Source: Alphaproteobacteria bacterium (GTDB taxonomy: Bacteria; Pseudomonadota; Alphaproteobacteria; Rs-D84). From it: a DNA stretch of 64,000 nucleotides. The stretch lies in NCBI GenBank assembly GCA_015062445.1, contig SUUQ01000001.1, positions 1 to 64,000 of the forward strand, read 5' to 3'. How positions within the stretch are numbered: position 1 is the first letter of the stretch; the number at the start of each line of letters is the position of its first letter. Made by a program: the position numbers and the translations under genes. The notes under the pieces are model-generated. The model was given only the letters and a program-made list of their open reading frames with translations, was not told the origin of the DNA and did no database searches. This document shows, piece by piece, positions 1 to 64,000 of the stretch.

Positions 1-217
1 CACATCCACCACCGATAAATCTTTCCCGTTTCCGGCGTATGCGGTATTAGCGTTCGTTTCCAAACGTTATTCCCCAGTGGTGGGCAGTTTCCCACGCGTT
101 ACTCACTCGTGCGCCACTGAATCCACAAGTGCAAGCACCTGCTTCATCCGTTCGACTTGCATGCCTAAGACCTGCCGCCAGCGTTCGTTCTGAGCCAGGA
201 TCAAACTCTCAAGTTCT
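1..217 (-). rRNA. 16S ribosomal RNA, 5' end (partial)
   Basis: Read on the minus strand, the conserved 16S primer region (GAGTTTGATCCTGGCTCAG) lies at about 191-209 and is followed by the usual GAACGAACGCTGGCGGCAGG and GCAAGTCGAACGG blocks and by the GTGAGTAACGCGTGGG helix. Only the first ~217 nt are here; the gene continues off the left edge. The 5' boundary is set by analogy to E. coli, about 8-9 nt before AGAGTTTGATC. The stretch before GCAAGTCG reads TCTTAGGCAT instead of the usual CTAACACAT of Alphaproteobacteria, which suggests a divergent lineage. Confidence 0.97.
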
Positions 218-555
218 AAATAACCTGTTAGTAAGTCCTGTGCATATCAAACAAAAGCTGACTATTTAATAATCAGTTCGTCTTTACATATATATTATTC
301 GCAAGACAAGTTTTAACGAGGTTTAATATGTAAACCTACTACCTGTCCAGGATATGCACTTTTGACTTAGTCAAAGTTTGGATATTCCAAATTCAACTGT
401 CTGCACATCCCTTCTTGAATTTTTTGATGAGCTGCTTTTATTCACAATGTTGCGATTTTATCAGAAACTTTATTTTGCTTTTATCTCTGTAAACCGCTAA
501 ATTTCAGGGGTTGAGTTTCTTTTTGTTTTTGTTGTCTCAACTTGAAAGCCCGCTT
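218..555 (-). other. 16S rRNA transcribed leader (~330 nt)
   Basis: This is the AT-rich stretch between the rRNA promoter and the mature 16S 5' end, with no credible gene. It contains a 9-bp inverted repeat (240-248 against 351-359) and a 7-bp hairpin (319-325 against 331-337). These could be processing or antitermination structures of the pre-rRNA. I could not find a convincing boxA. Assignment as leader rests on the promoter at 556-584. Confidence 0.6.
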
Positions 556-584
556 AGTATGCGTCCAAAGTTTCTAAAAGTCAA
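556..584 (-). promoter_or_regulatory. rRNA operon promoter
   Basis: On the minus strand TTGACT (579-584) and CATACT (556-561) are separated by exactly 17 nt. The sequence just upstream of the -35 (585-640) is A/T tracts on both strands, as in UP elements of strong rRNA promoters. The predicted start is near 549, followed by the leader and 16S rRNA. Confidence 0.75.
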
Positions 585-755
585 GCGGATTTTCGAAAAA
601 AGTTTTCATTTTTTTTGATTTTTAGGAAAAAGTGCCGGATTTCCGCCATTTTTTCTTAATATTTTTTTTCATTTTTTTATTTTTCCGTATCTAAAAATGA
701 TTCGGATTTAACCCTTTTGATGCTGTTTTTTGCGATTCCGAATCGTAAAAAACAA
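585..755. other. AT-rich intergenic stretch
   Basis: No gene is visible. The part next to 584 is probably the UP element of the rRNA promoter. An imperfect palindrome centred near 739 (725-753) lies just past the stop codon of the neighbouring barrel gene. It has A/T tracts on both sides but no clean stem plus T-run, so it is a weak terminator candidate. Confidence 0.4.
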
Positions 756-1553
756 TCAAAAACGGTATAAAAAGCCCAATTTTACCAGCGGATACACACG
801 CAAATCAGATAATTTATGATTCGCATCCCTTTGTGCCGATGCAATATCGGCATCCAGCTGGGGTATCGATACCGGCAACCAGGTGTTTGTTAACTTATTA
901 TATATATAGAGTTGAGATTGGGGGACGTCCAAATGCAATCGTGCAGGGGAAGTCGTTATAACAACACCTGCATCCAGGTACAAATTAAACCCGCAGAACA
1001 AATCTAAATCAAAACCCGTACCAATATAGGGACCGTTGTAATTCCAATCAATAGTTGCAGAGCCATTAAAATCATTGCCGTTATAATAGTAGTGGTCGCC
1101 CGCCAGGTAAAAATAGAACCGCTGGGATGGGGCCTGGGATATTTCGCCAAATATAGACGAATCGAGACTGGCACCGCCCCAGGCATAACCACCTGTTAGG
1201 CGCCATGCGTTCTGAAACGGATAAAAGTCTATCAAAAATGCACTGTGCCACGCATCCAGTTTGCCATCATCAATCTTGACCCCGTCACCAACATCACGAC
1301 CATCACGCATATATGTATCAATCGCCGAATCGATTGCAGACTTTAGCGGGTCAGTGGCTGCAAAATCGATTCGCCCACCGAATCGTGACAACCATTTCGA
1401 AACGTGCCCTTTGTTATGGTACCCCAGTATTATATTCAGACCACTGGTCGCAGAAACACCAACCCCGACCCCAACACCATCATACCATGGGGTTGCAAAA
1501 CATACCCGCCCCCAGCATATAGCCATTATCAAATATAAAATTATGCGTTTCAT
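756..1553 (-). CDS. outer-membrane beta-barrel protein, paralogue of the 4370-5335 gene
   Basis: 265 residues. An N-terminal signal peptide (MKRIILYLIM..., cleavage near CFA-TP) is followed by aromatic/glycine alternation typical of beta strands, and the chain ends in YRF, the C-terminal Phe recognised by the BAM complex. It shares the GVGVSATSGLN block, the RLTGGYA block, the GPYIGTGFD block and the LYRF-type end with the product of 4370-5335, so the two are paralogues. I chose the ATG at 1553 over one 22 codons upstream because a promoter (1563-1591) ends 9 nt before it and would lie inside the longer version. Exact function is unknown: a small porin or surface barrel is inferred. Confidence 0.8.
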   Translation of the reverse strand: MKRIILYLIMAICWGRVCFATPWYDGVGVGVGVSATSGLNIILGYHNKGHVSKWLSRFGGRIDFAATDPLKSAIDSAIDTYMRDGRDVGDGVKIDDGKLDAWHSAFLIDFYPFQNAWRLTGGYAWGGASLDSSIFGEISQAPSQRFYFYLAGDHYYYNGNDFNGSATIDWNYNGPYIGTGFDLDLFCGFNLYLDAGVVITTSPARLHLDVPQSQLYIYNKLTNTWLPVSIPQLDADIASAQRDANHKLSDLRVYPLVKLGFLYRF

Positions 1554-1562
1554 AATAAAAAA

Positions 1563-1591
1563 ACTATATCCGAATCGCCCATACACAACAA
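1563..1591 (-). promoter_or_regulatory. promoter of the 756-1553 barrel gene (near-leaderless)
   Basis: Minus strand: TTGTTG (1586-1591), 17-nt spacer, TATAGT (1563-1568). Only 9 nt separate the -10 from the start codon at 1553 and there is no Shine-Dalgarno sequence, so the mRNA would start within a few nt of the ATG. Confidence 0.6.
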
Positions 1592-1632
1592 CGGGCATAA
1601 ATTCCGTTGTGCGCAACAATTTATCATTTCAT

Positions 1633-1661
1633 TTGAATTCCCAACCCCATTACGATATAAT
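1633..1661 (+). promoter_or_regulatory. strong sigma-70-type promoter
   Basis: TTGAAT (1633-1638), 17-nt spacer, TATAAT (1656-1661). Transcription should start near 1668, about 240 nt before the next start codon at 1909. It drives either the Cys-rich protein with a long leader or a separate small RNA. Confidence 0.65.
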
Positions 1662-1667
1662 GGCACA

Positions 1668-1830
1668 GAATCCAAAGGGATTTGGGTTCGGGACCTTCAT
1701 AAGTCCAACTGTTTCGGTGCGAACGCATCGTAATCCGACGAACCGGTGTATTCGCACCGTTGTTTTTGCCCCGTATATGTCGGGGTGCCGTTGGTTATAT
1801 ATCGAAGACCCACGGGAATCGATAAACAGT
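1668..1830 (+). ncRNA. candidate structured small RNA or structured 5' leader
   Basis: This stretch has no good ORF but several pairings: an 8-bp stem from GGTGCGAA (near 1715) to TTCGCACC (near 1750-1758), a CCCCG/CGGGG hairpin near 1771-1787, and a bulged closing pairing between GATT..GGG..TTCG (1679-1691) and CGAA..CCC..AATC (1803-1821). The length (~160 nt) and long bulged rod would suit 6S RNA, but I recognise no diagnostic 6S sequence. It may instead be the leader of the gene at 1909. Confidence 0.3.
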
Positions 1831-1908
1831 TGATTTTATGAACACCCCGACCGTCATATCCCAATGGCGGTTGATTTTCACACACATACAAAAAAATACG
1901 AAACAAAA

Positions 1909-3840
1909 ATGTGGATAAAAATATTTTTTACACTTTTAGTAATTATAACTTTTGAACAAACAGCAAATTCAGGATTGCCAGATGGGATGATTGGATTCAC
2001 AGAAGATTGTGAATTAGTGTCATGGAACGAAGAAGAACAATCCGAGAGTTTTAGTTGTGCAAACGGATGTACAAGAACTGTTTATCTTGATTCTGACAAC
2101 GATTTTTGGCGGTGCCCCAGCACAGTAGAAGGCTATTTGGTCGCACATTATGACGGTGGTTTGGTGTGGGCGGGAAGACGGTGTCGCCAAGACTCTGAAT
2201 GCGGCACATCGGGCAATTACATTTGCAACACATCAGAGGTTTCCGGGATAGACTTCGCTTATAGCTGCAGGATTGCAGCACAATGTGTATCGGGGTATTA
2301 TCGTTCAACACATAAAGATGACAGCAGCCGCGAAATATGCGTACCGTGCCCTGATGGATATTTTTGCACACAAAACCAAAAACAGGAATGCCCTGATGGT
2401 TATACCGCAATGGCAGGGGCTGGTGCAATATCAGACTGCTGCAAATCATGCACCCGTGCATGTACACAACAATCATGTCCATCAAATGCCACGTGCACAC
2501 ACGGATCAACATCAACAACCGGAACAATTTGCTATGGAGGTTCGTGCAATGCAGCCGCATCAACATGTTCAATCACCGCGACATGTAATGCAGGATATTA
2601 TCTGTCCAATGGGGCATGCGTAAAGTGCGAAGCTGGATACTATTGCCCCGGAAACAACAATCGTTCTGCCTGTTCTGGACGTACACAGTATTCCGCCGCG
2701 GGGGCCACTGGTTGCCTGACCGTATCTTCGGGATATTACTCAACCGGATGCAATGCCAGTGGCAACAACTGCACAGGACAATCACAATGCACAGGAAACG
2801 ACAAATACTGTTCTGGCGGCATCGAATACACATGCCCCGACCCAATGACATATAAACGCACAACATTCCCAAGCCATTATTACAACCCAACAATCAGTAA
2901 TGCTCGCTTTGAATACACTGCCAACGGTAAAACATCTGCCAGTCAATGTTTAGCCAGTTTCTGGATGGATTCAACTCTTGGGAAATTGTACGAATACGCA
3001 ATGTATAACACCTCGACCCAGAAATACGATAATACACACTCCTATGGTTTTTACACGGTTGTTGCAGGATATTATTTGACAGATAAAAGTTCCTGTGGAT
3101 TATACACGTATTATAGAACCGTTAAACAATGCCCCACCGGTTCATACTGTCCCGGAAATGGGATAGTATCATGCAACACCAGCAACCAAGCAACTGTACA
3201 TACGACTAACTTTGGATTAAACAGTTGCCCAGGCGGATACCCCAACAGTGCAGCCGGTGCAACTGCTATAACCAGTTGTTATTCCAACACCAAATCACGT
3301 GCATGGACAGGCTCACAAACCGCATGCAAAAAACCAACAAACAGCACAACATATTCCTGCACCATATGCAGTGTTGCAGCGTGCGACTATGTGGCCTATT
3401 CAAATAACACAGGTTCTGGTGACGGTGATGTAAAATCCGGTTGTAATTCCAACAATGCAACCTGCCAACAATCTGTCACCCCCGGTTCGATTGTGTGCAA
3501 CGCAGGATATTACATATCCGGAACAACGTGTCCGGCATGTACGAACAAACCGTCCAACAGTTCATACACCGGCACAGCAACGTCAAATTCATGTCCATGG
3601 GCATGCAACAGCGGATACAACCTGACGGACGATAATCAGTGCGGTCAGTTCTGCACATCGGGCATAACCCACATTCATACCAGCACGGGATTAAAGATAC
3701 CGTTGTATGCAACCGCCCGTACGACACCCGCCATCAACGTAAAATGGAACGATACCATTTGCTATGGCAGTTTGGCCACCGGGGCGGGTTCAGGCATGAA
3801 CGTTAAATACAACGGCACAACGTACCACGCAGTTGAGTAA
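1909..3840 (+). CDS. Cys-rich secreted surface protein with GYY-C-x2-C repeats
   Basis: 643 residues. A signal peptide (residues 1 to ~21) is followed by a long chain of short Cys-rich units of the form CxxGYY...C..C and C..GYxxxxxA, such as CNAGYYLSNGACVKCEAGYY, rich in Asn, Thr, Ser and Gly. The pattern resembles the GCC2/GCC3 and TNFR-like ephrin-receptor repeats, which are disulphide-bonded extracellular modules. A periplasmic or cell-surface location is inferred. No catalytic motif is visible. I take the ATG at 1909 because the 15 extra residues of the upstream ATG (1864) are polar and would mask the signal peptide. It stands alone between two barrel genes, with a large hairpin terminator behind it. 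Confidence 0.8.
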   Translation: MWIKIFFTLLVIITFEQTANSGLPDGMIGFTEDCELVSWNEEEQSESFSCANGCTRTVYLDSDNDFWRCPSTVEGYLVAHYDGGLVWAGRRCRQDSECGTSGNYICNTSEVSGIDFAYSCRIAAQCVSGYYRSTHKDDSSREICVPCPDGYFCTQNQKQECPDGYTAMAGAGAISDCCKSCTRACTQQSCPSNATCTHGSTSTTGTICYGGSCNAAASTCSITATCNAGYYLSNGACVKCEAGYYCPGNNNRSACSGRTQYSAAGATGCLTVSSGYYSTGCNASGNNCTGQSQCTGNDKYCSGGIEYTCPDPMTYKRTTFPSHYYNPTISNARFEYTANGKTSASQCLASFWMDSTLGKLYEYAMYNTSTQKYDNTHSYGFYTVVAGYYLTDKSSCGLYTYYRTVKQCPTGSYCPGNGIVSCNTSNQATVHTTNFGLNSCPGGYPNSAAGATAITSCYSNTKSRAWTGSQTACKKPTNSTTYSCTICSVAACDYVAYSNNTGSGDGDVKSGCNSNNATCQQSVTPGSIVCNAGYYISGTTCPACTNKPSNSSYTGTATSNSCPWACNSGYNLTDDNQCGQFCTSGITHIHTSTGLKIPLYATARTTPAINVKWNDTICYGSLATGAGSGMNVKYNGTTYHAVE

Positions 3841-3858
3841 GGGAACATATGTTCCCCC

Positions 3859-3955
3859 AATCAACTGGGCGGCTGGGTTTGATAATGCGTTGCGTATTCC
3901 CACTTTCCGACAATGCATATTGGCCCAGCCCCCCAGTTGATGGATTTTTTTGATC
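3859..3955 (+). terminator. large inverted repeat with T-run
   Basis: About 20 nt at 3859-3879 pair almost perfectly with 3922-3943 across a ~43-nt loop, and seven T follow (3945-3951). It lies just after the stop of the Cys-rich gene and can act as its terminator. The size and loop are unusual for a simple terminator and look like one of the palindromic elements that fill the rest of this gap. A perfect palindrome GGGAACATATGTTCCC sits at 3841-3856. Confidence 0.5.
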
Positions 3956-3959
3956 TAAC

Positions 3960-4320
3960 ACTGCGTGGCAATGGATGCCGGCCGCCGCTGGTATGACGAG
4001 AGTTTTTTTTCAAGAGAAATAAAGAACTGTGTCTTTCCTGCGTAGGCAGGAACAGGGACTTGAAAAATTGAATAAATATGACTGGATTGTCACGGCTTCG
4101 CCTCGCAATGACAAAAGATGATATAACCTGGGTCCCGTGGTCAAGCCACGGGATGACACTGTTTTTAAGTGCGGGACGGTGGGGCTGTGGTACCCGATTG
4201 ACCACCCCGCCCATTGGCCCCCCTGAATAAAATGGGAAGTTTTATAGACCCTGTTCCTGCCTGCGCAGTAATGACACCACTTCGTTAAAACTTCGTGGGA
4301 CACGGCAAGCAACAGGATTA
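3960..4320. repeat. island of dispersed palindromic repeats
   Basis: There is no gene here. Recognisable units are a GGATGCCGGC...GGTATGACGA element (3973-3999), a CCTGCGTAGGCAGGAACAGG unit (4038-4057), a GATTGTCACGGCTTCGCCTC / GCAATGACA element (4084-4112), a CCTGGGTCCCGTGGTCAAGC / CACGGGATGACA element (4127-4158), a CCTGTTCCTGCCTGCGCAG / TAATGACA element (4250-4275) and a CTTCGTTAAAACTTCGTGGG unit (4279-4298). Several of these recur in the gap at 6880-7140. They resemble the short palindromic repeats scattered through Rickettsiales genomes. Mobility is inferred, not shown. Confidence 0.7.
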
Positions 4321-4339
4321 TACGGTGTTTAAGTGATAT

Positions 4340-4366
4340 AAAAAATCCCCCGGGTGGGGGATTGGT
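4340..4366 (-). terminator. terminator of the 4370-5335 barrel gene
   Basis: On the minus strand a GGGGG/CCCCC stem (AATCCCCCACCCGGGGGATT) runs into six T directly after the stop codon at 4370. Confidence 0.8.
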
Positions 4367-4369
4367 GTT

Positions 4370-5335
4370 CTAGAAACGATACATAAAGCCGATCTTGACC
4401 ATGGGATAGAACTTTATGTCATCCAATTCGTTTTGCGCATCTGCCAATGTTTCGTCAATAACAGATTCCAATTCTGGAACATCAACCGCAACCCATGATG
4501 TGCCGTTCCACTGCTGCAGATTATCGGTTGGTACGTCCAGCGACAATTCAGCCGCACGATTGGTAAATACCACACCTGCATCAACATAGACTTTCAGCCC
4601 TGCAAAAATACCAATGTCAAATCCAGTTCCAATGTATGGTCCACGATACTGCCAGTCCAGTTCTGCGGTGCCGTGCACACTGTTGCCAGTATAGGCATAT
4701 TTATGACCAGACAGTTCAAATTCATAATAGCCAGGTGTTAATTCATCAATCGTACCCGCAACAGATGCAGACATTGACATGTCACCAAACGCATATCCAC
4801 CTGTCAATCGCCAGCCCCCCAGCAGCCACGTATCGCCAAAGGGATAAAAATCAACCAGGGCCGCATAATGCATCGCATCCAATTCACCATCAGTAATAGT
4901 CAGGTTGTCGCCAATATCAACACCGTCATCCATAACCCCATCAATCACATCATTAATCACAGACCGAACAGGTTTGGTCGTTGCAAAGTCAAAACGAACA
5001 CCAAATCTTTTTGCCCAAAATGAATCAAAGTCCTTGTTCGCATAACCAATAAAACCGTTCAAGCCACTGGTCGCAGAAACACCAACACCAATCTGAACAC
5101 CATGTGGAAATGCAGTGCGGGATTTTGCAACGTACGATTCAACAGCATCTGTGGCGACTGTTGTAGCGGCGATGTCCAACTTTTCAGAACTGATATCTTG
5201 TTTGATAATTTCAGCCGATACATTTTCTGCAACATCACGTGCAACAGATTCAATTATTGGATTTGGTATTTCGTCCGCTGCAAATGCAGGCAACGCAAAT
5301 ACAGATAATAATGTCATGGACAAGATTCTTTTCAT
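4370..5335 (-). CDS. outer-membrane beta-barrel protein, paralogue of the 756-1553 gene
   Basis: 321 residues. The signal peptide ends at ALPAFA-AD. A ~75-residue extension (residues 20-95) with runs of Val, Ala, Asp and Glu comes before the barrel and is absent from the paralogue. From about residue 80 it shares GVGVSATSGLN, RLTGGYAFGDMS, GPYIGTGFD and the YRF end with the other barrel. A Shine-Dalgarno-like AAGGGGAA precedes the ATG. The extension could be a periplasmic plug or an exposed domain. Substrate is unknown. The two copies flank the Cys-rich gene in the same orientation, so a local duplication is likely. Confidence 0.8.
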   Translation of the reverse strand: MKRILSMTLLSVFALPAFAADEIPNPIIESVARDVAENVSAEIIKQDISSEKLDIAATTVATDAVESYVAKSRTAFPHGVQIGVGVSATSGLNGFIGYANKDFDSFWAKRFGVRFDFATTKPVRSVINDVIDGVMDDGVDIGDNLTITDGELDAMHYAALVDFYPFGDTWLLGGWRLTGGYAFGDMSMSASVAGTIDELTPGYYEFELSGHKYAYTGNSVHGTAELDWQYRGPYIGTGFDIGIFAGLKVYVDAGVVFTNRAAELSLDVPTDNLQQWNGTSWVAVDVPELESVIDETLADAQNELDDIKFYPMVKIGFMYRF

Positions 5336-5447
5336 ACAATTCCCCTTTGTTACGATTATGTGAATACAGTCATATTATAAACATCACTGCGACAATACCA
5401 CAAGGGAAAAAACATTGTAAAAACCTGTTTTAATGTTCGGCTTTTTG

Positions 5448-5456
5448 TGTTATAAT
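5448..5456 (+). promoter_or_regulatory. extended -10 promoter, leaderless start
   Basis: TGTTATAAT (5448-5456) is an extended -10 box. The start codon at 5464 is 7 nt after it, so the transcript should begin at or next to the ATG. There is no Shine-Dalgarno sequence and no good -35. Confidence 0.6.
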
Positions 5457-5463
5457 TATAGGC

Positions 5464-6822
5464 ATGAAAACCAGAACTTTTATTTTTTCGTCCCTGCTGT
5501 GTTTGTGTGGGGCATTTTCGGCCCAGGCATCTGATTGCCAGGGGGGTGGATGTGATATCGAACCATTGGTGTTCGAAGAATTTGAATGGATACAGGGCGA
5601 TGCCATGCCAAATACACTGGTTATCGGCACACCGATGCAAATGCCAGAACCGCCAACATGGATGGAAACAGACCCACGGGTCGCAGCCATGCCAATGGCA
5701 CAAAATCTGCCACGGCCGGTGCGCAATGTCGATGTAAAATTGCTGACCATCAAACCTGTACCAGAAGATGGTCGACCACCACTGTGGGACGGTGTTTACG
5801 GTAAATACACTGGGCCAGATGCAGAAAAAACTGTAGACTGGAAAGACGGGGTGCCAATTTGGGACGAATCAATCAACAGTTATAGATACAAAGATTTTTC
5901 AGACTGGTTCTTAACCGCCAGCCCAGAAATTTACCTGCGCAGCAGTGGCGATGCAACAACCGCCGTCACCAATGCAGTTGCAACACCTGATGCTGACCTG
6001 GTGGCGATGTATCAGCAAAACATGGAAGATGCAGAAACAACAATGGCACGGGTCGAAGAACTGCTGAGCCCCAAAAAGCCATCTGAAAATCTGTGGTTCG
6101 CAAATGTCACAACTGAAACAACCACAGAAGCACAGACATTGCCGGCACCGCAGCCAAAGTATGTCGCCCAGGATATGACCGAAGTTGTCATTGAAACATT
6201 TGGTGCAAATCCAGAACGACTGGATGATGGTTGCCCATTTGATTCAGAAACAGAATGTCAAATCTGGCGCAGAAAACCAATCGTTCGTGAATCTGTGTCG
6301 CCACGCAGCCCAAAACTGCGTGATGCCAAGGTCGATGAATTTGTTCACGCAGCAGACTGCAATAATCATATCACAGCAAACGAACCTGTGTCTGCGCCGT
6401 TGCTGGACAGATACAAGATGCTGATGCGGTCCGCCCAGGCATGCTGCACTGATGGTATGGCATATGCACTGAAACAGGCGGGTGCGTCTGATGGACTGGT
6501 GTATAAATTCTTGGCAGATGACGCAAACTTCTATGGTTTTGGGGCACGCTGTCTGATGATGACAGACCATGATTTGGATACACAATACCCAAATACAGCA
6601 ACCGCAGTTGTTGCCGCAGACGTTCGCAATGGATGCCTGTGTCGTGGTCGCCAATGGTTTACGGCAATGTTGGCACCGTTCGAACAGGTGTATCAAGCAA
6701 TTCCAGAGTTTAAAGATGCCCAATTTAATTATACGTATAAAGATGGGCTGAAACGTGAAATAACAGTTTCTGTGAATAACGATGTGCAAAATGTGCTAAA
6801 GCAACTGGAACAATGTCCATAA
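5464..6822 (+). CDS. secreted protein of unknown function
   Basis: 452 residues. The signal peptide (about 1-22, FSAQA-SD) is followed directly by a Cys cluster (DCQGGGCD). The middle is acidic, proline-rich and probably flexible (PEPPTWMETDPR, PAPQPKYVAQDM). The C-terminal ~200 residues look folded and hold most of the remaining Cys (C-PFDSETEC, AQACC, RCLM, GCLC-RGRQWF). I do not recognise the family. The C-terminal part, with AYALKQAGASDGLVYKFLAD and a conserved-looking RGRQWFTAM, may be a periplasmic domain. It is monocistronic with its own promoter and terminator. Confidence 0.75.
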   Translation: MKTRTFIFSSLLCLCGAFSAQASDCQGGGCDIEPLVFEEFEWIQGDAMPNTLVIGTPMQMPEPPTWMETDPRVAAMPMAQNLPRPVRNVDVKLLTIKPVPEDGRPPLWDGVYGKYTGPDAEKTVDWKDGVPIWDESINSYRYKDFSDWFLTASPEIYLRSSGDATTAVTNAVATPDADLVAMYQQNMEDAETTMARVEELLSPKKPSENLWFANVTTETTTEAQTLPAPQPKYVAQDMTEVVIETFGANPERLDDGCPFDSETECQIWRRKPIVRESVSPRSPKLRDAKVDEFVHAADCNNHITANEPVSAPLLDRYKMLMRSAQACCTDGMAYALKQAGASDGLVYKFLADDANFYGFGARCLMMTDHDLDTQYPNTATAVVAADVRNGCLCRGRQWFTAMLAPFEQVYQAIPEFKDAQFNYTYKDGLKREITVSVNNDVQNVLKQLEQCP

Positions 6823-6848
6823 GAACCGCCGAATGGCGGTTTTTTTTA
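6822..6848 (+). terminator. rho-independent terminator
   Basis: An ACCGCC/GGCGGT stem is followed by nine T, directly after the stop codon of the secreted-protein gene. Confidence 0.85.
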
Positions 6849-6879
6849 TCCCCCGGATGACGATGTGTTTTTGTTTGGA

Positions 6880-7048
6880 TGCAGAATAATAGACTGGATT
6901 GCCACGGATTCGCCCTGCAATGACAAAGTAAGAAAAGGCATACACCTGGGTCCCGTGGTTCACACTTCGTTAAAACTTCGTGCGACAAGGCAAGCCACGG
7001 GATGACATGAGGGGGGGGGCGGGGAAAACACAATGGATACCGGCCTGC
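6880..7048. repeat. second palindromic repeat island, with a nested insertion
   Basis: The island carries the same units as 3960-4320: a GGATTGCCACGGATTCGCCC / TGCAATGACA element (6896-6923) and a CCTGGGTCCCGTGGTT...AAGCCACGGGATGACA element (6946-7007). Here the second element is split by a CACTTCGTTAAAACTTCGTG unit (6963-6993) that stands alone at 4277-4309. An ATACCGGCCTGCGCCGGTAT element follows (7037-7056). No gene is present. Confidence 0.7.
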
Positions 7049-7128
7049 GCCGGTATGACGGGGTGTGAGTGGCACGATACCGGTATGACGATGTGTGAGT
7101 GGTCCGATGCCGGTATGACGGAGGGGGT
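7049..7128. repeat. 30-bp tandem repeat, about 2.5 copies
   Basis: Units start at 7051, 7081 and 7111 with a period of exactly 30 bases: CGGTATGACG, then nnGTGTGAGTGG, then nnCGATnC. The third copy degenerates after ~12 bases. The array begins inside the right arm of the palindromic element at 7037-7056, so it looks like local amplification of half of that element. Confidence 0.8.
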
Positions 7129-7183
7129 GGGCTGCCATAGAAAAGGAACTTTTTGTGGTGACTGGGGGACTTTTTATGGAACT

Positions 7184-7214
7184 AAAAAAATCCCCGCAGG
7201 TGCGGGGTTTTTTT
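7184..7214. terminator. bidirectional terminator
   Basis: A CCCCGC/GCGGGG stem has A7 before and T7 after it, so it can work on both strands. It lies just past the stop of the large minus-strand gene at 7228. Confidence 0.85.
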
Positions 7215-7227
7215 GTTTGCGAATGAA

Positions 7228-10200
7228 TTATTCCATGCTGGTTGAAATCATGTCGCCGTACATACCAACTTCGTCTGCACCGATAAAGCAACGGATTTTT
7301 GAACCGACATTGTCCATAAATTCGTTGATGGCGGCACGTTCGGCATCGTCCAGCTGGGCATCTTGGATGCTGTTAACAACACGGTTGGTCAAGACACCAC
7401 CAGCAATTGCACCGACACCGGCACCAATGCCTGCGGCAGCACCTGTGCTAAGCCCCTTCTTTTCTTTGGAACCATCTTTGGCCAATTTTTTACAACTTTC
7501 AAGCATAGGTGATACCTTATCGGTCAGTGTTTGTGAAGCAGTTTTCAGTGCTTTTTGAGCTTTGTCCAGTGCTTCTTCAGAAACGTCATCTTTTCTCTGT
7601 TCGTATGCTTTTGTTGCACTTACATAATCGTAATTTACGTCCATGTAGTCCCTTACTGCTGTGTTGACATCATCAGCCGTCCCGCCATTACTATTGATTA
7701 AGCTTTTCAACGAATTAACTGCACTTTGAACCGCTATACCATTGCGGGTATAAATAGCATTTTGAAAAGTATCATATTCTTTATCGCATTTATCTTCTGT
7801 TAATTTGTTATTTTTTATATTCGTCAGGCCGCTGAAGATATCGCCTTTTTGTATGCCTGCGCCCAGGTATGCACCGCCGGCACCGCCACCAATCGCACCC
7901 AGGGCAGTCATCCAACCTTTGATTTTGGGCTGGGCGGCCTGGGCATCGGCACGGGCATCGGCACCGGCCGCATTGGCTAACTCTTCCAATTTATCGTTTG
8001 GTATCCATGAACCGCATGTAAATGCATCGCCCGCCGCAAAGTATGCAGTTGCCCAATTCGCACCGCTGTTAATTGCGTCTTGGATACGTTTGTCATCAGA
8101 TTGCAGTGTAACACGCACACGGCAGAATGAACCGTACAGGTCGTTACTGGCCGCAAACTGGGTTGTCTTTAACCCGGCAGTGGCATAGTTTGTGGGAACC
8201 TTGTTCGATTTCAATTTGGCCCACATGAATGTTGAACCCATATCTTTGTTCCCCATTATGCCACCATTGTTTGATGACATACACATATTCTGCTGCTTGG
8301 TCAGTTTGGCATTATATTTGGCCTGGGCCTCGATTTCCAAATCGTAAATCAGGTCTTTGAACAATGTGCTGGCCGCCTGGGATTCAATATAGGTTGTGTA
8401 TGATAACATCACAGGTTTGTCAAATACCGCACCTGTTGCATCAACTGTATCACATACACCTTGGTCGCCACGGGCATTTTCACACAGTTTGTTGCCATTT
8501 TCATCAACGGCCGCAACCTGTTCAATGTTTTCGGTCATGGCAGATGTTGCACCGGCATCAATCCAATCTGAACGAACAGACCCAGCACCCCATGAACCAG
8601 CAGATGTGCTGTCGGCGATTTTCAGTTTATTTGCCTCTATCGCCAGGTGTTCTGAACAGACATCTGCGTTTTTAACCGTGTCAACGCACAGCCCCAATAC
8701 GATTGTGTAATCCAGTACACCGCCGACCTTGTTCATAGATTTGTCAAAGTTGGCATCACCACTGTTGGTCAATGATGAATAGATGTCCGTACGATTGCGA
8801 TAGCAATTTACATAATCCGCACCACACATGGACTTTACGCACGATGTTGCAATAGACTGGCACCGCTTTTTCATTTGGGCAATTGCCGCATCGCTGTAAT
8901 TATTTGCCAGGGATGCATTTAATGATGCAACAACACCAATTGGATCCAATTCTGCGCCATCGTCATATTCTGGGAACAATACGTCAAACGCATCGGCATC
9001 CATAAATGAATATGTATATGTGCCGGTTGAATTTGGATTCTGGGCCGCATATTTGCAGTTGGCATCAGTATTTACAACAGACAGACACCCTGTTCTGATT
9101 TCATTGCGGGTGTATTCATTGTTAATTGATTTATCGGTGGCACCAAATACCTGGGCATAGCAGGCCGCACCAGAACCACCACCACAGGTACGCATCGCAC
9201 ACGATTTAATCGTATTGACGCATTTTTCTTTTGCCTTGGTATCAAATTTGTTTACCAGTTCGGCAATTTTGGCACGCATACCAGAATTCATACGGGCAGA
9301 ATATGCCAAATCATATATTTCGGCCTGATTATCTTCGTCACGCAACTGGGACGATGATGGCATTTGACCATCACCAATAAATGTCGCATAGCAATATTTA
9401 TTTGAACCAATTGTGTCCAAACAGGCATTTTGAATATATGATGAAATATTTGACTTTGCAATAACAGCCGTTGCATCCACTTCGCCTGTGATTTCTGTAC
9501 CATTGTTAATCGCATCAACAATCGCAACCGTTTCAGCCGTTGCATTTTCATAGCACTTGTACGGATTGGCCGCACAGGCATTCAGAATACATTGGTCAAC
9601 AACCTTGTAACAGGTGGAAACCGCATTAACCGCCGCCAGGGCCGCACCTTCGGCAATCATTTCGCCAATACGACTGGATGCAGTGGGAACAGTGCTGGAC
9701 GTGGCACCAGCATTGCCAAACAATTCCAGCTTTCCATCAGATGCACAGCGGGCCAATGTGGAATCACAAAATACAGCTTGCTTCTTAAACTCGGTATTCG
9801 TGGTGCATAATTCAAAGTCTGCACCGCAAACACTGTCTTTGCGCAAGCATGACGAATAACGGCGAACACAATTCGATGTGTCGTACATGTTTTCAATCGC
9901 CGCCGCAGATATCATTTGACCTAAAACACTGCCATCAGTTGGATATGTGTATTCAGTGATTTCACCGTATGCATTCTTGGTCGCAACGTTCGACAGGGCA
10001 GATATGTTCGATGTACCAAACAAACTGGACACACCAGCCGATTGACACTGGGCCAATGTTGACAGGCATGTCGGCATCTTGGCATGGAATAAAACACGGG
10101 TTGTACATTCTTCGAAATTCGCACCACAGGCATCAGCACCCTTGATACACTGGGTATATGCATCAATGCATTCAGAATTTGCCAACAACGTTGATGCAGT

Positions 10201-10386
10201 TGTCGATGAACCTGTTGTGCCACCAGTTGTCACACCCGTCATCGCACCATTAATGTATGCAGACATTGTCGGCATGCGCCGCGCGTTCGCAGAACTTAAC
10301 ACGCTGGGGCGGGCAGTCGCCGCATGCGCCGCAGGTATTATGCTGAATAATGCCAATAAACTTACTGTATTTTTGAGAAAAGACAT
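7228..10386 (-). CDS. large secreted protein with repeated Cys modules and glycine-zipper segments
   Basis: 1052 residues, with a signal peptide (cleavage near AHA-AT). The N-terminal two thirds hold repeated modules of C-x6-C-x5-6-CGA-x4-C, for example CIDAYTQC...ACGANFEEC, CVRRYSSC...VCGADFELC and CQSIATSCVKSMCGADYVNC. The first two modules are followed by a second Cys pair and an LFG motif. The C-terminal third has two glycine-rich hydrophobic segments (GAIGGGAGGAYLGAG and AAAGIGAGVGAIAGG) of glycine-zipper type around a charged, probably helical stretch. The modules look like an internal duplication held by disulphides. The zippers suggest membrane insertion or oligomerisation. I know no function. 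The gene is followed by a terminator and is one of the longest in the window. Confidence 0.8.
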   Translation of the reverse strand: MSFLKNTVSLLALFSIIPAAHAATARPSVLSSANARRMPTMSAYINGAMTGVTTGGTTGSSTTASTLLANSECIDAYTQCIKGADACGANFEECTTRVLFHAKMPTCLSTLAQCQSAGVSSLFGTSNISALSNVATKNAYGEITEYTYPTDGSVLGQMISAAAIENMYDTSNCVRRYSSCLRKDSVCGADFELCTTNTEFKKQAVFCDSTLARCASDGKLELFGNAGATSSTVPTASSRIGEMIAEGAALAAVNAVSTCYKVVDQCILNACAANPYKCYENATAETVAIVDAINNGTEITGEVDATAVIAKSNISSYIQNACLDTIGSNKYCYATFIGDGQMPSSSQLRDEDNQAEIYDLAYSARMNSGMRAKIAELVNKFDTKAKEKCVNTIKSCAMRTCGGGSGAACYAQVFGATDKSINNEYTRNEIRTGCLSVVNTDANCKYAAQNPNSTGTYTYSFMDADAFDVLFPEYDDGAELDPIGVVASLNASLANNYSDAAIAQMKKRCQSIATSCVKSMCGADYVNCYRNRTDIYSSLTNSGDANFDKSMNKVGGVLDYTIVLGLCVDTVKNADVCSEHLAIEANKLKIADSTSAGSWGAGSVRSDWIDAGATSAMTENIEQVAAVDENGNKLCENARGDQGVCDTVDATGAVFDKPVMLSYTTYIESQAASTLFKDLIYDLEIEAQAKYNAKLTKQQNMCMSSNNGGIMGNKDMGSTFMWAKLKSNKVPTNYATAGLKTTQFAASNDLYGSFCRVRVTLQSDDKRIQDAINSGANWATAYFAAGDAFTCGSWIPNDKLEELANAAGADARADAQAAQPKIKGWMTALGAIGGGAGGAYLGAGIQKGDIFSGLTNIKNNKLTEDKCDKEYDTFQNAIYTRNGIAVQSAVNSLKSLINSNGGTADDVNTAVRDYMDVNYDYVSATKAYEQRKDDVSEEALDKAQKALKTASQTLTDKVSPMLESCKKLAKDGSKEKKGLSTGAAAGIGAGVGAIAGGVLTNRVVNSIQDAQLDDAERAAINEFMDNVGSKIRCFIGADEVGMYGDMISTSME

Positions 10387-10459
10387 TCCCGTACTCCATT
10401 TTTATTGTTTTATTTTAACATAAAAACAATGGATTGAAAAGGGAAAAATCCGTCAAAAA

Positions 10460-11419
10460 CTATATATTTTCCAGTAAGTACTTTAATTCCAACATATCAT
10501 CGGGTAAACGGGTCTTGAAACGCATCTTTTCGCCAGTTGTCGGATGGGTAAATTCCAATACCTGGGCATGCAGCATCTGACCATCGTGCGTACGCAAAAA
10601 TTCCAACAAATCACCATCACGAACCGTGCCAAGACGCACAGAACCACGGCCATACAACGGATCACACAACACAGGAAAACCATGCGCAGACAGGTGAACA
10701 CGTATCTGGTGTGTGCGGCCGGTAAACAATGTGCAACGCATCTGGGATACACCCGCACGTGGCCATGCATTGACAACCGAAACTTCGGTATGGGAATCTT
10801 TGCCCCCAGTTTTTACCATGGTCATCTTTTGACGATTGCGGGACGAACGTGCAATCTGACCCGTGATATCCGCAGATTCCCAATTCGGGACCCCCCAAAC
10901 AAAGGCAATATACTGACGCGTCAGGTCGTGTTCAGAAAATGTTCGCACCAAGCTGCGATACGCTGCATCAGATTTGGCAAAAACCATTACACCACTGGTA
11001 TCCTTGTCCAGACGATGAACAACCCCAGGACGTGTGTCACCGCCCAATGCAGACAAATGCGTGTGCGACAAAATATTCTGAACCAATGTGCCCGTCTTGT
11101 TCCCAGCAGACGGATACATAACAACACCACGAGGTTTATTGATGACAATTATGTCTTCGTCTTCGAACAATATGTCTAAATCAAAGTCAGACGAGATATT
11201 TTCCAGTGCAACATCCGTCTGGGGGGATGGAATTTCAACATCAAAAATATCACCAGTGCGAATCTTGTCAGAAAACTTTACACGGCGACCATCAGTGTAA
11301 GAAACAGAAAATCGCTGAATCTCGCTGCGTGAAAATTCAGGCATCTGGGATGATAAATATTTGTCTATGCGTGTGATTTCATCTGTGTCCGATACAATAA
11401 ATCTGCGTGTTTGTGTCAT
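10460..11419 (-). CDS. rluD: RluD-type 23S rRNA pseudouridine synthase
   Basis: 319 residues. An N-terminal S4-like RNA-binding region (RIDKYLSSQMPEFSRSEIQ, about residues 17-70) is followed by the RluA-family catalytic domain with the HRLDKDTSG motif, whose Asp is the catalytic nucleophile, then GRTHQIRVHLSAHGFPVLCD. The EDEDIIVINKPRGVV block also fits RluD, which makes pseudouridines in helix 69 of 23S rRNA. RluC is the alternative, since the families share all core motifs. It is the last gene of the minus-strand operon starting at 16305, 8 nt behind a small secreted protein. Confidence 0.85.
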   Translation of the reverse strand: MTQTRRFIVSDTDEITRIDKYLSSQMPEFSRSEIQRFSVSYTDGRRVKFSDKIRTGDIFDVEIPSPQTDVALENISSDFDLDILFEDEDIIVINKPRGVVMYPSAGNKTGTLVQNILSHTHLSALGGDTRPGVVHRLDKDTSGVMVFAKSDAAYRSLVRTFSEHDLTRQYIAFVWGVPNWESADITGQIARSSRNRQKMTMVKTGGKDSHTEVSVVNAWPRAGVSQMRCTLFTGRTHQIRVHLSAHGFPVLCDPLYGRGSVRLGTVRDGDLLEFLRTHDGQMLHAQVLEFTHPTTGEKMRFKTRLPDDMLELKYLLENI

Positions 11420-11427
11420 GATGTGCC

Positions 11428-11883
11428 CTATTTATATTTATCCCAATCTGGGCCAACTGTACAATCAGACAGGTCAATTGTCAAATCACGACCACGGGCA
11501 TTAACAGGACATGTTAAAATCCCGGTTGTGGTTGCCTGGTCTGCGTCACGGGTCGCATTGCGATATGCAAAATTTATCGTGGTCGGGGCCGCAACACAGG
11601 CAATTGCTAAATCATTGTCCGTCCGACCATCAGGACCAACCCATACACGTACACCAAACCCCAAACCATAACATGGAAAACCATCCAGATAATATAAAAC
11701 CAGTCCACGACCAACCAATTTCTTGTCGCTGATAAATTTTCCATTGTATTCATTCAATGTTAAACCTGTGACGGCCTGCCAATCGGTGCTGGTGGAAAAA
11801 ATACTGATGCGCGCAGGCGCATCGTCTGCACACAATGCAGGCGCACACACAAACAACATCAATGCAATTAATATTCGCTTCAT
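11428..11883 (-). CDS. small secreted protein of unknown function
   Basis: 151 residues. A clear signal peptide (MKRILIALMLFVCAPALCA-DD) is followed by a compact domain with Cys pairs (FPCYGLGFG, AIACVAAP, ILTCPVN, LSDCTVG). I recognise no family. The start overlaps the stop of the zinc-ribbon gene by 4 nt (11880-11883), so the two are translationally coupled. It lies in the prepilin operon, so a periplasmic role alongside those proteins is possible but only inferred. Confidence 0.75.
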   Translation of the reverse strand: MKRILIALMLFVCAPALCADDAPARISIFSTSTDWQAVTGLTLNEYNGKFISDKKLVGRGLVLYYLDGFPCYGLGFGVRVWVGPDGRTDNDLAIACVAAPTTINFAYRNATRDADQATTTGILTCPVNARGRDLTIDLSDCTVGPDWDKYK

Positions 11884-12407
11884 TCGTTTTCCCCCGTTGG
11901 TACCTGTAAATCAGCCAACTGCACAGATATCTTTTGCGCACCAGGTGGCAACGCAGACAAAACATGACTGAAGTTCACACTGGCACCCGCATCCAGCAAT
12001 GTTGCAGACGGCATAAATTTCTGTTGCGATAAAACACGACCATCCCCATCCAATGACACAATTATCAAGTCTGGAACACCATAAATCTGGTCAGACACAT
12101 TCGTAATCGTGCCACCAACAATCACATGAGTATGGCCGTCTGAGTCAGTCGTATTCTCGACCGATTCAACAGATGCAATCAACGGACCACGTGATGCAGT
12201 ACGTGCCTGATGCTGGGTAATAACCGCAATGGTAAATATTATCGCAGACAACAATGCACACAGCGACGCAATAAACACCAACCATGTATTCTTGCGAGAC
12301 GGCGCATCAACAGACCATTTGTGCCCACATATCGCACACTGGACCGCAGATGACAAAACACTGTCCGTGTTATATTCTGTTTTACAAAAATCACATTTTA
12401 TTTTCAT
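11880..12407 (-). CDS. zinc-ribbon single-pass membrane protein (MJ0042/DUF3426-like)
   Basis: 175 residues. The N-terminus has a CDFC...CAIC double-CxxC zinc ribbon (residues 5-28, MJ0042 type), then a basic linker, one membrane helix (about 42-64) and a C-terminal beta-rich domain (~85-175) resembling the FxLyD/DUF3426 periplasmic domain found in alphaproteobacterial proteins of this layout. A cytoplasmic zinc ribbon and periplasmic C-terminus are inferred. It sits between the prepilin trio and the small secreted protein. Confidence 0.75.
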   Translation of the reverse strand: MKIKCDFCKTEYNTDSVLSSAVQCAICGHKWSVDAPSRKNTWLVFIASLCALLSAIIFTIAVITQHQARTASRGPLIASVESVENTTDSDGHTHVIVGGTITNVSDQIYGVPDLIIVSLDGDGRVLSQQKFMPSATLLDAGASVNFSHVLSALPPGAQKISVQLADLQVPTGENE

Positions 12408-12430
12408 ACTTATACCTATAGCACATTTTA

Positions 12431-13744
12431 TTATAATTTCAACAGACGATATTTTTCTTGGACCTGGGTTTGGATTTCTTGAATCGCATTCATATAGTCC
12501 GATACGGTCGCATTCTTGTTCGCAGATACCGCACCAAATATCTGACCAGACACAGTCGACATGTCACCATGACTGGACACCGCCAGGACTGCCATACGAT
12601 TTAATTCAACAAATGATATGTCAGATAAATTCGCAACGTTTGAGTTTGTGTCCCAATAAAATTCAGGATTGTTTGAATCTGCAACCTTGCCATAGACCGC
12701 CAATCGGGGCGTCATTGACCCCGCAAAACCAACCGTTACAAACATCGCATCAATTCGACCAGACGTCATGTCCAAAGACTGGGTAATCTTTAGTACCGAT
12801 AAATCACCATCAGAATCAACAGATAAACCAGACAGAGTCATGTTTGATGCCCATAAATTTTCTGCCGTAAGGGTCGAAAACTTGGCCGTGTCAGCCACTG
12901 TGGCTGTGCCAGATATTTCCAGATTCTTGGAATCTGATGACAACATACCCGCAACAGATGACGCACCAGCAGAAAACACACCATCAATCGTTGTACGATT
13001 TGAAAATATCATGCTGTTAGACGCAATGTCCGGCAACGCCAGCCCCTGGTTAAATTCCATGCGGTCCGCACCAATATATGCAGAATTGATAATATCATGC
13101 CCAGCCAAACTGAGTGCAGACATCATTTTGGCATCGTCTGGATTATCAGACGGAACACGCCATAAATACAGCGCATTATCACGATTTACAGGTGTCGTTT
13201 CAATTAACGCATTGTCAATATCAACACCCAGATCAATATTATCAGCATGCCATGTGCCAAACGAACCATACGCACGGGTACCATCAACAAACCCCATGTT
13301 GCCGCCAGACAAACCAACAATTTGACGTGTGCGAATTGGGGATATGTCATCAGATGCACGAACAACAATACCCTGCAATGATGACTGGCCAACAGAATCA
13401 GCCGTCTTTAATATGCGCAACTGATACAGTTCATCACCAGATTCCAATACAGATGGCGGCAGCCCATATGGTTCCAATTCTGATAATTTTACACGGGTAA
13501 TTGTACGACCAACTGTGCGCAACAATTCTGTTCGGTTGGCAACAATATAACGTTCCAGTGCAACCTGGATTTCCGTCATCTGATTCGTTATCGCAATGTT
13601 TTGAGCACGAATAACCGCATCTTGCTGATACCGAAAAATAAACGGAATTGCAACCACAGCCAGCGCAACACTTAGCAATAATTCTATTAAAATATTGCCG
13701 CGGACTGAATTGTTTTCGCAAAAAATATTTTTCGTGTTTCTCAT
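12431..13744 (-). CDS. large prepilin-like protein 3, fibre-type passenger
   Basis: 437 residues. The N-terminus carries a type IV prepilin signal: a polar leader ending in RG, then NILIELLLSVALAVVAIPF, with Glu at mature position 5 as in pilins. The leader of about 16 residues is long. After a helical stalk the chain turns into Ser/Thr/Ala/Asp-rich short repeats (SGTATVADTAKFSTLTAENL, LSLAGHDIINSAYIG), like phage tail fibres and PilV-type tip adhesins. Usual pilins have 150-200 residues, so about 300 are a passenger. The C-terminus (DYMNAIQEIQTQVQEKYRLL) is a predicted coiled coil. It is third in a head-to-tail trio, with 1 nt between it and the gene before it. Confidence 0.8.
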   Translation of the reverse strand: MRNTKNIFCENNSVRGNILIELLLSVALAVVAIPFIFRYQQDAVIRAQNIAITNQMTEIQVALERYIVANRTELLRTVGRTITRVKLSELEPYGLPPSVLESGDELYQLRILKTADSVGQSSLQGIVVRASDDISPIRTRQIVGLSGGNMGFVDGTRAYGSFGTWHADNIDLGVDIDNALIETTPVNRDNALYLWRVPSDNPDDAKMMSALSLAGHDIINSAYIGADRMEFNQGLALPDIASNSMIFSNRTTIDGVFSAGASSVAGMLSSDSKNLEISGTATVADTAKFSTLTAENLWASNMTLSGLSVDSDGDLSVLKITQSLDMTSGRIDAMFVTVGFAGSMTPRLAVYGKVADSNNPEFYWDTNSNVANLSDISFVELNRMAVLAVSSHGDMSTVSGQIFGAVSANKNATVSDYMNAIQEIQTQVQEKYRLLKL

Positions 13745-13745
13745 G

Positions 13746-14963
13746 TTATCTTAGTGTGTATTTTGTTGGTTGCGAGCCCCCCTGCCAGCCGGAACGGTAC
13801 AACTTGGAAAACGAACCAACAGATGGTTGACGTGGCAATTCTGCACGCGATACCGTCAGACGACTGAAGGTTGGAGGTTTTGTCGATGGAAATACCCAAT
13901 TGCCAATGCGCAATGGCGATGTGGTAGAATACAACAACTCGCCCGATACCGTTAAACCAAAGTTGTCATAAAATACCATTTCTTCGGCAGAAATAAACGG
14001 AACTGCAACAGAATTTGCAGATATACCTGTAAATCCACTGATGGTGCGCGCAGTATCAGACTTTATTACCATATCATTGGCAACGTTTACCGATTTAGTT
14101 ATGTTGGCACGATCTGTAATTACACGACCGGTCGTTGTGTAACCACGACCATTTAAGCTTTCGGCATAAATATTGCGAAATCCAGACACATCACCAGATA
14201 CACGCAACGCACCCAGCGATACAGAATCACCTTCGATATTGGCACCAGACGAAAAGTAAATCGTGTTCGCCGCAGCGTGTTCAGTATCTAAAAATGTGGT
14301 ATCTGCATCCTTGGCACGGGCAGACTTTCCAGACACAGTCGCAACGTTATAAATATGATGACGCCCCATATCTAAATCACGCAACATAACATTCAAACCA
14401 TCTTCGCCAGATGTCGCACGATGCAAATATTTAGATGTATCTTCGCCAGAAACATCACGCGAAATTCGATATATCAAATCGCCCGCCATAAAATCAGGCG
14501 CAGCAACCGCCCAGGACGCACCATAGGCAACACCATCTGTACCAACAACCGCCGCATCAGAACCAATATGACGCGCAATCCGGTTCGTTCGCAGATTTGT
14601 GTTGCCTGTTTCAAATGCCAAATACATGTCCGTTATCGTGGCACCAACCACAGAATACTTATCAATAAACCCAGCCGCTGCATCAGGCGAAATATTCGAC
14701 AAATCTTCGTCCGACAAACGAATCTGTGCAGTATCAGGCCATTTGTCTTGGTTCATGCGAACAAAGTTCAGCGCATCGTCACGAACAGACATTATACGCC
14801 GCGCATATGCCATGTCGCGTAAATCTGCACTGTTGCGTGAAATCTGACTGTAGACAAATGGGGTCGCAACAGATATTATCGCCATCGCCAGTATCACTTC
14901 CATAACACTGGCACCGAACGATTCAAATGGATAAGATTTACTGTCTAATACAATCACTGCCAC
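13746..14963 (-). CDS. large prepilin-like protein 2, fibre-type passenger
   Basis: 405 residues. The N-terminus has a leader ending in FG, then ASVMEVILAMAIISVATPF with Glu at mature position 5, a helical stalk (residues ~35-80), and a long beta-rich passenger. The passenger contains the tail-fibre-like phrases RDLDMGRHHIYNVATVSG and LGALRVSGDVSGFRNIYAES. The C-terminal ~60 residues are basic and Pro/Ser-rich. The first 26 nt overlap the end of the gene before it, so translation is probably coupled. A minor pilin or pilus-tip adhesin role is inferred; no pilus motor, secretin or prepilin peptidase gene is present in this window. Confidence 0.8.
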   Translation of the reverse strand: MAVIVLDSKSYPFESFGASVMEVILAMAIISVATPFVYSQISRNSADLRDMAYARRIMSVRDDALNFVRMNQDKWPDTAQIRLSDEDLSNISPDAAAGFIDKYSVVGATITDMYLAFETGNTNLRTNRIARHIGSDAAVVGTDGVAYGASWAVAAPDFMAGDLIYRISRDVSGEDTSKYLHRATSGEDGLNVMLRDLDMGRHHIYNVATVSGKSARAKDADTTFLDTEHAAANTIYFSSGANIEGDSVSLGALRVSGDVSGFRNIYAESLNGRGYTTTGRVITDRANITKSVNVANDMVIKSDTARTISGFTGISANSVAVPFISAEEMVFYDNFGLTVSGELLYSTTSPLRIGNWVFPSTKPPTFSRLTVSRAELPRQPSVGSFSKLYRSGWQGGSQPTKYTLR

Positions 14964-16305
14964 CTGCCATTAAACACTGTTTTATGTTAATACGTTGTTC
15001 TAGTCGCTGCCAATACAGATAATGACATATCAAATACTGGGATAAAGACTGCTTGTTATACACACCATCAAGTTGCTTAATCAATGACGCACAATTTACA
15101 ACCTGGCCATCGTCTGCAGACGGGGTCGCAATAATTGAAAAAGCATCGTTGTTTATGTTTGAAACATACGCGTCTGGTAATAAACTGGTACCAGATGGTC
15201 GTATGTCAATCACAACAGCACCAGACATTCCATCATCCAGACCAACAGATGTCTGATCGCGCAGGGTTATGTTGGATGTGTACAGGGTTTCAACCTCTAT
15301 CCCTGATTTGGTACTGTATTCCAATGTTTCGTTGTCAACAAAAACGTCTTGGCCGCGGGTCGTGTTCAAATAAGACGAGATATCAAGACGCTCGACAGAA
15401 AAACTGATGCGATCAGACACAACATTGCCACGAACATTCCATGTGTTTGGCCCCGAAAAATTGCCAGACCCAGCCGTCATCGCAAAATCATGCACAGACG
15501 CATCACCAACCGTCATATTCCCTGTTTCACCAAATACAGATACTGTACGGGCAATCATACTGTCCGCAAACAGGGTTCCACGCGCCAATGTTAATGCAGA
15601 TTCACCAGAACGACTTTGAAATACGGCCTTGGACGTGGTCATTTCTGCGATGTTATTGCGAATCTTGCGGCCAGATTCTATGCCAGATATCGTTAATGTA
15701 TCAAACTGGGCAGAATCAAATTCGCCACGCAACGAAAATAAGTTACCAACACTGTTCAAAGAATACCCACCCATGTCCAAATCTGTCAGAAAACCACTGT
15801 TTTCCAAATTCGGTTCGTTGCGGCGAACAACATCAGAATAAACATCTGTTAAATCAACACCAATATGGATAACATCATCCCTGTCAGTGGCAGACGCATA
15901 AAAACCAATGCGCCGTATTAATTCTGCACGTTGAATACCAGACAACTTGCCACCAGACAATTCTAAATATGCAGACACAGACACAGGCGTTTTATGTATA
16001 ATCAGGGCAATATCCTGGCCCAGGGCCGTTCGTGGCACAAACCCCAGCGGCAAACCATATGGTTCCAACACATCTGCAAAGTCATTGCCAGATATAACCG
16101 TCGTGTCATACGAAATATTTTTTGCGTTTTCACGAACAAATATACGGGATGCTGTTTGGGCAACATCAACCTGGCGAACAGATGAATACATACGAGAATC
16201 TGTGTTTCGACCCGCCATTTGCCGTGATATAATCGGAACAAATGCAAATATTAAACCCAATGCCAACAGGGCCTGCAATAAAAAATTTCCACGTTCTTGG
16301 TACAA
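14938..16305 (-). CDS. large prepilin-like protein 1, Gln instead of Glu5, fibre-type passenger
   Basis: 455 residues, first gene of the operon. The prepilin signal is short (MYQERG, then NFLLQALLALGLIFAFVPI), with Gln at mature position 5 where pilins carry Glu. In type II secretion pseudopilins, GspK also lacks Glu5 and caps the tip, so this protein may be the tip subunit. The passenger has the same fibre phrases (LTDLDMGGYSLNSVGNLFS). The C-terminus adds four Cys (VNCASLI, YLICHYL, KQCLM, DCIRQ) that may form disulphides. The start is a TTG at 16303-16305, chosen because AGGAGG lies at 16317-16322 and the prepilin signal begins directly after it. Confidence 0.8.
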   Translation of the reverse strand: MYQERGNFLLQALLALGLIFAFVPIISRQMAGRNTDSRMYSSVRQVDVAQTASRIFVRENAKNISYDTTVISGNDFADVLEPYGLPLGFVPRTALGQDIALIIHKTPVSVSAYLELSGGKLSGIQRAELIRRIGFYASATDRDDVIHIGVDLTDVYSDVVRRNEPNLENSGFLTDLDMGGYSLNSVGNLFSLRGEFDSAQFDTLTISGIESGRKIRNNIAEMTTSKAVFQSRSGESALTLARGTLFADSMIARTVSVFGETGNMTVGDASVHDFAMTAGSGNFSGPNTWNVRGNVVSDRISFSVERLDISSYLNTTRGQDVFVDNETLEYSTKSGIEVETLYTSNITLRDQTSVGLDDGMSGAVVIDIRPSGTSLLPDAYVSNINNDAFSIIATPSADDGQVVNCASLIKQLDGVYNKQSLSQYLICHYLYWQRLEQRINIKQCLMAGGSDCIRQ

Positions 16306-16331
16306 AGGAAATGCCCCCTCCTATGAATGAC

Positions 16332-16360
16332 AGCATAGCAACAGAAAAAAATTATTGCAA
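16332..16360 (-). promoter_or_regulatory. promoter of the prepilin operon
   Basis: Minus strand: TTGCAA (16355-16360), 17-nt spacer, TATGCT (16332-16337) with a TGC extension. The start is near 16325, giving a ~20-nt leader that carries AGGAGG (16317-16322) in front of the TTG start. Confidence 0.65.
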
Positions 16361-16476
16361 TCAGTTTTAACTTCATTTACAATTCAGTGCGTTAACAAAA
16401 TAATCATCAATGAAATATTTGGTATTATTTAATGGTAATATTTCCTGAAAATAAACTGACTGAAAAAAGAAAAGAT

Positions 16477-16788
16477 ATGCAGAATAAAAAAAATCAATCC
16501 AATGTGGGACAAATGATTCAGCGCTGTCACAAATGGCGGCAAAAAAGAAAACAATATATCGACCAGGCAAGACAGACAAGTGATGAAATCGAACGGGAAA
16601 GACTGTTGCAGACCGCAGAACACTATGGTCGGATGGTAAACACCGAACAGGGAAAAATCGATTCAACACGTGACCCAAAAGAAAAGGCAGAAGCAGCCGC
16701 CGCACAAGCAGCCGCAGAAAAAGAAGCCACTGAAAATCCTGACGAAGATGAACCGGGCTTTCCAGATTTTATAACAAATCTGAAATAA
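16477..16788 (+). CDS. DUF4167-like protein
   Basis: 103 residues. The block with KWRQKRKQYIDQARQ, then ERERLLQTAEHYGRMVN (residues ~20-60) matches the layout of DUF4167, a domain of small basic alphaproteobacterial proteins usually carrying an AENYLQHAEHYYR signature. The tail is a charged, Ala/Glu-rich low-complexity region ending in PGFPDFITNL. I start at the ATG at 16477; an upstream ATG at 16432 would add 15 residues unlike the family. Function is unknown; RNA binding is often suggested for such small basic proteins but nothing here proves it. Confidence 0.6.
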   Translation: MQNKKNQSNVGQMIQRCHKWRQKRKQYIDQARQTSDEIERERLLQTAEHYGRMVNTEQGKIDSTRDPKEKAEAAAAQAAAEKEATENPDEDEPGFPDFITNLK

Positions 16789-16792
16789 TATG

Positions 16793-16822
16793 AAAAAACG
16801 CACCAATTTGGTGCGTTTTATT
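16793..16822 (+). terminator. rho-independent terminator
   Basis: ACGCACCAATTTGGTGCGT stem followed by a T-rich stretch, just after the DUF4167-like gene and before the dnaX promoter. Confidence 0.8.
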
Positions 16823-16824
16823 TG

Positions 16825-16852
16825 TTGAATTTTAGACGTATTTTGCTATGCT
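16825..16852 (+). promoter_or_regulatory. dnaX promoter
   Basis: TTGAAT (16825-16830), 16-nt spacer, TATGCT (16847-16852) with a TGC extension. The start is near 16859 and an AGGAAG Shine-Dalgarno precedes the ATG at 16874. Confidence 0.6.
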
Positions 16853-16873
16853 GGGACAAAAGGAAGTTTTAAG

Positions 16874-18442
16874 ATGGATAATAACTATACAGTTTTGGCA
16901 CGCAAATATCGCAGTCAGGATTTCAAATCACTTATCGGACAGGAAGTTTTGGTCAAAACACTGACCACTGCAATCAACACATCTCGGATTGCACATGCAT
17001 ATATTTTTACAGGAATTCGGGGAACAGGTAAAACCAGTACCGCACGTATTCTGGCCAAGGCATTAAACTGTCTGGCAGAAGACCACGCAACAGCAAACCC
17101 ATGTGGTGTATGTGAAAACTGTCGGGCAATCGCCGCAGGACAACATATTGACGTTATGGAAATTGACGCAGCATCACATACAGGTGTTGATAATATGCGT
17201 GATATTCTGGATGCGGCACAATACAGACCAACAAACGGACGATTCAAGGTTTATATTATCGACGAAGTTCATATGCTGTCGACATCTGCATTTAATGCGT
17301 TGCTGAAAACACTGGAAGAACCACCGGCACATGTAATCTTTATCCTGGCAACAACAGAAATTAGAAAAGTGCCTGTCACAATCCTGTCACGGTGCCAACG
17401 TTTTGACCTGGTGCGGGTGCCAGTCGAGACATTAAAACAACACTTTGCATGGATTGCAGAACAGGAAAAAGTTTCGCTGACAGATGAAGCAAATGAACTG
17501 TTGGCACGGGCGGCAGATGGTTCTGTGCGTGACGGACTGTCATTGCTGGACCAGGCAATCGCACAGACAGGTGGCAATGTCGATGCGGATGCTGTGCTGG
17601 ATATGCTGAAACGTGCAGACCGGGGTGTGGTTTTGGATATGATGAAAACACTGCTGTCAGGCGATGTGGCATCGGCACTGAACAAGGTTGATGATATCTA
17701 TAACAACGGTGCAGATTTGGCAATGCTGTTGACCGATATGATGGAATGGACACACTGGGCAACACGTATGCATCCAGCACTGCATGCAGGGGATGTGACA
17801 AATTCACCGTATACCGCAGACCAACGTGAACAAATAAACGATATTATCAATCGGGTATCGCTGAATACACTGTCACGTATCTGGCAGGTTATGGTTGCAG
17901 CAGTACCAGAAATGCAGGCCGCAGGAAATCAAAAACAATGCTTTGATATGCTGATTATCCGAATGATGCATATCGCAGACATGCCGCCAATTCCAGAAAT
18001 GATAAAACAACAGGAATCTGCAAATCGTATGCGGGATGTGAAAAATATACTGGCCGACCGAATGTCACAAAATTCAGGTCAGGCGGATGCATCACAGCAA
18101 AAACAAACAAAAACAATTAACAGCGCAGCTGAACTGGCAACAGCACTGCAAGAATCAAAAGAAATCCTGCTGTTCTCGTATTATAGCAGCAATATCGAAA
18201 TATCGGAATTTGCAGATGGTAAAATTAAGTACTTTGACCGCAAAGGCGAAGGCGATTTTATTCATAAACTGGGCAAATGGCTGATGGATAAAACAGGGAA
18301 ACAATGGCAGATGGAAAGAGTCATGGAATCTGTCCATACAAATACAATCAGCGAACAAAAACAAGAAGAACTGGCGGCAGACCCACTGGTTGCCAGTGCA
18401 ATGAACCTGTTCGAAAACGCAGAAATCGTAGGAGTAAAATAA
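16874..18442 (+). CDS. dnaX: DNA polymerase III subunit gamma/tau
   Basis: 522 residues. This is the clamp-loader ATPase of the replisome. The Walker A motif is GIRGTGKT (47-54). The zinc site is Cys66, Cys77, Cys80 and Cys83, and Walker B is IIDEVHML (around 123-130). The Sensor-1/SRC region reads ATTEIRKVPVTILSRCQRF. The C-terminal ~170 residues are a tau-like tail. In many bacteria dnaX is followed by ybaB and recR; here ybaB lies ~7 kb away on the other strand and a prepilin gene follows, overlapping by 1 nt (TAATG). Confidence 0.97.
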   Translation: MDNNYTVLARKYRSQDFKSLIGQEVLVKTLTTAINTSRIAHAYIFTGIRGTGKTSTARILAKALNCLAEDHATANPCGVCENCRAIAAGQHIDVMEIDAASHTGVDNMRDILDAAQYRPTNGRFKVYIIDEVHMLSTSAFNALLKTLEEPPAHVIFILATTEIRKVPVTILSRCQRFDLVRVPVETLKQHFAWIAEQEKVSLTDEANELLARAADGSVRDGLSLLDQAIAQTGGNVDADAVLDMLKRADRGVVLDMMKTLLSGDVASALNKVDDIYNNGADLAMLLTDMMEWTHWATRMHPALHAGDVTNSPYTADQREQINDIINRVSLNTLSRIWQVMVAAVPEMQAAGNQKQCFDMLIIRMMHIADMPPIPEMIKQQESANRMRDVKNILADRMSQNSGQADASQQKQTKTINSAAELATALQESKEILLFSYYSSNIEISEFADGKIKYFDRKGEGDFIHKLGKWLMDKTGKQWQMERVMESVHTNTISEQKQEELAADPLVASAMNLFENAEIVGVK

Positions 18443-18900
18443 TGAATCAACAATCGGGGCGGTCACTGGTCGAGGTTATCGGGGCAATCGCAATCGCAGG
18501 TCTGATGACGGCATCTGCGGTCGGTATGTACGGCATGATAAAAAGCAATCAAGAAAGAAACTTTGCAAGCGCAACAATCGAACAAATCGCACAAGACGTT
18601 AAAACACTGATGGAAATGCAAGGTACATACGAAGGTGTGTCAGTAACATATCTGATTAAACAGGGTGCATTGCAATCTGATGTCCCACCAATCGGTGGAC
18701 AGGGCTGGTCCGTTGTCAGCAGCGCAGATGGACAATCGTTTTCAATAAATCTGGTCGATTTAACCGCCAACGACTGTAATTTCTTGACATCAAATAAACC
18801 ACAGTGGGCGGCAGCAATACTGGTAAATGGATTCGAGGCAGGTATTGCAGAAAACTGCTTTGAAACAGCGACAAACCAGGTATCCTTTATCGTAGAGTAA
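18442..18900 (+). CDS. type IV prepilin-like protein
   Basis: 152 residues. The leader MNQQSG is followed by RSLVEVIGAIAIAGLMTAS, a standard prepilin signal with Glu at mature position 5, a ~30-residue hydrophobic helix, and a small C-terminal domain with two Cys (NDCNFL, ENCFE) about 50 residues apart, like the disulphide loop of pilins. The size is that of a normal pilin, unlike the trio at 12431-16305. An AGGAG lies 7 nt upstream and the start overlaps the dnaX stop. The OmpA-like lipoprotein gene follows without a gap. It could be the major subunit for the large prepilin-like proteins; that is inference. Confidence 0.85.
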   Translation: MNQQSGRSLVEVIGAIAIAGLMTASAVGMYGMIKSNQERNFASATIEQIAQDVKTLMEMQGTYEGVSVTYLIKQGALQSDVPPIGGQGWSVVSSADGQSFSINLVDLTANDCNFLTSNKPQWAAAILVNGFEAGIAENCFETATNQVSFIVE

Positions 18901-19584
18901 ATGAAAAATCGAAACATTATTTCTTTGACTGCAATATTGTTCTGGATGGCGGCATGTACACCATATGCCAGCCCCAACAGAAACACATGGCGACACTATC
19001 TGAACGGGGCCAGTTTTACAGATATGACAGAAATGGCACGGGTCGCAAAAAGACCAGTGTTTTTGGGGGCGGGGGGAAAACTGGTAAACGATGCAACAAA
19101 AACATCAAACAAACTGGATTATGGTGATAAAAATACAAATGATAATATAATCGCAACACAATATATGGCAAACCTGGAATTCGAACTGTATGATGCACTG
19201 CGAAAGCCAGGCATTTCTGTTCAACGTGCTGGTACGGATGTGGTTGTTATACTGGTGCGGGACGCAATTATGAAACTGGATGTTGCAGATATTTCTGCGA
19301 CAGGTGACGATACACTGGGTATCATTTCAAAATTGCTGAAACAATACGATGCAACATTTATCGAAATCGCAGGGTACACCGATGCGATGCGTGACAAAAA
19401 TGCTGCACAGGCACTGTCGATGGATATGGCACAACGGGTCGGGGTATATTTTGCACAACATGGCATCAATACAACACGCATGTTTATCACAGGACGGGGC
19501 GCAGCACGACCAATCGCAGGCCAGGATAATATCGGACGGCTGACCAATAGACGGGTGGAATTGCGTATCGCACCAGCACGATAG
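18901..19584 (+). CDS. OmpA-family lipoprotein
   Basis: 227 residues. The signal sequence ends in a lipobox (WMAAC-TP), so the mature protein should be lipid-anchored. The C-terminal ~110 residues are an OmpA-like peptidoglycan-binding domain with IEIAGYTDAM, FITGRGAARPI and the closing NRRVELRI, where the NRRVE Arg is typical of the family. The middle (DYGDKNTNDNIIATQYMANL) is not recognised. It starts directly after the prepilin stop, so it may anchor or align a pilus-like fibre through the peptidoglycan; this is inferred from position. Confidence 0.85.
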   Translation: MKNRNIISLTAILFWMAACTPYASPNRNTWRHYLNGASFTDMTEMARVAKRPVFLGAGGKLVNDATKTSNKLDYGDKNTNDNIIATQYMANLEFELYDALRKPGISVQRAGTDVVVILVRDAIMKLDVADISATGDDTLGIISKLLKQYDATFIEIAGYTDAMRDKNAAQALSMDMAQRVGVYFAQHGINTTRMFITGRGAARPIAGQDNIGRLTNRRVELRIAPAR

Positions 19585-19600
19585 TTATTGTTATTGCACC

Positions 19601-19629
19601 TTGAAATGGTAAAAGTTATATTTTATACT
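19601..19629 (+). promoter_or_regulatory. lptF promoter, leaderless start
   Basis: TTGAAA (19601-19606), 17-nt spacer, TATACT (19624-19629). The ATG at 19637 is 7 nt after the -10, the expected transcription start, and there is no Shine-Dalgarno sequence. Confidence 0.7.
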
Positions 19630-19636
19630 GCGTATT

Positions 19637-20695
19637 ATGAAGATTATAAACCGATATTTTTCACGACAATTGTTGGCGATTTTCGTTATGTTGTTGCTGA
19701 TATTGACTGGACTGGCGTGGATGATGCAAATCATGTCCATGATGAAGTTCTTGTTAAAATACGGTATTGATGTTGGCAGCTTTCTGGGACTGACGGCACT
19801 GATGATTCCATTTATCGCATCGATTATTGTACCGTTTGTATGCTTTATCGCCGTGATTTTTGTTTATAACAAGTTAATCGCAGACAACGAAATTACCGTG
19901 TTGGCAGCATCTGGACTGTCACCACGACAGATTGCAACACCTGCACTGCGGTTGGGTGCTGTGCTGATGGTGCTGAACCTGGCACTGAACATCTGGATTG
20001 TTCCACGGACACAGTCACTGTTCTATGATACACAGTGGAATTTACAATACGGTATGGCACATATGAAATTACAAGAAAGCGCATTTACAGAAATTGCAGA
20101 TGGACTGGTGGTTTATGTAGATAGTGTGGCCGGACATGATCTGAGCAAGGTTATGCTGTCCGATATGCGGGACGAAAACAGCCCCAGTATGATTTTCGCA
20201 GAAAAAGGTAAACTGGTATCAACCGTACGGGGATTGTCACTGGTCATGACAAACGGGGCACTGCAGTCATCAGGACAACAAATGGTCACAGGAACATTTG
20301 AAACGTTCGATATGGATTTGAATGTCGTAGACAAAGGGGGAAACAACTCTTTCCGTGTGCGCAGAATACCAACAAAAAACCTGATACAAATCGCATTCGA
20401 CGCAGAAACAAAAAAACAACATAAAATGATTCTGACAGAATTATGCAACCGGTTCTTGAGTCCGGTGATGAATCTGGTTCTGGCGGCGCTGTGTGCAGTG
20501 ATTTTGTTGCGTTCATCACTGCTGCGGCGACGGGCCAGCTTTGCCCCAATTGTGGCGGTTGCGTCAATGGCGGCAACAATGGCATTGTATATGTCTGCAA
20601 CAAATATGATTGAAAGTTTAACAGGATTTGTGCTGTTGACAATGGGACTGGGACTGTTTTTGGCAGCAATTATTATGGTGTTGGTAAAAAAATGA
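19637..20695 (+). CDS. lptF: LptF/LptG-family LPS export permease
   Basis: 352 residues. YjgP/YjgQ family: three N-terminal membrane helices (about 10-35, 55-80, 95-115), a periplasmic beta-jellyroll-like domain (~130-245) and three C-terminal helices (~275-350). The signature NKLIADNEITVLAASGLSPR around residues 76-95 is the cytoplasmic coupling helix that meets the LptB ATPase. In LPS transport two such permeases (LptF and LptG) pair in the inner membrane; only one is seen in this window and whether it is F or G cannot be fixed by eye. The stop overlaps the lptD start by 4 nt. Confidence 0.9.
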   Translation: MKIINRYFSRQLLAIFVMLLLILTGLAWMMQIMSMMKFLLKYGIDVGSFLGLTALMIPFIASIIVPFVCFIAVIFVYNKLIADNEITVLAASGLSPRQIATPALRLGAVLMVLNLALNIWIVPRTQSLFYDTQWNLQYGMAHMKLQESAFTEIADGLVVYVDSVAGHDLSKVMLSDMRDENSPSMIFAEKGKLVSTVRGLSLVMTNGALQSSGQQMVTGTFETFDMDLNVVDKGGNNSFRVRRIPTKNLIQIAFDAETKKQHKMILTELCNRFLSPVMNLVLAALCAVILLRSSLLRRRASFAPIVAVASMAATMALYMSATNMIESLTGFVLLTMGLGLFLAAIIMVLVKK

Positions 20696-22713
20696 GACGT
20701 CTGTATGCCACTTTGCTGTATCTGGGGACAACATGCAGTGCATGGGCAATTGCAATTAACCCAAATGAACCACGCACAATAAAAGCAGATAAAATCGAAT
20801 ATGATGTAAAATCTGAAACAATCAAAACATCCGGAAACACAGAAATAACAAATAAATCTGGACAACGATTGACACTGACGGATTCATACATAACACAAAA
20901 AGGTGAAGAGCTGTCGGGCGATGATATTCGTTTGTGGCTGGGCAATCATGTGTATGTAGAATCTGATAATATCACACGCAAAGGCGATTTAACCATCGCA
21001 AGAAAAGCAACATTTACAGCATGTGATGACTGTGATGCATATGGCGATGCATGGGAAATTTCAACGTATAAGATTATTCATGATATGGATTCACGTATGC
21101 TGAAATTTTACAGCCCTGTGCTGAGAACATATGACATTCCTGTGCTGTGGTGGCCGTACTTTGAAATGCCGGACCCAGGGGTTAAATACAAAACTGGTTT
21201 TTTAATGCCGGACTTTGCATCAACGAATAAAATGGGAACCCAGATAAACATACCGTATTATATATCGATTTCTGATACGCATGATATTACGGCAACATTT
21301 TCATATCTGACCCAGGAAAACCCACTGTTCCAAATCGAACACAGATTAAATACTGACCATGCAGAATTTAGAACCCAGGGGTCTTTTACACATAATAAAT
21401 TGGGCGAAAACAGATGGCATATTTTCAATGATGATGTAATCGAAATGGGGGAATATGCACGGGCAACAATATTCCTGGAACGTGCGTCCGACAAAACATA
21501 TCTGCAAAAATATGGATTCTATGATGACCAGCCATATTTGGATTCAGGGGCCAAGCTGGAACTGTTCGGACAAAGCAGTTATGTGGTTGCAGATGCGCAT
21601 ATATTCCAAGAACTGCGTGAAAGCACGGGTATTCATTCGGCACCCGATGGAAATATCCTGCCCAATATACGTGCAGTTCATCAGACGGCACCACTGTTCG
21701 GTGAAACATATGCAACATTCGGGGCAGACATTCTGGGAATATCAGGCGACGGAACATCTGCGCAACGCATGATTGGTGATGCCAGACTGACAACACCGTG
21801 GACACTGTGGGGGGGAAACAGATTAACCGCCAGTGTATCTGCACGATATGATTTGTACCACTTTAATAACACAGAATTAACAGACGGTAAAATTTTTTCG
21901 GGATTCAAAAACAGGTTCTTGCCCAGCGGATATTTGGAATGGGGACTGCCATTGTTCAAACCAACAAATAAATGGACACAGGTCATAGAACCACGTGCAC
22001 GGGTCACATTTATGCGACATCTGGATAACGAAGAATTTGCAAAAAGTAATGATTCTGCAGGTACAATTCTGACCGATTCAACACTGTTTTCAGATAACAG
22101 ATTTTCAGGACTGGATTTGTGGGAAAACGGCACATATGCAGACTATGGTGTGCGGTGGGCCGCATTTAACGAAGATGGACATAATGTCGAAGTGTTCCTG
22201 GGGCAATCATATGACTTTACAGACAGACCATCAATCGATTTGAACAGCGGATTCCACAATGGTCTGTCTGACTATGTCGGACGGGTTAGTTATAACAATA
22301 TGAAATGGCTGAATGTGGCATCACGTTTTAGACTAAACCAAGACGACTTGGCGCTGCGGCACATGGAAACAACCGCCAGTATCGGTTCATCAAAAAACTT
22401 TATCAATGTTGGACATATCTGGTCGCAAAACCTGACAACAACAGAAGAAATCGCAACAGGATATAATGATATTAACGAAGCAATTATCGGGGCTGGTATA
22501 CAACTGACCAACAGATGGGCCCTGCGATGGAACGCAATCTATAATATGCAACTGGGACAATTCCAGCGCCATACAGGTGGATTCTTTTACAATCATCCAT
22601 GCTATTACTTGTCCGTGGAATACAGACGGGACAATGCAATCAAAGAGGACTATGTCGGAACAACAACGTTCCAATTCAGATTTGGGATGGCAATTAATGG
22701 ACAACAATACTAG
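20692..22713 (+). CDS. lptD: LPS-assembly protein LptD
   Basis: 673 residues. The signal peptide (to about residue 19) is followed by an OstA-type N-terminal jellyroll domain (TIKADKIEYDVKSETIKTSG, ~26-130) and a long C-terminal beta barrel starting near YKIIHDMDSRMLKFYSPVLR and ending FQFRFGMAINGQQY. LptD inserts LPS into the outer leaflet together with LptE. The layout lptF-lptD-surA is the usual alphaproteobacterial one minus the second permease. It is somewhat short for the family (often 700-800). Confidence 0.92.
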   Translation: MRRLYATLLYLGTTCSAWAIAINPNEPRTIKADKIEYDVKSETIKTSGNTEITNKSGQRLTLTDSYITQKGEELSGDDIRLWLGNHVYVESDNITRKGDLTIARKATFTACDDCDAYGDAWEISTYKIIHDMDSRMLKFYSPVLRTYDIPVLWWPYFEMPDPGVKYKTGFLMPDFASTNKMGTQINIPYYISISDTHDITATFSYLTQENPLFQIEHRLNTDHAEFRTQGSFTHNKLGENRWHIFNDDVIEMGEYARATIFLERASDKTYLQKYGFYDDQPYLDSGAKLELFGQSSYVVADAHIFQELRESTGIHSAPDGNILPNIRAVHQTAPLFGETYATFGADILGISGDGTSAQRMIGDARLTTPWTLWGGNRLTASVSARYDLYHFNNTELTDGKIFSGFKNRFLPSGYLEWGLPLFKPTNKWTQVIEPRARVTFMRHLDNEEFAKSNDSAGTILTDSTLFSDNRFSGLDLWENGTYADYGVRWAAFNEDGHNVEVFLGQSYDFTDRPSIDLNSGFHNGLSDYVGRVSYNNMKWLNVASRFRLNQDDLALRHMETTASIGSSKNFINVGHIWSQNLTTTEEIATGYNDINEAIIGAGIQLTNRWALRWNAIYNMQLGQFQRHTGGFFYNHPCYYLSVEYRRDNAIKEDYVGTTTFQFRFGMAINGQQY

Positions 22714-22734
22714 GAACACGGAGAGGTATATAAT

Positions 22735-23562
22735 ATGAAACCATTAAAATTATTGGCAACTGTATTTTGTGCACTGTGGATGGTGCCTGCGTTTGCAGCG
22801 GCGGTCATCGCAACCGTCAATGGTACACCAATCACAGATACAGATATTACAACACGTACAAAACTGATGGCAAAACAGGGAAAAACATCAACCGATAACA
22901 GACGGGTGGCGCTGCAGAATATTATTGATGATAATGTAAAAATCGCATATGCACAAAACTTTAATGCCGTGCCAGATGATAAAACAGTGGATGCAGAACT
23001 GAAAAAAATGAACCTGGGTGATATCAGTGCCGCAGAAAAAGAAATGGCACGCAGTGCTTTGCGTGCAGAAATCGCATGGCAGATAATCGTTGCACGGACA
23101 ATACTGCCAACGGTCGATACAACAAAAGAAGATATCAATGCAGAAAAAGCAACACTGGCACGTGAACACGGTCTGCCAATCGAAATGACAATTATTCGAC
23201 TGACCGATATCCCAGAAGATGTCGCAGAAAAACTGGTTAAGCCAAAGTCTTGTGACGGGGCAATGAAAATGGCAGAAGAACTGGGTGGGGTGCCACAAAA
23301 GTTTACCGCAAAACAATATGAACTGAGCGCAGATATCCGTGAACGGGTCGTTAACCTGCCAGAATTGACGTGGTCAAAACGGGTTGATAATTCTGTGCTG
23401 CTGGTGTGCAGTGCAAAAAAAACAGATGAATATAAAAATCTGGACGATATTATCAAACAAAACACACAGTATAAACAGGCAATGTTTATGGCAGACCAAC
23501 AGTTAAAACAACTGAGAAGACGTGCCGTCATTGTCATAAATGATGACAGATATAAACTATGA
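22735..23562 (+). CDS. surA: SurA-like periplasmic chaperone
   Basis: 275 residues. The signal peptide (cleavage near AFA-AA) is followed by the SurA N-terminal chaperone signature (VIATVNGTPITDTDITTRTK, ~23-43) and helical segments. The parvulin-type isomerase region (~145-230) is reduced and I cannot see a clean active site, so the protein may work only as a chaperone for outer-membrane proteins. SurA feeds the BAM complex, and LptD is a classic client, which fits its place directly behind lptD. Its stop overlaps the rlmN start by 4 nt. Confidence 0.8.
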   Translation: MKPLKLLATVFCALWMVPAFAAAVIATVNGTPITDTDITTRTKLMAKQGKTSTDNRRVALQNIIDDNVKIAYAQNFNAVPDDKTVDAELKKMNLGDISAAEKEMARSALRAEIAWQIIVARTILPTVDTTKEDINAEKATLAREHGLPIEMTIIRLTDIPEDVAEKLVKPKSCDGAMKMAEELGGVPQKFTAKQYELSADIRERVVNLPELTWSKRVDNSVLLVCSAKKTDEYKNLDDIIKQNTQYKQAMFMADQQLKQLRRRAVIVINDDRYKL

Positions 23563-24668
23563 CAAAAACAATCTTATTTAATCTTAATAACGCAGAACTG
23601 GAAAAATTTATCACTGATATGGGACAGCCAAAATTCCGGGCAAAACAAATTCGGGAATGGCTGGACCGGGGGGTGCCTGATTTTGCACAAATGAAAAATA
23701 TCCCAGAAAAACTGCGGGCTGATTTGGAACAAGTGGCACAGACACTGCCCGTGCAGGTAATAAAAAAACTGGAATCTGCAGATGGTGAAACGACTAAATT
23801 CCTGCTGGGGTTAAATGATGGTGAACAGATTGAATGCGTGCTGATGCGAACAACGTATGGAAACAGTGTTTGTGTCAGTTCGCAGGCAGGTTGTGCAATG
23901 GGGTGTAAGTTCTGCGCCAGTACACTGTTGGGACTGAAAAGAAATTTAACCGCAAACGAAATCTTTGCACAGATTCTGGTCGCACAATGGGAACTGAGGA
24001 CAGATAAATTCGCCGATAAACCAATTCGACCAAACGGTGATGCAAACAATGGTGATGTTTCACATATCGTTATTATGGGAACTGGGGAACCACTGCAGAA
24101 TACAGAAAATGTTATCGACTTTATCGAGCGGGCAAATTCACAGATGGGTATCGGATGGCGACGTATCACATTATCTACGTGCGGAATTGTACCGGGGATT
24201 GACAGACTGATTGAGTGGGGACGACCAATAAATTTGGCAATTTCACTGCATGCACCAACTGATGAATTGCGTTCGCAAATTATGCCCATAAACAACAAAT
24301 ACAAATTAGATGAAGTCTTGGATGCGGCATGGCGTTTCACAGATAACCACAACAGACAATTAATGATTGAATATATTCTGCTGGGGAAAAAAGACGAAAA
24401 TGGCGAAACAATCCTGTTTAATGCAACACCAGATTATGCAGAAAAACTGGCCAAACTGTTACAGGGTAAAAACTGTATGGTTAACCTGATTCCATGGAAC
24501 GCAGTTGATGAACGAGACTTTGCATCGCCATCTGGAAACGCAGTACACAGATTCCAGGATATTTTAATCAAAAATGGTATTCATACACGTATCAGACGGG
24601 AACGTGGAACCGATATCGGTTCGGCATGTGGCCAGTTGCGTCTGAATAATGCAAAAAAAGGTTTGTAA
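23559..24668 (+). CDS. rlmN: dual-specificity 23S rRNA/tRNA adenine C2-methyltransferase RlmN
   Basis: 369 residues. It is a radical-SAM enzyme with the CxxxCxxC cluster motif in SQAGCAMGCKFCAS (around residues 110-120). The HIVIMGTGEPLQN motif, the RITLSTCGIVPGIDRL block with the cysteine-rich SAM site, NLAISLHAP and a C-terminal RRERGTDIGSACGQL follow. The last Cys carries the transient methylene adduct. It methylates A2503 of 23S rRNA and A37 of some tRNAs. It is encoded in the lpt-surA operon. Confidence 0.97.
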   Translation: MTKTILFNLNNAELEKFITDMGQPKFRAKQIREWLDRGVPDFAQMKNIPEKLRADLEQVAQTLPVQVIKKLESADGETTKFLLGLNDGEQIECVLMRTTYGNSVCVSSQAGCAMGCKFCASTLLGLKRNLTANEIFAQILVAQWELRTDKFADKPIRPNGDANNGDVSHIVIMGTGEPLQNTENVIDFIERANSQMGIGWRRITLSTCGIVPGIDRLIEWGRPINLAISLHAPTDELRSQIMPINNKYKLDEVLDAAWRFTDNHNRQLMIEYILLGKKDENGETILFNATPDYAEKLAKLLQGKNCMVNLIPWNAVDERDFASPSGNAVHRFQDILIKNGIHTRIRRERGTDIGSACGQLRLNNAKKGL

Positions 24669-24671
24669 AAA

Positions 24672-25421
24672 ATGAAACTGACATATATAACTTGTTCTGA
24701 CCCACGAGAGGATGTTTCACATAACGATATTATGCGATTGCTGAAATATGCACCCCAGGTGGAAATCGGTATCCAGGCACACCCCAGCGCAATGTCCAGT
24801 GGATACCCCAGAAACAACTGGTTTAATGGACTGATGCAGTTGGTTAGAAATATAGATATGGGATTGAATGTCGCTGTGCATGTGAACTATCAATGGTGCG
24901 ATAAAATGTGCACAGGTCAAATTCCAAATGAAATTCGTGACTGGATGAATATGCAACGCAAATTTGGACGTGAACCTGCAATCAAACGGTGGCAACTGAA
25001 TATCGGTGATGGCACAAAAACATGGGACACACAGGCCGTTGCAAAATTAATCGCAGATCACCCAGAACATGAATTTATTTTCCCATATAATCAGACAGTA
25101 CACGATAAAATCGATGAACTGAATAAAACAGGTGTTAATTTTTCACTGCTGTATGATTCTTCGTATGGATATGGCAGATTGCCAGACAGCTGGGCACCAC
25201 CAGTGTACGATAATCATAAAATGGGATATGCAGGGGGACTGGGGCCAGATAATGTCGCAGACAACCTGGGGAAAATCGCACAACAGATGCCAACAGATTA
25301 TCGCACGTGGATTGATGCCGAAGGAAAACTGATGGTGCCAGGCACACGAAAATTCGACCCACAACGTGCCATGACATATGTCAAAAATGCACTGGTGTGG
25401 TATAATCAGCATATCAAATAA
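24672..25421 (+). CDS. TIM-barrel protein, TrpF-like (phosphoribosylanthranilate isomerase-like)
   Basis: 249 residues, soluble. It begins MKLTYITCSDPRED, with Cys8 at the place where TrpF has its catalytic Cys, and ends with AGGLGPDNV (around 200), the phosphate-loop motif shared with TrpF-like TIM barrels. The middle (QAHPSAMSSGYPRNNW) does not match the usual tryptophan enzyme and no other trp genes are near. A related but different sugar-phosphate reaction is possible. It starts 3 nt after rlmN and is the last gene of that operon. Confidence 0.65.
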   Translation: MKLTYITCSDPREDVSHNDIMRLLKYAPQVEIGIQAHPSAMSSGYPRNNWFNGLMQLVRNIDMGLNVAVHVNYQWCDKMCTGQIPNEIRDWMNMQRKFGREPAIKRWQLNIGDGTKTWDTQAVAKLIADHPEHEFIFPYNQTVHDKIDELNKTGVNFSLLYDSSYGYGRLPDSWAPPVYDNHKMGYAGGLGPDNVADNLGKIAQQMPTDYRTWIDAEGKLMVPGTRKFDPQRAMTYVKNALVWYNQHIK

Positions 25422-25423
25422 AA

Positions 25424-25447
25424 AAATCCCCATAACGGGGATTTTTT
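25424..25447. terminator. bidirectional terminator
   Basis: An AAAAAATCCCCATAACGGGG / ATTTTTT hairpin between two convergent genes, with A7 and T6 flanks. Confidence 0.85.
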
Positions 25448-25465
25448 CTTGCTGATTTGGCCGAA

Positions 25466-25762
25466 TTACGGCATTGGAATGCCCGCAGTCGCATCGCCCA
25501 TAACCTGGTCGATGATGACGTCTGCCTTTTTCTTGGCATCGGTATACGCAGATAAAACAACATTGGCAACCGCATCTGCACCAGCAGATAAAACGTCTGG
25601 ACGAATTGTTATTTTCAACACATCGTATTTACCCGTCATGTCAATTATGCATGCGCCATTGTCCGCAATGCCCTTGATTGTGGTTTTTGACAATTGGTCC
25701 TGGGCAGCGGCAACTTTGTTTTGCAGTTCTGCGGCCTGGGCCATTAATGATTCCATATCCAT
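25466..25762 (-). CDS. YbaB/EbfC-family nucleoid-associated protein
   Basis: 98 residues. The family layout is complete: an N-terminal helix (SLMAQAAELQNKVAAAQDQL), a central beta hairpin (GACIIDMTGKYDVLKITIRPDVL) and a C-terminal helix (ADAVANVVLSAYTDAKKKAD) ending in the Met/Pro-rich GDATAGIPMP. It binds DNA as a homodimer tweezer. ybaB often sits behind dnaX; here it is 7 kb away and opposite in strand. Confidence 0.9.
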   Translation of the reverse strand: MDMESLMAQAAELQNKVAAAQDQLSKTTIKGIADNGACIIDMTGKYDVLKITIRPDVLSAGADAVANVVLSAYTDAKKKADVIIDQVMGDATAGIPMP

Positions 25763-25785
25763 TTTTTCCCCCTGTGTGTAAATGG

Positions 25786-26148
25786 TTATTTCTGTTTTTC
25801 GTTAATGTGCAACATTTGCAGCGCACGCGGTGGCACACCCATTATTTGGGCGCGCGCCGGATTAAATTCCAGACCAGGAATAATCACCTCGTTTGCATCT
25901 TTGATGGCATCAGGTGCAGACAAGAAACCTTTCTGAGATGAAATCACGACTGTTTCATATTCATGACCAGATGGCGTGCGTCTTAATTTGGTTAAACAAA
26001 AATAAAATTTTCTACTTTCTTTGGACTGGATAATTTCTGGAAAATAATGTTCAGTCATCCATTTGCGCAATGCAGGAATGTCATCAATTTTCCACTGAAG
26101 ATGACGCGCCCACTGGGTATCTGTCCACGTTAACTGTTCGGGTGTCAT
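25786..26148 (-). CDS. unknown 120-residue protein, tandem copy B
   Basis: 120 residues, no signal peptide or membrane segment. It shares its start (M-PEQL-WTD--WA-HL), a central K-R--PSG-E block and its exact end (LQMLHINEKQK) with the neighbouring copy A, so the two arose by duplication. The family is not recognised. The N-terminus (LTWTDTQWARHLQWKIDDIP) reads like a small helical DNA- or protein-binding module. It is 20 nt behind copy A. Confidence 0.7.
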   Translation of the reverse strand: MTPEQLTWTDTQWARHLQWKIDDIPALRKWMTEHYFPEIIQSKESRKFYFCLTKLRRTPSGHEYETVVISSQKGFLSAPDAIKDANEVIIPGLEFNPARAQIMGVPPRALQMLHINEKQK

Positions 26149-26168
26149 ATGATTCCTTTCTTTGATTA

Positions 26169-26531
26169 TTATTTCTGTTTTTCATTAATGTGCAACATTT
26201 GCAACAGTTTTGCAGGCACCTGGTGCGCGGTGGCGATATGTGGTTTTAATACTAATGATGGAACAAATGTATTATTTGTTTGCTCAATCAAGTCGTTTAA
26301 AGTTATGTCACGCGCATTAGATGTCACAATTGGAATCGAACGAAATTCGCCAGATGGCTTGTTGTGCACCATGCGTACTTCGGCATATTTTAGGCCTGTA
26401 TCTCTTTCCTGCCACAGTGCCAAGTAAAAGTTTTCAGCCAAATATTTCTTGAAACGCGGAACATCTGTGGCAGCACACCCCAGGTGTGCTGCCCATTCTT
26501 TATCCGTCCAATTTAATTGTTCTGGTTTCAT
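26169..26531 (-). CDS. unknown 120-residue protein, tandem copy A
   Basis: 120 residues, paralogue of the gene at 25786-26148 (same length, same N- and C-terminal blocks, middle diverged). It starts 9 nt after the pnp stop codon, so it is co-transcribed with pnp. It carries NKPSGEFRSIPIVTSNARDI where copy B has RTPSGHEYETVVISSQKGFL. Function is unknown; an RNA-related role is only suggested by the pnp neighbour. Confidence 0.7.
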   Translation of the reverse strand: MKPEQLNWTDKEWAAHLGCAATDVPRFKKYLAENFYLALWQERDTGLKYAEVRMVHNKPSGEFRSIPIVTSNARDITLNDLIEQTNNTFVPSLVLKPHIATAHQVPAKLLQMLHINEKQK

Positions 26532-26540
26532 TGTTCTGCC

Positions 26541-28709
26541 TTATTTCTTGATTTCGGCACCTGTCTTTTGGTCGATACCAACCATAGACATGCGGGTTTT
26601 GCCACGTTTGTCTGCCCCCAGATAGCGAACATAGACTGTGTCGCCTTCTTTGATGCCGGCATCTTCGATTTTCGCCAGACGTTCGCCTGTGATTTCAGAA
26701 ATATGTACCATGGCTTCGAATCCGTTCATGATTTTTACAAACAGACCAAAATCTTTCATGCCAGATACTGTACCTTTGTAAATCTGACCAACTTCGGGTT
26801 CCGCAACAATGTCTTTGATGCGGGCAATTGCTGCGTCTGCATCTTCTTTGCTGACCGCCATGATTTTAATGGAACCGTCATCTTCCAGGTCGATAATCGT
26901 GTTGGTTTCACGTACCAATGCCTGAATCACACTGCCGCCCTTGCCAATTACTTCACGAACCTTGTCTGGGTTGATTTTCATTGTGTATGCCTGGGGCGCA
27001 TATTCAGAAACAGATGCACGTGGCTTTTTAATCGCTTTTTCGATTTTGCCCAAAATATGCATGCGGCCATCTTTTGCCTGGGCCAGTGCACGTTCCATGA
27101 TTTCAAATGTAATTGATGTGATTTTAATATCCATCTGCAGGGCTGTGATACCCTGGTCTGTACCTGTTACCTTGAAATCCATGTCGCCCAGGTGGTCTTC
27201 GTCACCCAGGATGTCTGTCAGAATGGCATAATCATCACCTTCTTTTATCAGCCCCATGGCAATACCTGCAACGGGACGCTTCATCGGAACACCACCGTCC
27301 ATCATTGCCAATGTCGCACCACATGTGGTCGCCATAGATGATGAACCATTTGATTCCAAAATGTCAGAAACAATGCGAATCACATAGTCAAATTCACTGC
27401 GAGATGGCACCATTGGATGAACTGCACGCCATGCCAAATTACCATGACCAATTTCACGACGACCAGGCGACTTTAACCCTTTGGCTTCGCCGACTGAATA
27501 GCCAGGAAAGTTATAGTTCAAAATGAAATCACGTTCTTCGGAACCATCCAGTGATTCAATTGGCAATGCATCTTTGCCACCCCCCAATGTCAATGACACC
27601 AGGGCCTGGGTTTCGCCACGAGTAAACAGGGCAGAACCATGGGCACGTGGTAATACACCCAATTCAATTTCAATCGGACGTACGGTCTTGTTATCACGGC
27701 CGTCAATACGGGGCTTGCCCGCCAAAATATTGCCACGCATAATACGTGCAGTCAGATTTTCAATAACTTCGTCCGCCCATGATTCCAATGTAGATGCAGC
27801 ACGTTCGGATTCTGGGAATAATTCAGCAATACGTGCCTTGGCCGCCGCATGGATGTTTGCCAACGTTTCCAGACGTACCAATTTTTCTTTTATCTGCAAT
27901 GCTTCTTCGATTGCACCGGAAAACTGTTCAAAGTCGGATTGCATTTTGATTTGTTCGTCTGTCTTTTCAGGTGTTGCCCAACGTTCTTTGCCGGCACGTT
28001 CGGCCAATTCGTTTATCGCATTGATAACCGCCTGTTGTGCATCAAACCCGAATTTAACAGCACCCAATACAGTTGCTTCGTCCAATTCGCCAATTTCTGA
28101 TTCAACCATCAGAACACCGTCATGTGTCGCAGCAACAACCAGGTCCATTTCAGATTCTTCGGTCTGCTTTTTCGATGGGTTCAAGATATATTTACCATCT
28201 GCATAGCCAACACGTGCTGCACCAATTGGTCCCTGGAATGGAACACCAGATAATGCCAATGCCGCAGATGACGCAATCATTGCCAAAATGTCTGGCTGGT
28301 TAACCTTGTCATAGGAAAATACCTGGGCGATAATCTGAACCTTGTTCTTGAATGTTTCTGGGAACAGCGGACGGATTGGACGGTCAATCAGACGTGCTGT
28401 CAATGTTTCAGCAGTTGATGCCTTGCCTTCACGTCTGTCACGTGAACCTGGGATACGACCGGCAGATGCAAACTTTTCCTGATAATCAACCGTCAATGGA
28501 AAGAAATCTTGGCCTTCGACCGCAGATTTTTCCGCACAAACAGTTGCCAATACCATTGTTTCACCCAATGTTGCCAATACAGAACCGTTGGCCTGTTTTG
28601 CCATACGCCCCGTTTCCAAACGCAACGTAGTGTCGCCGTATGGAATTTCAACAACAATTGGATTATTTAATTTTGCTTTTTCTTCTTTCTTGAATAAACC
28701 AAATACCAT
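26541..28709 (-). CDS. pnp: polynucleotide phosphorylase
   Basis: 722 residues. Two RNase PH-like domains (~10-230 and ~320-550) flank an all-alpha PNPase region, then a KH domain (INPDKVREVIGKGGSVIQAL, ~560-610) and an S1 domain (GQIYKGTVSGMKDFGLFVKI, ~625-690). The GSSSMATTCGATLAMMDGGV block is the catalytic core. It degrades RNA 3' to 5' phosphorolytically. A CAGGAGA Shine-Dalgarno precedes the ATG. In most relatives rpsO lies directly upstream; here rpsO is 18 kb away and infB is upstream instead. Confidence 0.98.
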   Translation of the reverse strand: MVFGLFKKEEKAKLNNPIVVEIPYGDTTLRLETGRMAKQANGSVLATLGETMVLATVCAEKSAVEGQDFFPLTVDYQEKFASAGRIPGSRDRREGKASTAETLTARLIDRPIRPLFPETFKNKVQIIAQVFSYDKVNQPDILAMIASSAALALSGVPFQGPIGAARVGYADGKYILNPSKKQTEESEMDLVVAATHDGVLMVESEIGELDEATVLGAVKFGFDAQQAVINAINELAERAGKERWATPEKTDEQIKMQSDFEQFSGAIEEALQIKEKLVRLETLANIHAAAKARIAELFPESERAASTLESWADEVIENLTARIMRGNILAGKPRIDGRDNKTVRPIEIELGVLPRAHGSALFTRGETQALVSLTLGGGKDALPIESLDGSEERDFILNYNFPGYSVGEAKGLKSPGRREIGHGNLAWRAVHPMVPSRSEFDYVIRIVSDILESNGSSSMATTCGATLAMMDGGVPMKRPVAGIAMGLIKEGDDYAILTDILGDEDHLGDMDFKVTGTDQGITALQMDIKITSITFEIMERALAQAKDGRMHILGKIEKAIKKPRASVSEYAPQAYTMKINPDKVREVIGKGGSVIQALVRETNTIIDLEDDGSIKIMAVSKEDADAAIARIKDIVAEPEVGQIYKGTVSGMKDFGLFVKIMNGFEAMVHISEITGERLAKIEDAGIKEGDTVYVRYLGADKRGKTRMSMVGIDQKTGAEIKK

Positions 28710-28821
28710 TTTTGTTTTCTCCTGATGTTTATTTATGTTTCTTGTATTCGCAAAGAAAAATTATTCATTCCTGGGTTCTGAAAAAAACACAGAAAAGAAC
28801 AATTTCTTCTTTGCCCCATGA

Positions 28822-28849
28822 ATTATAAAGCATATTTCAATCATTTCAA
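28822..28849 (-). promoter_or_regulatory. pnp promoter
   Basis: Minus strand: TTGAAA (28844-28849), 16-nt spacer, TATAAT (28822-28827). It starts transcription near 28815, leaving a ~105-nt leader, so pnp has its own promoter after the infB terminator. Confidence 0.55.
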
Positions 28850-28862
28850 GTGCAAAGCCAAG

Positions 28863-28888
28863 AAAAAACCCGCCAGATGGCGGGGATT
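28863..28888 (-). terminator. terminator of the nusA-infB unit
   Basis: A CCCCGCCATCTGGCGGG stem followed by TTTTTT on the minus strand, just after the infB stop at 28891. Confidence 0.8.
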
Positions 28889-28890
28889 AG

Positions 28891-31314
28891 TTATATCTGG
28901 GCACGAACTTCTTCAACCTCGTAGCATTCAACACGGTCGCCCTCTTTCAAGTCATTATACTTGTCAAACGACATACCGAATTCAACACCACCAGATACTT
29001 CTTTGACTTCGTTCTTTTCACGACGAAGTTGTCCAATTTTGCCGTCGTAAATTACAACATTGTTACGCAGCAGACGTACATAGGCATCTTTCTTAATCAC
29101 ACCTTCGGTCATGCGACAGCCCGCAACACGCACACCCTTGCCCACGGTGAACAAGGCAATAACATCCGCATAGCCGATAAAGGTTTCATGCTTTTCAGGT
29201 GCCAATTTACCAGACAAGATTTCTTTCAATTCGTCTGTGATACGATATACAACACTGTGATAGCGGATATCAACACCGTTACCACGTGCCATATCACGAA
29301 CAGTCGAATCTGCACGGACATTAAACGCAATAATCACCGCACCAGATGCAGTCGCCAGACGAATGTCGCCTTCGGTAATCTGGCCAACACCAGATGACAA
29401 TAATTCAACACCAACTTTGTCTGTGTTGATTTCTTTGACCATGTCTGAAATCGCTTCGACAGAACCTTGGACGTCGGCACGCAAGATTATTGGCAATATC
29501 AACTTTTTCGTTTCGTCACGTTTGGCAAACAATTCTTCCAGGGACGAACGTTTGACTGCGTTTGCTTTGTCCTTGGCCTTTTGCGTGCGATAGGCCGCAA
29601 CTTCACGGGTTTGGGCTTCGGTCTGCATAACACGCAATTCGTCCCCTGCCCCAGGTACACTGTTCAGCCCCAGCACAACCGCAGGTTGACCAGGTTTGAC
29701 AGACTTTACACGTTCGCCAGATGAATTTATCAATCCACGCACACGACCAAATGTTTCGCCAACAACAAACACATCGCCAATCTTTAAGGTGCCTTGACGC
29801 ATTAAAACAGTTGCAACCGCACCCAGCCCCTTTTCCTGTTTGGCTTCGACCACATAGGCGACGGCTGACATGTCTGGATCGGCCTTTAGATCCATCATTT
29901 CGGCCTGCAGCAGGATGGCCTCTTCCAATTTATCCAAACCAATACGTTTGGTGGCAGAAATTTCAACACACTGGACGTCACCCCCCATTTCTTCAACCTG
30001 AACTTCTTGCTGTAACAGGTCTGTTTTTACACGCATCGGGTTCGCTTCGGGCAGGTCAATCTTGTTAATTGCAACAATAAATGGAACGTTCGCAGCACGA
30101 ATGTGATTTATCGCCTCGATCGTTTGGGGCATAATCGAATCATTTGCCGCAACAACCAGCACAACAATGTCTGCCATCTGGGCACCACGGGCACGCATCG
30201 CAGTAAATGTTTCATGCCCAGGGGTATCCAAGAATGTTATCATTTGACCGGACTGGGTCTTAACCTCGTACGATGATACGTGCTGGGTAATACCACCCGC
30301 TTCGCCGGCGGCAACGTTTGCATTGCGGAACGCATCCAACAATGATGTTTTACCATGGTCTACATGTCCCACAACCGTTACAACCGGGGCACGTGGCTTC
30401 ATATTTTCTGGATTTGGTTCACGTTCCAATATTTCTGCATAGGGCTTCATCTCGACACGTTTGACCGTTGCACCAAATTCACCCGCAATCAATTCTGCAG
30501 TATCGGCATCAATAGACTGATTCACAGATACCATCATGCCCATTTCCATTAATTTCTTGATAACGTTGCCAGATTTTTCAGCCATCGCAGCTGCCAAATC
30601 TTTCACTGTTATTGTATCCCCCAGGGAAACAACACGTTCAACCTTTTGCGGGGCAGAAAACACGGCACGCGCCTTTTCACGGAAACGTTTCAGGGATGCT
30701 TCGGAACGACGACGGTTCGCACCACGAATTCCAATTTCATCACCGTCGTCGCCATCACCCAGAACAATGTCATGCAAATGGATTTTGCCGGATTTTTTGA
30801 AATCTTTTTTGGAATTATTGAACCTGGATGACCGATTGTCTTCTTCGTCAGAATTACGGTTATTCTTGCGACTGGCACCCGCAACAGCATTGTTGGTAAA
30901 TACCTTGGGCTGGGGGGCGGCTTTTGCCTTTTGGGTATTTTCAGATGGCGCAACAGACACAGAATCAGGTTCTGTAACATATGCCGCATTTTCACGGGCC
31001 GCCAACTGTGATTTTACCTGTTGGTATTCACGATTTTCACGTTCTATTTCTGCGTCACGTGCCTGACGGGCCGCTTCTTCGGCGGCAAGACGCTGTTTGC
31101 GTTCTTCTTCACGGGCACGGGCCGCAGCCAATACCGCACGCAACTTTTCATCAGATGCATTGCGGGACGGCGCCACAGGGGCCGCAGGTTCTTCACGTAA
31201 TTCCTTGCTGCCGGGGGCAACAACACGACGACGGCGTTCGACGAACACCGCATCGCCTTTTTTGCTGCGTACCGCATCAGTTGTAACAGATTTTCCAAGT
31301 GTTAATGTCGCCAT
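28891..31314 (-). CDS. infB: translation initiation factor IF-2
   Basis: 807 residues. A long charged, low-complexity N-terminus includes a predicted helix of Ala/Glu/Arg repeats (~60-110). It is followed by the IF2-N domain ([20 protein letters not shown], ~235-280) and the GTPase with G1 GHVDHGKT (around 315-325), G3 DTPGHE, G4 NKID and a SATK-type G5. Then come the IF-2 domains II to IV with the initiator-tRNA-binding C-terminus. It brings formyl-Met-tRNA to the 30S subunit. It follows nusA by 41 nt; the ylxR gene usually between them is missing. Confidence 0.98.
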
Positions 31315-31355
31315 ATAAACAATCCCTGTTTGTGTTGTTTGTTATATTCCTGTTA

Positions 31356-32960
31356 TTATTCTTGGTCCTGGGCAATATTGTATGCCAGTTCACGGGCCTT
31401 CATAATAACACGTCCCGCCAAACGATATGACATTGTGTCTTCACCCAAGATTTCAACCAATTCATCTGTCGATAAATCCGCCAAATCAGTCAATGTCTTG
31501 ATGCCCGCCTGGCCCAGTTTCATAATGGTTGGACGTTTGATAAAGTCAAATGTCAACAAATCATCTGTCATGCCAATCGCATGGCCTGCATCCAGATAAT
31601 CTGTTTCAATTTTGTTCAGATATGCTTTCGCACGTGTTTGCAGTTCTGTCGCCAGTTCTGTGTTAAAGCCCTCGATGCTTTCCAATTCAGACAATTCAAC
31701 AAAGGCAATTTCTTCGACGGAACGGAAACCTTCGGTAATCAATAACTGGGCAATCATTTCGTCGACATCCAGCGCACCAATAAACAGCTCTGTCTTTTCT
31801 TTGAATTCTTTGGCACGGTTTTCTTGTTCTTGGGCTTCGTTCACGACATCAATGTGCCAGCCAGTTAACTGGGATGCCAGGCGAACGTTTTGACCACGAC
31901 GACCGATTGCCTTGGACTGTTCTTCTTCGCTGACGACAACGACTGCCTTGTGCGTGTCTTCGTCAACAATGATTTTTGCAACCTTGGCTGGCTGCATCGC
32001 ATTGACAATGTATGCAGCGGGATCTTCGGAATATGGAATAACGTCAATCTTTTCACCGTGACATTCGTTAATTACTTCCTGGATACGAGACCCCTTCATA
32101 CCAACGGTCATACCAACGGCATCCAACGATGGGTCTGTTGCTTCGACTGCAATCTTGGCATGAGAACCAGGATCACGGGCAACAGATTTAATCTTAATCA
32201 AACCTTCGTAAATTTCTGGAACAGACTGGACAAACAGTTTTTCCATAAACAGCGGATGTGTACGGGTTACAAAAATCTGGGGTCCTGTGTTTGAACGAAC
32301 GACATCCAGAACCAATACACGGGTGTCGTTCACCCCCTTGGAACCATGTCCGTCATCCTGGGATGATGGTTTTAAAATTTCACCAGGAATAATTTCACTG
32401 CTTTTCAAGTAACCTTCGGCACGATAGGCAGGTTTGTTTTCAGAATCACGATATTCGCCAATACCAACAACAACATTATTGCCAAATTCTGAACGAATTA
32501 CCTTGGCATTTAGGATTTCTCCAATTTTGTCTTTGTATTCTTCGTATTCACGTTCTTTGGATGCGTCACGCACACGGGTCGCAATTATCTGTTTTGCCAT
32601 CTGGAATGCCATGCGGCCAAATTCTGGTTCTGGCAATGCGTCTTCGACAACGTCACCAACAGATGGGTTGGACGAATACTTTTTCGCCTGGGCAACAGTT
32701 AACATTGTATGCGGGTCATATTCATCACCCGCAGATTCTGGCGATTCAATTACTGTAAATAAACGCTTGACATGGATAGTACCGTCTTTGCGGTCAATCT
32801 TGGCTGCGATATTAAATTCTTCGCCATATTTATGCTTGGCAATTTTGGCAATCGCTGCTTCCAGACCTTCGAATACGATTTCACGATCAATTAATTTCTT
32901 GCGTGCCAATGATTCTATTTCCAGTAACAAATCCTGACGTGGCATGGATACAAAAGACAT
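31356..32960 (-). CDS. nusA: transcription elongation factor NusA
   Basis: 534 residues. The N-terminal RNA-polymerase-binding domain (to ~125), an S1 domain (~135-200), two KH domains (VGMKGSRIQEVINECHGEKI, KAIGRRGQNVRLASQLTGW) and a C-terminal acidic repeat region with helix-hairpin-helix-like motifs (EGFRSVEEIAFVELSELESI, GIKTLTDLADLSTDELVEIL) can be followed in order. It controls pausing, termination and rRNA antitermination. In most bacteria rimP precedes it; here the neighbour on that side is the divergent lpxD, so rimP is absent from the operon. Confidence 0.97.
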   Translation of the reverse strand: MSFVSMPRQDLLLEIESLARKKLIDREIVFEGLEAAIAKIAKHKYGEEFNIAAKIDRKDGTIHVKRLFTVIESPESAGDEYDPHTMLTVAQAKKYSSNPSVGDVVEDALPEPEFGRMAFQMAKQIIATRVRDASKEREYEEYKDKIGEILNAKVIRSEFGNNVVVGIGEYRDSENKPAYRAEGYLKSSEIIPGEILKPSSQDDGHGSKGVNDTRVLVLDVVRSNTGPQIFVTRTHPLFMEKLFVQSVPEIYEGLIKIKSVARDPGSHAKIAVEATDPSLDAVGMTVGMKGSRIQEVINECHGEKIDVIPYSEDPAAYIVNAMQPAKVAKIIVDEDTHKAVVVVSEEEQSKAIGRRGQNVRLASQLTGWHIDVVNEAQEQENRAKEFKEKTELFIGALDVDEMIAQLLITEGFRSVEEIAFVELSELESIEGFNTELATELQTRAKAYLNKIETDYLDAGHAIGMTDDLLTFDFIKRPTIMKLGQAGIKTLTDLADLSTDELVEILGEDTMSYRLAGRVIMKARELAYNIAQDQE

Positions 32961-32999
32961 TTATCTACTCCTTTGCGTTGTTTAGATGTCTTATTGAAA

Positions 33000-33030
33000 G
33001 AGCGGGGTTTTTTTCGACCCCGCCCTTAAA
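33000..33030 (-). other. hairpin in the nusA leader
   Basis: GCGGGGT pairs with ACCCCGC (33002-33008 against 33017-33023) around an A-rich loop, 40-65 nt upstream of the nusA start. It has no T-run on the minus strand in the right place, so it is not a plain terminator. It may stabilise or regulate the nusA mRNA; this is a guess from position. Confidence 0.45.
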
Positions 33031-33054
33031 AAAAACTATTTAAGAACACTGATT

Positions 33055-33082
33055 ATTATAAACCCGAATCGAAAAAACGCAA
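33055..33082 (-). promoter_or_regulatory. nusA promoter
   Basis: Minus strand: TTGCGT (33077-33082), 16-nt spacer, TATAAT (33055-33060). The start is near 33048, giving an ~88-nt leader that contains the hairpin at 33000-33030. Confidence 0.5.
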
Positions 33083-33132
33083 GTAAAAAACCACATTTAT
33101 ATAAATTTGTGGAATATGTGTTTTTTTTTATC

Positions 33133-33138
33133 TATAAT
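33133..33138 (+). promoter_or_regulatory. lpxD -10 box, leaderless start
   Basis: TATAAT at 33133-33138 lies 9 nt before the ATG at 33148. I see no clear -35 and no Shine-Dalgarno sequence, so transcription likely begins within a few nt of the start codon. Confidence 0.5.
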
Positions 33139-33147
33139 CGGTTCACT

Positions 33148-34191
33148 ATGATGAAAGCAATTAAATCCTTGTTCATGCCGGCGGCAAGTAAAACAACAGC
33201 AGGCGAATTGGCAAAAAAATTTGGACTGGAACTGCGGGGAAATGCAAGTGAACCTGTGCGGGGGGTCGCCCCAATCGCAGACGCAAAACCAGGTCAGTTG
33301 GCATTCTATTCAACAGAACAGAACAGCAATGCATTCAAAATATTGCCAATCGAAGTTCTGCAAAAAACACGGGCAACTGTTATCTTGGTTCAACCAGAAC
33401 AGGCAAAGCATGCACCAAAAAATGCAACACTGTTGGTGACAGACAGCCCACGTGGAAATATCGTAAAAATACTGGGCGAAATCTATCGTGAAAAACCACG
33501 TTTCGGTATCAGCAAAAATGCACATATCGAACGGGGGGTCTTTTTCAGAAAAAAAAGACAGACCTATGTTGGTCAGTTCGCAACGATTGAACGGGGCGCC
33601 GTTATCGAACCAGGCGCAAAAATTTACCCGTACGCATATATCGGACGAAATGTCGTTATCGGTAAAAATACCATCGTTCAAACAGGGGCACATATTGAAA
33701 ACGCAACTATCGGGGCAGACAGTGTCATTAATGCAGGTGCAGTTATCGGTAAAGACGGTTTCGGATACACACGACAAAATGGAAAAAATATCTTTATCCC
33801 ACATGTCGGTCGGGTGGTGATTGGCGAACGTGTGTCTGTGGGGGCAAACACATGTATCGACCGTGGCGCAATGACAGATACCCAGGTTGGTGATGGTACA
33901 AAAATTGATAATCTGTGTCAGATTGCACATGGGGTTATTGTTGGCAAGGAATGTTTCTTGGCCAGTGGGGTCGGTTTGGCTGGCGGGGTTGTTATTGGTG
34001 ATCGGGCATTGCTGGGCGGACATGTCGGGGTGGCAAATGGTGTACATATCGGAAATGATGCGTCTGTCGGGGCAAACAGTGGTGTGTTCCGCAATATCCC
34101 AGACGGAGAATCACACATGGGGTATCCTGCGGGCCCAGGAATGGAATTTATGCGACACTATGCATGGTTAAAAAAACAAACAAAAAAATAA
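33148..34191 (+). CDS. lpxD: UDP-3-O-acylglucosamine N-acyltransferase
   Basis: 347 residues. The N-terminal uridine-binding domain ([20 protein letters not shown], ~30-110) leads into a left-handed beta helix of hexapeptide repeats (~115-310) with the catalytic His in [12 protein letters not shown]. It adds the second 3-hydroxyacyl chain in lipid A synthesis. I take the ATG at 33148 because upstream residues include an F-rich run that overlaps the promoter. fabZ follows 24 nt later; lpxA and lpxB, often next in line, are absent. Confidence 0.95.
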
Positions 34192-34215
34192 ATCTGTAAA
34201 AAAAACGGTGATAAC

Positions 34216-34656
34216 ATGTTTGATGCAAAATATATCGAAAATATCATACCACATCGGGGACATATGCGACTGGTTGATGAAATTCGTGAATACAATGACA
34301 CCAGTGCAGTTGGTGTGAAATATGTGCGTGATGATGAATTTTGGTGTGAAGGACACTTTCCAGGTAATCCAATTATGCCAGGTGTCCTGCAGGTAGAGGC
34401 ATTGGCACAAACCGCATGCTTTGTCGCATTCAAGCGGTTAAGCGACGAAGAACGAAAGGATATGCTGGGGTACTTTACCACAATGGAAAAGATTAAGTTT
34501 TCGCACATGGTGCGACCGGGGGATAAACTGGAACTGCACGTGGAATTGATTATGACCAAAATGCAACTGTATAAATTTCACGGTATCGCATTTGTGGGCG
34601 GAAAAAAGGTCGCAGAATCAACATTTACCGCCGTTCTGCAAAAAGTTCAAAAATAA
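34216..34656 (+). CDS. fabZ: 3-hydroxyacyl-ACP dehydratase FabZ
   Basis: 146 residues, a single hot-dog fold. The catalytic pair is seen as His in IIPHRGHMRLVDEI and Glu in MPGVLQVEALAQTA; the EGHFPGNPIMPG motif is exact. It dehydrates 3-hydroxyacyl-ACP in fatty-acid synthesis and competes with LpxA/LpxD for substrate, which explains its place behind lpxD. Confidence 0.96.
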   Translation: MFDAKYIENIIPHRGHMRLVDEIREYNDTSAVGVKYVRDDEFWCEGHFPGNPIMPGVLQVEALAQTACFVAFKRLSDEERKDMLGYFTTMEKIKFSHMVRPGDKLELHVELIMTKMQLYKFHGIAFVGGKKVAESTFTAVLQKVQK

Positions 34657-34663
34657 CAGCAAT

Positions 34664-34690
34664 AAAAAATCCCCATTTCGGGGATTTCTT
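34664..34690. terminator. bidirectional terminator
   Basis: An AAAAAATCCCCATTTCGGGG / ATTTCTT hairpin between the convergent fabZ and pyrG genes. Confidence 0.85.
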
Positions 34691-36263
34691 ATTTCCGATT
34701 CCGCATCGCGGCGGCAATAAATGCATTGAACATTGGGTGGCCAGTATAGGGACCAGACTGGAATTCTGGATGAAACTGGCCAGCAATGAAGAACGGGTGA
34801 TTTTTCAATTCGATAATTTCAGGCAATTTACCGTCTGGACTGCGACCAGATATTATCATACCGGCATCTGCAAACCGCCCAGCCAGCGATATATCCATTT
34901 CATAGCGATGACGATGACGTTCGGATATGCTGGTCGTTCCAAACACCCTGTGTGCCAATGTGTCGGGGGTTATTTCACACGGATATGCGCCTAAACGCAA
35001 TGTGCCACCGTAATTTTCCGAATCATGGTCAGACATTATGCCGATAACAGGGGTGCAATCCTTGGTAAACTCGGTCGAGTTTGCGTTTTCAATTCCCAAT
35101 ACATTGCGGGCAAATTCTATAACTGCAACCTGCATCCCCAGGCATATCCCCATATAAGGGACATTATTTTCACGGGCAAAGCGGGCGGCGGCAATCTTGC
35201 CTTCAACACCACGAGAACCAAAACCGCCAGGAACCAAAATGCCATCCATGTCAGAACACATATCAGGTGAAAAACTTTCTGCGTCCAGTTTATGCAATTT
35301 CACATGGACATTATTTTGAATACCGGCATGGAACAAGGCCTCGTTCAATGATTTATAGGCATCGGGAACATTAAAGTATTTGCCAACAACACCAATGTTG
35401 ACCGTTGGTAAATGGGCCGACAGATAATTTTCAATCCGTTCAAATCGGGTCATGTCCCCACGGGCATGTGGCAAATCAAAATGGTCTGCGATTATGTCAA
35501 AGACATGCTGGGATTCATAGGCCAGTGGGATTTTATAGATATTGTCTACATCAATGCCGCTGATAACACTTTTGGCGGGCAGATTGCAGAACATGCCTAT
35601 TTTGTCCCGCTCGGCCGGGGTCAACATGCGAGGGGTACGAACAATCAGCATATCTGCCTGAATCCCGTTTTCCAACAATTCACGGGCAGACATTTGGGTT
35701 GGCTTGGTCTTTAATTCGCCAGACTTTTCCAAATATGGTGCCAGGGTTAAATGCACAAACATAACATTGCGGCGACCTACATCGTTGGCAAACTGACGTA
35801 TGGATTCCAAAAATATCTTGCCTTCGATATCACCAACAGTACCACCAATTTCACAAACGACAAAGTCTGTATCAGTTGGGGCAGAAATGTATTCTTTTAT
35901 CTTGTTCGATACGTGCGGTATCATTTGCACCGTCGCCCCCAGATAGTCGCCATGACGTTCTGCGTTCAGAACATCCCAATAGATGCGCCCCCCAGACACA
36001 GAATCGTTGCGTGACAGGCGTGCACCCAAAAAACGTTCATAATACCCCAAATCCAAATCAGTTTCATACCCATCATTGGTGACATATACTTCGCCATGCT
36101 GGAACGGCGACATTGTGCCCGGGTCTATGTTCAGGTACGGGTCAAATTTCCGTGCATGAACCGTATATCCACGTGATTGAAGAAGGGCGCCGCAACCCGC
36201 CGCTGCAACGCCCTTGCCAAGACTTGACACAACACCACCAGTTATAAATATATATTTCGCCAT
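34689..36263 (-). CDS. pyrG: CTP synthase
   Basis: 524 residues. The N-terminal synthase domain begins KYIFITGGVVSSLGKGVAAA and contains the CEIGGTVGDIEG block. The C-terminal class-I glutamine amidotransferase has the nucleophile Cys in YMGICLGMQ and a catalytic His/Glu pair in FHPEFQS. It makes CTP from UTP, glutamine and ATP. I start at the ATG at 36263, which has an AGGGGGC in front; a further upstream start would add 12 residues that the family lacks. Confidence 0.98.
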   Translation of the reverse strand: MAKYIFITGGVVSSLGKGVAAAGCGALLQSRGYTVHARKFDPYLNIDPGTMSPFQHGEVYVTNDGYETDLDLGYYERFLGARLSRNDSVSGGRIYWDVLNAERHGDYLGATVQMIPHVSNKIKEYISAPTDTDFVVCEIGGTVGDIEGKIFLESIRQFANDVGRRNVMFVHLTLAPYLEKSGELKTKPTQMSARELLENGIQADMLIVRTPRMLTPAERDKIGMFCNLPAKSVISGIDVDNIYKIPLAYESQHVFDIIADHFDLPHARGDMTRFERIENYLSAHLPTVNIGVVGKYFNVPDAYKSLNEALFHAGIQNNVHVKLHKLDAESFSPDMCSDMDGILVPGGFGSRGVEGKIAAARFARENNVPYMGICLGMQVAVIEFARNVLGIENANSTEFTKDCTPVIGIMSDHDSENYGGTLRLGAYPCEITPDTLAHRVFGTTSISERHRHRYEMDISLAGRFADAGMIISGRSPDGKLPEIIELKNHPFFIAGQFHPEFQSGPYTGHPMFNAFIAAAMRNRK

Positions 36264-36306
36264 AAAAGTGCCCCCTTTATGTAATGATATCTTAGGCAAT
36301 TTTTAA

Positions 36307-36336
36307 TTGCGGTGCAATGAAATAAATTCCTATACT
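36307..36336 (+). promoter_or_regulatory. comEC promoter, leaderless start
   Basis: TTGCGG (36307-36312), 18-nt spacer, TATACT (36331-36336). The ATG at 36343 is 6 nt after the -10, at the expected transcription start. Confidence 0.6.
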
Positions 36337-36342
36337 GGGGGT

Positions 36343-38271
36343 ATGCGGGATTGGCTGGATAATCAGTATCAAAATTTGTTCCTGTACGTGCCATTCTTGC
36401 TGGCAGGTGGTGGGGCATTATACTTTGCACACAATATCGAACCAAATTTTATCACTGTATTTGTCGGTTTCTGTCTGGCATTTATCGGACTGTGTTTTCG
36501 AAAGGTGCCAATCCCACTTCGTGCAATCCTGGTTATGGTAATCGGATTTTGCTGGGCTGTAATGTTCACCGACATCGTTGACACACCGCAAATGCGCAGA
36601 AATATATTTGACCAACACCTGGTGGGGACAGTACAAAACATCGACCACACATTCGATAAATCCAGAATCTATCTGAACGTCAATGCCGCAGATATAAACG
36701 CAGGCAATGGGACTGCAACAATTAGACTGACTGTCAAAGACAACCCAAAACTGCCAAGCATTGGTGATAAAATCAGGGTCACAGGTGGACTGTTTCGGCC
36801 GGCACCTGCGTATGCACCAGAAACATTTGACTATGCACGATGGGCATACTTTAACGGGATAACCGCCACAGGTTATGCAAATGAAATCACAATACTGGAG
36901 CAGTCCAGACACAGCAATATAAATACATTGCGGAATTATCTGCACAACAGGTCAAATTCTGCATTGGCAGACACACTGGTTCTGGGGTATAAATCTGCAA
37001 TACCAAAATCTGATAATGAAATCTGGGTCGCCAGTGGTATCGGACATGTTTGGTCAATCAGTGGCTTTCATATGACACTGGTTGGCGGATGGTTGTTCTT
37101 GATATTTTATACTATATTTCGGGCAATTCCGTATCTGGTTTGCAGGGTGCCTGCAAAAATACCAGCAATGGGTTGTGCGTGGTTGGGACTGATGGGATAT
37201 CTGTTTATATCAGGCGTGGATGTCGCAACAGTTCGTGCGTTCCTGATGACAACGTTAGTGTTCCTGGCATTCGCAGTCGGACGCAGTGCAATTTCACTGC
37301 GAAATATCGCAATTGCGTTCATCTGTATATTTGCGTTGAATCCACACTATGTTATGCAGGCGGGTTTTCAATTATCTTTTGCGGCGGTGTTTGGACTGGT
37401 CTGGCTGTACAGTGTGGTTAAGCCAAAAATGCCACAAAACAGATTACTGAAAATTATTTATGCGTGTATACTGACCTCAATCGTTGCAACACTGTTCACA
37501 ATGCCGTTTGTCGCCATGCACTTTGGTGCGATTCAAATTTATGGATTGGTGGGGAATTTAGTTTTACTGCCGATATTTTCATTTGTTATTATGCCACTGG
37601 TTATGATTGGTGTATGTGGGGCAGTGATGGGAATACATGCGCCGCTGGTTTGGGCAGACTATGTGTATGCGTATACACTGGAAATGGCAAAGCATATCGC
37701 AGAACTGCCGTATGCCAGTATCAGTGTGCCACATATTCCAAATGCCGCAATTGTCTGTATGATTTTGGCAATGATGTCTGTGGTGCTGATACGGACAATT
37801 AAAATAAAAATCAACTGGATTGGGCTTGCAGTATTCACACTTATCGGTATCGCAATTGTTTATACAAACCCAAAGCCAATATTCTTGGCAACATACGATA
37901 ATGAACTGGTCGCATTTATGGGCGACGATGGATTACTGAGATTCAATAAATCACGGGCATCAAATCATTACTTTGCATTTGATACGTGGAAGCAACTGGT
38001 CGGTCAAGATATAAATACACCAAACAAACGATACAAACATGACAAAGGAATATTCAGATATGGCGATATTGTCTATGTCCAACGTTTTATGCCACTGATG
38101 AATAATATCGAATCGCTGTGCAGCGATGACAGTGTGCGGTACATCGTATCATACATGGATATAAAATCAGAAAAGTGCAAAAATAAAATTCTGCGGGGCG
38201 GGTTTGTTATATTCCCAGACGGACATGTAAAGTATACCCAGACACAACGACAATGGCACAATTATAAATAA
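36343..38271 (+). CDS. comEC: ComEC/Rec2-family DNA-uptake channel
   Basis: 642 residues. An N-terminal soluble domain between the first membrane helices (~50-200) has the DUF4131 layout (IRLTVKDNPKLPSIGDKIRV). It is followed by the Competence core with GIGHVWSISGFHMTLVGGW, many helices to about residue 510, and a C-terminal soluble domain of ~130 residues. The metallo-beta-lactamase part of full-length ComEC is not evident in the tail (no HxHxDH). ComEC carries single-stranded DNA across the inner membrane in natural transformation. The last 10 nt overlap the end of truA, which is convergent. Confidence 0.9.
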   Translation: MRDWLDNQYQNLFLYVPFLLAGGGALYFAHNIEPNFITVFVGFCLAFIGLCFRKVPIPLRAILVMVIGFCWAVMFTDIVDTPQMRRNIFDQHLVGTVQNIDHTFDKSRIYLNVNAADINAGNGTATIRLTVKDNPKLPSIGDKIRVTGGLFRPAPAYAPETFDYARWAYFNGITATGYANEITILEQSRHSNINTLRNYLHNRSNSALADTLVLGYKSAIPKSDNEIWVASGIGHVWSISGFHMTLVGGWLFLIFYTIFRAIPYLVCRVPAKIPAMGCAWLGLMGYLFISGVDVATVRAFLMTTLVFLAFAVGRSAISLRNIAIAFICIFALNPHYVMQAGFQLSFAAVFGLVWLYSVVKPKMPQNRLLKIIYACILTSIVATLFTMPFVAMHFGAIQIYGLVGNLVLLPIFSFVIMPLVMIGVCGAVMGIHAPLVWADYVYAYTLEMAKHIAELPYASISVPHIPNAAIVCMILAMMSVVLIRTIKIKINWIGLAVFTLIGIAIVYTNPKPIFLATYDNELVAFMGDDGLLRFNKSRASNHYFAFDTWKQLVGQDINTPNKRYKHDKGIFRYGDIVYVQRFMPLMNNIESLCSDDSVRYIVSYMDIKSEKCKNKILRGGFVIFPDGHVKYTQTQRQWHNYK

Positions 38272-38996
38272 TCTGCACGAATAAAATACAGGCCGGCCGC
38301 AGGTGCCGTTGGACCCGCCGCAGAACGATTTTTTGCAGATAAAATCTGGGGTATATCATACGGTTTGCCCAGGCCGATTTCAATCAATGTCCCAACAATA
38401 TTGCGAACCATGTGATGCAAAAATGAACGGGCGGAAAATTCAAAAACCAATTCATCACCGTTCTGGGTGATTTCAATTCGGTCCAATGTCTTTACAGGGG
38501 ACTTTGCCTGGCATTCAGATGCACGAAAACTGGTAAAATCATGATTGCCAATTAACTGGGCGGCGGCATGACGCATGGCGGCAATATCCAGTTTACGTGG
38601 AACCCAATATACACGATTTTTCTGCAATACAGGTGCCGCACCACGATTTAATACAATATATTTATAGTGACGGGCCACACAATCAAAGCGGGCATTAAAA
38701 TCGTCAGGCACAATCTCACAATCCAGCACAGATACAGGTTTATTTGTTAAGTAAAAGTTTAATGCACGCATAACTGTTTGGGCACTGTTATCGCCCCCCA
38801 GGTCAAAATGCGCCGTCATGGCAACCGCATGCACCCCAGAATCTGTGCGCCCTGCCCCCACAACATCAGGACGTGTGCCACAAAACTGCGCAATGGCATC
38901 CTTGACCAAGGATTGAACAGATGGCCCCTGGCGATTTTCCTGCCAGCCGATTAAATCTGTACCGTCATATTCCAAGATTACTTTGTATCGTGTCAT
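38262..38996 (-). CDS. truA: tRNA pseudouridine(38-40) synthase TruA
   Basis: 244 residues. The catalytic Asp is in GAGRTDSGVHA. The chain includes the VLNRGAAPV block and the FLHHMVRNIVGTLIEIG motif of the family. It modifies tRNA positions 38-40. It begins right at the fmt stop (TAAATG), so def-fmt-truA form one translational unit, a common alphaproteobacterial arrangement. Its 3' end overlaps comEC by 10 nt. Confidence 0.97.
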   Translation of the reverse strand: MTRYKVILEYDGTDLIGWQENRQGPSVQSLVKDAIAQFCGTRPDVVGAGRTDSGVHAVAMTAHFDLGGDNSAQTVMRALNFYLTNKPVSVLDCEIVPDDFNARFDCVARHYKYIVLNRGAAPVLQKNRVYWVPRKLDIAAMRHAAAQLIGNHDFTSFRASECQAKSPVKTLDRIEITQNGDELVFEFSARSFLHHMVRNIVGTLIEIGLGKPYDIPQILSAKNRSAAGPTAPAAGLYFIRADYL

Positions 38997-39803
38997 TTAT
39001 TCACCATACCTGATTTCAGCACCGTGCAGGCCGTTGATAAAACTGTTCCAATCCATAGGATTTTTTCCCGCCGGCTGGATACGTGTGATTTTTAATTTGC
39101 CATCTGCGATTCTGGTTTCTAAAATCTTGACATCAATACCATTGATTTTTGTGCGCCCCGCACCCAAGGCACGAACCAAGTTATGAATCTGAGATGCAGA
39201 ACACGACCAATCCAGGATTTCATCGGAACCAGTCCATTTGCGGGTAAATGTCGGTTCGCCAACCTGGGGGGTGGCAGGATATCTGGCCGTGTCCGACAGG
39301 TATTCAACCAACATTTTGGCACCAATGTCGGATACAATTTTTTCCACACTGTCATTCGTGTCGTTTTCGCCAATTGCAAACTCACGACACATGATAATAT
39401 CGCCTGCGTCCAATTCAGGCACAACCTGCATCAGACATACCCCAGATACACTGTCACCATTATAAATCGCCGTGCGAATTGGCGATGGACCACGATATTT
39501 TGGCAATAAACTGGGGTGAATATTCACAACAGGGGCAGATGATAATACGTTGTCACGCAATATCACACCATATGAAATCACAACAACCATATCAGGTGAA
39601 TAATTGTATTCGTTTATATTCGTATGCACAGTCAGATTATTTTCATTCGCCCACGCATGAACAGGTGATGGGGTTAATACCTTTTTACGGCCCACAGGTT
39701 TCGGGGCACGGGTAAAGACCGCCATGATTTCATGACCTGCGTTCTTTATCGCATCAAAGATTGGAACAACAAAATTGTTTGTTCCCATTAATACCAGTTT
39801 CAT
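38997..39803 (-). CDS. fmt: methionyl-tRNA formyltransferase
   Basis: 268 residues, against about 310 usual. The N-terminal formyl-transfer domain has MGTNNFVVPIFDAI and the SLLPKYRGPSPIRTAIYNGD substrate loop, and the active-site Asn/His/Asp set is in place (VNIHPSLLP, PELDAGDII). The C-terminal tRNA-binding domain is shortened to ~65 residues, with ASQIHNLVRALG still visible. It formylates initiator Met-tRNA and is cotranscribed with def. Confidence 0.95.
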   Translation of the reverse strand: MKLVLMGTNNFVVPIFDAIKNAGHEIMAVFTRAPKPVGRKKVLTPSPVHAWANENNLTVHTNINEYNYSPDMVVVISYGVILRDNVLSSAPVVNIHPSLLPKYRGPSPIRTAIYNGDSVSGVCLMQVVPELDAGDIIMCREFAIGENDTNDSVEKIVSDIGAKMLVEYLSDTARYPATPQVGEPTFTRKWTGSDEILDWSCSASQIHNLVRALGAGRTKINGIDVKILETRIADGKLKITRIQPAGKNPMDWNSFINGLHGAEIRYGE

Positions 39804-40303
39804 TTTTTTAACTTCTTGACCTTGCGCATCAGCATTTCACGCCGCACAGGCGACAGATAATCAATAAACAGTTTTCCGTCCAGATGGTCGGTTTCATGCT
39901 GAACAATGCGGGCGGGCAACCCCGACATTTCAGCCATTTTATCTGCCCCTGTTTCATCAGTCCAACGAACAACCACAGATGATGGACGCGAAACATTTGC
40001 AAATACCGGCAGACCATCATTGCCCAACACGGACAGGCAGCCCTCCTCCATGGTGCATGTGTCAGAACCATATGATACAATTTCGGGGTTTATCATGCGG
40101 AACACCGTTTCAGAATCAGGGTCCATCATAACCAAAAAACGTGACAAGGCACCAATCTGGGGCGCCGCCAAACCAACACCGTTCTGTTCACGCATCATAG
40201 ATACCATTTCATCCATGGTTGACAGCAGCTGGGGTGTGATAACATCCACAGGGTCACATTTCGTCCGCAAAACTAAATCGCCACAAAGTTTCATTTGCAA
40301 CAT
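39800..40303 (-). CDS. def: peptide deformylase
   Basis: 167 residues. All three signature motifs are present: GVGLAAPQIG, EEGCLSV (metal-ligand Cys) and QHETDHLDG (HExxH metal site). It removes the formyl group from nascent peptides. The stop overlaps the fmt start by 4 nt. It is divergent from rmuC with a 42-nt gap. Confidence 0.97.
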   Translation of the reverse strand: MLQMKLCGDLVLRTKCDPVDVITPQLLSTMDEMVSMMREQNGVGLAAPQIGALSRFLVMMDPDSETVFRMINPEIVSYGSDTCTMEEGCLSVLGNDGLPVFANVSRPSSVVVRWTDETGADKMAEMSGLPARIVQHETDHLDGKLFIDYLSPVRREMLMRKVKKLKK

Positions 40304-40345
40304 ATATAAATCCTTTTATAATAAATCATAGCAAAGGATTAGGAA

Positions 40346-41224
40346 ATGACAACTTATATTTTCATACTGTTGGTGATAATTATTGTTATGCTGATGATTG
40401 TGCTGATGCGGCGGCCAGTTGTGGATTTTTCGCCACTGCGTGAAGATAATATCAGATTGCGTGAACGGTTGGCAGAACGGCTGGGGGTGCTGGCACAAAA
40501 TGCGTTGGAACTGAAAAACATCAGTGGCGACATCGCAAACTTTAAGGATATTTTATTAGGCAATAAACAGGCACGGGGTATGTTCGGCGAAAGACAACTG
40601 GAAGATATTGTTGCAAATATTATGCCACCAGAAATGTATGCATTTCAACACACACTGACCACCAATGTGCGACCTGATTGTATTATTCGACTGCCATATC
40701 CGCCAGGCGACATGGTTATAGACAGTAAGTTCCCACTGGAATCTTATAACCGTATGCAGGAAAATAAAAATGATGGACTGGCAAAAAAACAATTTGAACT
40801 GGACGTCAGAAAACATATCGATGCAATCGCAGAAAAATATATAATCCCGGGTATTACTGCAGAATCTGCAATGATGTTTATCGCATCGGAATCTGTGTTC
40901 GAAACACTGCACAGAACATTCCCAGATACAATCGACTGGGCCGCACGCAAAAAGGTTTTTATCGTGTCACCCGCCACACTGTGGGCAACACTGAATACAA
41001 TTCGGGCCGTGCTGAGCGATATAAAAATCAAACAGGTCGCAAAGCAAATTAAACAAGAACTGGATACGTTGATGGTCGACCTGGGGCGGTTGAGTGAACG
41101 GGCAGATAATGTCGAAAAACACTTTAACATGGCACAAAACGATGTGAACCAATTAAAAATCTCTATCGGAAAAATCGCCCCACGGGCAGAAAAAATTAAA
41201 AATATGGAATTCGGTGAACAATAA
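40346..41224 (+). CDS. rmuC: RmuC-family DNA recombination protein
   Basis: 292 residues. An N-terminal membrane helix (YIFILLVIIIVMLMIVLM) precedes a coiled region and the RmuC nuclease-like domain with MFGERQLEDIVANIM, VIDSKFPLESYNRM and FIASESVFETL. The family limits inversion at short repeats and is related to restriction-like nucleases. It is shorter than many relatives (350-500), mainly for lack of coiled-coil length at both ends. Confidence 0.92.
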   Translation: MTTYIFILLVIIIVMLMIVLMRRPVVDFSPLREDNIRLRERLAERLGVLAQNALELKNISGDIANFKDILLGNKQARGMFGERQLEDIVANIMPPEMYAFQHTLTTNVRPDCIIRLPYPPGDMVIDSKFPLESYNRMQENKNDGLAKKQFELDVRKHIDAIAEKYIIPGITAESAMMFIASESVFETLHRTFPDTIDWAARKKVFIVSPATLWATLNTIRAVLSDIKIKQVAKQIKQELDTLMVDLGRLSERADNVEKHFNMAQNDVNQLKISIGKIAPRAEKIKNMEFGEQ

Positions 41225-41252
41225 AAAAATCCCCATTGCGGGGATTTTTATT
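41224..41252. terminator. bidirectional terminator
   Basis: An AAAAAATCCCCATTGCGGGG / ATTTTTA hairpin between convergent rmuC and the OmpA lipoprotein gene. Confidence 0.85.
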
Positions 41253-41264
41253 TTCGTGTCAAAA

Positions 41265-41903
41265 TTATTTATTCGGAATAATCTTGATTTCTGTGCGGCG
41301 ATTCTGGGCACGACCAGCGGCAGTGCTGTTCGACGCAATCGGATTTGATGACCCCATACCCATAACTTCAAACCGAGATTGCTTGACCCCCTGGCCCTGA
41401 AGATATGCAGCAACAGAATTTGCACGTGAACGAGACAAATTCAGATTATAGTCAGCCGAACCTGTGCTGTCTGTATGGCCAGACACCAAAATTGTGGAAT
41501 TGCTGTACTTGTTCAAAACACGGGCAACAGAATTTAACACAGGATAAAATGACGAGTTTATGTCCGCAGAATCTGTTTTGAATGTGATGTTGCCAGGCAT
41601 AATTAAACGGATACTGTCTGTGTCTTCGACAACCTGGACACCGGTGGACACCAATTCAGCACGCAGCTCTGCCGCCTGGACATCCATATAATAACCAACA
41701 CCGCCACCAACAGCACCGCCCGCCAAGGCACCAATCAATGCACCTTCGCTGCTTTGTGTGCTGCCAATCAATGCGCCGGCAGTCGCCCCAATCGCAGTCC
41801 CCCATGTCGATTTGGCTGTCTGTGTCTGGCCTGTATAGGGATTTACAGTTGTACATGCAGATACCAATGCACCCAATGCCAATAATGATACCAGTTTCTT
41901 CAT
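41265..41903 (-). CDS. OmpA-family lipoprotein with glycine-zipper (YiaD-like)
   Basis: 212 residues. The lipobox is LVSAC-TT. A glycine-zipper segment (GTAIGATAGALIGSTQSSEG...GALAGGAVGGGVGYYMD, ~35-75) precedes an OmpA-like peptidoglycan-binding domain (~90-212) with ILVSGHTDSTGSADYNLNLS and the closing QNRRTEIKI. The layout matches YiaD-type lipoproteins. It probably helps tether the outer membrane. It is the second of three OmpA-domain lipoproteins in this window, besides those at 18901 and 62115. Confidence 0.92.
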   Translation of the reverse strand: MKKLVSLLALGALVSACTTVNPYTGQTQTAKSTWGTAIGATAGALIGSTQSSEGALIGALAGGAVGGGVGYYMDVQAAELRAELVSTGVQVVEDTDSIRLIMPGNITFKTDSADINSSFYPVLNSVARVLNKYSNSTILVSGHTDSTGSADYNLNLSRSRANSVAAYLQGQGVKQSRFEVMGMGSSNPIASNSTAAGRAQNRRTEIKIIPNK

Positions 41904-41982
41904 ACTTTCTCCTTTGGTTAATTTGGTAAGTCACTGGATATGTTAGAACATATAAAACAAAATATCAAAAAAATAAAATGGT

Positions 41983-42010
41983 AAAAAAAACCGCCATGCG
42001 GCGGTTTGTT
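41983..42010 (-). terminator. terminator of the tRNA-Val gene
   Basis: On the minus strand a CCGCCGCATGGCGG stem runs into eight T, immediately past the tRNA. Confidence 0.85.
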
Positions 42011-42014
42011 ATTC

Positions 42015-42091
42015 TGGTGGGTGTTGAGGGACTCAAACCCCCGACCCTCTCGGTGTAAACGAGATGCTCTAATCAACTGAGCTAAACACCC
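42015..42091 (-). tRNA. tRNA-Val (anticodon TAC)
   Basis: 77 nt on the minus strand. The acceptor stem GGGTGTT pairs with AACACCC, the D-loop is AGCTCAGTTGATTAGAGC, the anticodon arm is TCTCG-TTTACAC-CGAGA with anticodon TAC, and the T-arm is GGGGGTTTGAGTCCC. The 3' CCA is encoded in the DNA (42015-42017). The cloverleaf closes without mismatches. Confidence 0.97.
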
Positions 42092-42136
42092 AAAGCCCGT
42101 ATATAATATACAATTGTTTTGCGTTTGTCCAGTGTT

Positions 42137-42865
42137 TTATTCAATTTTTTTACCGGTCGATACAGAAAACTGTTCATAACCAACACTGATAATGCCGGAT
42201 TCATACGTCGGGGCAACAGGTTTTTTAACCGATGCACGCCAATATACTGTGCCTGTTGACAATTCGACGGCATACAAATTCTGGTCAACAGATACCACAA
42301 ATGCATAGTTGCCAGCAATCACAAATGGGACACCGACACCAATGTCCAGACACCATGTTTTTGCACCAGTCGCCGCAGAAACCCGGCAAAACGCATCGCC
42401 CAATCCACCTGCATAGACGTATTTACCATGTGGCACAATCGGGGCAACAATGTCAACCATGGTCGATCCACCGGTCATGGCACTGGGGCGATAAATGTCT
42501 GCAATCCAAACCAGTTGACGGGTTGTTGGATTTAACTTGATAACTTCGCCAGTGGTCAGTCCCGCATAGATGTATTTGCCGCTGCATATCGGACGGGGTG
42601 TGTTCGACACGGTATTCTTGGTCGGAAAACCCGAAAAAATGCGTCTGTCACCATCCCATATTACGTTTGATGCGTCCTGGGTATAACGACATTCGGAATT
42701 GTTTATCACAACCGGTTGCGATGGCACGTCTGTTATCGTTTTGTTCAATACAGATACTGTGCCAGTTTCAAAAATTGGTGTTCGGGTGCCAGGCAGTATC
42801 GGATCATGCCGGTCACAGCCAGACAATATCAGCAAACCACAAACAATCATTAATATCTTGTGCAT
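42137..42865 (-). CDS. BamB-like PQQ-repeat lipoprotein, short form
   Basis: 242 residues. The lipobox is ILSGC-DR, followed by PQQ/WD-like beta-propeller blades: YIYAGLTTGEVIKLNPTTRQ, YVYAGGLGDAFCRVSAATGA and FVVSVDQNLYAVELSTGTVY. BamB in the outer-membrane protein assembly complex has eight blades and ~380 residues. Only about four to five fit here, so it may be a half propeller or a reduced BamB. Its place behind a YfgM-like gene is the usual context of BamB, and supports the role. I start at the ATG at 42865, four codons after a possible upstream one, because it gives a clean signal. Confidence 0.75.
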   Translation of the reverse strand: MHKILMIVCGLLILSGCDRHDPILPGTRTPIFETGTVSVLNKTITDVPSQPVVINNSECRYTQDASNVIWDGDRRIFSGFPTKNTVSNTPRPICSGKYIYAGLTTGEVIKLNPTTRQLVWIADIYRPSAMTGGSTMVDIVAPIVPHGKYVYAGGLGDAFCRVSAATGAKTWCLDIGVGVPFVIAGNYAFVVSVDQNLYAVELSTGTVYWRASVKKPVAPTYESGIISVGYEQFSVSTGKKIE

Positions 42866-42883
42866 GAATGCCCCCAAAACAAT

Positions 42884-43534
42884 TTAACGCAATGTTTGCG
42901 CAGTCGCAGAAATTACAGATGGGGCCGATTCATCATTTATAATCTTGTCCAGCCATTTGTTCCCATTTTCACGGTCGCCAGTCGATAAATACTTTTGCGC
43001 AACAGTCAGGGCCGCCGTATAATAAAACGGCGATGATTTTGTATCCAAATCTGACAGATATTCTTCGACATCTGATGCCGTCATATCATCACCACGAATG
43101 CCGACAATGTGCAAACGTGCCAAATCACGAAAATCACGAGTGTCACCGTTAGATGCCAACGATTCCAGTTTGGCGATATCTTGGTCAATCAGGTATGCCT
43201 GGAACAATGCCAGGTCAGCAGTCGCACCAGATGTATTGTTTGACAAGGCCGCCAATGCATTTGCATCAACGGTTTCAACCGCTGTTTCATATGCAGCAGC
43301 AGTTGCCATTTTTTTCTGATGATGGGTGCGAATACCAATCTGAAATCCAGTCGCAATAATCAAGATAACCAATACAGTCGCCATGATGTGGTTTGAGTAC
43401 TTTTTGATGAACTGCATCGTTTTTTCATTGTTGACTTCTTCCCAAACTTCACGATACAGGGCATCTTCCATGTGTTCCGCACGTGTTTTTTTTGGTGCTT
43501 TGACGTTTTTATTTCTTTCCAGCATTGTTGCCAT
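42884..43534 (-). CDS. YfgM-like membrane-anchored TPR protein
   Basis: 216 residues. A positively charged N-terminus with KTRAEHMEDALYREVWEEVN is followed by one membrane helix (~47-68) and a periplasmic domain with TPR-like helices (ALFQAYLIDQDIAKLESLAS, YYTAALTVAQKYLSTGDREN). The order YfgM-BamB is conserved in many Gram-negatives, and YfgM is a SecYEG-associated chaperone accessory in E. coli. It is divergent from rpoH with a 53-nt gap. Confidence 0.85.
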   Translation of the reverse strand: MATMLERNKNVKAPKKTRAEHMEDALYREVWEEVNNEKTMQFIKKYSNHIMATVLVILIIATGFQIGIRTHHQKKMATAAAYETAVETVDANALAALSNNTSGATADLALFQAYLIDQDIAKLESLASNGDTRDFRDLARLHIVGIRGDDMTASDVEEYLSDLDTKSSPFYYTAALTVAQKYLSTGDRENGNKWLDKIINDESAPSVISATAQTLR

Positions 43535-43551
43535 ATTTTATTCTCCTGTGC

Positions 43552-43580
43552 TTGATAATTATTTATTTATGGTATACTAT
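43552..43580 (+). promoter_or_regulatory. rpoH promoter, near-leaderless
   Basis: TTGATA (43552-43557) and TATACT (43573-43578), or TACTAT (43575-43580) for a 17-nt spacer. The ATG at 43588 is 7-9 nt further on, with no Shine-Dalgarno sequence. So the sigma factor mRNA appears to have almost no leader, unlike the long thermosensor leader of E. coli rpoH. Confidence 0.5.
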
Positions 43581-43587
43581 AAAAGTT

Positions 43588-44502
43588 ATGACAAAGGAAA
43601 TCAAGGACGCTTTACCAGTAAAACAAAATAACAGTATCGTGGCAGCACGGGGGGTTAGTGATGAAAATTCGCTGGCACAATATATTCAAAATATTCAGAA
43701 AATTCCCGTTCTGACGGCTGAACAAGAATACGAATATGCAACACAATGGGTAAAAAATCACGACCATGTGGCAGCTGAAAAACTGGTCGCCAGTCATCTG
43801 AGATTGGTGGTGTCGGTGGCATATGACTATAAAAACTATGGGATTCCTGTTGGCGAACTGATTGCCAGTGGAAATATGGGACTGATGCAGGCACTGCAAA
43901 AATTCGACCCAGAAAAAGGTTTCCGCTTTTCAACATATGCAATGTTCTGGATCAAGGCGGAAATTTATGAAACTATTTTAAACAACTGGTCAATCGTCAG
44001 AATTGGGACATCTGCAAATCAGAAAAAGGTTTTCTTTAACCTGGCACGGGCAAAACGGGCACTGGGAATTATGGATAACAACCTGTCCGATGAACAAACA
44101 AAAAAAATCGCAGAATATCTGGACGTGCCGGAAAAAGATGTACAACGTATGGCAACACGTGTGGGGGCACGGGATGTTTCACTGAATGCACCAATGAACA
44201 CAGACGATGGGGCAACAGATATTCTGTCCAACATGACCGATGGTGGTGATACAATTGTCGAAACACTGGAACAAATCGAATTCAGACAGCGGGGAATGGA
44301 ACTGCTGAAAAAGCATCTGGAAAAAATGTCAGACCGTGACCGAGAAATCTTGACGGCACGCCGACTGAAACAGCCAGTTGCAACGTTGGAATCACTGTCG
44401 CAGAAATATGGAATTTCACGTGAACGTGTGCGACAAATCGAAGAACGGGCATATAATAAACTGCGGGACGCAATCCTGAAAGAAGCAGGAGAAAATAAAT
44501 AA
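43588..44502 (+). CDS. rpoH: RNA polymerase sigma factor RpoH (sigma-32 family)
   Basis: 304 residues. Region 1.2 (LAQYIQNIQKIPVLTAEQEY), region 2 with HLRLVVSVAYDY and ASGNMGLMQALQKFDPEKGF, the RpoH box QKKVFFNLARAKR (~140-152), region 3 and region 4 (SQKYGISRERVRQIEERAY) are all in place. RpoH directs heat-shock gene transcription. I take the ATG at 43588; upstream codons encode a hydrophobic run that overlaps the promoter. A porin-like gene follows after 2 nt and a HAD phosphatase gene after that. Confidence 0.95.
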   Translation: MTKEIKDALPVKQNNSIVAARGVSDENSLAQYIQNIQKIPVLTAEQEYEYATQWVKNHDHVAAEKLVASHLRLVVSVAYDYKNYGIPVGELIASGNMGLMQALQKFDPEKGFRFSTYAMFWIKAEIYETILNNWSIVRIGTSANQKKVFFNLARAKRALGIMDNNLSDEQTKKIAEYLDVPEKDVQRMATRVGARDVSLNAPMNTDDGATDILSNMTDGGDTIVETLEQIEFRQRGMELLKKHLEKMSDRDREILTARRLKQPVATLESLSQKYGISRERVRQIEERAYNKLRDAILKEAGENK

Positions 44503-44504
44503 AC

Positions 44505-45533
44505 ATGAATTTTATTAAGCTGTTTACTGTGGTGGTGGCAGTGATGTCAATCGGACATTCGTCTGCGTATGCGTTGCAGTATGATATAGGAAAATTTTCA
44601 TTAAGACTGACCGGATATGGAACAGGTGGTATTATCGAACCTGATTTTGAATCAACACTGTTTATCGGTGATTGGCGGGTGCGGGGACAGGTTACCTATG
44701 CCGCAAATGAAAACTATAAGTTCGGGGCGGTATATGCAATGGACCATGCCGCAATGGATAAAGGAAACTTTTCACGCGAGGTTTTTGCATATCTGGAATC
44801 TGCGCAGTACGGCAGGTTGGAAGTCGGTTTTACAGATTCAATCGCACGAAAACTGGGGGTCGGGTTGCCAGATGTTGGGGGATTGAGAATAAACGACAGG
44901 CCACTGTTTAACGAAAAAATTGTGCCAGATGGCCCAGTTATCGCAGATACAACACTGACATCGGGGCGAAATAATGCGTTGCGATTAAATGTGGTGACGG
45001 CGCCTGAAAACGGTCTGCAATATGGGGTTTCCGTGGCAGGTATCACAGATGATTTCGACTGGGCCGTGGATGCAGGAATAAAATTCAAGCAATCAACAGG
45101 TAAAATTAAAACTGCCTATACGGCCGGTGTATCTTTTATGGATAATCCACACGACTTTGATAACGAAGTTTATACCCCAGGGGTCACCGCAGACTGGCGG
45201 GCGCAGATGTCGGTCGGATTTAATCTGCAATACAACAGTTGGATTTGGGGTACAACAGGCCGAATCATCTATGATATGGACCCAATCGGTACACCGTCTG
45301 ATGGGTTTGTCGTTGGAACAGGTGTCAGCTATGATTTGCTGAGATACAGTGTGTCACTGACATATATGTTTTCAGATACAGGGGTGTGGCAAAGGGATGT
45401 AGATGACTTTGCCGACCACATGGCAATCGCATCGTTCAGATACAAATACAGCGAATTTGTAGATGTATGGATTTCAGGGGGCATCACTTCGAAAACACCC
45501 TTTGTTTCCGCAGGACTGCGAATATCGTTTTAA
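44505..45533 (+). CDS. porin-like outer-membrane protein
   Basis: 342 residues. The signal peptide (cleavage near AYA-LQ) is followed by a beta-barrel pattern and a C-terminal LRISF ending with the terminal Phe. Segments such as SREVFAYLESAQYGRLEVGF resemble the porin-family block that ends in the plug, and GDWRVRGQVTYAA and YSVSLTYMFSDT are typical strands. It starts 2 nt after rpoH, with an AGGAG inside the rpoH end, so it is coupled with the heat-shock sigma factor. Substrate is unknown. Confidence 0.8.
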   Translation: MNFIKLFTVVVAVMSIGHSSAYALQYDIGKFSLRLTGYGTGGIIEPDFESTLFIGDWRVRGQVTYAANENYKFGAVYAMDHAAMDKGNFSREVFAYLESAQYGRLEVGFTDSIARKLGVGLPDVGGLRINDRPLFNEKIVPDGPVIADTTLTSGRNNALRLNVVTAPENGLQYGVSVAGITDDFDWAVDAGIKFKQSTGKIKTAYTAGVSFMDNPHDFDNEVYTPGVTADWRAQMSVGFNLQYNSWIWGTTGRIIYDMDPIGTPSDGFVVGTGVSYDLLRYSVSLTYMFSDTGVWQRDVDDFADHMAIASFRYKYSEFVDVWISGGITSKTPFVSAGLRISF

Positions 45534-45555
45534 TAAATGTTAAAAAGGAATAATT

Positions 45556-46152
45556 ATGCTGAAAAAAACAGAAGTCGTTTTATTTGATTTTGATGGAACA
45601 TTATCAGGACTGGATTCAAATGTGGGATTTGCACGTTACTGTTTCAGACGCAGTGTGCGGCCGTGGCTGTATCTGCCACTGATGGGAATTTGCGGTATTT
45701 GCAGATGGATTAACCCAGATGGTGTGTGGTGGCGGGAAAATATTCGCAGATTCTTGACCCCAAATATGGTAAAAAAATTCGCCCCAGGTTTTATCAAACA
45801 GCATAAACGGGAAAGATTCGGTTGGGCCAAAGAACGGGTTCAGGCCGAACGGGACGCAGGGCGCAAAGTTCTGATGGTGTCCGCCAGCCCAGATTATCTG
45901 TTACCACAACTGGTCAAAGATATGAAATTTGACGCAGTGTTCTGTTCAAAAATGAATAAAAATAAACCATGGAAATATGAATTCCTGTGCTGGGGCGCAA
46001 ACAAAGTTCGGGCAATGGATGAATGGGCAACAGAAAACAAGATTATCCCACATGTCGTGCGGGCATATTCAGACAGTAAATCAGATATGCCAATGATGGA
46101 AATCGCAGATGAACAGGTCTGGATTGATAAAAAAACAGGTTTAAGAAAATAA
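45556..46152 (+). CDS. HAD-superfamily phosphatase (HAD-IB, PSPase-like)
   Basis: 198 residues. Motif I is VVLFDFDGTLSGLDS (Asp nucleophile and acid/base), motif II is the Ser of MVSASPDYLLPQL, and motif IV is the acidic AYSDSKSDMPMME pair. The cap between motif I and II is short and basic-hydrophobic. HAD-IB enzymes act on phosphoserine, phosphatidylglycerol phosphate or similar; the substrate cannot be read from sequence. It lies 22 nt after the porin gene with an AAGGA. Confidence 0.85.
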   Translation: MLKKTEVVLFDFDGTLSGLDSNVGFARYCFRRSVRPWLYLPLMGICGICRWINPDGVWWRENIRRFLTPNMVKKFAPGFIKQHKRERFGWAKERVQAERDAGRKVLMVSASPDYLLPQLVKDMKFDAVFCSKMNKNKPWKYEFLCWGANKVRAMDEWATENKIIPHVVRAYSDSKSDMPMMEIADEQVWIDKKTGLRK

Positions 46153-46181
46153 ACCAAATGATTTTATAATCACTTTGTCGT

Positions 46182-46214
46182 ACAGTGTTTCTATGGTTTT
46201 AATAGAAACACTGT
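46182..46214. promoter_or_regulatory. perfect 13-bp inverted repeat over a start codon
   Basis: ACAGTGTTTCTAT (46182-46194) and ATAGAAACACTGT (46202-46214) are exact complements around a 7-nt loop. The start codon of the small membrane protein (46193-46195) lies at the loop edge. In mRNA this would fold over the start; in DNA it could be an operator. Confidence 0.6.
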
Positions 46215-46456
46215 TTGATTTATTAAGCGCATCCGCAGGGGCAATTATGGGGGCACTGTTTGCATTTTTCCTGAACAGAAACAGACGCAAACAAATGACC
46301 AAACAACTGATTGTCAGTAAAAGTGAATTAGAAAAAATTAAACTGGAAAATGAAAAACTGCTGGAACAAATCAAAGAAAAAGAAAATTTAATTCTGAAAA
46401 TGCAGGTACAAATCCTGGGCAGTAAGGCAAACAACAAATCAAAAGATAAAAAATAA
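46193..46456 (+). CDS. small single-pass membrane protein with coiled coil
   Basis: 87 residues. An N-terminal membrane helix (about residues 3-30, LIETLFDLLSASAGAIMGAL) leads into a basic stretch and a long Lys/Glu/Leu/Ile-rich coiled coil (SELEKIKLENEKLLEQIKEK). No known family. A perfect hairpin covers its start codon. It may be a small envelope scaffold. It follows the HAD gene by 40 nt. Confidence 0.6.
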   Translation: MVLIETLFDLLSASAGAIMGALFAFFLNRNRRKQMTKQLIVSKSELEKIKLENEKLLEQIKEKENLILKMQVQILGSKANNKSKDKK

Positions 46457-46480
46457 CCCCGCCATGCGGCGGGTGTTTAT
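46455..46480. terminator. hairpin between convergent genes
   Basis: CCCGCC-ATGC-GGCGGG stem, T-rich afterwards, between the small membrane protein and rpsO. Confidence 0.7.
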
Positions 46481-46752
46481 TATTTACGCAAGCCCAATTT
46501 CTTAATCAATTCTTCGTATTCAGAAACACTGCGTTTCTTGATGTATGCCAACAATTTCTTGCGGCGATTAACCATCAACAACAAACCACGTTTAGAATGA
46601 TTGTCTTTGTGGTTGTTTTTCATGTGTTCTGTTAAATTGCGAATGCGTTCAGTCAATACTGCAACCTGGGATTCAACAGATCCACCGTTGTCAGATTCTG
46701 ATACCTTGTATGCCTGAATCAATTCGGCTTTCTTGGCTTTTGTTACGGACAT
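46480..46752 (-). CDS. rpsO: 30S ribosomal protein S15
   Basis: 90 residues, full length. The rRNA-binding helices are recognisable: SQVAVLTERIRNLTEHMKNN, HSKRGLLLMVNRRKKLLAYI and EYEELIKKLGLRK. It binds 16S rRNA helix 22 early in 30S assembly. It follows truB by 29 nt, the usual truB-rpsO order, but pnp, usually next, is 18 kb away. Confidence 0.98.
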   Translation of the reverse strand: MSVTKAKKAELIQAYKVSESDNGGSVESQVAVLTERIRNLTEHMKNNHKDNHSKRGLLLMVNRRKKLLAYIKKRSVSEYEELIKKLGLRK

Positions 46753-46781
46753 TGTTTTTTTCCTTTGGTTATTTTATTTCT

Positions 46782-47657
46782 TTATATCGTTCTTTTTGGA
46801 CGCAGCTGGCCGTCACACACCACACCAATACCAATGAATACATCACCCGTATAAATGCGGTACAGACCAGATTCTGTATCCGTCTTGACAAAGCCACCAT
46901 TTCTATAAAAATTGGCCGCCCCGTCTGGTAAATTCAGAACCGGAATGTCCCCCAGTCCAAAATCAACCGGTCTCAGGTTGTCCCCGAAATCGCCACTATT
47001 ATTAAACACTTTTTCCAAAAAATCAAGTTTTACTGCATTTTTTACGTCAAATCCATTCGCAACTGTGCGGCGTATCATGTCAACAGTCGCAACTGTGCCA
47101 CACATCTTCGCAATGTCACGGGCAATCGAACGTACATAGGTACCTGTCGAACATCGCATGCGAAACCGCCAAATGTTGCCGTCATTGCCCAACAATTCCA
47201 ATTCGTAAATATGTACAGGACGGGGTGGAACCTGAATCGCCCTGCCCCGGCGGGCCGCATCATAAGCACGCACACCATCAACATGGACCGCCGAATAAAG
47301 CGGCGGCGTCTGCATAATATCACCCAAAAATTTGGGCAAAACACTTTTAACCGTGTCAACATCTGGCACAATGTTCGTGCGTACTGTTTCATGCCCTGTT
47401 ATGTCCAGGGTGTCTGTTTCAAAACCAAACTGACACGAAAACAGGTATTCTTTGACCGTTGGATTTAGTTCCTGGACAAATGGTATCATCTTGGTCGCAT
47501 CACCAATCGCAATCGGCAATACACCCGTTGCCATCGGGTCCAGGGTGCCAATGTGACCAAACTTTTTCGTCCCCAGCATGCGTGCAATGCGACCACCCGC
47601 CGTGCGGGAAAACAATCCGGAATCTTTGTCCAAAATTATCCAGCCAGATGTTTGCAT
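46782..47657 (-). CDS. truB: tRNA pseudouridine(55) synthase TruB
   Basis: 291 residues. The catalytic Asp is in HIGTLDPMATGVLPIA. GWIILDKDSGLFSRTAGGRI and GTYVRSIARDIAKMCG are the other signature blocks. It makes the T-loop pseudouridine of all tRNAs. Its start is adjacent to the stop of the unknown gene at 47659, so the reading frames nearly touch. Confidence 0.97.
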   Translation of the reverse strand: MQTSGWIILDKDSGLFSRTAGGRIARMLGTKKFGHIGTLDPMATGVLPIAIGDATKMIPFVQELNPTVKEYLFSCQFGFETDTLDITGHETVRTNIVPDVDTVKSVLPKFLGDIMQTPPLYSAVHVDGVRAYDAARRGRAIQVPPRPVHIYELELLGNDGNIWRFRMRCSTGTYVRSIARDIAKMCGTVATVDMIRRTVANGFDVKNAVKLDFLEKVFNNSGDFGDNLRPVDFGLGDIPVLNLPDGAANFYRNGGFVKTDTESGLYRIYTGDVFIGIGVVCDGQLRPKRTI

Positions 47658-47658
47658 G

Positions 47659-48156
47659 CTATCTTGTCTTTTCGATTGTATATGCCTGTTTTGCTATCTT
47701 TTGAACAAACTGTGTCAATTCAGATGGACGACCGTTGCATGGTGGATAAACCTGACGCATGCGGACAGGGTCAAATACCATGTCGCCTGGTGTGTATGGC
47801 TTTATATACTCGGAATACCATCTGTTGCCATATAATATCCCAGGACGAACAGGCATGTCGACATGAAGAACATTATTTGAAACCTGGGCAGAACGACCAA
47901 TATAATATTTTGGTCCCCAGACAATATCAGATTTCATTTGGTAGCCATCAATATCAAAGACCAGGTGTGCACCAATTTTGAACTGGTTGTCACGAAACCC
48001 ACGGGTCAGCCCATAAATAGGTTTGCCGTCTGAACTGTACAAATGTCTGAAATCAAATGCATGAATAAAATCGTATAATTGTTTCTTGTCTGAAAACTCG
48101 TGCTGAACAAGATTGCACGAATTTGCCTGAAAAACATACACAGGTTTTATAATCAT
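47659..48156 (-). CDS. unknown conserved-looking protein between mutS and truB
   Basis: 165 residues, soluble, no signal peptide. It begins MIIKPVYVFQANSCNLVQHE and has a basic middle with several aromatic/Gly turns (KIGAHLVFDIDGYQM, MPVRPGILYGNRWYSEYIKP, YTPGDMVFDPVRM). I do not recognise the family. The start at 48156 avoids overlapping mutS and is preceded by AAGGATATATT. It lies in a run xseB-mutS-this-truB-rpsO of close genes on the same strand. Confidence 0.65.
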   Translation of the reverse strand: MIIKPVYVFQANSCNLVQHEFSDKKQLYDFIHAFDFRHLYSSDGKPIYGLTRGFRDNQFKIGAHLVFDIDGYQMKSDIVWGPKYYIGRSAQVSNNVLHVDMPVRPGILYGNRWYSEYIKPYTPGDMVFDPVRMRQVYPPCNGRPSELTQFVQKIAKQAYTIEKTR

Positions 48157-48166
48157 AATATATCCT

Positions 48167-50704
48167 TTATCCAAATAAACTTAACTGGGGCGCAGAAATG
48201 TCGTCTGCCAGACGATTCTTTTTCGCAGGTGCAGGCGGTGGCGCTGCAACCGCAGATACAGGCGCAAACGGTTCAACCACACAATTGTTCGTTTCCAATG
48301 CAGACAGTACACTTTCTGCACGGGCAATAACAGACCGGGGCATGCCAGCCATTTTCGCAACGTGAATACCATACGACCTGTTCGCAACACCCGCAACTAT
48401 TTTATGCATAAATACAATTTCATTGTTGTGTTCACGGACATCAATCGTCAAACACGATACATGCGACAATTCGCCATCAGATACCAATCTGGTCAATTCG
48501 TGATAGTGGGTCGCAAACAGTGTACGGGGCTGTAACTGGTCCAGGTATTCCAATACCGCCTGGGCAATCGCCATGCCATCATAGGTCGCAGTACCACGAC
48601 CAATCTCGTCAAATATTATAAATGAATGGCAGGTCGCACGATTTAGGATGTTGGCAGTTTCACTCATTTCCACCATAAAGGTTGATTGACCCGCCGCCAA
48701 ATTATCAGATGCACCAACACGACTGAATAACTGGTCACAGATGCCAATGGTCGCAGATGTCGCAGGTACAAAAGAACCCAAATGCGCCAAAACAACAATT
48801 ATCGCATTCTGACGCAGATATGTCGATTTACCCGCCATGTTCGGCCCAGTCAATAATGCAATAGACCGTGCATTCAAATTACAATCGTTTTTAACAAAGT
48901 TATCACCACGTGAACGCAGTACATGTTCAACCACAGGATGACGTCCACCAACAACGTCAAACGCACAGTCCGTTGTCATCTTGGGACAAACCCACGAATA
49001 TTTATCGGCAACAGATGCCAACGACAACCAAACATCGGTATCTGCCAATAAATCGGCCGTTAACAGCAAATCAGATGATATTTCACGGATTTCATTTATA
49101 AAACCATCAATGATCTGTGATTCAATGGCAGATGCCTTTTCCGCAGCACTGCGAATGTCGTTGTCCAGGTCAATTAAACGGGATGTCGTAAAACGCATAT
49201 TGCCGGCCATCGTCTGACGGTGGATAAAGCCGGACTGTGGTGCCATTAAAATGTCTGCACGGGCCGATGGTACTTCGATAAAATACCCCAGGATGTTGTT
49301 ATATTTTATCTTTAACGTGTTAATGCCCGTATTGGAAATGTATTCGGACTGTAACGATGCAATTGTTTCACGGGCACCAGTGGATAATTTACGCATGTTA
49401 TCCAATGGAATATCATAGCCGTCACGAATCACACCACCATCACGGAAAAATGTCGGTAAATCATCCGCCAATGCACTGCGCAGACGCATCGATAATTCAT
49501 CGTGCGTGTTTATCGAATCAAATCGTGGGGCCATTGACGAATCTAGACGGGTCGACAATAACTGGGCACGGGGTAAAATGGTTAAAAATTCTGATACATG
49601 ACGCATGTCACGGGGGGTGCCACGACCAGATAACAACCGGGACAGGGAACGACCGACATCTGGAACAGATGACATCAGGTCTGATACCGTACCAACAACG
49701 TTCGGATTTAATACAAAATGAGATATATGCAGCTGGCGAGATTGAATTTCAGATATGTCTGATGACAAATTACGCAAATACGAACGCAATTTACGTGCGC
49801 CCGCCGCAGTCGATGTTTCATCCAAAACATCAATCAAACATGTGCCACCGTCATTAATCGGCGAGTCAATTTCTAAGCTGCGCCAGGTGGCAGAATCAAT
49901 CAACAACTGGCGACCGGATGTAAATGTATAGGGGGCACGAAAAGTTATTGTTGCACCACGTTGGGTATTAAACAAATAACCCGCCAACAAACACACTGCA
50001 CTGTCTGTGTCACGGATGGCAACGTTCGTATCAACTGCACCGCCAAATACACGTGATACAACCATGTCTATGTCTGAACGATGATATAACTTTTCATACA
50101 CTGGGGTCGATTTGAATGTGTCACGTATGGACAAGATTGTTTTTTCTTCGGCATGACCAAATGGAAATATAACCTCGGCCGGGTTCAGACGGACCATATC
50201 ATCAATGGCATTACTGGATTGCCCAATGAAAAATTCGCCAGTCGATATATCACAACCTGCAATGTCATACTTGCCACCAGAAACAGGTACAATCGCAACC
50301 AAAAAATTCGATTTCTGGGGGGTTAACAGATTTTCATCAGTTAATGTCCCAGGGGTCAAAACACGAACCACCTGGCGGTCAATAAATTTATGTCCACGGG
50401 CACGGGCCTGGGCAGGTGTTTCCATCTGTTCGACCAGCGCAACCTTGTACCCGGAACGAACCAGGCGACCAAAATAGTTGTCTGCCGCATGCCACGGTAT
50501 GCCACACATCGGTATCCCAGTGCCAGATCCATCTGTGCCACGGGCCGTCAATACCAACCCCAGCGCAGAACTGATGGTTTTGGCATCTTCAAAAAATGAT
50601 TCATAGAAATCGCCCAGACGAAACATTAACAATGCGTCTGGATTTTCTGCCTTGATATCAACATATTGCTGCATAACAGGCGTCAGTTTACTTTTATCAG
50701 CCAC
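48167..50704 (-). CDS. mutS: DNA mismatch repair protein MutS
   Basis: 845 residues. The N-terminal mismatch-binding domain has the FxE-like motif in LGDFYESFFEDA; the connector, lever and clamp domains follow; and the C-terminal ATPase has Walker A TGPNMAGKSTYLRQ (around residue 600), the FMVEMSETANIL signature and Walker B FIIFDEIGRGTATYDG. The C-terminal ~50 residues are a low-complexity tail ending LSLFG. mutL is not in this window. Confidence 0.97.
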   Translation of the reverse strand: MADKSKLTPVMQQYVDIKAENPDALLMFRLGDFYESFFEDAKTISSALGLVLTARGTDGSGTGIPMCGIPWHAADNYFGRLVRSGYKVALVEQMETPAQARARGHKFIDRQVVRVLTPGTLTDENLLTPQKSNFLVAIVPVSGGKYDIAGCDISTGEFFIGQSSNAIDDMVRLNPAEVIFPFGHAEEKTILSIRDTFKSTPVYEKLYHRSDIDMVVSRVFGGAVDTNVAIRDTDSAVCLLAGYLFNTQRGATITFRAPYTFTSGRQLLIDSATWRSLEIDSPINDGGTCLIDVLDETSTAAGARKLRSYLRNLSSDISEIQSRQLHISHFVLNPNVVGTVSDLMSSVPDVGRSLSRLLSGRGTPRDMRHVSEFLTILPRAQLLSTRLDSSMAPRFDSINTHDELSMRLRSALADDLPTFFRDGGVIRDGYDIPLDNMRKLSTGARETIASLQSEYISNTGINTLKIKYNNILGYFIEVPSARADILMAPQSGFIHRQTMAGNMRFTTSRLIDLDNDIRSAAEKASAIESQIIDGFINEIREISSDLLLTADLLADTDVWLSLASVADKYSWVCPKMTTDCAFDVVGGRHPVVEHVLRSRGDNFVKNDCNLNARSIALLTGPNMAGKSTYLRQNAIIVVLAHLGSFVPATSATIGICDQLFSRVGASDNLAAGQSTFMVEMSETANILNRATCHSFIIFDEIGRGTATYDGMAIAQAVLEYLDQLQPRTLFATHYHELTRLVSDGELSHVSCLTIDVREHNNEIVFMHKIVAGVANRSYGIHVAKMAGMPRSVIARAESVLSALETNNCVVEPFAPVSAVAAPPPAPAKKNRLADDISAPQLSLFG

Positions 50705-50722
50705 AATGTATCCGTTTGATTT

Positions 50723-50917
50723 TTATGCACCAACTTTTAATGTTTCGATTTTTAATTCGGCTTCTTTTAACATCTGTTCACAGTATGCCTTTAACTTAAT
50801 TCCCTGTTCATAGGCGGCAACAGAATCAGCCAGTGGCAATTCGCCAGATTCCATCTTTTTAACCAATTCCATTAATTGTTTGTATGCTTCTTCGAACGAT
50901 AATTTGTTTTCTGTCAT
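50723..50917 (-). CDS. xseB: exodeoxyribonuclease VII small subunit
   Basis: 64 residues. The family signature is clear: KLSFEEAYKQLMELVKKMES, then PLADSVAAYEQGIKL and a C-terminal helix (QMLKEAELKIETL). It forms ExoVII with XseA, whose gene is not here. It is 18 nt before mutS. Confidence 0.95.
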   Translation of the reverse strand: MTENKLSFEEAYKQLMELVKKMESGELPLADSVAAYEQGIKLKAYCEQMLKEAELKIETLKVGA

Positions 50918-51003
50918 GCGTTTGCCCCTTTGATTTTTATATCACAGGGAACATTACAAAATTATTCGCATGTTTTCAATTATTTTTCCCAAAAAATTTT
51001 AGA

Positions 51004-52221
51004 CTATTCGTAACGCAAACTGTCAATCGGATTTAATTTCGCCGCCTTCATCGCAGGCATAACACCAGATGACAGACCAACAATCACCGCAACAGATACA
51101 GATAATATCACAGGCCATATGCTGAACGGAACGTTATAGCCCAATATAAATCGACCAACCCCCTGGGACAGACCAACACCAATCACCAAACCAATCATCG
51201 AACCAATAAAAGATATCAAAACAGATTCAGATAAAAACTGGATAATTATCATGCGTTCACGGGCACCAATCGCCTTGCGTATGCCAATTTCACGGGTGCG
51301 TTCGGCAACAGATACCAACATCATGTTCATAATCCCAATCGCACCAACCAAAAGCGATACAGCCGCAATCGCAATCAATAACAACTTCATATACCCTGTC
51401 ACAGTCGTCATCGTTTCCATAACCTGCTTCATATCCATAATCTGAAAATCATCAACAACATCGTCTTTCAGGCGGTGGCGCTGGCGCAGCAGGGCGGTTA
51501 TCTGCTCTATCGCCATGGTGTTGTCAGATTCGGCAAATAATTTCAGCGCAATCATGTTTACAGAATTTGGAAACCGTGAACCCTGGACACGCTTTTTCAG
51601 TGTTGTGACAGGTATTATTATCATGTCATCTTGGCTGCCCATGGCAGAATCCCCCTTGGCACGGGTCATGCCAACAATAACAAATGGCGTGTTTTGTACA
51701 CGGATTACTTCGCCAACAGGATTTGATGGCAACCCCAATTCTTCGGCAGTTTCAGGCCCAATCACCGCATAGGTCGATGCATTGCGGACAGCAGCCATGT
51801 CAAAAAATGTGCCGTGTTCCATTTCCAGATTCTGGACAGTCGCATAGTCAGGATACACACCAACCATTGATGTCGCCCAATTCTTGTTACCATATATCGC
51901 CTGGGCGGCACCATTTTGAACCGGTGTTATCGCCATAACGTCTGGCAGACGACCAATGTATTCGGCATCCTGGATTGTTAGTGTTTGGCGATTTCCAGTG
52001 CGAACACCTGCACTTTGCGCCGCACCTGCACGTATCATTATCGTGTTCGTACCCAGTGATGAAAACTGGTCCGTGATTTCACGTTGGACCGTTTCACCAA
52101 CTGCAACCATTATCACAACCGCCATAACACCAATAATTATGCCCAACACCGTTAACATTGAACGGATTTTATTGCCACTGATTGACAGCCATGATTCTTT
52201 GAATATATCCCGAATTGTCAT
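51004..52221 (-). CDS. MacB/FtsX-family ABC transporter permease
   Basis: 405 residues. One N-terminal helix (SMLTVLGIIIGVMAVVIMVA, ~20-45) is followed by a large periplasmic MacB_PCD domain (~50-270) and three C-terminal helices with the FtsX signature (RTREIGIRKAIGARERMIII). I start at the ATG at 52221 with an AGGGGGG upstream; longer starts add an unrelated polar leader. It pairs with the ATPase at 52241. A MacA-type adaptor or TolC gene is not seen nearby, so substrates (peptides, lipoproteins or antibiotics) are open. Confidence 0.9.
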   Translation of the reverse strand: MTIRDIFKESWLSISGNKIRSMLTVLGIIIGVMAVVIMVAVGETVQREITDQFSSLGTNTIMIRAGAAQSAGVRTGNRQTLTIQDAEYIGRLPDVMAITPVQNGAAQAIYGNKNWATSMVGVYPDYATVQNLEMEHGTFFDMAAVRNASTYAVIGPETAEELGLPSNPVGEVIRVQNTPFVIVGMTRAKGDSAMGSQDDMIIIPVTTLKKRVQGSRFPNSVNMIALKLFAESDNTMAIEQITALLRQRHRLKDDVVDDFQIMDMKQVMETMTTVTGYMKLLLIAIAAVSLLVGAIGIMNMMLVSVAERTREIGIRKAIGARERMIIIQFLSESVLISFIGSMIGLVIGVGLSQGVGRFILGYNVPFSIWPVILSVSVAVIVGLSSGVMPAMKAAKLNPIDSLRYE

Positions 52222-52240
52222 ATTGCCCCCCTGCCCAGTA

Positions 52241-52963
52241 CTATAATGCGTCGTCATTGCGTGGCACAGGGCCATCATAGTTTATGCGACCATCACGAAT
52301 GTGTATCAAACGATGCGCATATTTCGCAATGTCAAATTCATGCGTTATCATCACAATCGTTATCCCCAAAGAACGATTTAATTCCTGGAAAAATTGCAAT
52401 ATCTCGTTGCCCATTTTACTGTCCAAGGCACCAGTTGGTTCGTCTGCCAATATCAACTTTGGCTGGCCCGCCAGGGCACGTGCAATGGCAACACGCTGCT
52501 TCATTCCGCCAGATAACTGGGTCGGCAGATAGGTTTCAAAATTTTCCAGACCAACACGACGCAGCATTTCACGGGCACGTGATATGCGTTCGGACATCGG
52601 CAGACCACGGTACATTAACGGCAACATCACATTGTCCAGTACACTGCGTTTTGGTAATAAATTAAACTGTTGAAATACGAACCCAATATGCTCGTTCCGG
52701 GCAATCGCCAATTCATCTGGGGTTAAGCCCGTTACGTCTTGGCCGTATAATTCATAAACACCAGATGACGGTGTGTCCAATGCACCAATAATATTCATAC
52801 AGGTCGATTTGCCAGAACCAGATGGCCCCATTATCGCAACAAATTCCCCAGGACGAACAGAAAAGTTTATGTCAAACAAAACCTGTTGCTGGCCACCGAT
52901 TTCCAGTGGAAAAACCTTGTTTATGTGTTTCAGCGAAATTATATTTTCTGTCTTTTTACGCAT
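52241..52963 (-). CDS. MacB/LolD-type ABC transporter ATP-binding protein
   Basis: 240 residues. Walker A is GPSGSGKSTC, the signature LSGGMKQRVAIARAL, Walker B LILADEPTGALD, and the H-loop MITHEF. The VFQQFNLLPKRSVLDNVMLP block is typical of the MacB/LolD/FtsE subgroup. It precedes its permease by 19 nt in the same operon. Confidence 0.95.
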   Translation of the reverse strand: MRKKTENIISLKHINKVFPLEIGGQQQVLFDINFSVRPGEFVAIMGPSGSGKSTCMNIIGALDTPSSGVYELYGQDVTGLTPDELAIARNEHIGFVFQQFNLLPKRSVLDNVMLPLMYRGLPMSERISRAREMLRRVGLENFETYLPTQLSGGMKQRVAIARALAGQPKLILADEPTGALDSKMGNEILQFFQELNRSLGITIVMITHEFDIAKYAHRLIHIRDGRINYDGPVPRNDDAL

Positions 52964-53033
52964 AATAAAATACCAATCTGTAATCGGTGGTTATTATACC
53001 ACAATCTGCGCCCCCGTGCAAATTTGCAGCAAT

Positions 53034-53066
53034 AAAAAAATACCGGCAGATGCCGGTATTTTTTCT
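53034..53066. terminator. bidirectional terminator
   Basis: AATACCGGCAGATGCCGGTATT stem with A and T flanks, just past the stop of the Yip1-like gene. Confidence 0.8.
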
Positions 53067-53662
53067 TATAATAAACATGCCAAGGTCGCACCAGTGTTCT
53101 TTAACATAAACCAACCAATGCGATAATCGGTCGCATATACTGTTACCATAAACAATGCCAATATCCCAATCACAATCATGACATTGCCACGTTTGCCACG
53201 CATACAGTACAAGGATATATTGTAAAATAAAAACAGTACATAGATGTCAACAATCATACTGATTATCCACATCGATGTGCAATTAAATGCCAATGCATTC
53301 AAAACCAATATAACTGGATATATGAAAAAAATTGATGCCAGCCCCTTAATCGCAATTTCCCAGTCACGTTCGCCGCCAGTGATTTCAGACACCAACATCA
53401 TCAGCCCACCAAACACGAACAACAGTGCAACCGCTAGAACAGGAACAATTACAACCGCTGTAAATATCGACCCCAATGTTATTGTCGCACCACCAATCAG
53501 GCGGATTAATAAAACTAAACACCCACCCAGCAAACCGTACAAGAATGCCTTCATCATTGATTCTTCCATGTTGCCGTCTGCAACAATCTTTGTAAAATAA
53601 CGCCGTGGATTCACAATCATATTGCGAAAATGGCGAAATGTGTTTCTTGTTTTCTTCTTCAT
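53066..53662 (-). CDS. Yip1-domain integral membrane protein
   Basis: 198 residues with five predicted membrane helices (from about 38, ~70, ~113, ~133 and ~160). An N-terminal basic/helical segment (FRHFRNMIVNPRRYFTKIVA) leads to the Yip1 layout with GGERDWEIAIKGLASIFFIY, a family of poorly known multi-pass proteins. It is divergent from der. Role unknown. Confidence 0.7.
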   Translation of the reverse strand: MKKKTRNTFRHFRNMIVNPRRYFTKIVADGNMEESMMKAFLYGLLGGCLVLLIRLIGGATITLGSIFTAVVIVPVLAVALLFVFGGLMMLVSEITGGERDWEIAIKGLASIFFIYPVILVLNALAFNCTSMWIISMIVDIYVLFLFYNISLYCMRGKRGNVMIVIGILALFMVTVYATDYRIGWFMLKNTGATLACLL

Positions 53663-53727
53663 GTTTATACCCCCATTTGATTATTTATATTTTTGCTTTA
53701 TAATGAAAAAAAATCAACGGAAAAAAT

Positions 53728-55065
53728 ATGATAAAGATAGTTATCGCAGGACGGCCAAATACAGGCAAGTCGACATTGTTTAATGCACTGACAGGTACAC
53801 GAGATGCACTGGTCCATGACAGACCAGGGGTCACACGGGATACAATTTCAGGCAATATAAAAAACAGACCATATATGCTGTATGATACGGCAGGATTAGA
53901 ACGGGAAAAGCACGGAATTGCCGCAGATTCAACAAATATGGCAATCGATGCAGTTCAAAATGCTGATGCCGTGCTGTTCGTGGTTGATGGGCGGGTCGGA
54001 CTGACCAACGAAGATATTGACTGGGCAAAACTGGTTCGCAGAAAAACACGTGCACCGGTGTTGTTGTTGGTTAATAAAAGCGAATCGGTTAAACGACTGG
54101 CAAATGTACACGATTTTTACAAACTGGGGTTCGGAGAACCTGTGATGGTCGCAGCAGAACATAAACAAGGTTTCGATGCAATATTCGAATTTATGGATAA
54201 AATCGCAGGCGATGCAGCAAACGAACCTGTCCCAGAAAAAAATGCAGACAATCGGGTAAAAATTGCCGTTCTGGGACAACCAAACGTGGGAAAGTCTACG
54301 TTCGTCAATCGGGTGCTGGGCGAAAAAAGACAGATTGTTATGGATGCACCAGGTATCACACGTGATACTGTAAAAATACCAACAAAGTTCTATGGTCGTG
54401 ATATTATCTTGATGGATACCGCAGGGTTGAGACGCAAGGCCGGGGTCACAGATGATGTAGAAACGTTGTCTGCACTGAAATCGTTGGACGCAATCGACAA
54501 GGCAGATGTCGTTATACTGATGGTGGACGCAACAAAAAATATCGAAAATCAGGCGCTGGGGATTGCTGCACGGGTTTATAACGCAGGTAAAATTCTGTGC
54601 GTGGCACTGAATAAATGGGACCTGGTCGAGCCAGAAATTCGTGATGAAAAATTACTGAAACTGAAACATCAATTCTCGAACTCTTTCCACCAAATTATAA
54701 AACCAATGATTTTGGCCGTTTCTGCAGAAACAGGTATGGGGGTTCAAAATATGTTCCGCAGAATTTATGAACAATGGGATATTTCTTCGGCACAGGCACC
54801 AACCAGCATGATTAACAGAATTGTCGAAAAACTGGTCGCAGACAGACAACCACCTATGTCACGACTGAAAAGACCAATGAAAATCAAATTCGCACGACAA
54901 ACTGGACGACACCCAATGAAAATCACAATTAATGTTGGTGGCGCATCCGATATACCAGAATCGTATACACGATATCTAAGACGGGGCCTGGCAATGGCAT
55001 TAAAGTGGGAACACCTGCCGATTATTATCGAATATGAAAAGGCAGACAACCCATATGAAAATTAA
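53728..55065 (+). CDS. der: GTPase Der (EngA)
   Basis: 445 residues with two G domains: G1 AGRPNTGKSTLF near the start and LGQPNVGKSTF near residue 185. DxxG is DTAGLE and DTAGLR; NKxD is LLVNKSES and ALNKWDLV, so G4 of the first domain has Ser instead of Asp. The C-terminal KH-like domain (~355-445) follows. It is needed for 50S assembly. In many bacteria it lies beside bamB; here that pair is split by ~11 kb. Confidence 0.97.
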   Translation: MIKIVIAGRPNTGKSTLFNALTGTRDALVHDRPGVTRDTISGNIKNRPYMLYDTAGLEREKHGIAADSTNMAIDAVQNADAVLFVVDGRVGLTNEDIDWAKLVRRKTRAPVLLLVNKSESVKRLANVHDFYKLGFGEPVMVAAEHKQGFDAIFEFMDKIAGDAANEPVPEKNADNRVKIAVLGQPNVGKSTFVNRVLGEKRQIVMDAPGITRDTVKIPTKFYGRDIILMDTAGLRRKAGVTDDVETLSALKSLDAIDKADVVILMVDATKNIENQALGIAARVYNAGKILCVALNKWDLVEPEIRDEKLLKLKHQFSNSFHQIIKPMILAVSAETGMGVQNMFRRIYEQWDISSAQAPTSMINRIVEKLVADRQPPMSRLKRPMKIKFARQTGRHPMKITINVGGASDIPESYTRYLRRGLAMALKWEHLPIIIEYEKADNPYEN

Positions 55066-55098
55066 AAGAACCGCCAAATCGGCGGTTCTTTTTTTTGG
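55066..55098. terminator. bidirectional terminator
   Basis: AAGAACCGCCAAATCGGCGG / TTCTTTTTTTT hairpin between convergent der and the Skp-like gene. Confidence 0.85.
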
Positions 55099-55106
55099 AT
55101 ATATCC

Positions 55107-55772
55107 TTAGAACCCTTTGGGTGTTTCCATTTTTACATTCGATATCTTTTTATCCAATGCAGAAACAACATCGTTTGTAATATCCAAGTTTTCTGCACCT
55201 GCACCCGTGCGGGCCATGCGACCATCAATCACCAACGACAGATTCTTTTTCGCAATTATTCCTTCGATAATTGGATCCAGATGTTTTGTCTGCAAATCAT
55301 TCAATGCACGTTGATATGACATTTCAATGCTTTGCGCACGTTCAGTCAAATCACGTTGCAGTTTTGTGACACGATTTTGATAATCTACGACACGACGTTG
55401 CAATGCTTCACGGGATAAAACATCCTGGGATTTTTCAATTTCTGCCTTTTCTTTTTCCAGAATCTTTTGTTCCTGTTCCAGTTCGCTGCGCAATTCGTTT
55501 TCGTATTTTTCCTTTTGTGAACGCAAATCTTTTAATGCCGCTGCATCAGACTGAATCGCATCCATGCGAATCACAGCAATACGCAAATCCGCACCATTGG
55601 CCGCATCTGTGGATACAGTTTCCAATGCTTCGGCAACTGTTGCGCCAGAATTCGTATTTAATGCAGACACAGCCCACAATCCCAATGCCGCAACCGCAAT
55701 CACAGCAACTGCAATAATGCCAGTTTTTTTATAGTTTTTTACAGCTGATGATTCATTTGTTTTTTTTACCAT
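55107..55772 (-). CDS. OmpH/Skp-like protein with N-terminal membrane anchor
   Basis: 221 residues. A hydrophobic segment (IIAVAVIAVAALGLWAVSAL, ~19-38) has no good cleavage site and is followed by ~35 Ala/Thr/Ser-rich residues, then the OmpH/Skp fold: a long pair of helices (ALKDLRSQKEKYENELRSEL to LTERAQSIEMSYQRALNDL, ~80-160) and a C-terminal beta part (LSLVIDGRMA, ~175). Skp is a soluble periplasmic trimer that carries outer-membrane proteins. Here the anchor would tether it to the inner membrane. Close to bam/lpt genes by theme, not by operon. Confidence 0.75.
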   Translation of the reverse strand: MVKKTNESSAVKNYKKTGIIAVAVIAVAALGLWAVSALNTNSGATVAEALETVSTDAANGADLRIAVIRMDAIQSDAAALKDLRSQKEKYENELRSELEQEQKILEKEKAEIEKSQDVLSREALQRRVVDYQNRVTKLQRDLTERAQSIEMSYQRALNDLQTKHLDPIIEGIIAKKNLSLVIDGRMARTGAGAENLDITNDVVSALDKKISNVKMETPKGF

Positions 55773-55857
55773 TTTTCCATCCTTTGTTTATTTGTTATGC
55801 GTAAATAATAGCAATATTTTTTGGAAAGTAAAACAGAAAGTTGTCAGATGCAACATA

Positions 55858-55888
55858 ACAAAAAACCCGCCATTTGGCGGGATTTTTT
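55858..55888 (-). terminator. terminator of the TPR gene
   Basis: On the minus strand a CCCGCCAAATGGCGGG stem followed by a T-run, right at the stop codon. Confidence 0.8.
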
Positions 55889-56931
55889 TACTGTTGTCCA
55901 GATTCCTGGGGGGCCGCTGTTGCGTCTGCGGTTTCTGATTTCGATAATTCGTTTATCAGATTTGTTAAACGCTGGGCGGTTTCTGCGTCGTTTAATGCAA
56001 CCGCAATCGTGTATGACGATTCCAGGTCTGTACGGGCCGCAGCAATATTTCCCAACTGCAGATTTAATGCAGCAGATTTTTCAAAATACCCCATTGCATT
56101 GTTGGATAACATTTCACGTTCTTCCATGGTGGTGGCACCTTGAATCTGTTCAGAGATTACACGAATCGCAGATGAATAATCTTCAATCGCCTTGGCATAG
56201 TCTTGGGTGGCAGTATATGCCTCGGCACGTTCTGCGTAAACAGATGGATTTACAACGCCTTCGGGACGGGCCAATGAATTTGTATAGTCTGCAATCGCAC
56301 CCTGCCAATTCTTGAGCCACAAGTTCAACTGACCACGTTTGGCATACAAATCACGCATCTGCAAAATCGAACTGGGGTTCGATGTGTTCGCAGCCAATGC
56401 ATTGTTTATGTCGTTCATGGCCGCAGTATAATCTTCCAGACGGGTGTTCAGTAATGAACGGTCATAGTATGCAACTGCGTTTGATGGATCCTTGGCCAGG
56501 GCAGCATTAAAGTCAGCCAGCGCATCACGATAATTGCCAGACTGCATGTGCGCTTCGCCACGCAAAATGTATGTATCAACAGATGCAGCACCTGCATCAA
56601 TCGCCGCAGTCAAATCAACAATCGCATCGTCAATGTTGCCCGCAACCAATTTTGATTTTCCACTGTCATAATAATCGCCGGCCTGCAGTAAAACTTCTTC
56701 GGTGATTTCAACATTATTTGCACCAGTCTGCATATTGTGCGACCGCCCCAAAATATAAAACGTTGCCGCAATAAAGAACAATATTATAAACCAATATACA
56801 TATATTGATATTGACCACGGATTAAAACATGGTTTTGATTTGTTGGTCTTTACTGTTGGTTTGGACGCAACAGGACGTACCTTGGCACGGGCCTTGGTGC
56901 TGACAGATTTCTTTGCAGGTGTTTTTTTCAT
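55888..56931 (-). CDS. TPR-repeat membrane protein
   Basis: 347 residues. A Lys/Ala-rich, disordered N-terminus (KKTPAKKSVSTKARAKVRPV) precedes one membrane helix (about 43-65, SIYVYWFIILFFIAATFYIL). Then come some five to six TPR units (EEVLLQAGDYYDSGKSKLVA, AAIDAGAASVDTYILRGEAH, ALAKDPSNAVAYYDRSLLNT and so on) through residue ~310, and an Ala/Thr/Glu tail. It looks like a periplasmic TPR scaffold anchored in the inner membrane. The partner is unknown. Confidence 0.75.
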   Translation of the reverse strand: MKKTPAKKSVSTKARAKVRPVASKPTVKTNKSKPCFNPWSISIYVYWFIILFFIAATFYILGRSHNMQTGANNVEITEEVLLQAGDYYDSGKSKLVAGNIDDAIVDLTAAIDAGAASVDTYILRGEAHMQSGNYRDALADFNAALAKDPSNAVAYYDRSLLNTRLEDYTAAMNDINNALAANTSNPSSILQMRDLYAKRGQLNLWLKNWQGAIADYTNSLARPEGVVNPSVYAERAEAYTATQDYAKAIEDYSSAIRVISEQIQGATTMEEREMLSNNAMGYFEKSAALNLQLGNIAAARTDLESSYTIAVALNDAETAQRLTNLINELSKSETADATAAPQESGQQ

Positions 56932-56965
56932 GTAAAGCTCCCTTCCTTTTTGTGTTAATAAAATA

Positions 56966-57664
56966 TTAAAAAGTTTTTAGCAACTCGTCAATTGTTTTCT
57001 GTGGAATTTGTTGAATTTTTCCAACTGGTAAATTTCCTAGTTTGATTTTACCGTATGATACACGATGCAATTTACGTACAGGACACCCAACAGAACGCAA
57101 TACTATACGGATTTCATTCTTTTTACCTTCTGTAACACGAACCAATAACTGATTGCCACCAATCTTGATTATTTCCATCGGCGCATAATGAACACCATCA
57201 ACCGTTATCCCAGAACGGGCCGCATCCAATCCAGAATAATCATTGCCATTGACCGTGGCAACATAAGTGCGGATAATCCCAGATGACGGCAATGTCATTT
57301 TACGGGCCAGGTCACCATTATTGGTCAACAACAATAATCCAGTGGTCTTGTAATCCAGACGACCAATGTATTTCAAACCACGCAGATGCTGGGGCAAACA
57401 ATCATATATCGTCTTGCGACCATGGGTATCACGGGTTGTCGTCATGGTATTGATAGGTTTATGAAACGCATATACAACTGTGTCCGGCTGGGGCGAAACC
57501 ACACGACCGTCAACACAGACAACGTCTGATTCAGATACAAAATGCACAGGTGTATCAATCACAGTACCATTTACACTGACGTGACCTGTTCTGATTAATT
57601 CTTCGGCATGGCGACGGGATGCAATGCCGCTGTCTGCGATATACTTGCCAATTCTTACTGTCAT
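56966..57664 (-). CDS. rluB: RsuA/RluB-family pseudouridine synthase
   Basis: 232 residues. An S4 domain (IGKYIADSGIASRRHAEELI, ~5-55) is followed by the catalytic domain with the Asp of YIGRLDYKTTGLLLLTNNGD. LVRVTEGKKNEIRIVLRSVG and VRKLHRVSYGKIKLGNLPVG are the family's core blocks. This subfamily (RsuA, RluB, RluE, RluF) acts on rRNA; the position cannot be assigned by eye, but RluB is the most common alphaproteobacterial member. Its start overlaps the stop of rsmE by 4 nt. Confidence 0.85.
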   Translation of the reverse strand: MTVRIGKYIADSGIASRRHAEELIRTGHVSVNGTVIDTPVHFVSESDVVCVDGRVVSPQPDTVVYAFHKPINTMTTTRDTHGRKTIYDCLPQHLRGLKYIGRLDYKTTGLLLLTNNGDLARKMTLPSSGIIRTYVATVNGNDYSGLDAARSGITVDGVHYAPMEIIKIGGNQLLVRVTEGKKNEIRIVLRSVGCPVRKLHRVSYGKIKLGNLPVGKIQQIPQKTIDELLKTF

Positions 57665-58323
57665 TTGTTCACCATTATTCGGGTTATGGCAACAACGGCG
57701 GCAACTTCGGCACGCAATATCGTTTTGCCTAATGAAAATCCAATCGCACCAGATGCATCCAGGGATGCAAATTCCGATTCTGAAAAACCACCTTCGGGAC
57801 CAATTAAAATTGTTTCTGTGCCAGACGGCAAATCTGATGCGGTATATCCATGTGCGGCACGCTCGTCCGCAAATACAATGTTCGACATGTCCAATTCATC
57901 AAAATTAACCGGTGGCAAAATCTGTGGGACTGTGTTGCGATTTGATTGCTGGGCCGCCTCGATAACAATTTTACGCATGCGTTCCCAATTTATATGGTGT
58001 ATGTTCGTCCGCTGGGTTATCACAGGTATAAATCGGGCAACCCCCATCTGGGTCGCCATATTCAACAAATCATCCGTTCGTTTAATCGGTGCAAACATTA
58101 ATGTTATACCATTTGATGGGTCGGGATGCGATGTCTGTTCCCCAATAACCAGCCCTGCGCCCTGCCCCGACAATGTCGCAGTATATTCATTGCCATCACC
58201 AAAGACCAGACAATGGTCTGTGCGCATAACATGGGTCAGATAGTGTAAAATATCCTTTGATACCGACACAGTCGTGCCAGGCACAATCGTTTCGCCAATA
58301 TAAATTCGTGGAATATTTTTCAT
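57661..58323 (-). CDS. rsmE: 16S rRNA (uracil-1498-N3)-methyltransferase
   Basis: 220 residues. An N-terminal PUA-like domain (YLTHVMRTDHCLVFGDGNEY) precedes a SPOUT-fold methyltransferase with ETILIGPEGGFSESEFASLD and the C-terminal knot FSLGKTILRAEVAAVVA. It methylates U1498 of 16S rRNA. It is the first gene of a two-gene unit with the pseudouridine synthase. Confidence 0.95.
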   Translation of the reverse strand: MKNIPRIYIGETIVPGTTVSVSKDILHYLTHVMRTDHCLVFGDGNEYTATLSGQGAGLVIGEQTSHPDPSNGITLMFAPIKRTDDLLNMATQMGVARFIPVITQRTNIHHINWERMRKIVIEAAQQSNRNTVPQILPPVNFDELDMSNIVFADERAAHGYTASDLPSGTETILIGPEGGFSESEFASLDASGAIGFSLGKTILRAEVAAVVAITRIMVNK

Positions 58324-58360
58324 ATTTTTCTAATTCCGTATTTTTTAATGTTTGTTTTTC

Positions 58361-58369
58361 TGATATAAT
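58361..58369 (+). promoter_or_regulatory. extended -10 of the virD4 gene, near-leaderless
   Basis: TGATATAAT (58361-58369), 9 nt before the ATG at 58379, with no Shine-Dalgarno sequence and no clear -35. Confidence 0.5.
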
Positions 58370-58378
58370 ATAAACACT

Positions 58379-60631
58379 ATGGCAGCAAAATTCAACTTTT
58401 TATCGGCGTCAGGCAAAGGAAAAGGACTGAACATTTTCCGGTCGTCTGCATACAAAGAGCACGAGCAAACGCCACTGGCGCGTGAGTTTTGGTCAATACG
58501 GTGGGCAATTATTGTTTGGCTGGTTGCGGCACTGATGGTTGCGGCGGCGTTCCCAGTTGAACATATTTGGCGGTACGGATGGTCGCCGGCAACAAAACAC
58601 TGGATTGGAATTTACTGGTATAACTTTATCAGCAGTTTTGGAATTTCTGTGCTGGCAGAATTACCATTATGGGCCGTTCGATGTGTCATGCGACCAGATA
58701 TACCATGTATAACACCACTGTTGCCGATTATCGGATACTATTTCCTGTCGGACGCAACAATGACAGACGAATTTAACCCACACAGCAAAGATAAATTCGA
58801 TGAAAAAACTTCGCGCAAGGCAACCGCTGATGATATTAAAAAAATGTCACAAGACCATAAAAATAAAGAGGGGTTGTTCAAGGGATTTATGATGGTGCTG
58901 GGATTCTTTAAGGGGAAACCGCTGATGTTCGACGAATGTCTGTCGGCACTGTGTGTTGCGCCCCCCGGGACCGGTAAAACCAAAGGGATTGTTGAACCAA
59001 CCATATTGGAATGCGATAACGTTTCAATGATTATCAATGACCCAAAACCCGAATTAAAACAAACAACATCTGGTTATCGGGCAACAGTTGGACCGGTGTT
59101 CATCATGAACTGGGCGGGACAAGACGACCCAGCACGCGGAATTTACTATCCATCATGGAACCCACTGTCGCCGGGACACGTGCCATTCAATCCAGAAGAA
59201 CGTGATTTGTATGTCGATTCAATTGCAAATACGCTGATTCCAGACCGTTCCAGTTCGTCTGCCGACCCACACTGGACAATCACAGGACGGGCGGCACTGA
59301 CCGGTTATATCCAATTCATTATTTCCAAGGTTGAACGGGCCAAGGCAGATGACTATTTCTATGCCAGAATGGTTAATGGCACATTTAATGCAGAAGATGC
59401 AGCTGTGCTGGGGGATTATTATCTGTCAATGTCATCAGATCCAAATGCGTATGCAGCACACGCATTGCTGCAACGTGGCGAATTGAATGCAACAAACTAT
59501 GTCCATGTCGGAACATGGGAAAATATACCAGACGCATGGCGCGGCCGCGAGGCATCGTTTTCAATGATTCTGGACTGGCTGAACGCATCGCAAATTGCAA
59601 TTGCCGAAGATATTGAAAATCGCCGCAGACAGGGCGACCAGATGGTTATGATGGCAGACCCCGCCAAAGACATGTTTATGCGGGCCGTTGACGAGGCACG
59701 CAGATATGCATATTCACACCGTGCCGTCCAGGAATTAACCCAATTGGCCAGCACACCAGACAAAGAACGCGGGTCTATTATGTCAACGGCACAATCCGGG
59801 TTAAATATTTTCCGAAATGCCGCTGTGCGCAACCGTACCAGCCATTCGGATTTTCACTTTTCAGACCTGCGCGGTATGGTTGACCCACGTGATGGCAAGG
59901 TTAAGCCAGTATCAGTATACCTGTCAATCAATATGGTCGATGCCCAGGCACTGAACCCGATTACAGCAATATTTATCGAACTGATGTCAAACTTCTTGTT
60001 GGCAAATAAACCAGGCGATACACATCGTGGGCAAAAACTGGGGCCATATCCGGTACTGTTTGCGATTGACGAAATGCCAAAAATGCAAAAACTGCAGGCA
60101 ATTATTCAGGGGCCAGATTTAGGACGTGGTCAGAAGATTTCATATCTGATTATCGGACAAGACCTGCACCAAATCGCAGAAAAATATGGCCAGGACGCCG
60201 CCGCAACCATCATATCAACAACCGCCGCAAAAATCGTTATGCGACAAAATGACCCGGATACTGCAGATAATTTCTCGAAAATGATGGGTTATAAAATGAA
60301 AAAGAAAACCGTCAAAGGACCAGATGGTAAAGATACAGAGGAAACAACCGAGGAACTGCTGTATACAAAAATGGATATTATGAAGCTGGATCCTGAAAAA
60401 CACCTGATCATCGTCCAGGGGCACTATAACAGACCAATCGAGGCAGACCAGGAACGTTGGTATAAAAATTCAACTGCAATGCAGAAAAAACTGTATGCCA
60501 AGGTACAAATGGGCGAGGCATCACCATTGCCAGAATTTTTAATACCATCACACCACAAGGCATTGGGATATTCGGGTACACCACGGGTGTATGACCCAAA
60601 AACCAAGGAAATCAAAGAACTGGTGTCATAA
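58379..60631 (+). CDS. VirD4/TraG-family type IV secretion coupling ATPase
   Basis: 750 residues. Two N-terminal membrane helices (~45-65 and ~85-105) and a further hydrophobic stretch (~115-130) precede a linker and the ATPase. Walker A is APPGTGKTKG (~200), followed by IINDPKPELKQTTSGYRATV. The IDEMPKMQKL Walker B (~565) and a Q-rich helix with LIIGQDLHQIAEKYGQD lie near the C-terminus. It is the T4SS coupling protein that brings DNA or protein substrates to the channel. No VirB gene, relaxase or mobilisation gene is nearby. It stands alone between rsmE and infC. Confidence 0.9.
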   Translation: MAAKFNFLSASGKGKGLNIFRSSAYKEHEQTPLAREFWSIRWAIIVWLVAALMVAAAFPVEHIWRYGWSPATKHWIGIYWYNFISSFGISVLAELPLWAVRCVMRPDIPCITPLLPIIGYYFLSDATMTDEFNPHSKDKFDEKTSRKATADDIKKMSQDHKNKEGLFKGFMMVLGFFKGKPLMFDECLSALCVAPPGTGKTKGIVEPTILECDNVSMIINDPKPELKQTTSGYRATVGPVFIMNWAGQDDPARGIYYPSWNPLSPGHVPFNPEERDLYVDSIANTLIPDRSSSSADPHWTITGRAALTGYIQFIISKVERAKADDYFYARMVNGTFNAEDAAVLGDYYLSMSSDPNAYAAHALLQRGELNATNYVHVGTWENIPDAWRGREASFSMILDWLNASQIAIAEDIENRRRQGDQMVMMADPAKDMFMRAVDEARRYAYSHRAVQELTQLASTPDKERGSIMSTAQSGLNIFRNAAVRNRTSHSDFHFSDLRGMVDPRDGKVKPVSVYLSINMVDAQALNPITAIFIELMSNFLLANKPGDTHRGQKLGPYPVLFAIDEMPKMQKLQAIIQGPDLGRGQKISYLIIGQDLHQIAEKYGQDAAATIISTTAAKIVMRQNDPDTADNFSKMMGYKMKKKTVKGPDGKDTEETTEELLYTKMDIMKLDPEKHLIIVQGHYNRPIEADQERWYKNSTAMQKKLYAKVQMGEASPLPEFLIPSHHKALGYSGTPRVYDPKTKEIKELVS

Positions 60632-60659
60632 AAAAACCGCCGGATGGCGGTTCTTTTTA
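60630..60659. terminator. bidirectional terminator
   Basis: AAAAACCGCCGGATGGCGGTT / CTTTTTAT hairpin between convergent virD4-type and infC genes. Confidence 0.85.
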
Positions 60660-61205
60660 TTTCGCAGGTGCGATTATTATCGATTTCGTACGTTCATCGG
60701 GCTTTGATTTTGATTCCAATGTGCCACGGTCGCCTAAAATCTGCATTATGCGGGCAAATAATTCAGGTACTGCATCTTTGCCACGGGCCAAAACTTTCTT
60801 GTTTCCCTTGGTCATGACAGATATTTTTACCTTGTTGCCTTCGCCCAAGAATTCTATCACTTTTTTCATCTTGATGTTCAGGTCGTTTTCTTCGATAAAC
60901 GGCTTGACCCAGACATCTTTCATCTCGATGCTTTTTTGCTTCTTTTTCGCTTCGGATGCACGTTTTTTCTGTTCATATTTGAACTTGCCATAATCCATTA
61001 TCTTGACAATTGGGGTCGCATTGTTGGCATTGATTTCAACCAAATCCATGCCGGCTTCTATCGCCATTTCCAGTGCCGCAGATGTCGGCATAATGCCCAG
61101 ATTTTCACCATCTGCACTGATTACTTGGACCGATTTTGCGAATATCCGATTGTTCATACGTGGACCGGTATCGCGGCGATTATCACGGTTGTTTACAGGT
61201 TTAAT
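60657..61205 (-). CDS. infC: translation initiation factor IF-3, with ATT start
   Basis: 182 residues with the start proposed here. The N-domain (VQVISADGENLGIMPTSAAL) and the C-domain (MKDVWVKPFIEENDLNIKMK, FLGEGNKVKISVM) are standard. The first ATG (61155-61157) would start inside the N-terminal domain and lose residues. The 16 codons before it continue in frame as KPVNNRDNRRDTGPRM, the usual basic leader of IF-3, and reach an ATT at 61203-61205 with AAGGAG 6 nt before it. infC of E. coli also starts at ATT, used for self-regulation by IF-3. Confidence 0.95.
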   Translation of the reverse strand: MKPVNNRDNRRDTGPRMNNRIFAKSVQVISADGENLGIMPTSAALEMAIEAGMDLVEINANNATPIVKIMDYGKFKYEQKKRASEAKKKQKSIEMKDVWVKPFIEENDLNIKMKKVIEFLGEGNKVKISVMTKGNKKVLARGKDAVPELFARIMQILGDRGTLESKSKPDERTKSIIIAPAK

Positions 61206-61244
61206 TTTATACTCCTTTATTAAACTGGTGTAAATTATTAACTA

Positions 61245-62036
61245 TTATTCGGCACTTTTCAAGATATTTTGAACATTTTGCAGTGCTGTCCACACATCTC
61301 GTTTGGCCGTGGGCTTTAACAACAGATAATTCGGATGATATATTGGCATCAATGTTGCGCCACAGGCCAGCTGAACCGGAATACCGTGCGACTTGCCCAA
61401 ATTTACCCCCGCCATCTGCGTTGCAGGCAATGTCCCCAATGTTAATATCACACATGGATTTAACAACTCAATCGCACGATCAACAAACGGACGTGCCAAA
61501 TCCAGTTCTGACTGGGACGGCGACCGCCCACCAGGGGTTCGCCAAAAAACCATCGGGATAATCGATACACATATACGTGATAAACCAATCGCAGCCAGCA
61601 TCTTGTCCATCAATTCACCCGCCGGCCCAGATAATATCGTGCCAGTCGCATCATCATCACTGCCAGGAATATCAGTTAAAATTAATAACCTGCCCTGGCC
61701 CACATGCGGCAAAACTGTGTTTGTCGCCCCAGAACGCAGCGGATGATTAAATTCCCCAATCATGCGATTCAATGTCGCCATGTCGGTCGGACGTGATGCC
61801 ATCGCACGCACAGTATCAATAGACATGCTCTGTGCCGGTGCAATCGGTGGCACAACAGGCGATGTGGCAACGGTCGGGGTCCTGGAAACCTCGGCAATAA
61901 TGGTGGCCGCAGTCGGCTGCGCCGGGGCCACAGGGGTGTCTGATACTGGACGGGGACGGGGCGCCGTTATCGGTGTATCAGACAATTCCCACACAATCCC
62001 CGCCAATTCTAAATCACGCAGTGTTCCAAATGACAT
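61245..62036 (-). CDS. uracil-DNA glycosylase-like protein (family 4/5 fold)
   Basis: 263 residues. A ~100-residue Pro/Ala/Thr-rich N-terminal tail leads to the UDG-superfamily fold: LILTDIPGSDDD in place of the GEAPG motif, SGPAGELMDKMLAAIGLSRI, PMVFWRTPGGRSPSQSELDL and the HPNYLLLKPTAKRDVWTAL motif. The four Fe-S cysteines of family-4 enzymes are not in their places: His replaces the first one in NHPLRSGATNTV. So the cluster, and perhaps activity, may be lost. Related alphaproteobacterial homologues also keep few Cys. It is 39 nt upstream of infC. Confidence 0.75.
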   Translation of the reverse strand: MSFGTLRDLELAGIVWELSDTPITAPRPRPVSDTPVAPAQPTAATIIAEVSRTPTVATSPVVPPIAPAQSMSIDTVRAMASRPTDMATLNRMIGEFNHPLRSGATNTVLPHVGQGRLLILTDIPGSDDDATGTILSGPAGELMDKMLAAIGLSRICVSIIPMVFWRTPGGRSPSQSELDLARPFVDRAIELLNPCVILTLGTLPATQMAGVNLGKSHGIPVQLACGATLMPIYHPNYLLLKPTAKRDVWTALQNVQNILKSAE

Positions 62037-62049
62037 TTTTTGTTTTTCC

Positions 62050-62078
62050 TTGATATTTCACATATTTTATTGTACAAT
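62050..62078 (+). promoter_or_regulatory. pal promoter
   Basis: TTGATA (62050-62055), 17-nt spacer, TACAAT (62073-62078). The start is near 62085, followed by a ~30-nt leader with AAGGGAG before the ATG at 62115. Confidence 0.7.
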
Positions 62079-62114
62079 ACAGCACGAGCAACAGAAACTC
62101 AAGGGAGTATTTTC

Positions 62115-62534
62115 ATGAAAATTAAAAACTTTGCTTTGTTGGCTGGTGTCGCAGGATTGCTGGCTGCATGTGGCGGTTCTTCTAAAATCGTAGAACCAGC
62201 CGATTTGAACGAACAACGTGTTTTCTTTGGTTTCAATTCATCTGAAATTTCCGAAGAAGCAAAAAACAACCTGTTGGGTCAGGCACTGTATATGAAAAAC
62301 CACGAAGATGTAAAAATCCAAATCGCAGGTAACTGTGACGAACGTGGTTCAACAGAATACAACTTGGCATTGGGTGCACGTCGTGCAAACGCAGCAAAAG
62401 AAGTGTTGGTAAACGACGGCATCTGTGCAAAACGTATCTCGACCATTTCATACGGTAAAGAACGTCCATTGGTTCAGGGCTCTGGCGAAGAAGTCTGGAA
62501 ATGGAACCGTAATGCCACAACAACAGTTAAATAA
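62115..62534 (+). CDS. pal: peptidoglycan-associated lipoprotein Pal
   Basis: 139 residues. The lipobox is LLAAC-GG, followed by a short linker and an OmpA-like domain (VKIQIAGNCDERGSTEYNLA, NDGICAKRISTISYGKERPL, then KWNRNATTTV). The peptidoglycan-binding Asp and Arg of GNCDERG and NRN are kept. It completes the Tol-Pal system linking outer membrane and cell wall; tolQRAB are not in this window. Codon use here has many TTG and GGT codons, unlike neighbours, as expected for a highly expressed gene. Confidence 0.92.
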   Translation: MKIKNFALLAGVAGLLAACGGSSKIVEPADLNEQRVFFGFNSSEISEEAKNNLLGQALYMKNHEDVKIQIAGNCDERGSTEYNLALGARRANAAKEVLVNDGICAKRISTISYGKERPLVQGSGEEVWKWNRNATTTVK

Positions 62535-62553
62535 TAATTGTTGAAAACATATC

Positions 62554-62588
62554 AAAAACACCGGCAATTGCCGGTGTTTTTTTGTTTT
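62554..62588 (+). terminator. pal terminator
   Basis: AACACCGGCAATTGCCGGTGTT stem followed by a T-run, 20 nt past the pal stop. Confidence 0.85.
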
Positions 62589-62610
62589 TTCCGTACATGA
62601 TAAATTTTTA

Positions 62611-62640
62611 TAAAAAATGCCGGCATTTGCCGGCAATTTT
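62611..62640 (-). terminator. parB terminator
   Basis: A GCCGGC-AAAT-GCCGGC stem followed by ATTTTTT on the minus strand, just past the parB stop at 62649. Confidence 0.7.
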
Positions 62641-62648
62641 GAACATTT

Positions 62649-63527
62649 TTATTTGGTTAATTTTTCAACCAATTCATGCAATTGTGTACGGGTCGAAAAC
62701 GATAATGTTATCTGCCCTGCCCCACCACGACGTTCAGTTAACTTTACAGACACCCCCAAGGCAGCACGAACACGTGATTCAATATCACGAACAACCGATG
62801 AATCGATTGTGTTTTGCGTATGATTGCGGGTCTGTTTAGACCGTGGCGCCGACTTTACCATTTTGTCAGTTGCGGCAACAGATAATTTTTCCGCAATGAT
62901 TTTGTGTGCCAATTCTTCTGGATTTTCCGCAACTGCAATTGTACGTGCGTGCGATGCAGACAATTCACCCTGGCCGACCAAATTCTGGACAGATTCTGGC
63001 AATGCAGTTAACCGCAACATATTACGAATATAACTGTCCGATTTACCAATCAGACGTGCAACATCTGACAATTCATAATCACAACATTCCATCAGTTTTT
63101 TGTAGGCATTGGCCTCTTCTATTGGGTTCAGATTTTCACGTTGAACATTTTCAATCAATGCAATTTCTGCCGCATTGTTATCATCCATCGACTTAATCAG
63201 GGCGGGAATTTCAGTTAACCCAGCTATCTTGGATGCACGAAAACGACGTTCGCCCGCAACAATTTCATACATATGTGGGCGCCCCGATACAGAACGCAAT
63301 AAAATCGGCTGTAACACACCCTTTTCACGGATAGATGCCGCCAAATCAGACAATTCTGATTCTGAAAATGTTTTGCGTGGCTGGTCCGGATTCGCACCAA
63401 TCTGGGCCAGCGGTATCTGACGCACAACGACACGTTCAGTCGGTGCCAATAACGATATATCAGGCAATGCGCCACGTGATGCGCCCAATTCTGCCAAGCC
63501 ACGTCCCAATCCAAATTTATTCGCCAT
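62649..63527 (-). CDS. parB: chromosome-partitioning protein ParB
   Basis: 292 residues. The ParB CTP-binding domain (LAQIGANPDQPRKTFSESEL, ~38-65, then VAGERRFRASKIAGL and ALIENVQRENLNPIEEANAY), a helix-turn-helix (LSDVARLIGKSDSYIRNMLR) and a C-terminal dimerisation segment are all visible. It loads at parS sites and spreads. The start overlaps parA by 11 nt. Confidence 0.96.
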   Translation of the reverse strand: MANKFGLGRGLAELGASRGALPDISLLAPTERVVVRQIPLAQIGANPDQPRKTFSESELSDLAASIREKGVLQPILLRSVSGRPHMYEIVAGERRFRASKIAGLTEIPALIKSMDDNNAAEIALIENVQRENLNPIEEANAYKKLMECCDYELSDVARLIGKSDSYIRNMLRLTALPESVQNLVGQGELSASHARTIAVAENPEELAHKIIAEKLSVAATDKMVKSAPRSKQTRNHTQNTIDSSVVRDIESRVRAALGVSVKLTERRGGAGQITLSFSTRTQLHELVEKLTK

Positions 63528-64000
63528 ATGTCCCCCCTGTGGTTCGTTCTACAACCTCGGTCGCAACACGCAAGTATGCCTGGGCGCCGGTTGAGTTAAA
63601 ATCATAAAATAATGCAGGTTTACCATGAGATGGTGCCTCGGACACACGGACATTGCGTGGTACAACCGTCTTGAACACCAAATCACCAAACGTCTTGCGT
63701 ACATCATCATCAACCGCACGTGTCAAACCATATCGCCGGTCATACATCGTCAATAACACCCCCAAAATAGACAAGTTTGGATTCCAACGTTCACGCACAA
63801 CAGATATTGTGTCTGTCAACTGCTGAACCCCTTCGAGGGCAAAAAATTCGCACTGCAGTGGAATTATAACACTGTCGGCCGCCGTTAATGCATTTATTGT
63901 CAAAAAACCCAACGCAGGCGGACAATCCAATAAAATATAATCATAGTATTCCATTATTGGCAACAATGCATCACGCAGACGAAATTCACGATTTTGCATA
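63517..64000 (-). CDS. parA: chromosome-partitioning ATPase ParA, C-terminal part
   Basis: The C-terminal ~160 residues are here; the start, with Walker A, is beyond the right edge. The DYILLDCPPALGFLTINAL block (Walker B region), IIPLQCEFFALEGVQQL and VRVSEAPSHGKPALFYDFNS are characteristic of ParA/Soj. It works with ParB in chromosome segregation. The Met at 63999 is internal, not the start. Confidence 0.95.
   Translation of the reverse strand, partial: MQNREFRLRDALLPIMEYYDYILLDCPPALGFLTINALTAADSVIIPLQCEFFALEGVQQLTDTISVVRERWNPNLSILGVLLTMYDRRYGLTRAVDDDVRKTFGDLVFKTVVPRNVRVSEAPSHGKPALFYDFNSTGAQAYLRVATEVVERTTGGTYGE

Follow-up and report, generated by a model that had tools for sequence, protein, structure and literature searches.

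Organization of the locus

The window, i.e., the whole 64,000-nucleotide stretch of DNA analyzed here (bases 1–64000 of contig 9), belongs to a 1.05-Mb genome that is 98% complete and whose nearest named relatives are Candidatus Enterousia. Three adjacent prepilin genes, A, B, and C, lie in the window at the positions and with the codon numbers (455, 405, and 437) described in a first-pass annotation (Table 1). Their reading frames are considered genuine because orthologues from dozens of species are 45–76% identical over the full length. The prepilin signals are equally consistent among relatives: Gly at −1 and Pro at +18 occur in essentially every aligned row (70 for A, 76 for B, and 78 for C), and essentially all orthologues combine this leader with a long hydrophobic helix. 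The cleavage motifs, with a slash at the cleavage site, are ERG/NFLLQ in A, which has Gln at +5, and SFG/ASVME in B and VRG/NILIE in C, both of which have Glu5. The three end domains differ from one another, with four invariant cysteines at the C-terminal end of A (405, 427, 444, and 452) and a conserved C-terminal helix in C. The C-terminal parts roughly match the heads in degree of conservation, except for the last few residues, so the ends of A, B, and C are not hypervariable and the proteins are not hypervariable adhesins.

Judged by their spacing, the three genes are one coupled unit. A and B overlap by 26 bp in the window and overlap in 76/76 loci, and the gap between B and C is at most 10 nt in 76 of the 78 loci; this arrangement, kept across loci, agrees with the single operon proposed earlier. 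The common promoter placed at 16332–16360 scored below the threshold of the promoter scan. The zinc-ribbon, secreted, and pseudouridine synthase neighbors that had been grouped with the trio are constant within the genus but inconstant in other families of the order, and the zinc-ribbon/DUF3426-like protein is probably not part of the pilus. Two further genes of the window, a small prepilin gene (18436–18900) and comEC, were absent from the earlier description. The former is encoded on the opposite strand, 2.1 kb upstream of A, and is adjacent to the trio in 63 of the 65 loci that could be tested; 21 of 25 orthologues of its product match PilS (best, 5.2e-4). A second PilS-like small pilin is encoded on contig 12 of the genome, and at least one occurs in each of 40 relatives (40/40).

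Table 1. Features of the window and pilus machine genes elsewhere in the same genome
Feature	Position	Strand	Description
Gene A	14938..16305	-	PilV-like minor pilin, 455 aa; TTG start; predicted tip-most subunit
Gene B	13746..14963	-	PilV-like minor pilin, 405 aa; GTG start
Gene C	12431..13744	-	PilV-like minor pilin, 437 aa
Small prepilin	18436..18900	+	PilS-like type IVb prepilin of 154 aa; may be the major pilin
Membrane protein	11880..12407	-	Zinc-ribbon/DUF3426-like, single-pass, 175 aa; genus-level neighbor
Secreted protein	11428..11883	-	Small, 151 aa; genus-level neighbor
Pseudouridine synthase	10460..11419	-	RluD-type; PF00849, 3.8e-29; housekeeping neighbor
ComEC	36307..38271	+	ComEC-type DNA-uptake channel, 654 aa; PF03772, 1.8e-54
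TcpQ, PilN	Contig 9: 240.4-243.0 kb		TcpQ 3.9e-18; secretin 3.4e-13
PilO, PilP, PilQ, PilR	Contig 9: 111.0-115.7 kb		PilO 1e-8; ATPase and platform found
A24 peptidase	Contig 4: 62.5 kb		7.4e-15

Membership in the PilV family

The proteins are of a known kind: all three are type IVb minor pilins of the PilV family, each new and diverged within it. In R64-type thin pili, PilV serves as the adhesin at the tip. When each protein was searched singly against Pfam and NCBIfam, A gave a match below threshold and B and C gave none; the three proteins of the window score below the Shufflon_N threshold, and a direct Shufflon_N search of their own genome found none. When 72,556 plasmid records were searched by tblastn with C, 34 weak matches were obtained (best, 4e-5), and all 20 of the matches listed among these 34 are annotated pilV. 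Shufflon_N (PF04917) also matches six orthologues of C (best, 2.8e-8) and five of B (best, 8.9e-4). Gene A, which has no direct PilV or Shufflon_N match, is assigned to the family through its paralogy with C and B; the profile comparisons gave probabilities of 98.5 for C and B (~300 columns), 96.4 for C and A, and 91.1 for A and B.

The length and the supposed fibre phrases of the proteins are both PilV-like. Although they had been called giant, proteins of 405–455 aa are of normal PilV size (424–507 aa in plasmids). The exact phrase LDMGGYSLNSVGNL, given as the type for all three, is present in A only, whereas B and C have the diverged forms LDMGRHHIYNVATV and LSLAGHDIINSAYI. Plasmid PilV has its motifs in the same succession, including YLYR..P..P.LN.M.TAL.M.GNDI..A at the head/shaft junction; the version common to the trio and plasmid PilV can also be written W...YLYR..P...LN.M.TAL.M.GNDI..A. 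The "tail-fibre phrase" LDMGGYSLNSVGNL comes from this PilV junction motif, and its presence in plasmid PilV led to rejection of the tail-fibre reading; a phage origin was likewise rejected, as the trio had no match in 50,697 phage records (INPHARED), IMG/VR, or PHROGs. The likeness to PilV-type pilus-tip proteins, also part of the first-pass annotation, is supported by the plasmid pilV matches, by Shufflon_N in the orthologues of B and C, and by the shared junction motif. A shufflon was considered and rejected, since there are no convincing inverted repeats and the ends are conserved.

Predicted structures

The heads of A and C are predicted to adopt a type IV(b) pilin fold. AlphaFold monomer models were built for these two proteins (pLDDT, 59.2 for A and 66.7 for C), and both have a long helix and an alpha/beta head, followed by a poorly predicted, beta-rich middle and a better-predicted end; the shafts are predicted at low confidence (pLDDT, 25–60). 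The passengers had been described as unlike pilin heads, but the first ~150–190 residues of A and C model as a pilin and the passenger starts only thereafter. The head of C matches S. typhi PilS (3fhu; Z = 7.7), TcpA (8uhf; Z = 7.5), and TcpB (7w63; Z = 6.5), and that of A matches PilA1 (Z = 9.5) and TcpA (3hrv; Z = 8.3). Across this range (Z = 6.5–9.5), type IVb pilins, PilA1, PilW, TcpA, TcpB, and pseudopilins all scored clearly higher against the heads than unrelated chains did. Pilins were separated from noise only by VIA re-alignment, which tests little beyond the heads; Foldseek gave no match at E ≤ 0.001 for either model, and its ranking (best E, ~0.5) was uninformative. An ordinary globular secreted enzyme, named beforehand as the finding that would overturn the fibre interpretation, was rejected, as no enzyme family was matched in Pfam or NCBIfam and Foldseek had no match at that cut-off.

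The pilus machine

The genome encodes a type IVb pilus (T4bP) machine, including TcpQ, PilN, PilO, an ATPase, a platform protein, and a peptidase. No motor, secretin, or peptidase gene was found within the 64-kb window, as noted before, but the hint that the trio lacks a machine does not hold because the machine is encoded elsewhere in the same genome (Table 1). The PilN, PilO, PilP, PilQ, and PilR proteins match an ordered pil operon of sister families, in which the homologous genes form a single TcpQ-N-O-P-Q-R operon; the same order is present in a Xanthomonas citri plasmid.

The composition of this machine bears on whether the trio serves a pilus at all. The three proteins could instead be large prepilin-anchored surface fibres or part of a T2SS-like secretion pseudopilus, as they resemble the GspIJK set of minor pseudopilins, which has one large Glu5-free member, and GspI and XcpV/W are among the fold matches of C. 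However, TcpQ, PilO, and PilN mark the machine as a T4bP one, the sequence relatives are PilV, and no GspK-family match was found in Pfam or NCBIfam, which makes this alternative highly improbable and the least probable of those considered here.

Conservation and distribution of the trio

The trio is fixed within the genus. The survey of related genomes, which had been suggested together with a search for a pilus assembly locus, found a single complete copy of each of A, B, and C, in the same order, in all 71 genus loci long enough to test; the assembly locus turned up elsewhere, with the ATPase and platform genes ~100 kb away from the trio. Exactly three profile matches occur in the genome of the window, which yielded no further PilV-like minor pilin. 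Of the 58 other genus genomes searched, nearly all have an orthologue of C, in a few cases as a partial match, G045 being the only one with no match at all to C. In another genus genome (G265; 99% complete), the trio was not found and the pil ATPase is present. Because the whole neighborhood, including dnaX, the pilin, and the other neighbors of the trio, is missing as well (897 of ~898 kb read), an assembly gap is the most likely explanation, not a loss.

The trio probably predates the order. Three large tandem prepilins in the same order occur in families f3, f4, f5, and f6 (loci L038–L045), and family f2 (L047) has A and B only, at a contig end. In cross-family bit scores, A usually best matches A, B matches B, and C matches C, and a tree of the first 260 residues required four label changes, which is the minimum and was reached by 0 of 200 shuffles. 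These three observations suggest the early origin; single-position clade support is moderate to weak (79/91 for B and 53/61 for A), and C needs two changes. The flanks in f2–f6 differ from those in the genus and contain recO, ksgA, or ftsEX-plsC-like genes, as named from the sequences by eye. In a class-wide sample of 240 genomes, 23 had a PilV-like match (E ≤ 1e-6). Three such proteins examined from other Alphaproteobacteria (L155, L156, and L157) are single and 966–1024 aa long. G124 has a tandem pair, and G167 has three large prepilins in tandem with only weak similarity, so multiplication may have occurred on more than one occasion.

A proposed heteromeric tip

The residue at +5 distinguishes A from B and C throughout the genus: it is Gln in 70/70 orthologues of A and Glu in 75/76 of B and 77/78 of C. 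By family, A lacks Glu5 in f1 and f4 but keeps it in f2, f3, f5, and f6, so a Glu5-free cap, as predicted from these sequences, is not universal in the order. In T2SS and T4aP, assembly is begun by unlike minor pilins capped by a Glu5-free member (PMC10191384, PMC5207764), and a single minor pilin without Glu5 has been proposed to mark the first subunit (PMC5207764). TcpB E5Q still starts and assembles pili but does poorly in later functions (PMC5207764).

We consider it probable, at roughly 0.6, that A, B, and C are T4bP minor pilins that form a heteromeric tip with A first; here, we infer the complex, the order, and the ligand. A is placed as the cap because it alone lacks Glu5 in the genus and because of the Glu5 rule of GspHIJK-type tips. 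In each protein, a prepilin helix and a T4b-like head would be followed by the PilV junction motif, a beta-rich shaft, and a C-terminal end domain that differs among the three. Once processed by the A24 peptidase, the three would join in the inner membrane into a complex that both primes assembly and forms the tip, with Glu5-free A first and uppermost and the Glu5-bearing B and C docking beneath. The PilQ ATPase and the PilR platform would then add the PilS-like major pilin below B and C, and the complex would leave through the PilN secretin, with the three conserved end domains facing a partner cell, mucus, or DNA. The stricter version, an obligate hetero-oligomer of three PilV proteins in a defined order that stands between the homotrimeric T4bP tips and GspHIJK and serves partner contact or DNA scavenging, has about even odds in our judgment.

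Two other placements of the trio in a pilus were weighed. In TCP and CFA/III, the minor pilin (TcpB or CofB) is a homotrimer at the tip that starts assembly (PMC9565799, PMC5207764), and with end domains as different as those of A, B, and C, each could form such a homotrimer and give different pili different adhesins. This is unlikely given that the three always occur as a set of single-copy genes with translational coupling and a constant order, that the end domains are conserved and not variable, and that only A lacks Glu5. The proteins could also be lateral accessory minor pilins that alter shaft properties while another pilin primes assembly, since certain minor pilins are distributed over the length of the shaft (PMC10191384) and B and C keep Glu5. 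We regard lateral placement as very unlikely: the tip is the expected place for large, stalked proteins of PilV type, no further PilV-like minor pilin was detected in the genome, and Glu5-free A should not enter mid-filament (PMC5207764).

DNA uptake is a fair guess for the function of the tip, given that ComEC is encoded in the window and is kept by 20 of the 21 genomes searched from this order, whose genomes are reduced; ComEC is a possible functional partner of the pilus. A competence pilus, with the trio as DNA-binding tip and ComEC as the channel supplying nucleotides to a host-dependent cell, would also fit the presence of a small pilin and a T4bP machine; it concerns tip function and is compatible with the heteromeric tip. 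As a specific assignment it remains doubtful, since ComEC occurs broadly (10/14 control genomes), also in bacteria that have other uptake pili, no DNA-binding domain was recognized in the trio, and mating-pair contact is what R64-like T4bP are otherwise known for. Partner-cell contact is an alternative because of the symbiotic or parasitic life inferred for the order. A 2025 survey places the Ca. Enterousia genus in order Rs-D84, reports reduced genomes and infers a symbiont or parasite life, and mentions type IV pili for another lineage only (PMC12306168).

The novelty lies in the arrangement, in which three PilV paralogues form a fixed set in the Rs-D84 order. The open papers searched held no description of such a set for the order, in agreement with the first-pass annotation, and no mention of Rs-D84 with a pilus was found in this open literature, subscription papers being outside its scope. 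The trio would also give the order a type IVb pilus. These small-genome gut bacteria of an uncultured order invariably have three distinct PilV relatives versus one in studied type IVb pili, which points to a tip composed of three dissimilar subunits. If true, a PilV trio with a Glu5-free member would show a heteromeric tip arising by duplication of a single adhesin, an idea raised previously (PMC5207764).

Comparison with known systems

The trio shares features with several characterized minor pilins. Like PilV of the thin pili of IncI/R64-type conjugative plasmids, each protein has a prepilin signal, a pilin head, the junction motif, and a stalked C-terminal end within 400–500 aa, and goes with TcpQ-PilN-PilO-PilP-PilQ-PilR machinery. 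In contrast to the one PilV there, the three paralogues are chromosomal and away from the pil operon, there are no shufflon inverted repeats, and the ends are conserved and not shuffled. The PilV-like singles of ~970–1020 aa (L155–L157) are of this family at the N terminus (profile E values as low as 1e-38) but are one longer gene without a trio. CofB, TcpB, and LngB (CFA/III, TCP, and longus) also belong to T4bP, with a head, stalk, and end domain and a proposed priming tip; they are single genes, with CofB and TcpB forming homotrimers, whereas the trio comprises three distinct, single-copy paralogous chains, one of them Glu5-free. T4bP have been described without the HIJK minor-pilin complex and with fewer minor pilins, e.g., CofB (PMC10191384). 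As in GspHIJK and T4aP tips, several unlike minor pilins are encoded together and exactly one large member is Glu5-free in the family of the window; this pattern is found in f1 and f4, while A of f2, f3, f5, and f6 keeps Glu5. Unlike those tips, the trio belongs to the PilV family and not to GspK/PilX, A is first and not last in the operon, and all three proteins are large.

Neighbouring and related genes

Downstream of the trio operon, most loci of the genus that are sufficiently long carry the gene for a large secreted Cys-rich protein, for which no convincing Pfam match was obtained. The ComEC-type competence protein of the window is present in 20 of the 21 searched genomes of the reduced-genome order. 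VirB4-like and VirB11-like genes represent a scattered P-type T4SS, and the distance from the VirB4-like gene to the pil genes, which it precedes, is about 7 kb. The PilS-like small-pilin profile matched 19 times in G059, in some cases within ORFs of 370–540 aa, and eight times in G019, mostly clustered on one contig.

Coordinates of the related features (L, loci; G000, the window's own genome; C12, contig 12)
Feature	Length (aa)	Position	Strand
Secreted Cys-rich protein	1052	window 7228-10386	-
ComEC-type competence protein		window 36307-38271	+
VirB4-like gene		L005:49-2292	
VirB11-like gene		L007:6702-7697	
Second PilS-like small pilin of own genome		G000:C12:59487-59858	
Single PilV-like gene with adjoining membrane-protein gene, other Alphaproteobacteria	966-1024 (PilV-like gene; range of three)	L155:9147-12883	
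Same	as above	L156:5490-9209	
Same	as above	L157:5740-9568	
Three tandem large prepilins, G167 (another family)	659, 426, 578	L153:9058-14073	

PilV-like genes beyond the genus

In each of the three loci with a single PilV-like gene, a membrane protein of 237–273 aa adjoins it, PilM-like by position only; the one searched had no Pfam match. The tandem prepilins of G167 share only weak similarity with A, B, and C, and are possibly an independent trio. With a PilV-like prepilin N-terminus of ~287 aa as the query, 43 matches were found in G097, a 1.4-Mb MAG of a class relative (family f27; loci L049, L050, L143, L144, and L145), many of them at contig ends, and nine in its relative G100. More than 20 of the 43 are near full length (53–60% identity to the N-terminus), and the matches sit on dispersed genes of about 400–770 aa with diverging C-termini. 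The PilV-like genes of G097 seem to form a large multigene family encoding pilus adhesins without a shufflon, the inverted-repeat system exchanging the 3' ends of plasmid pilV.
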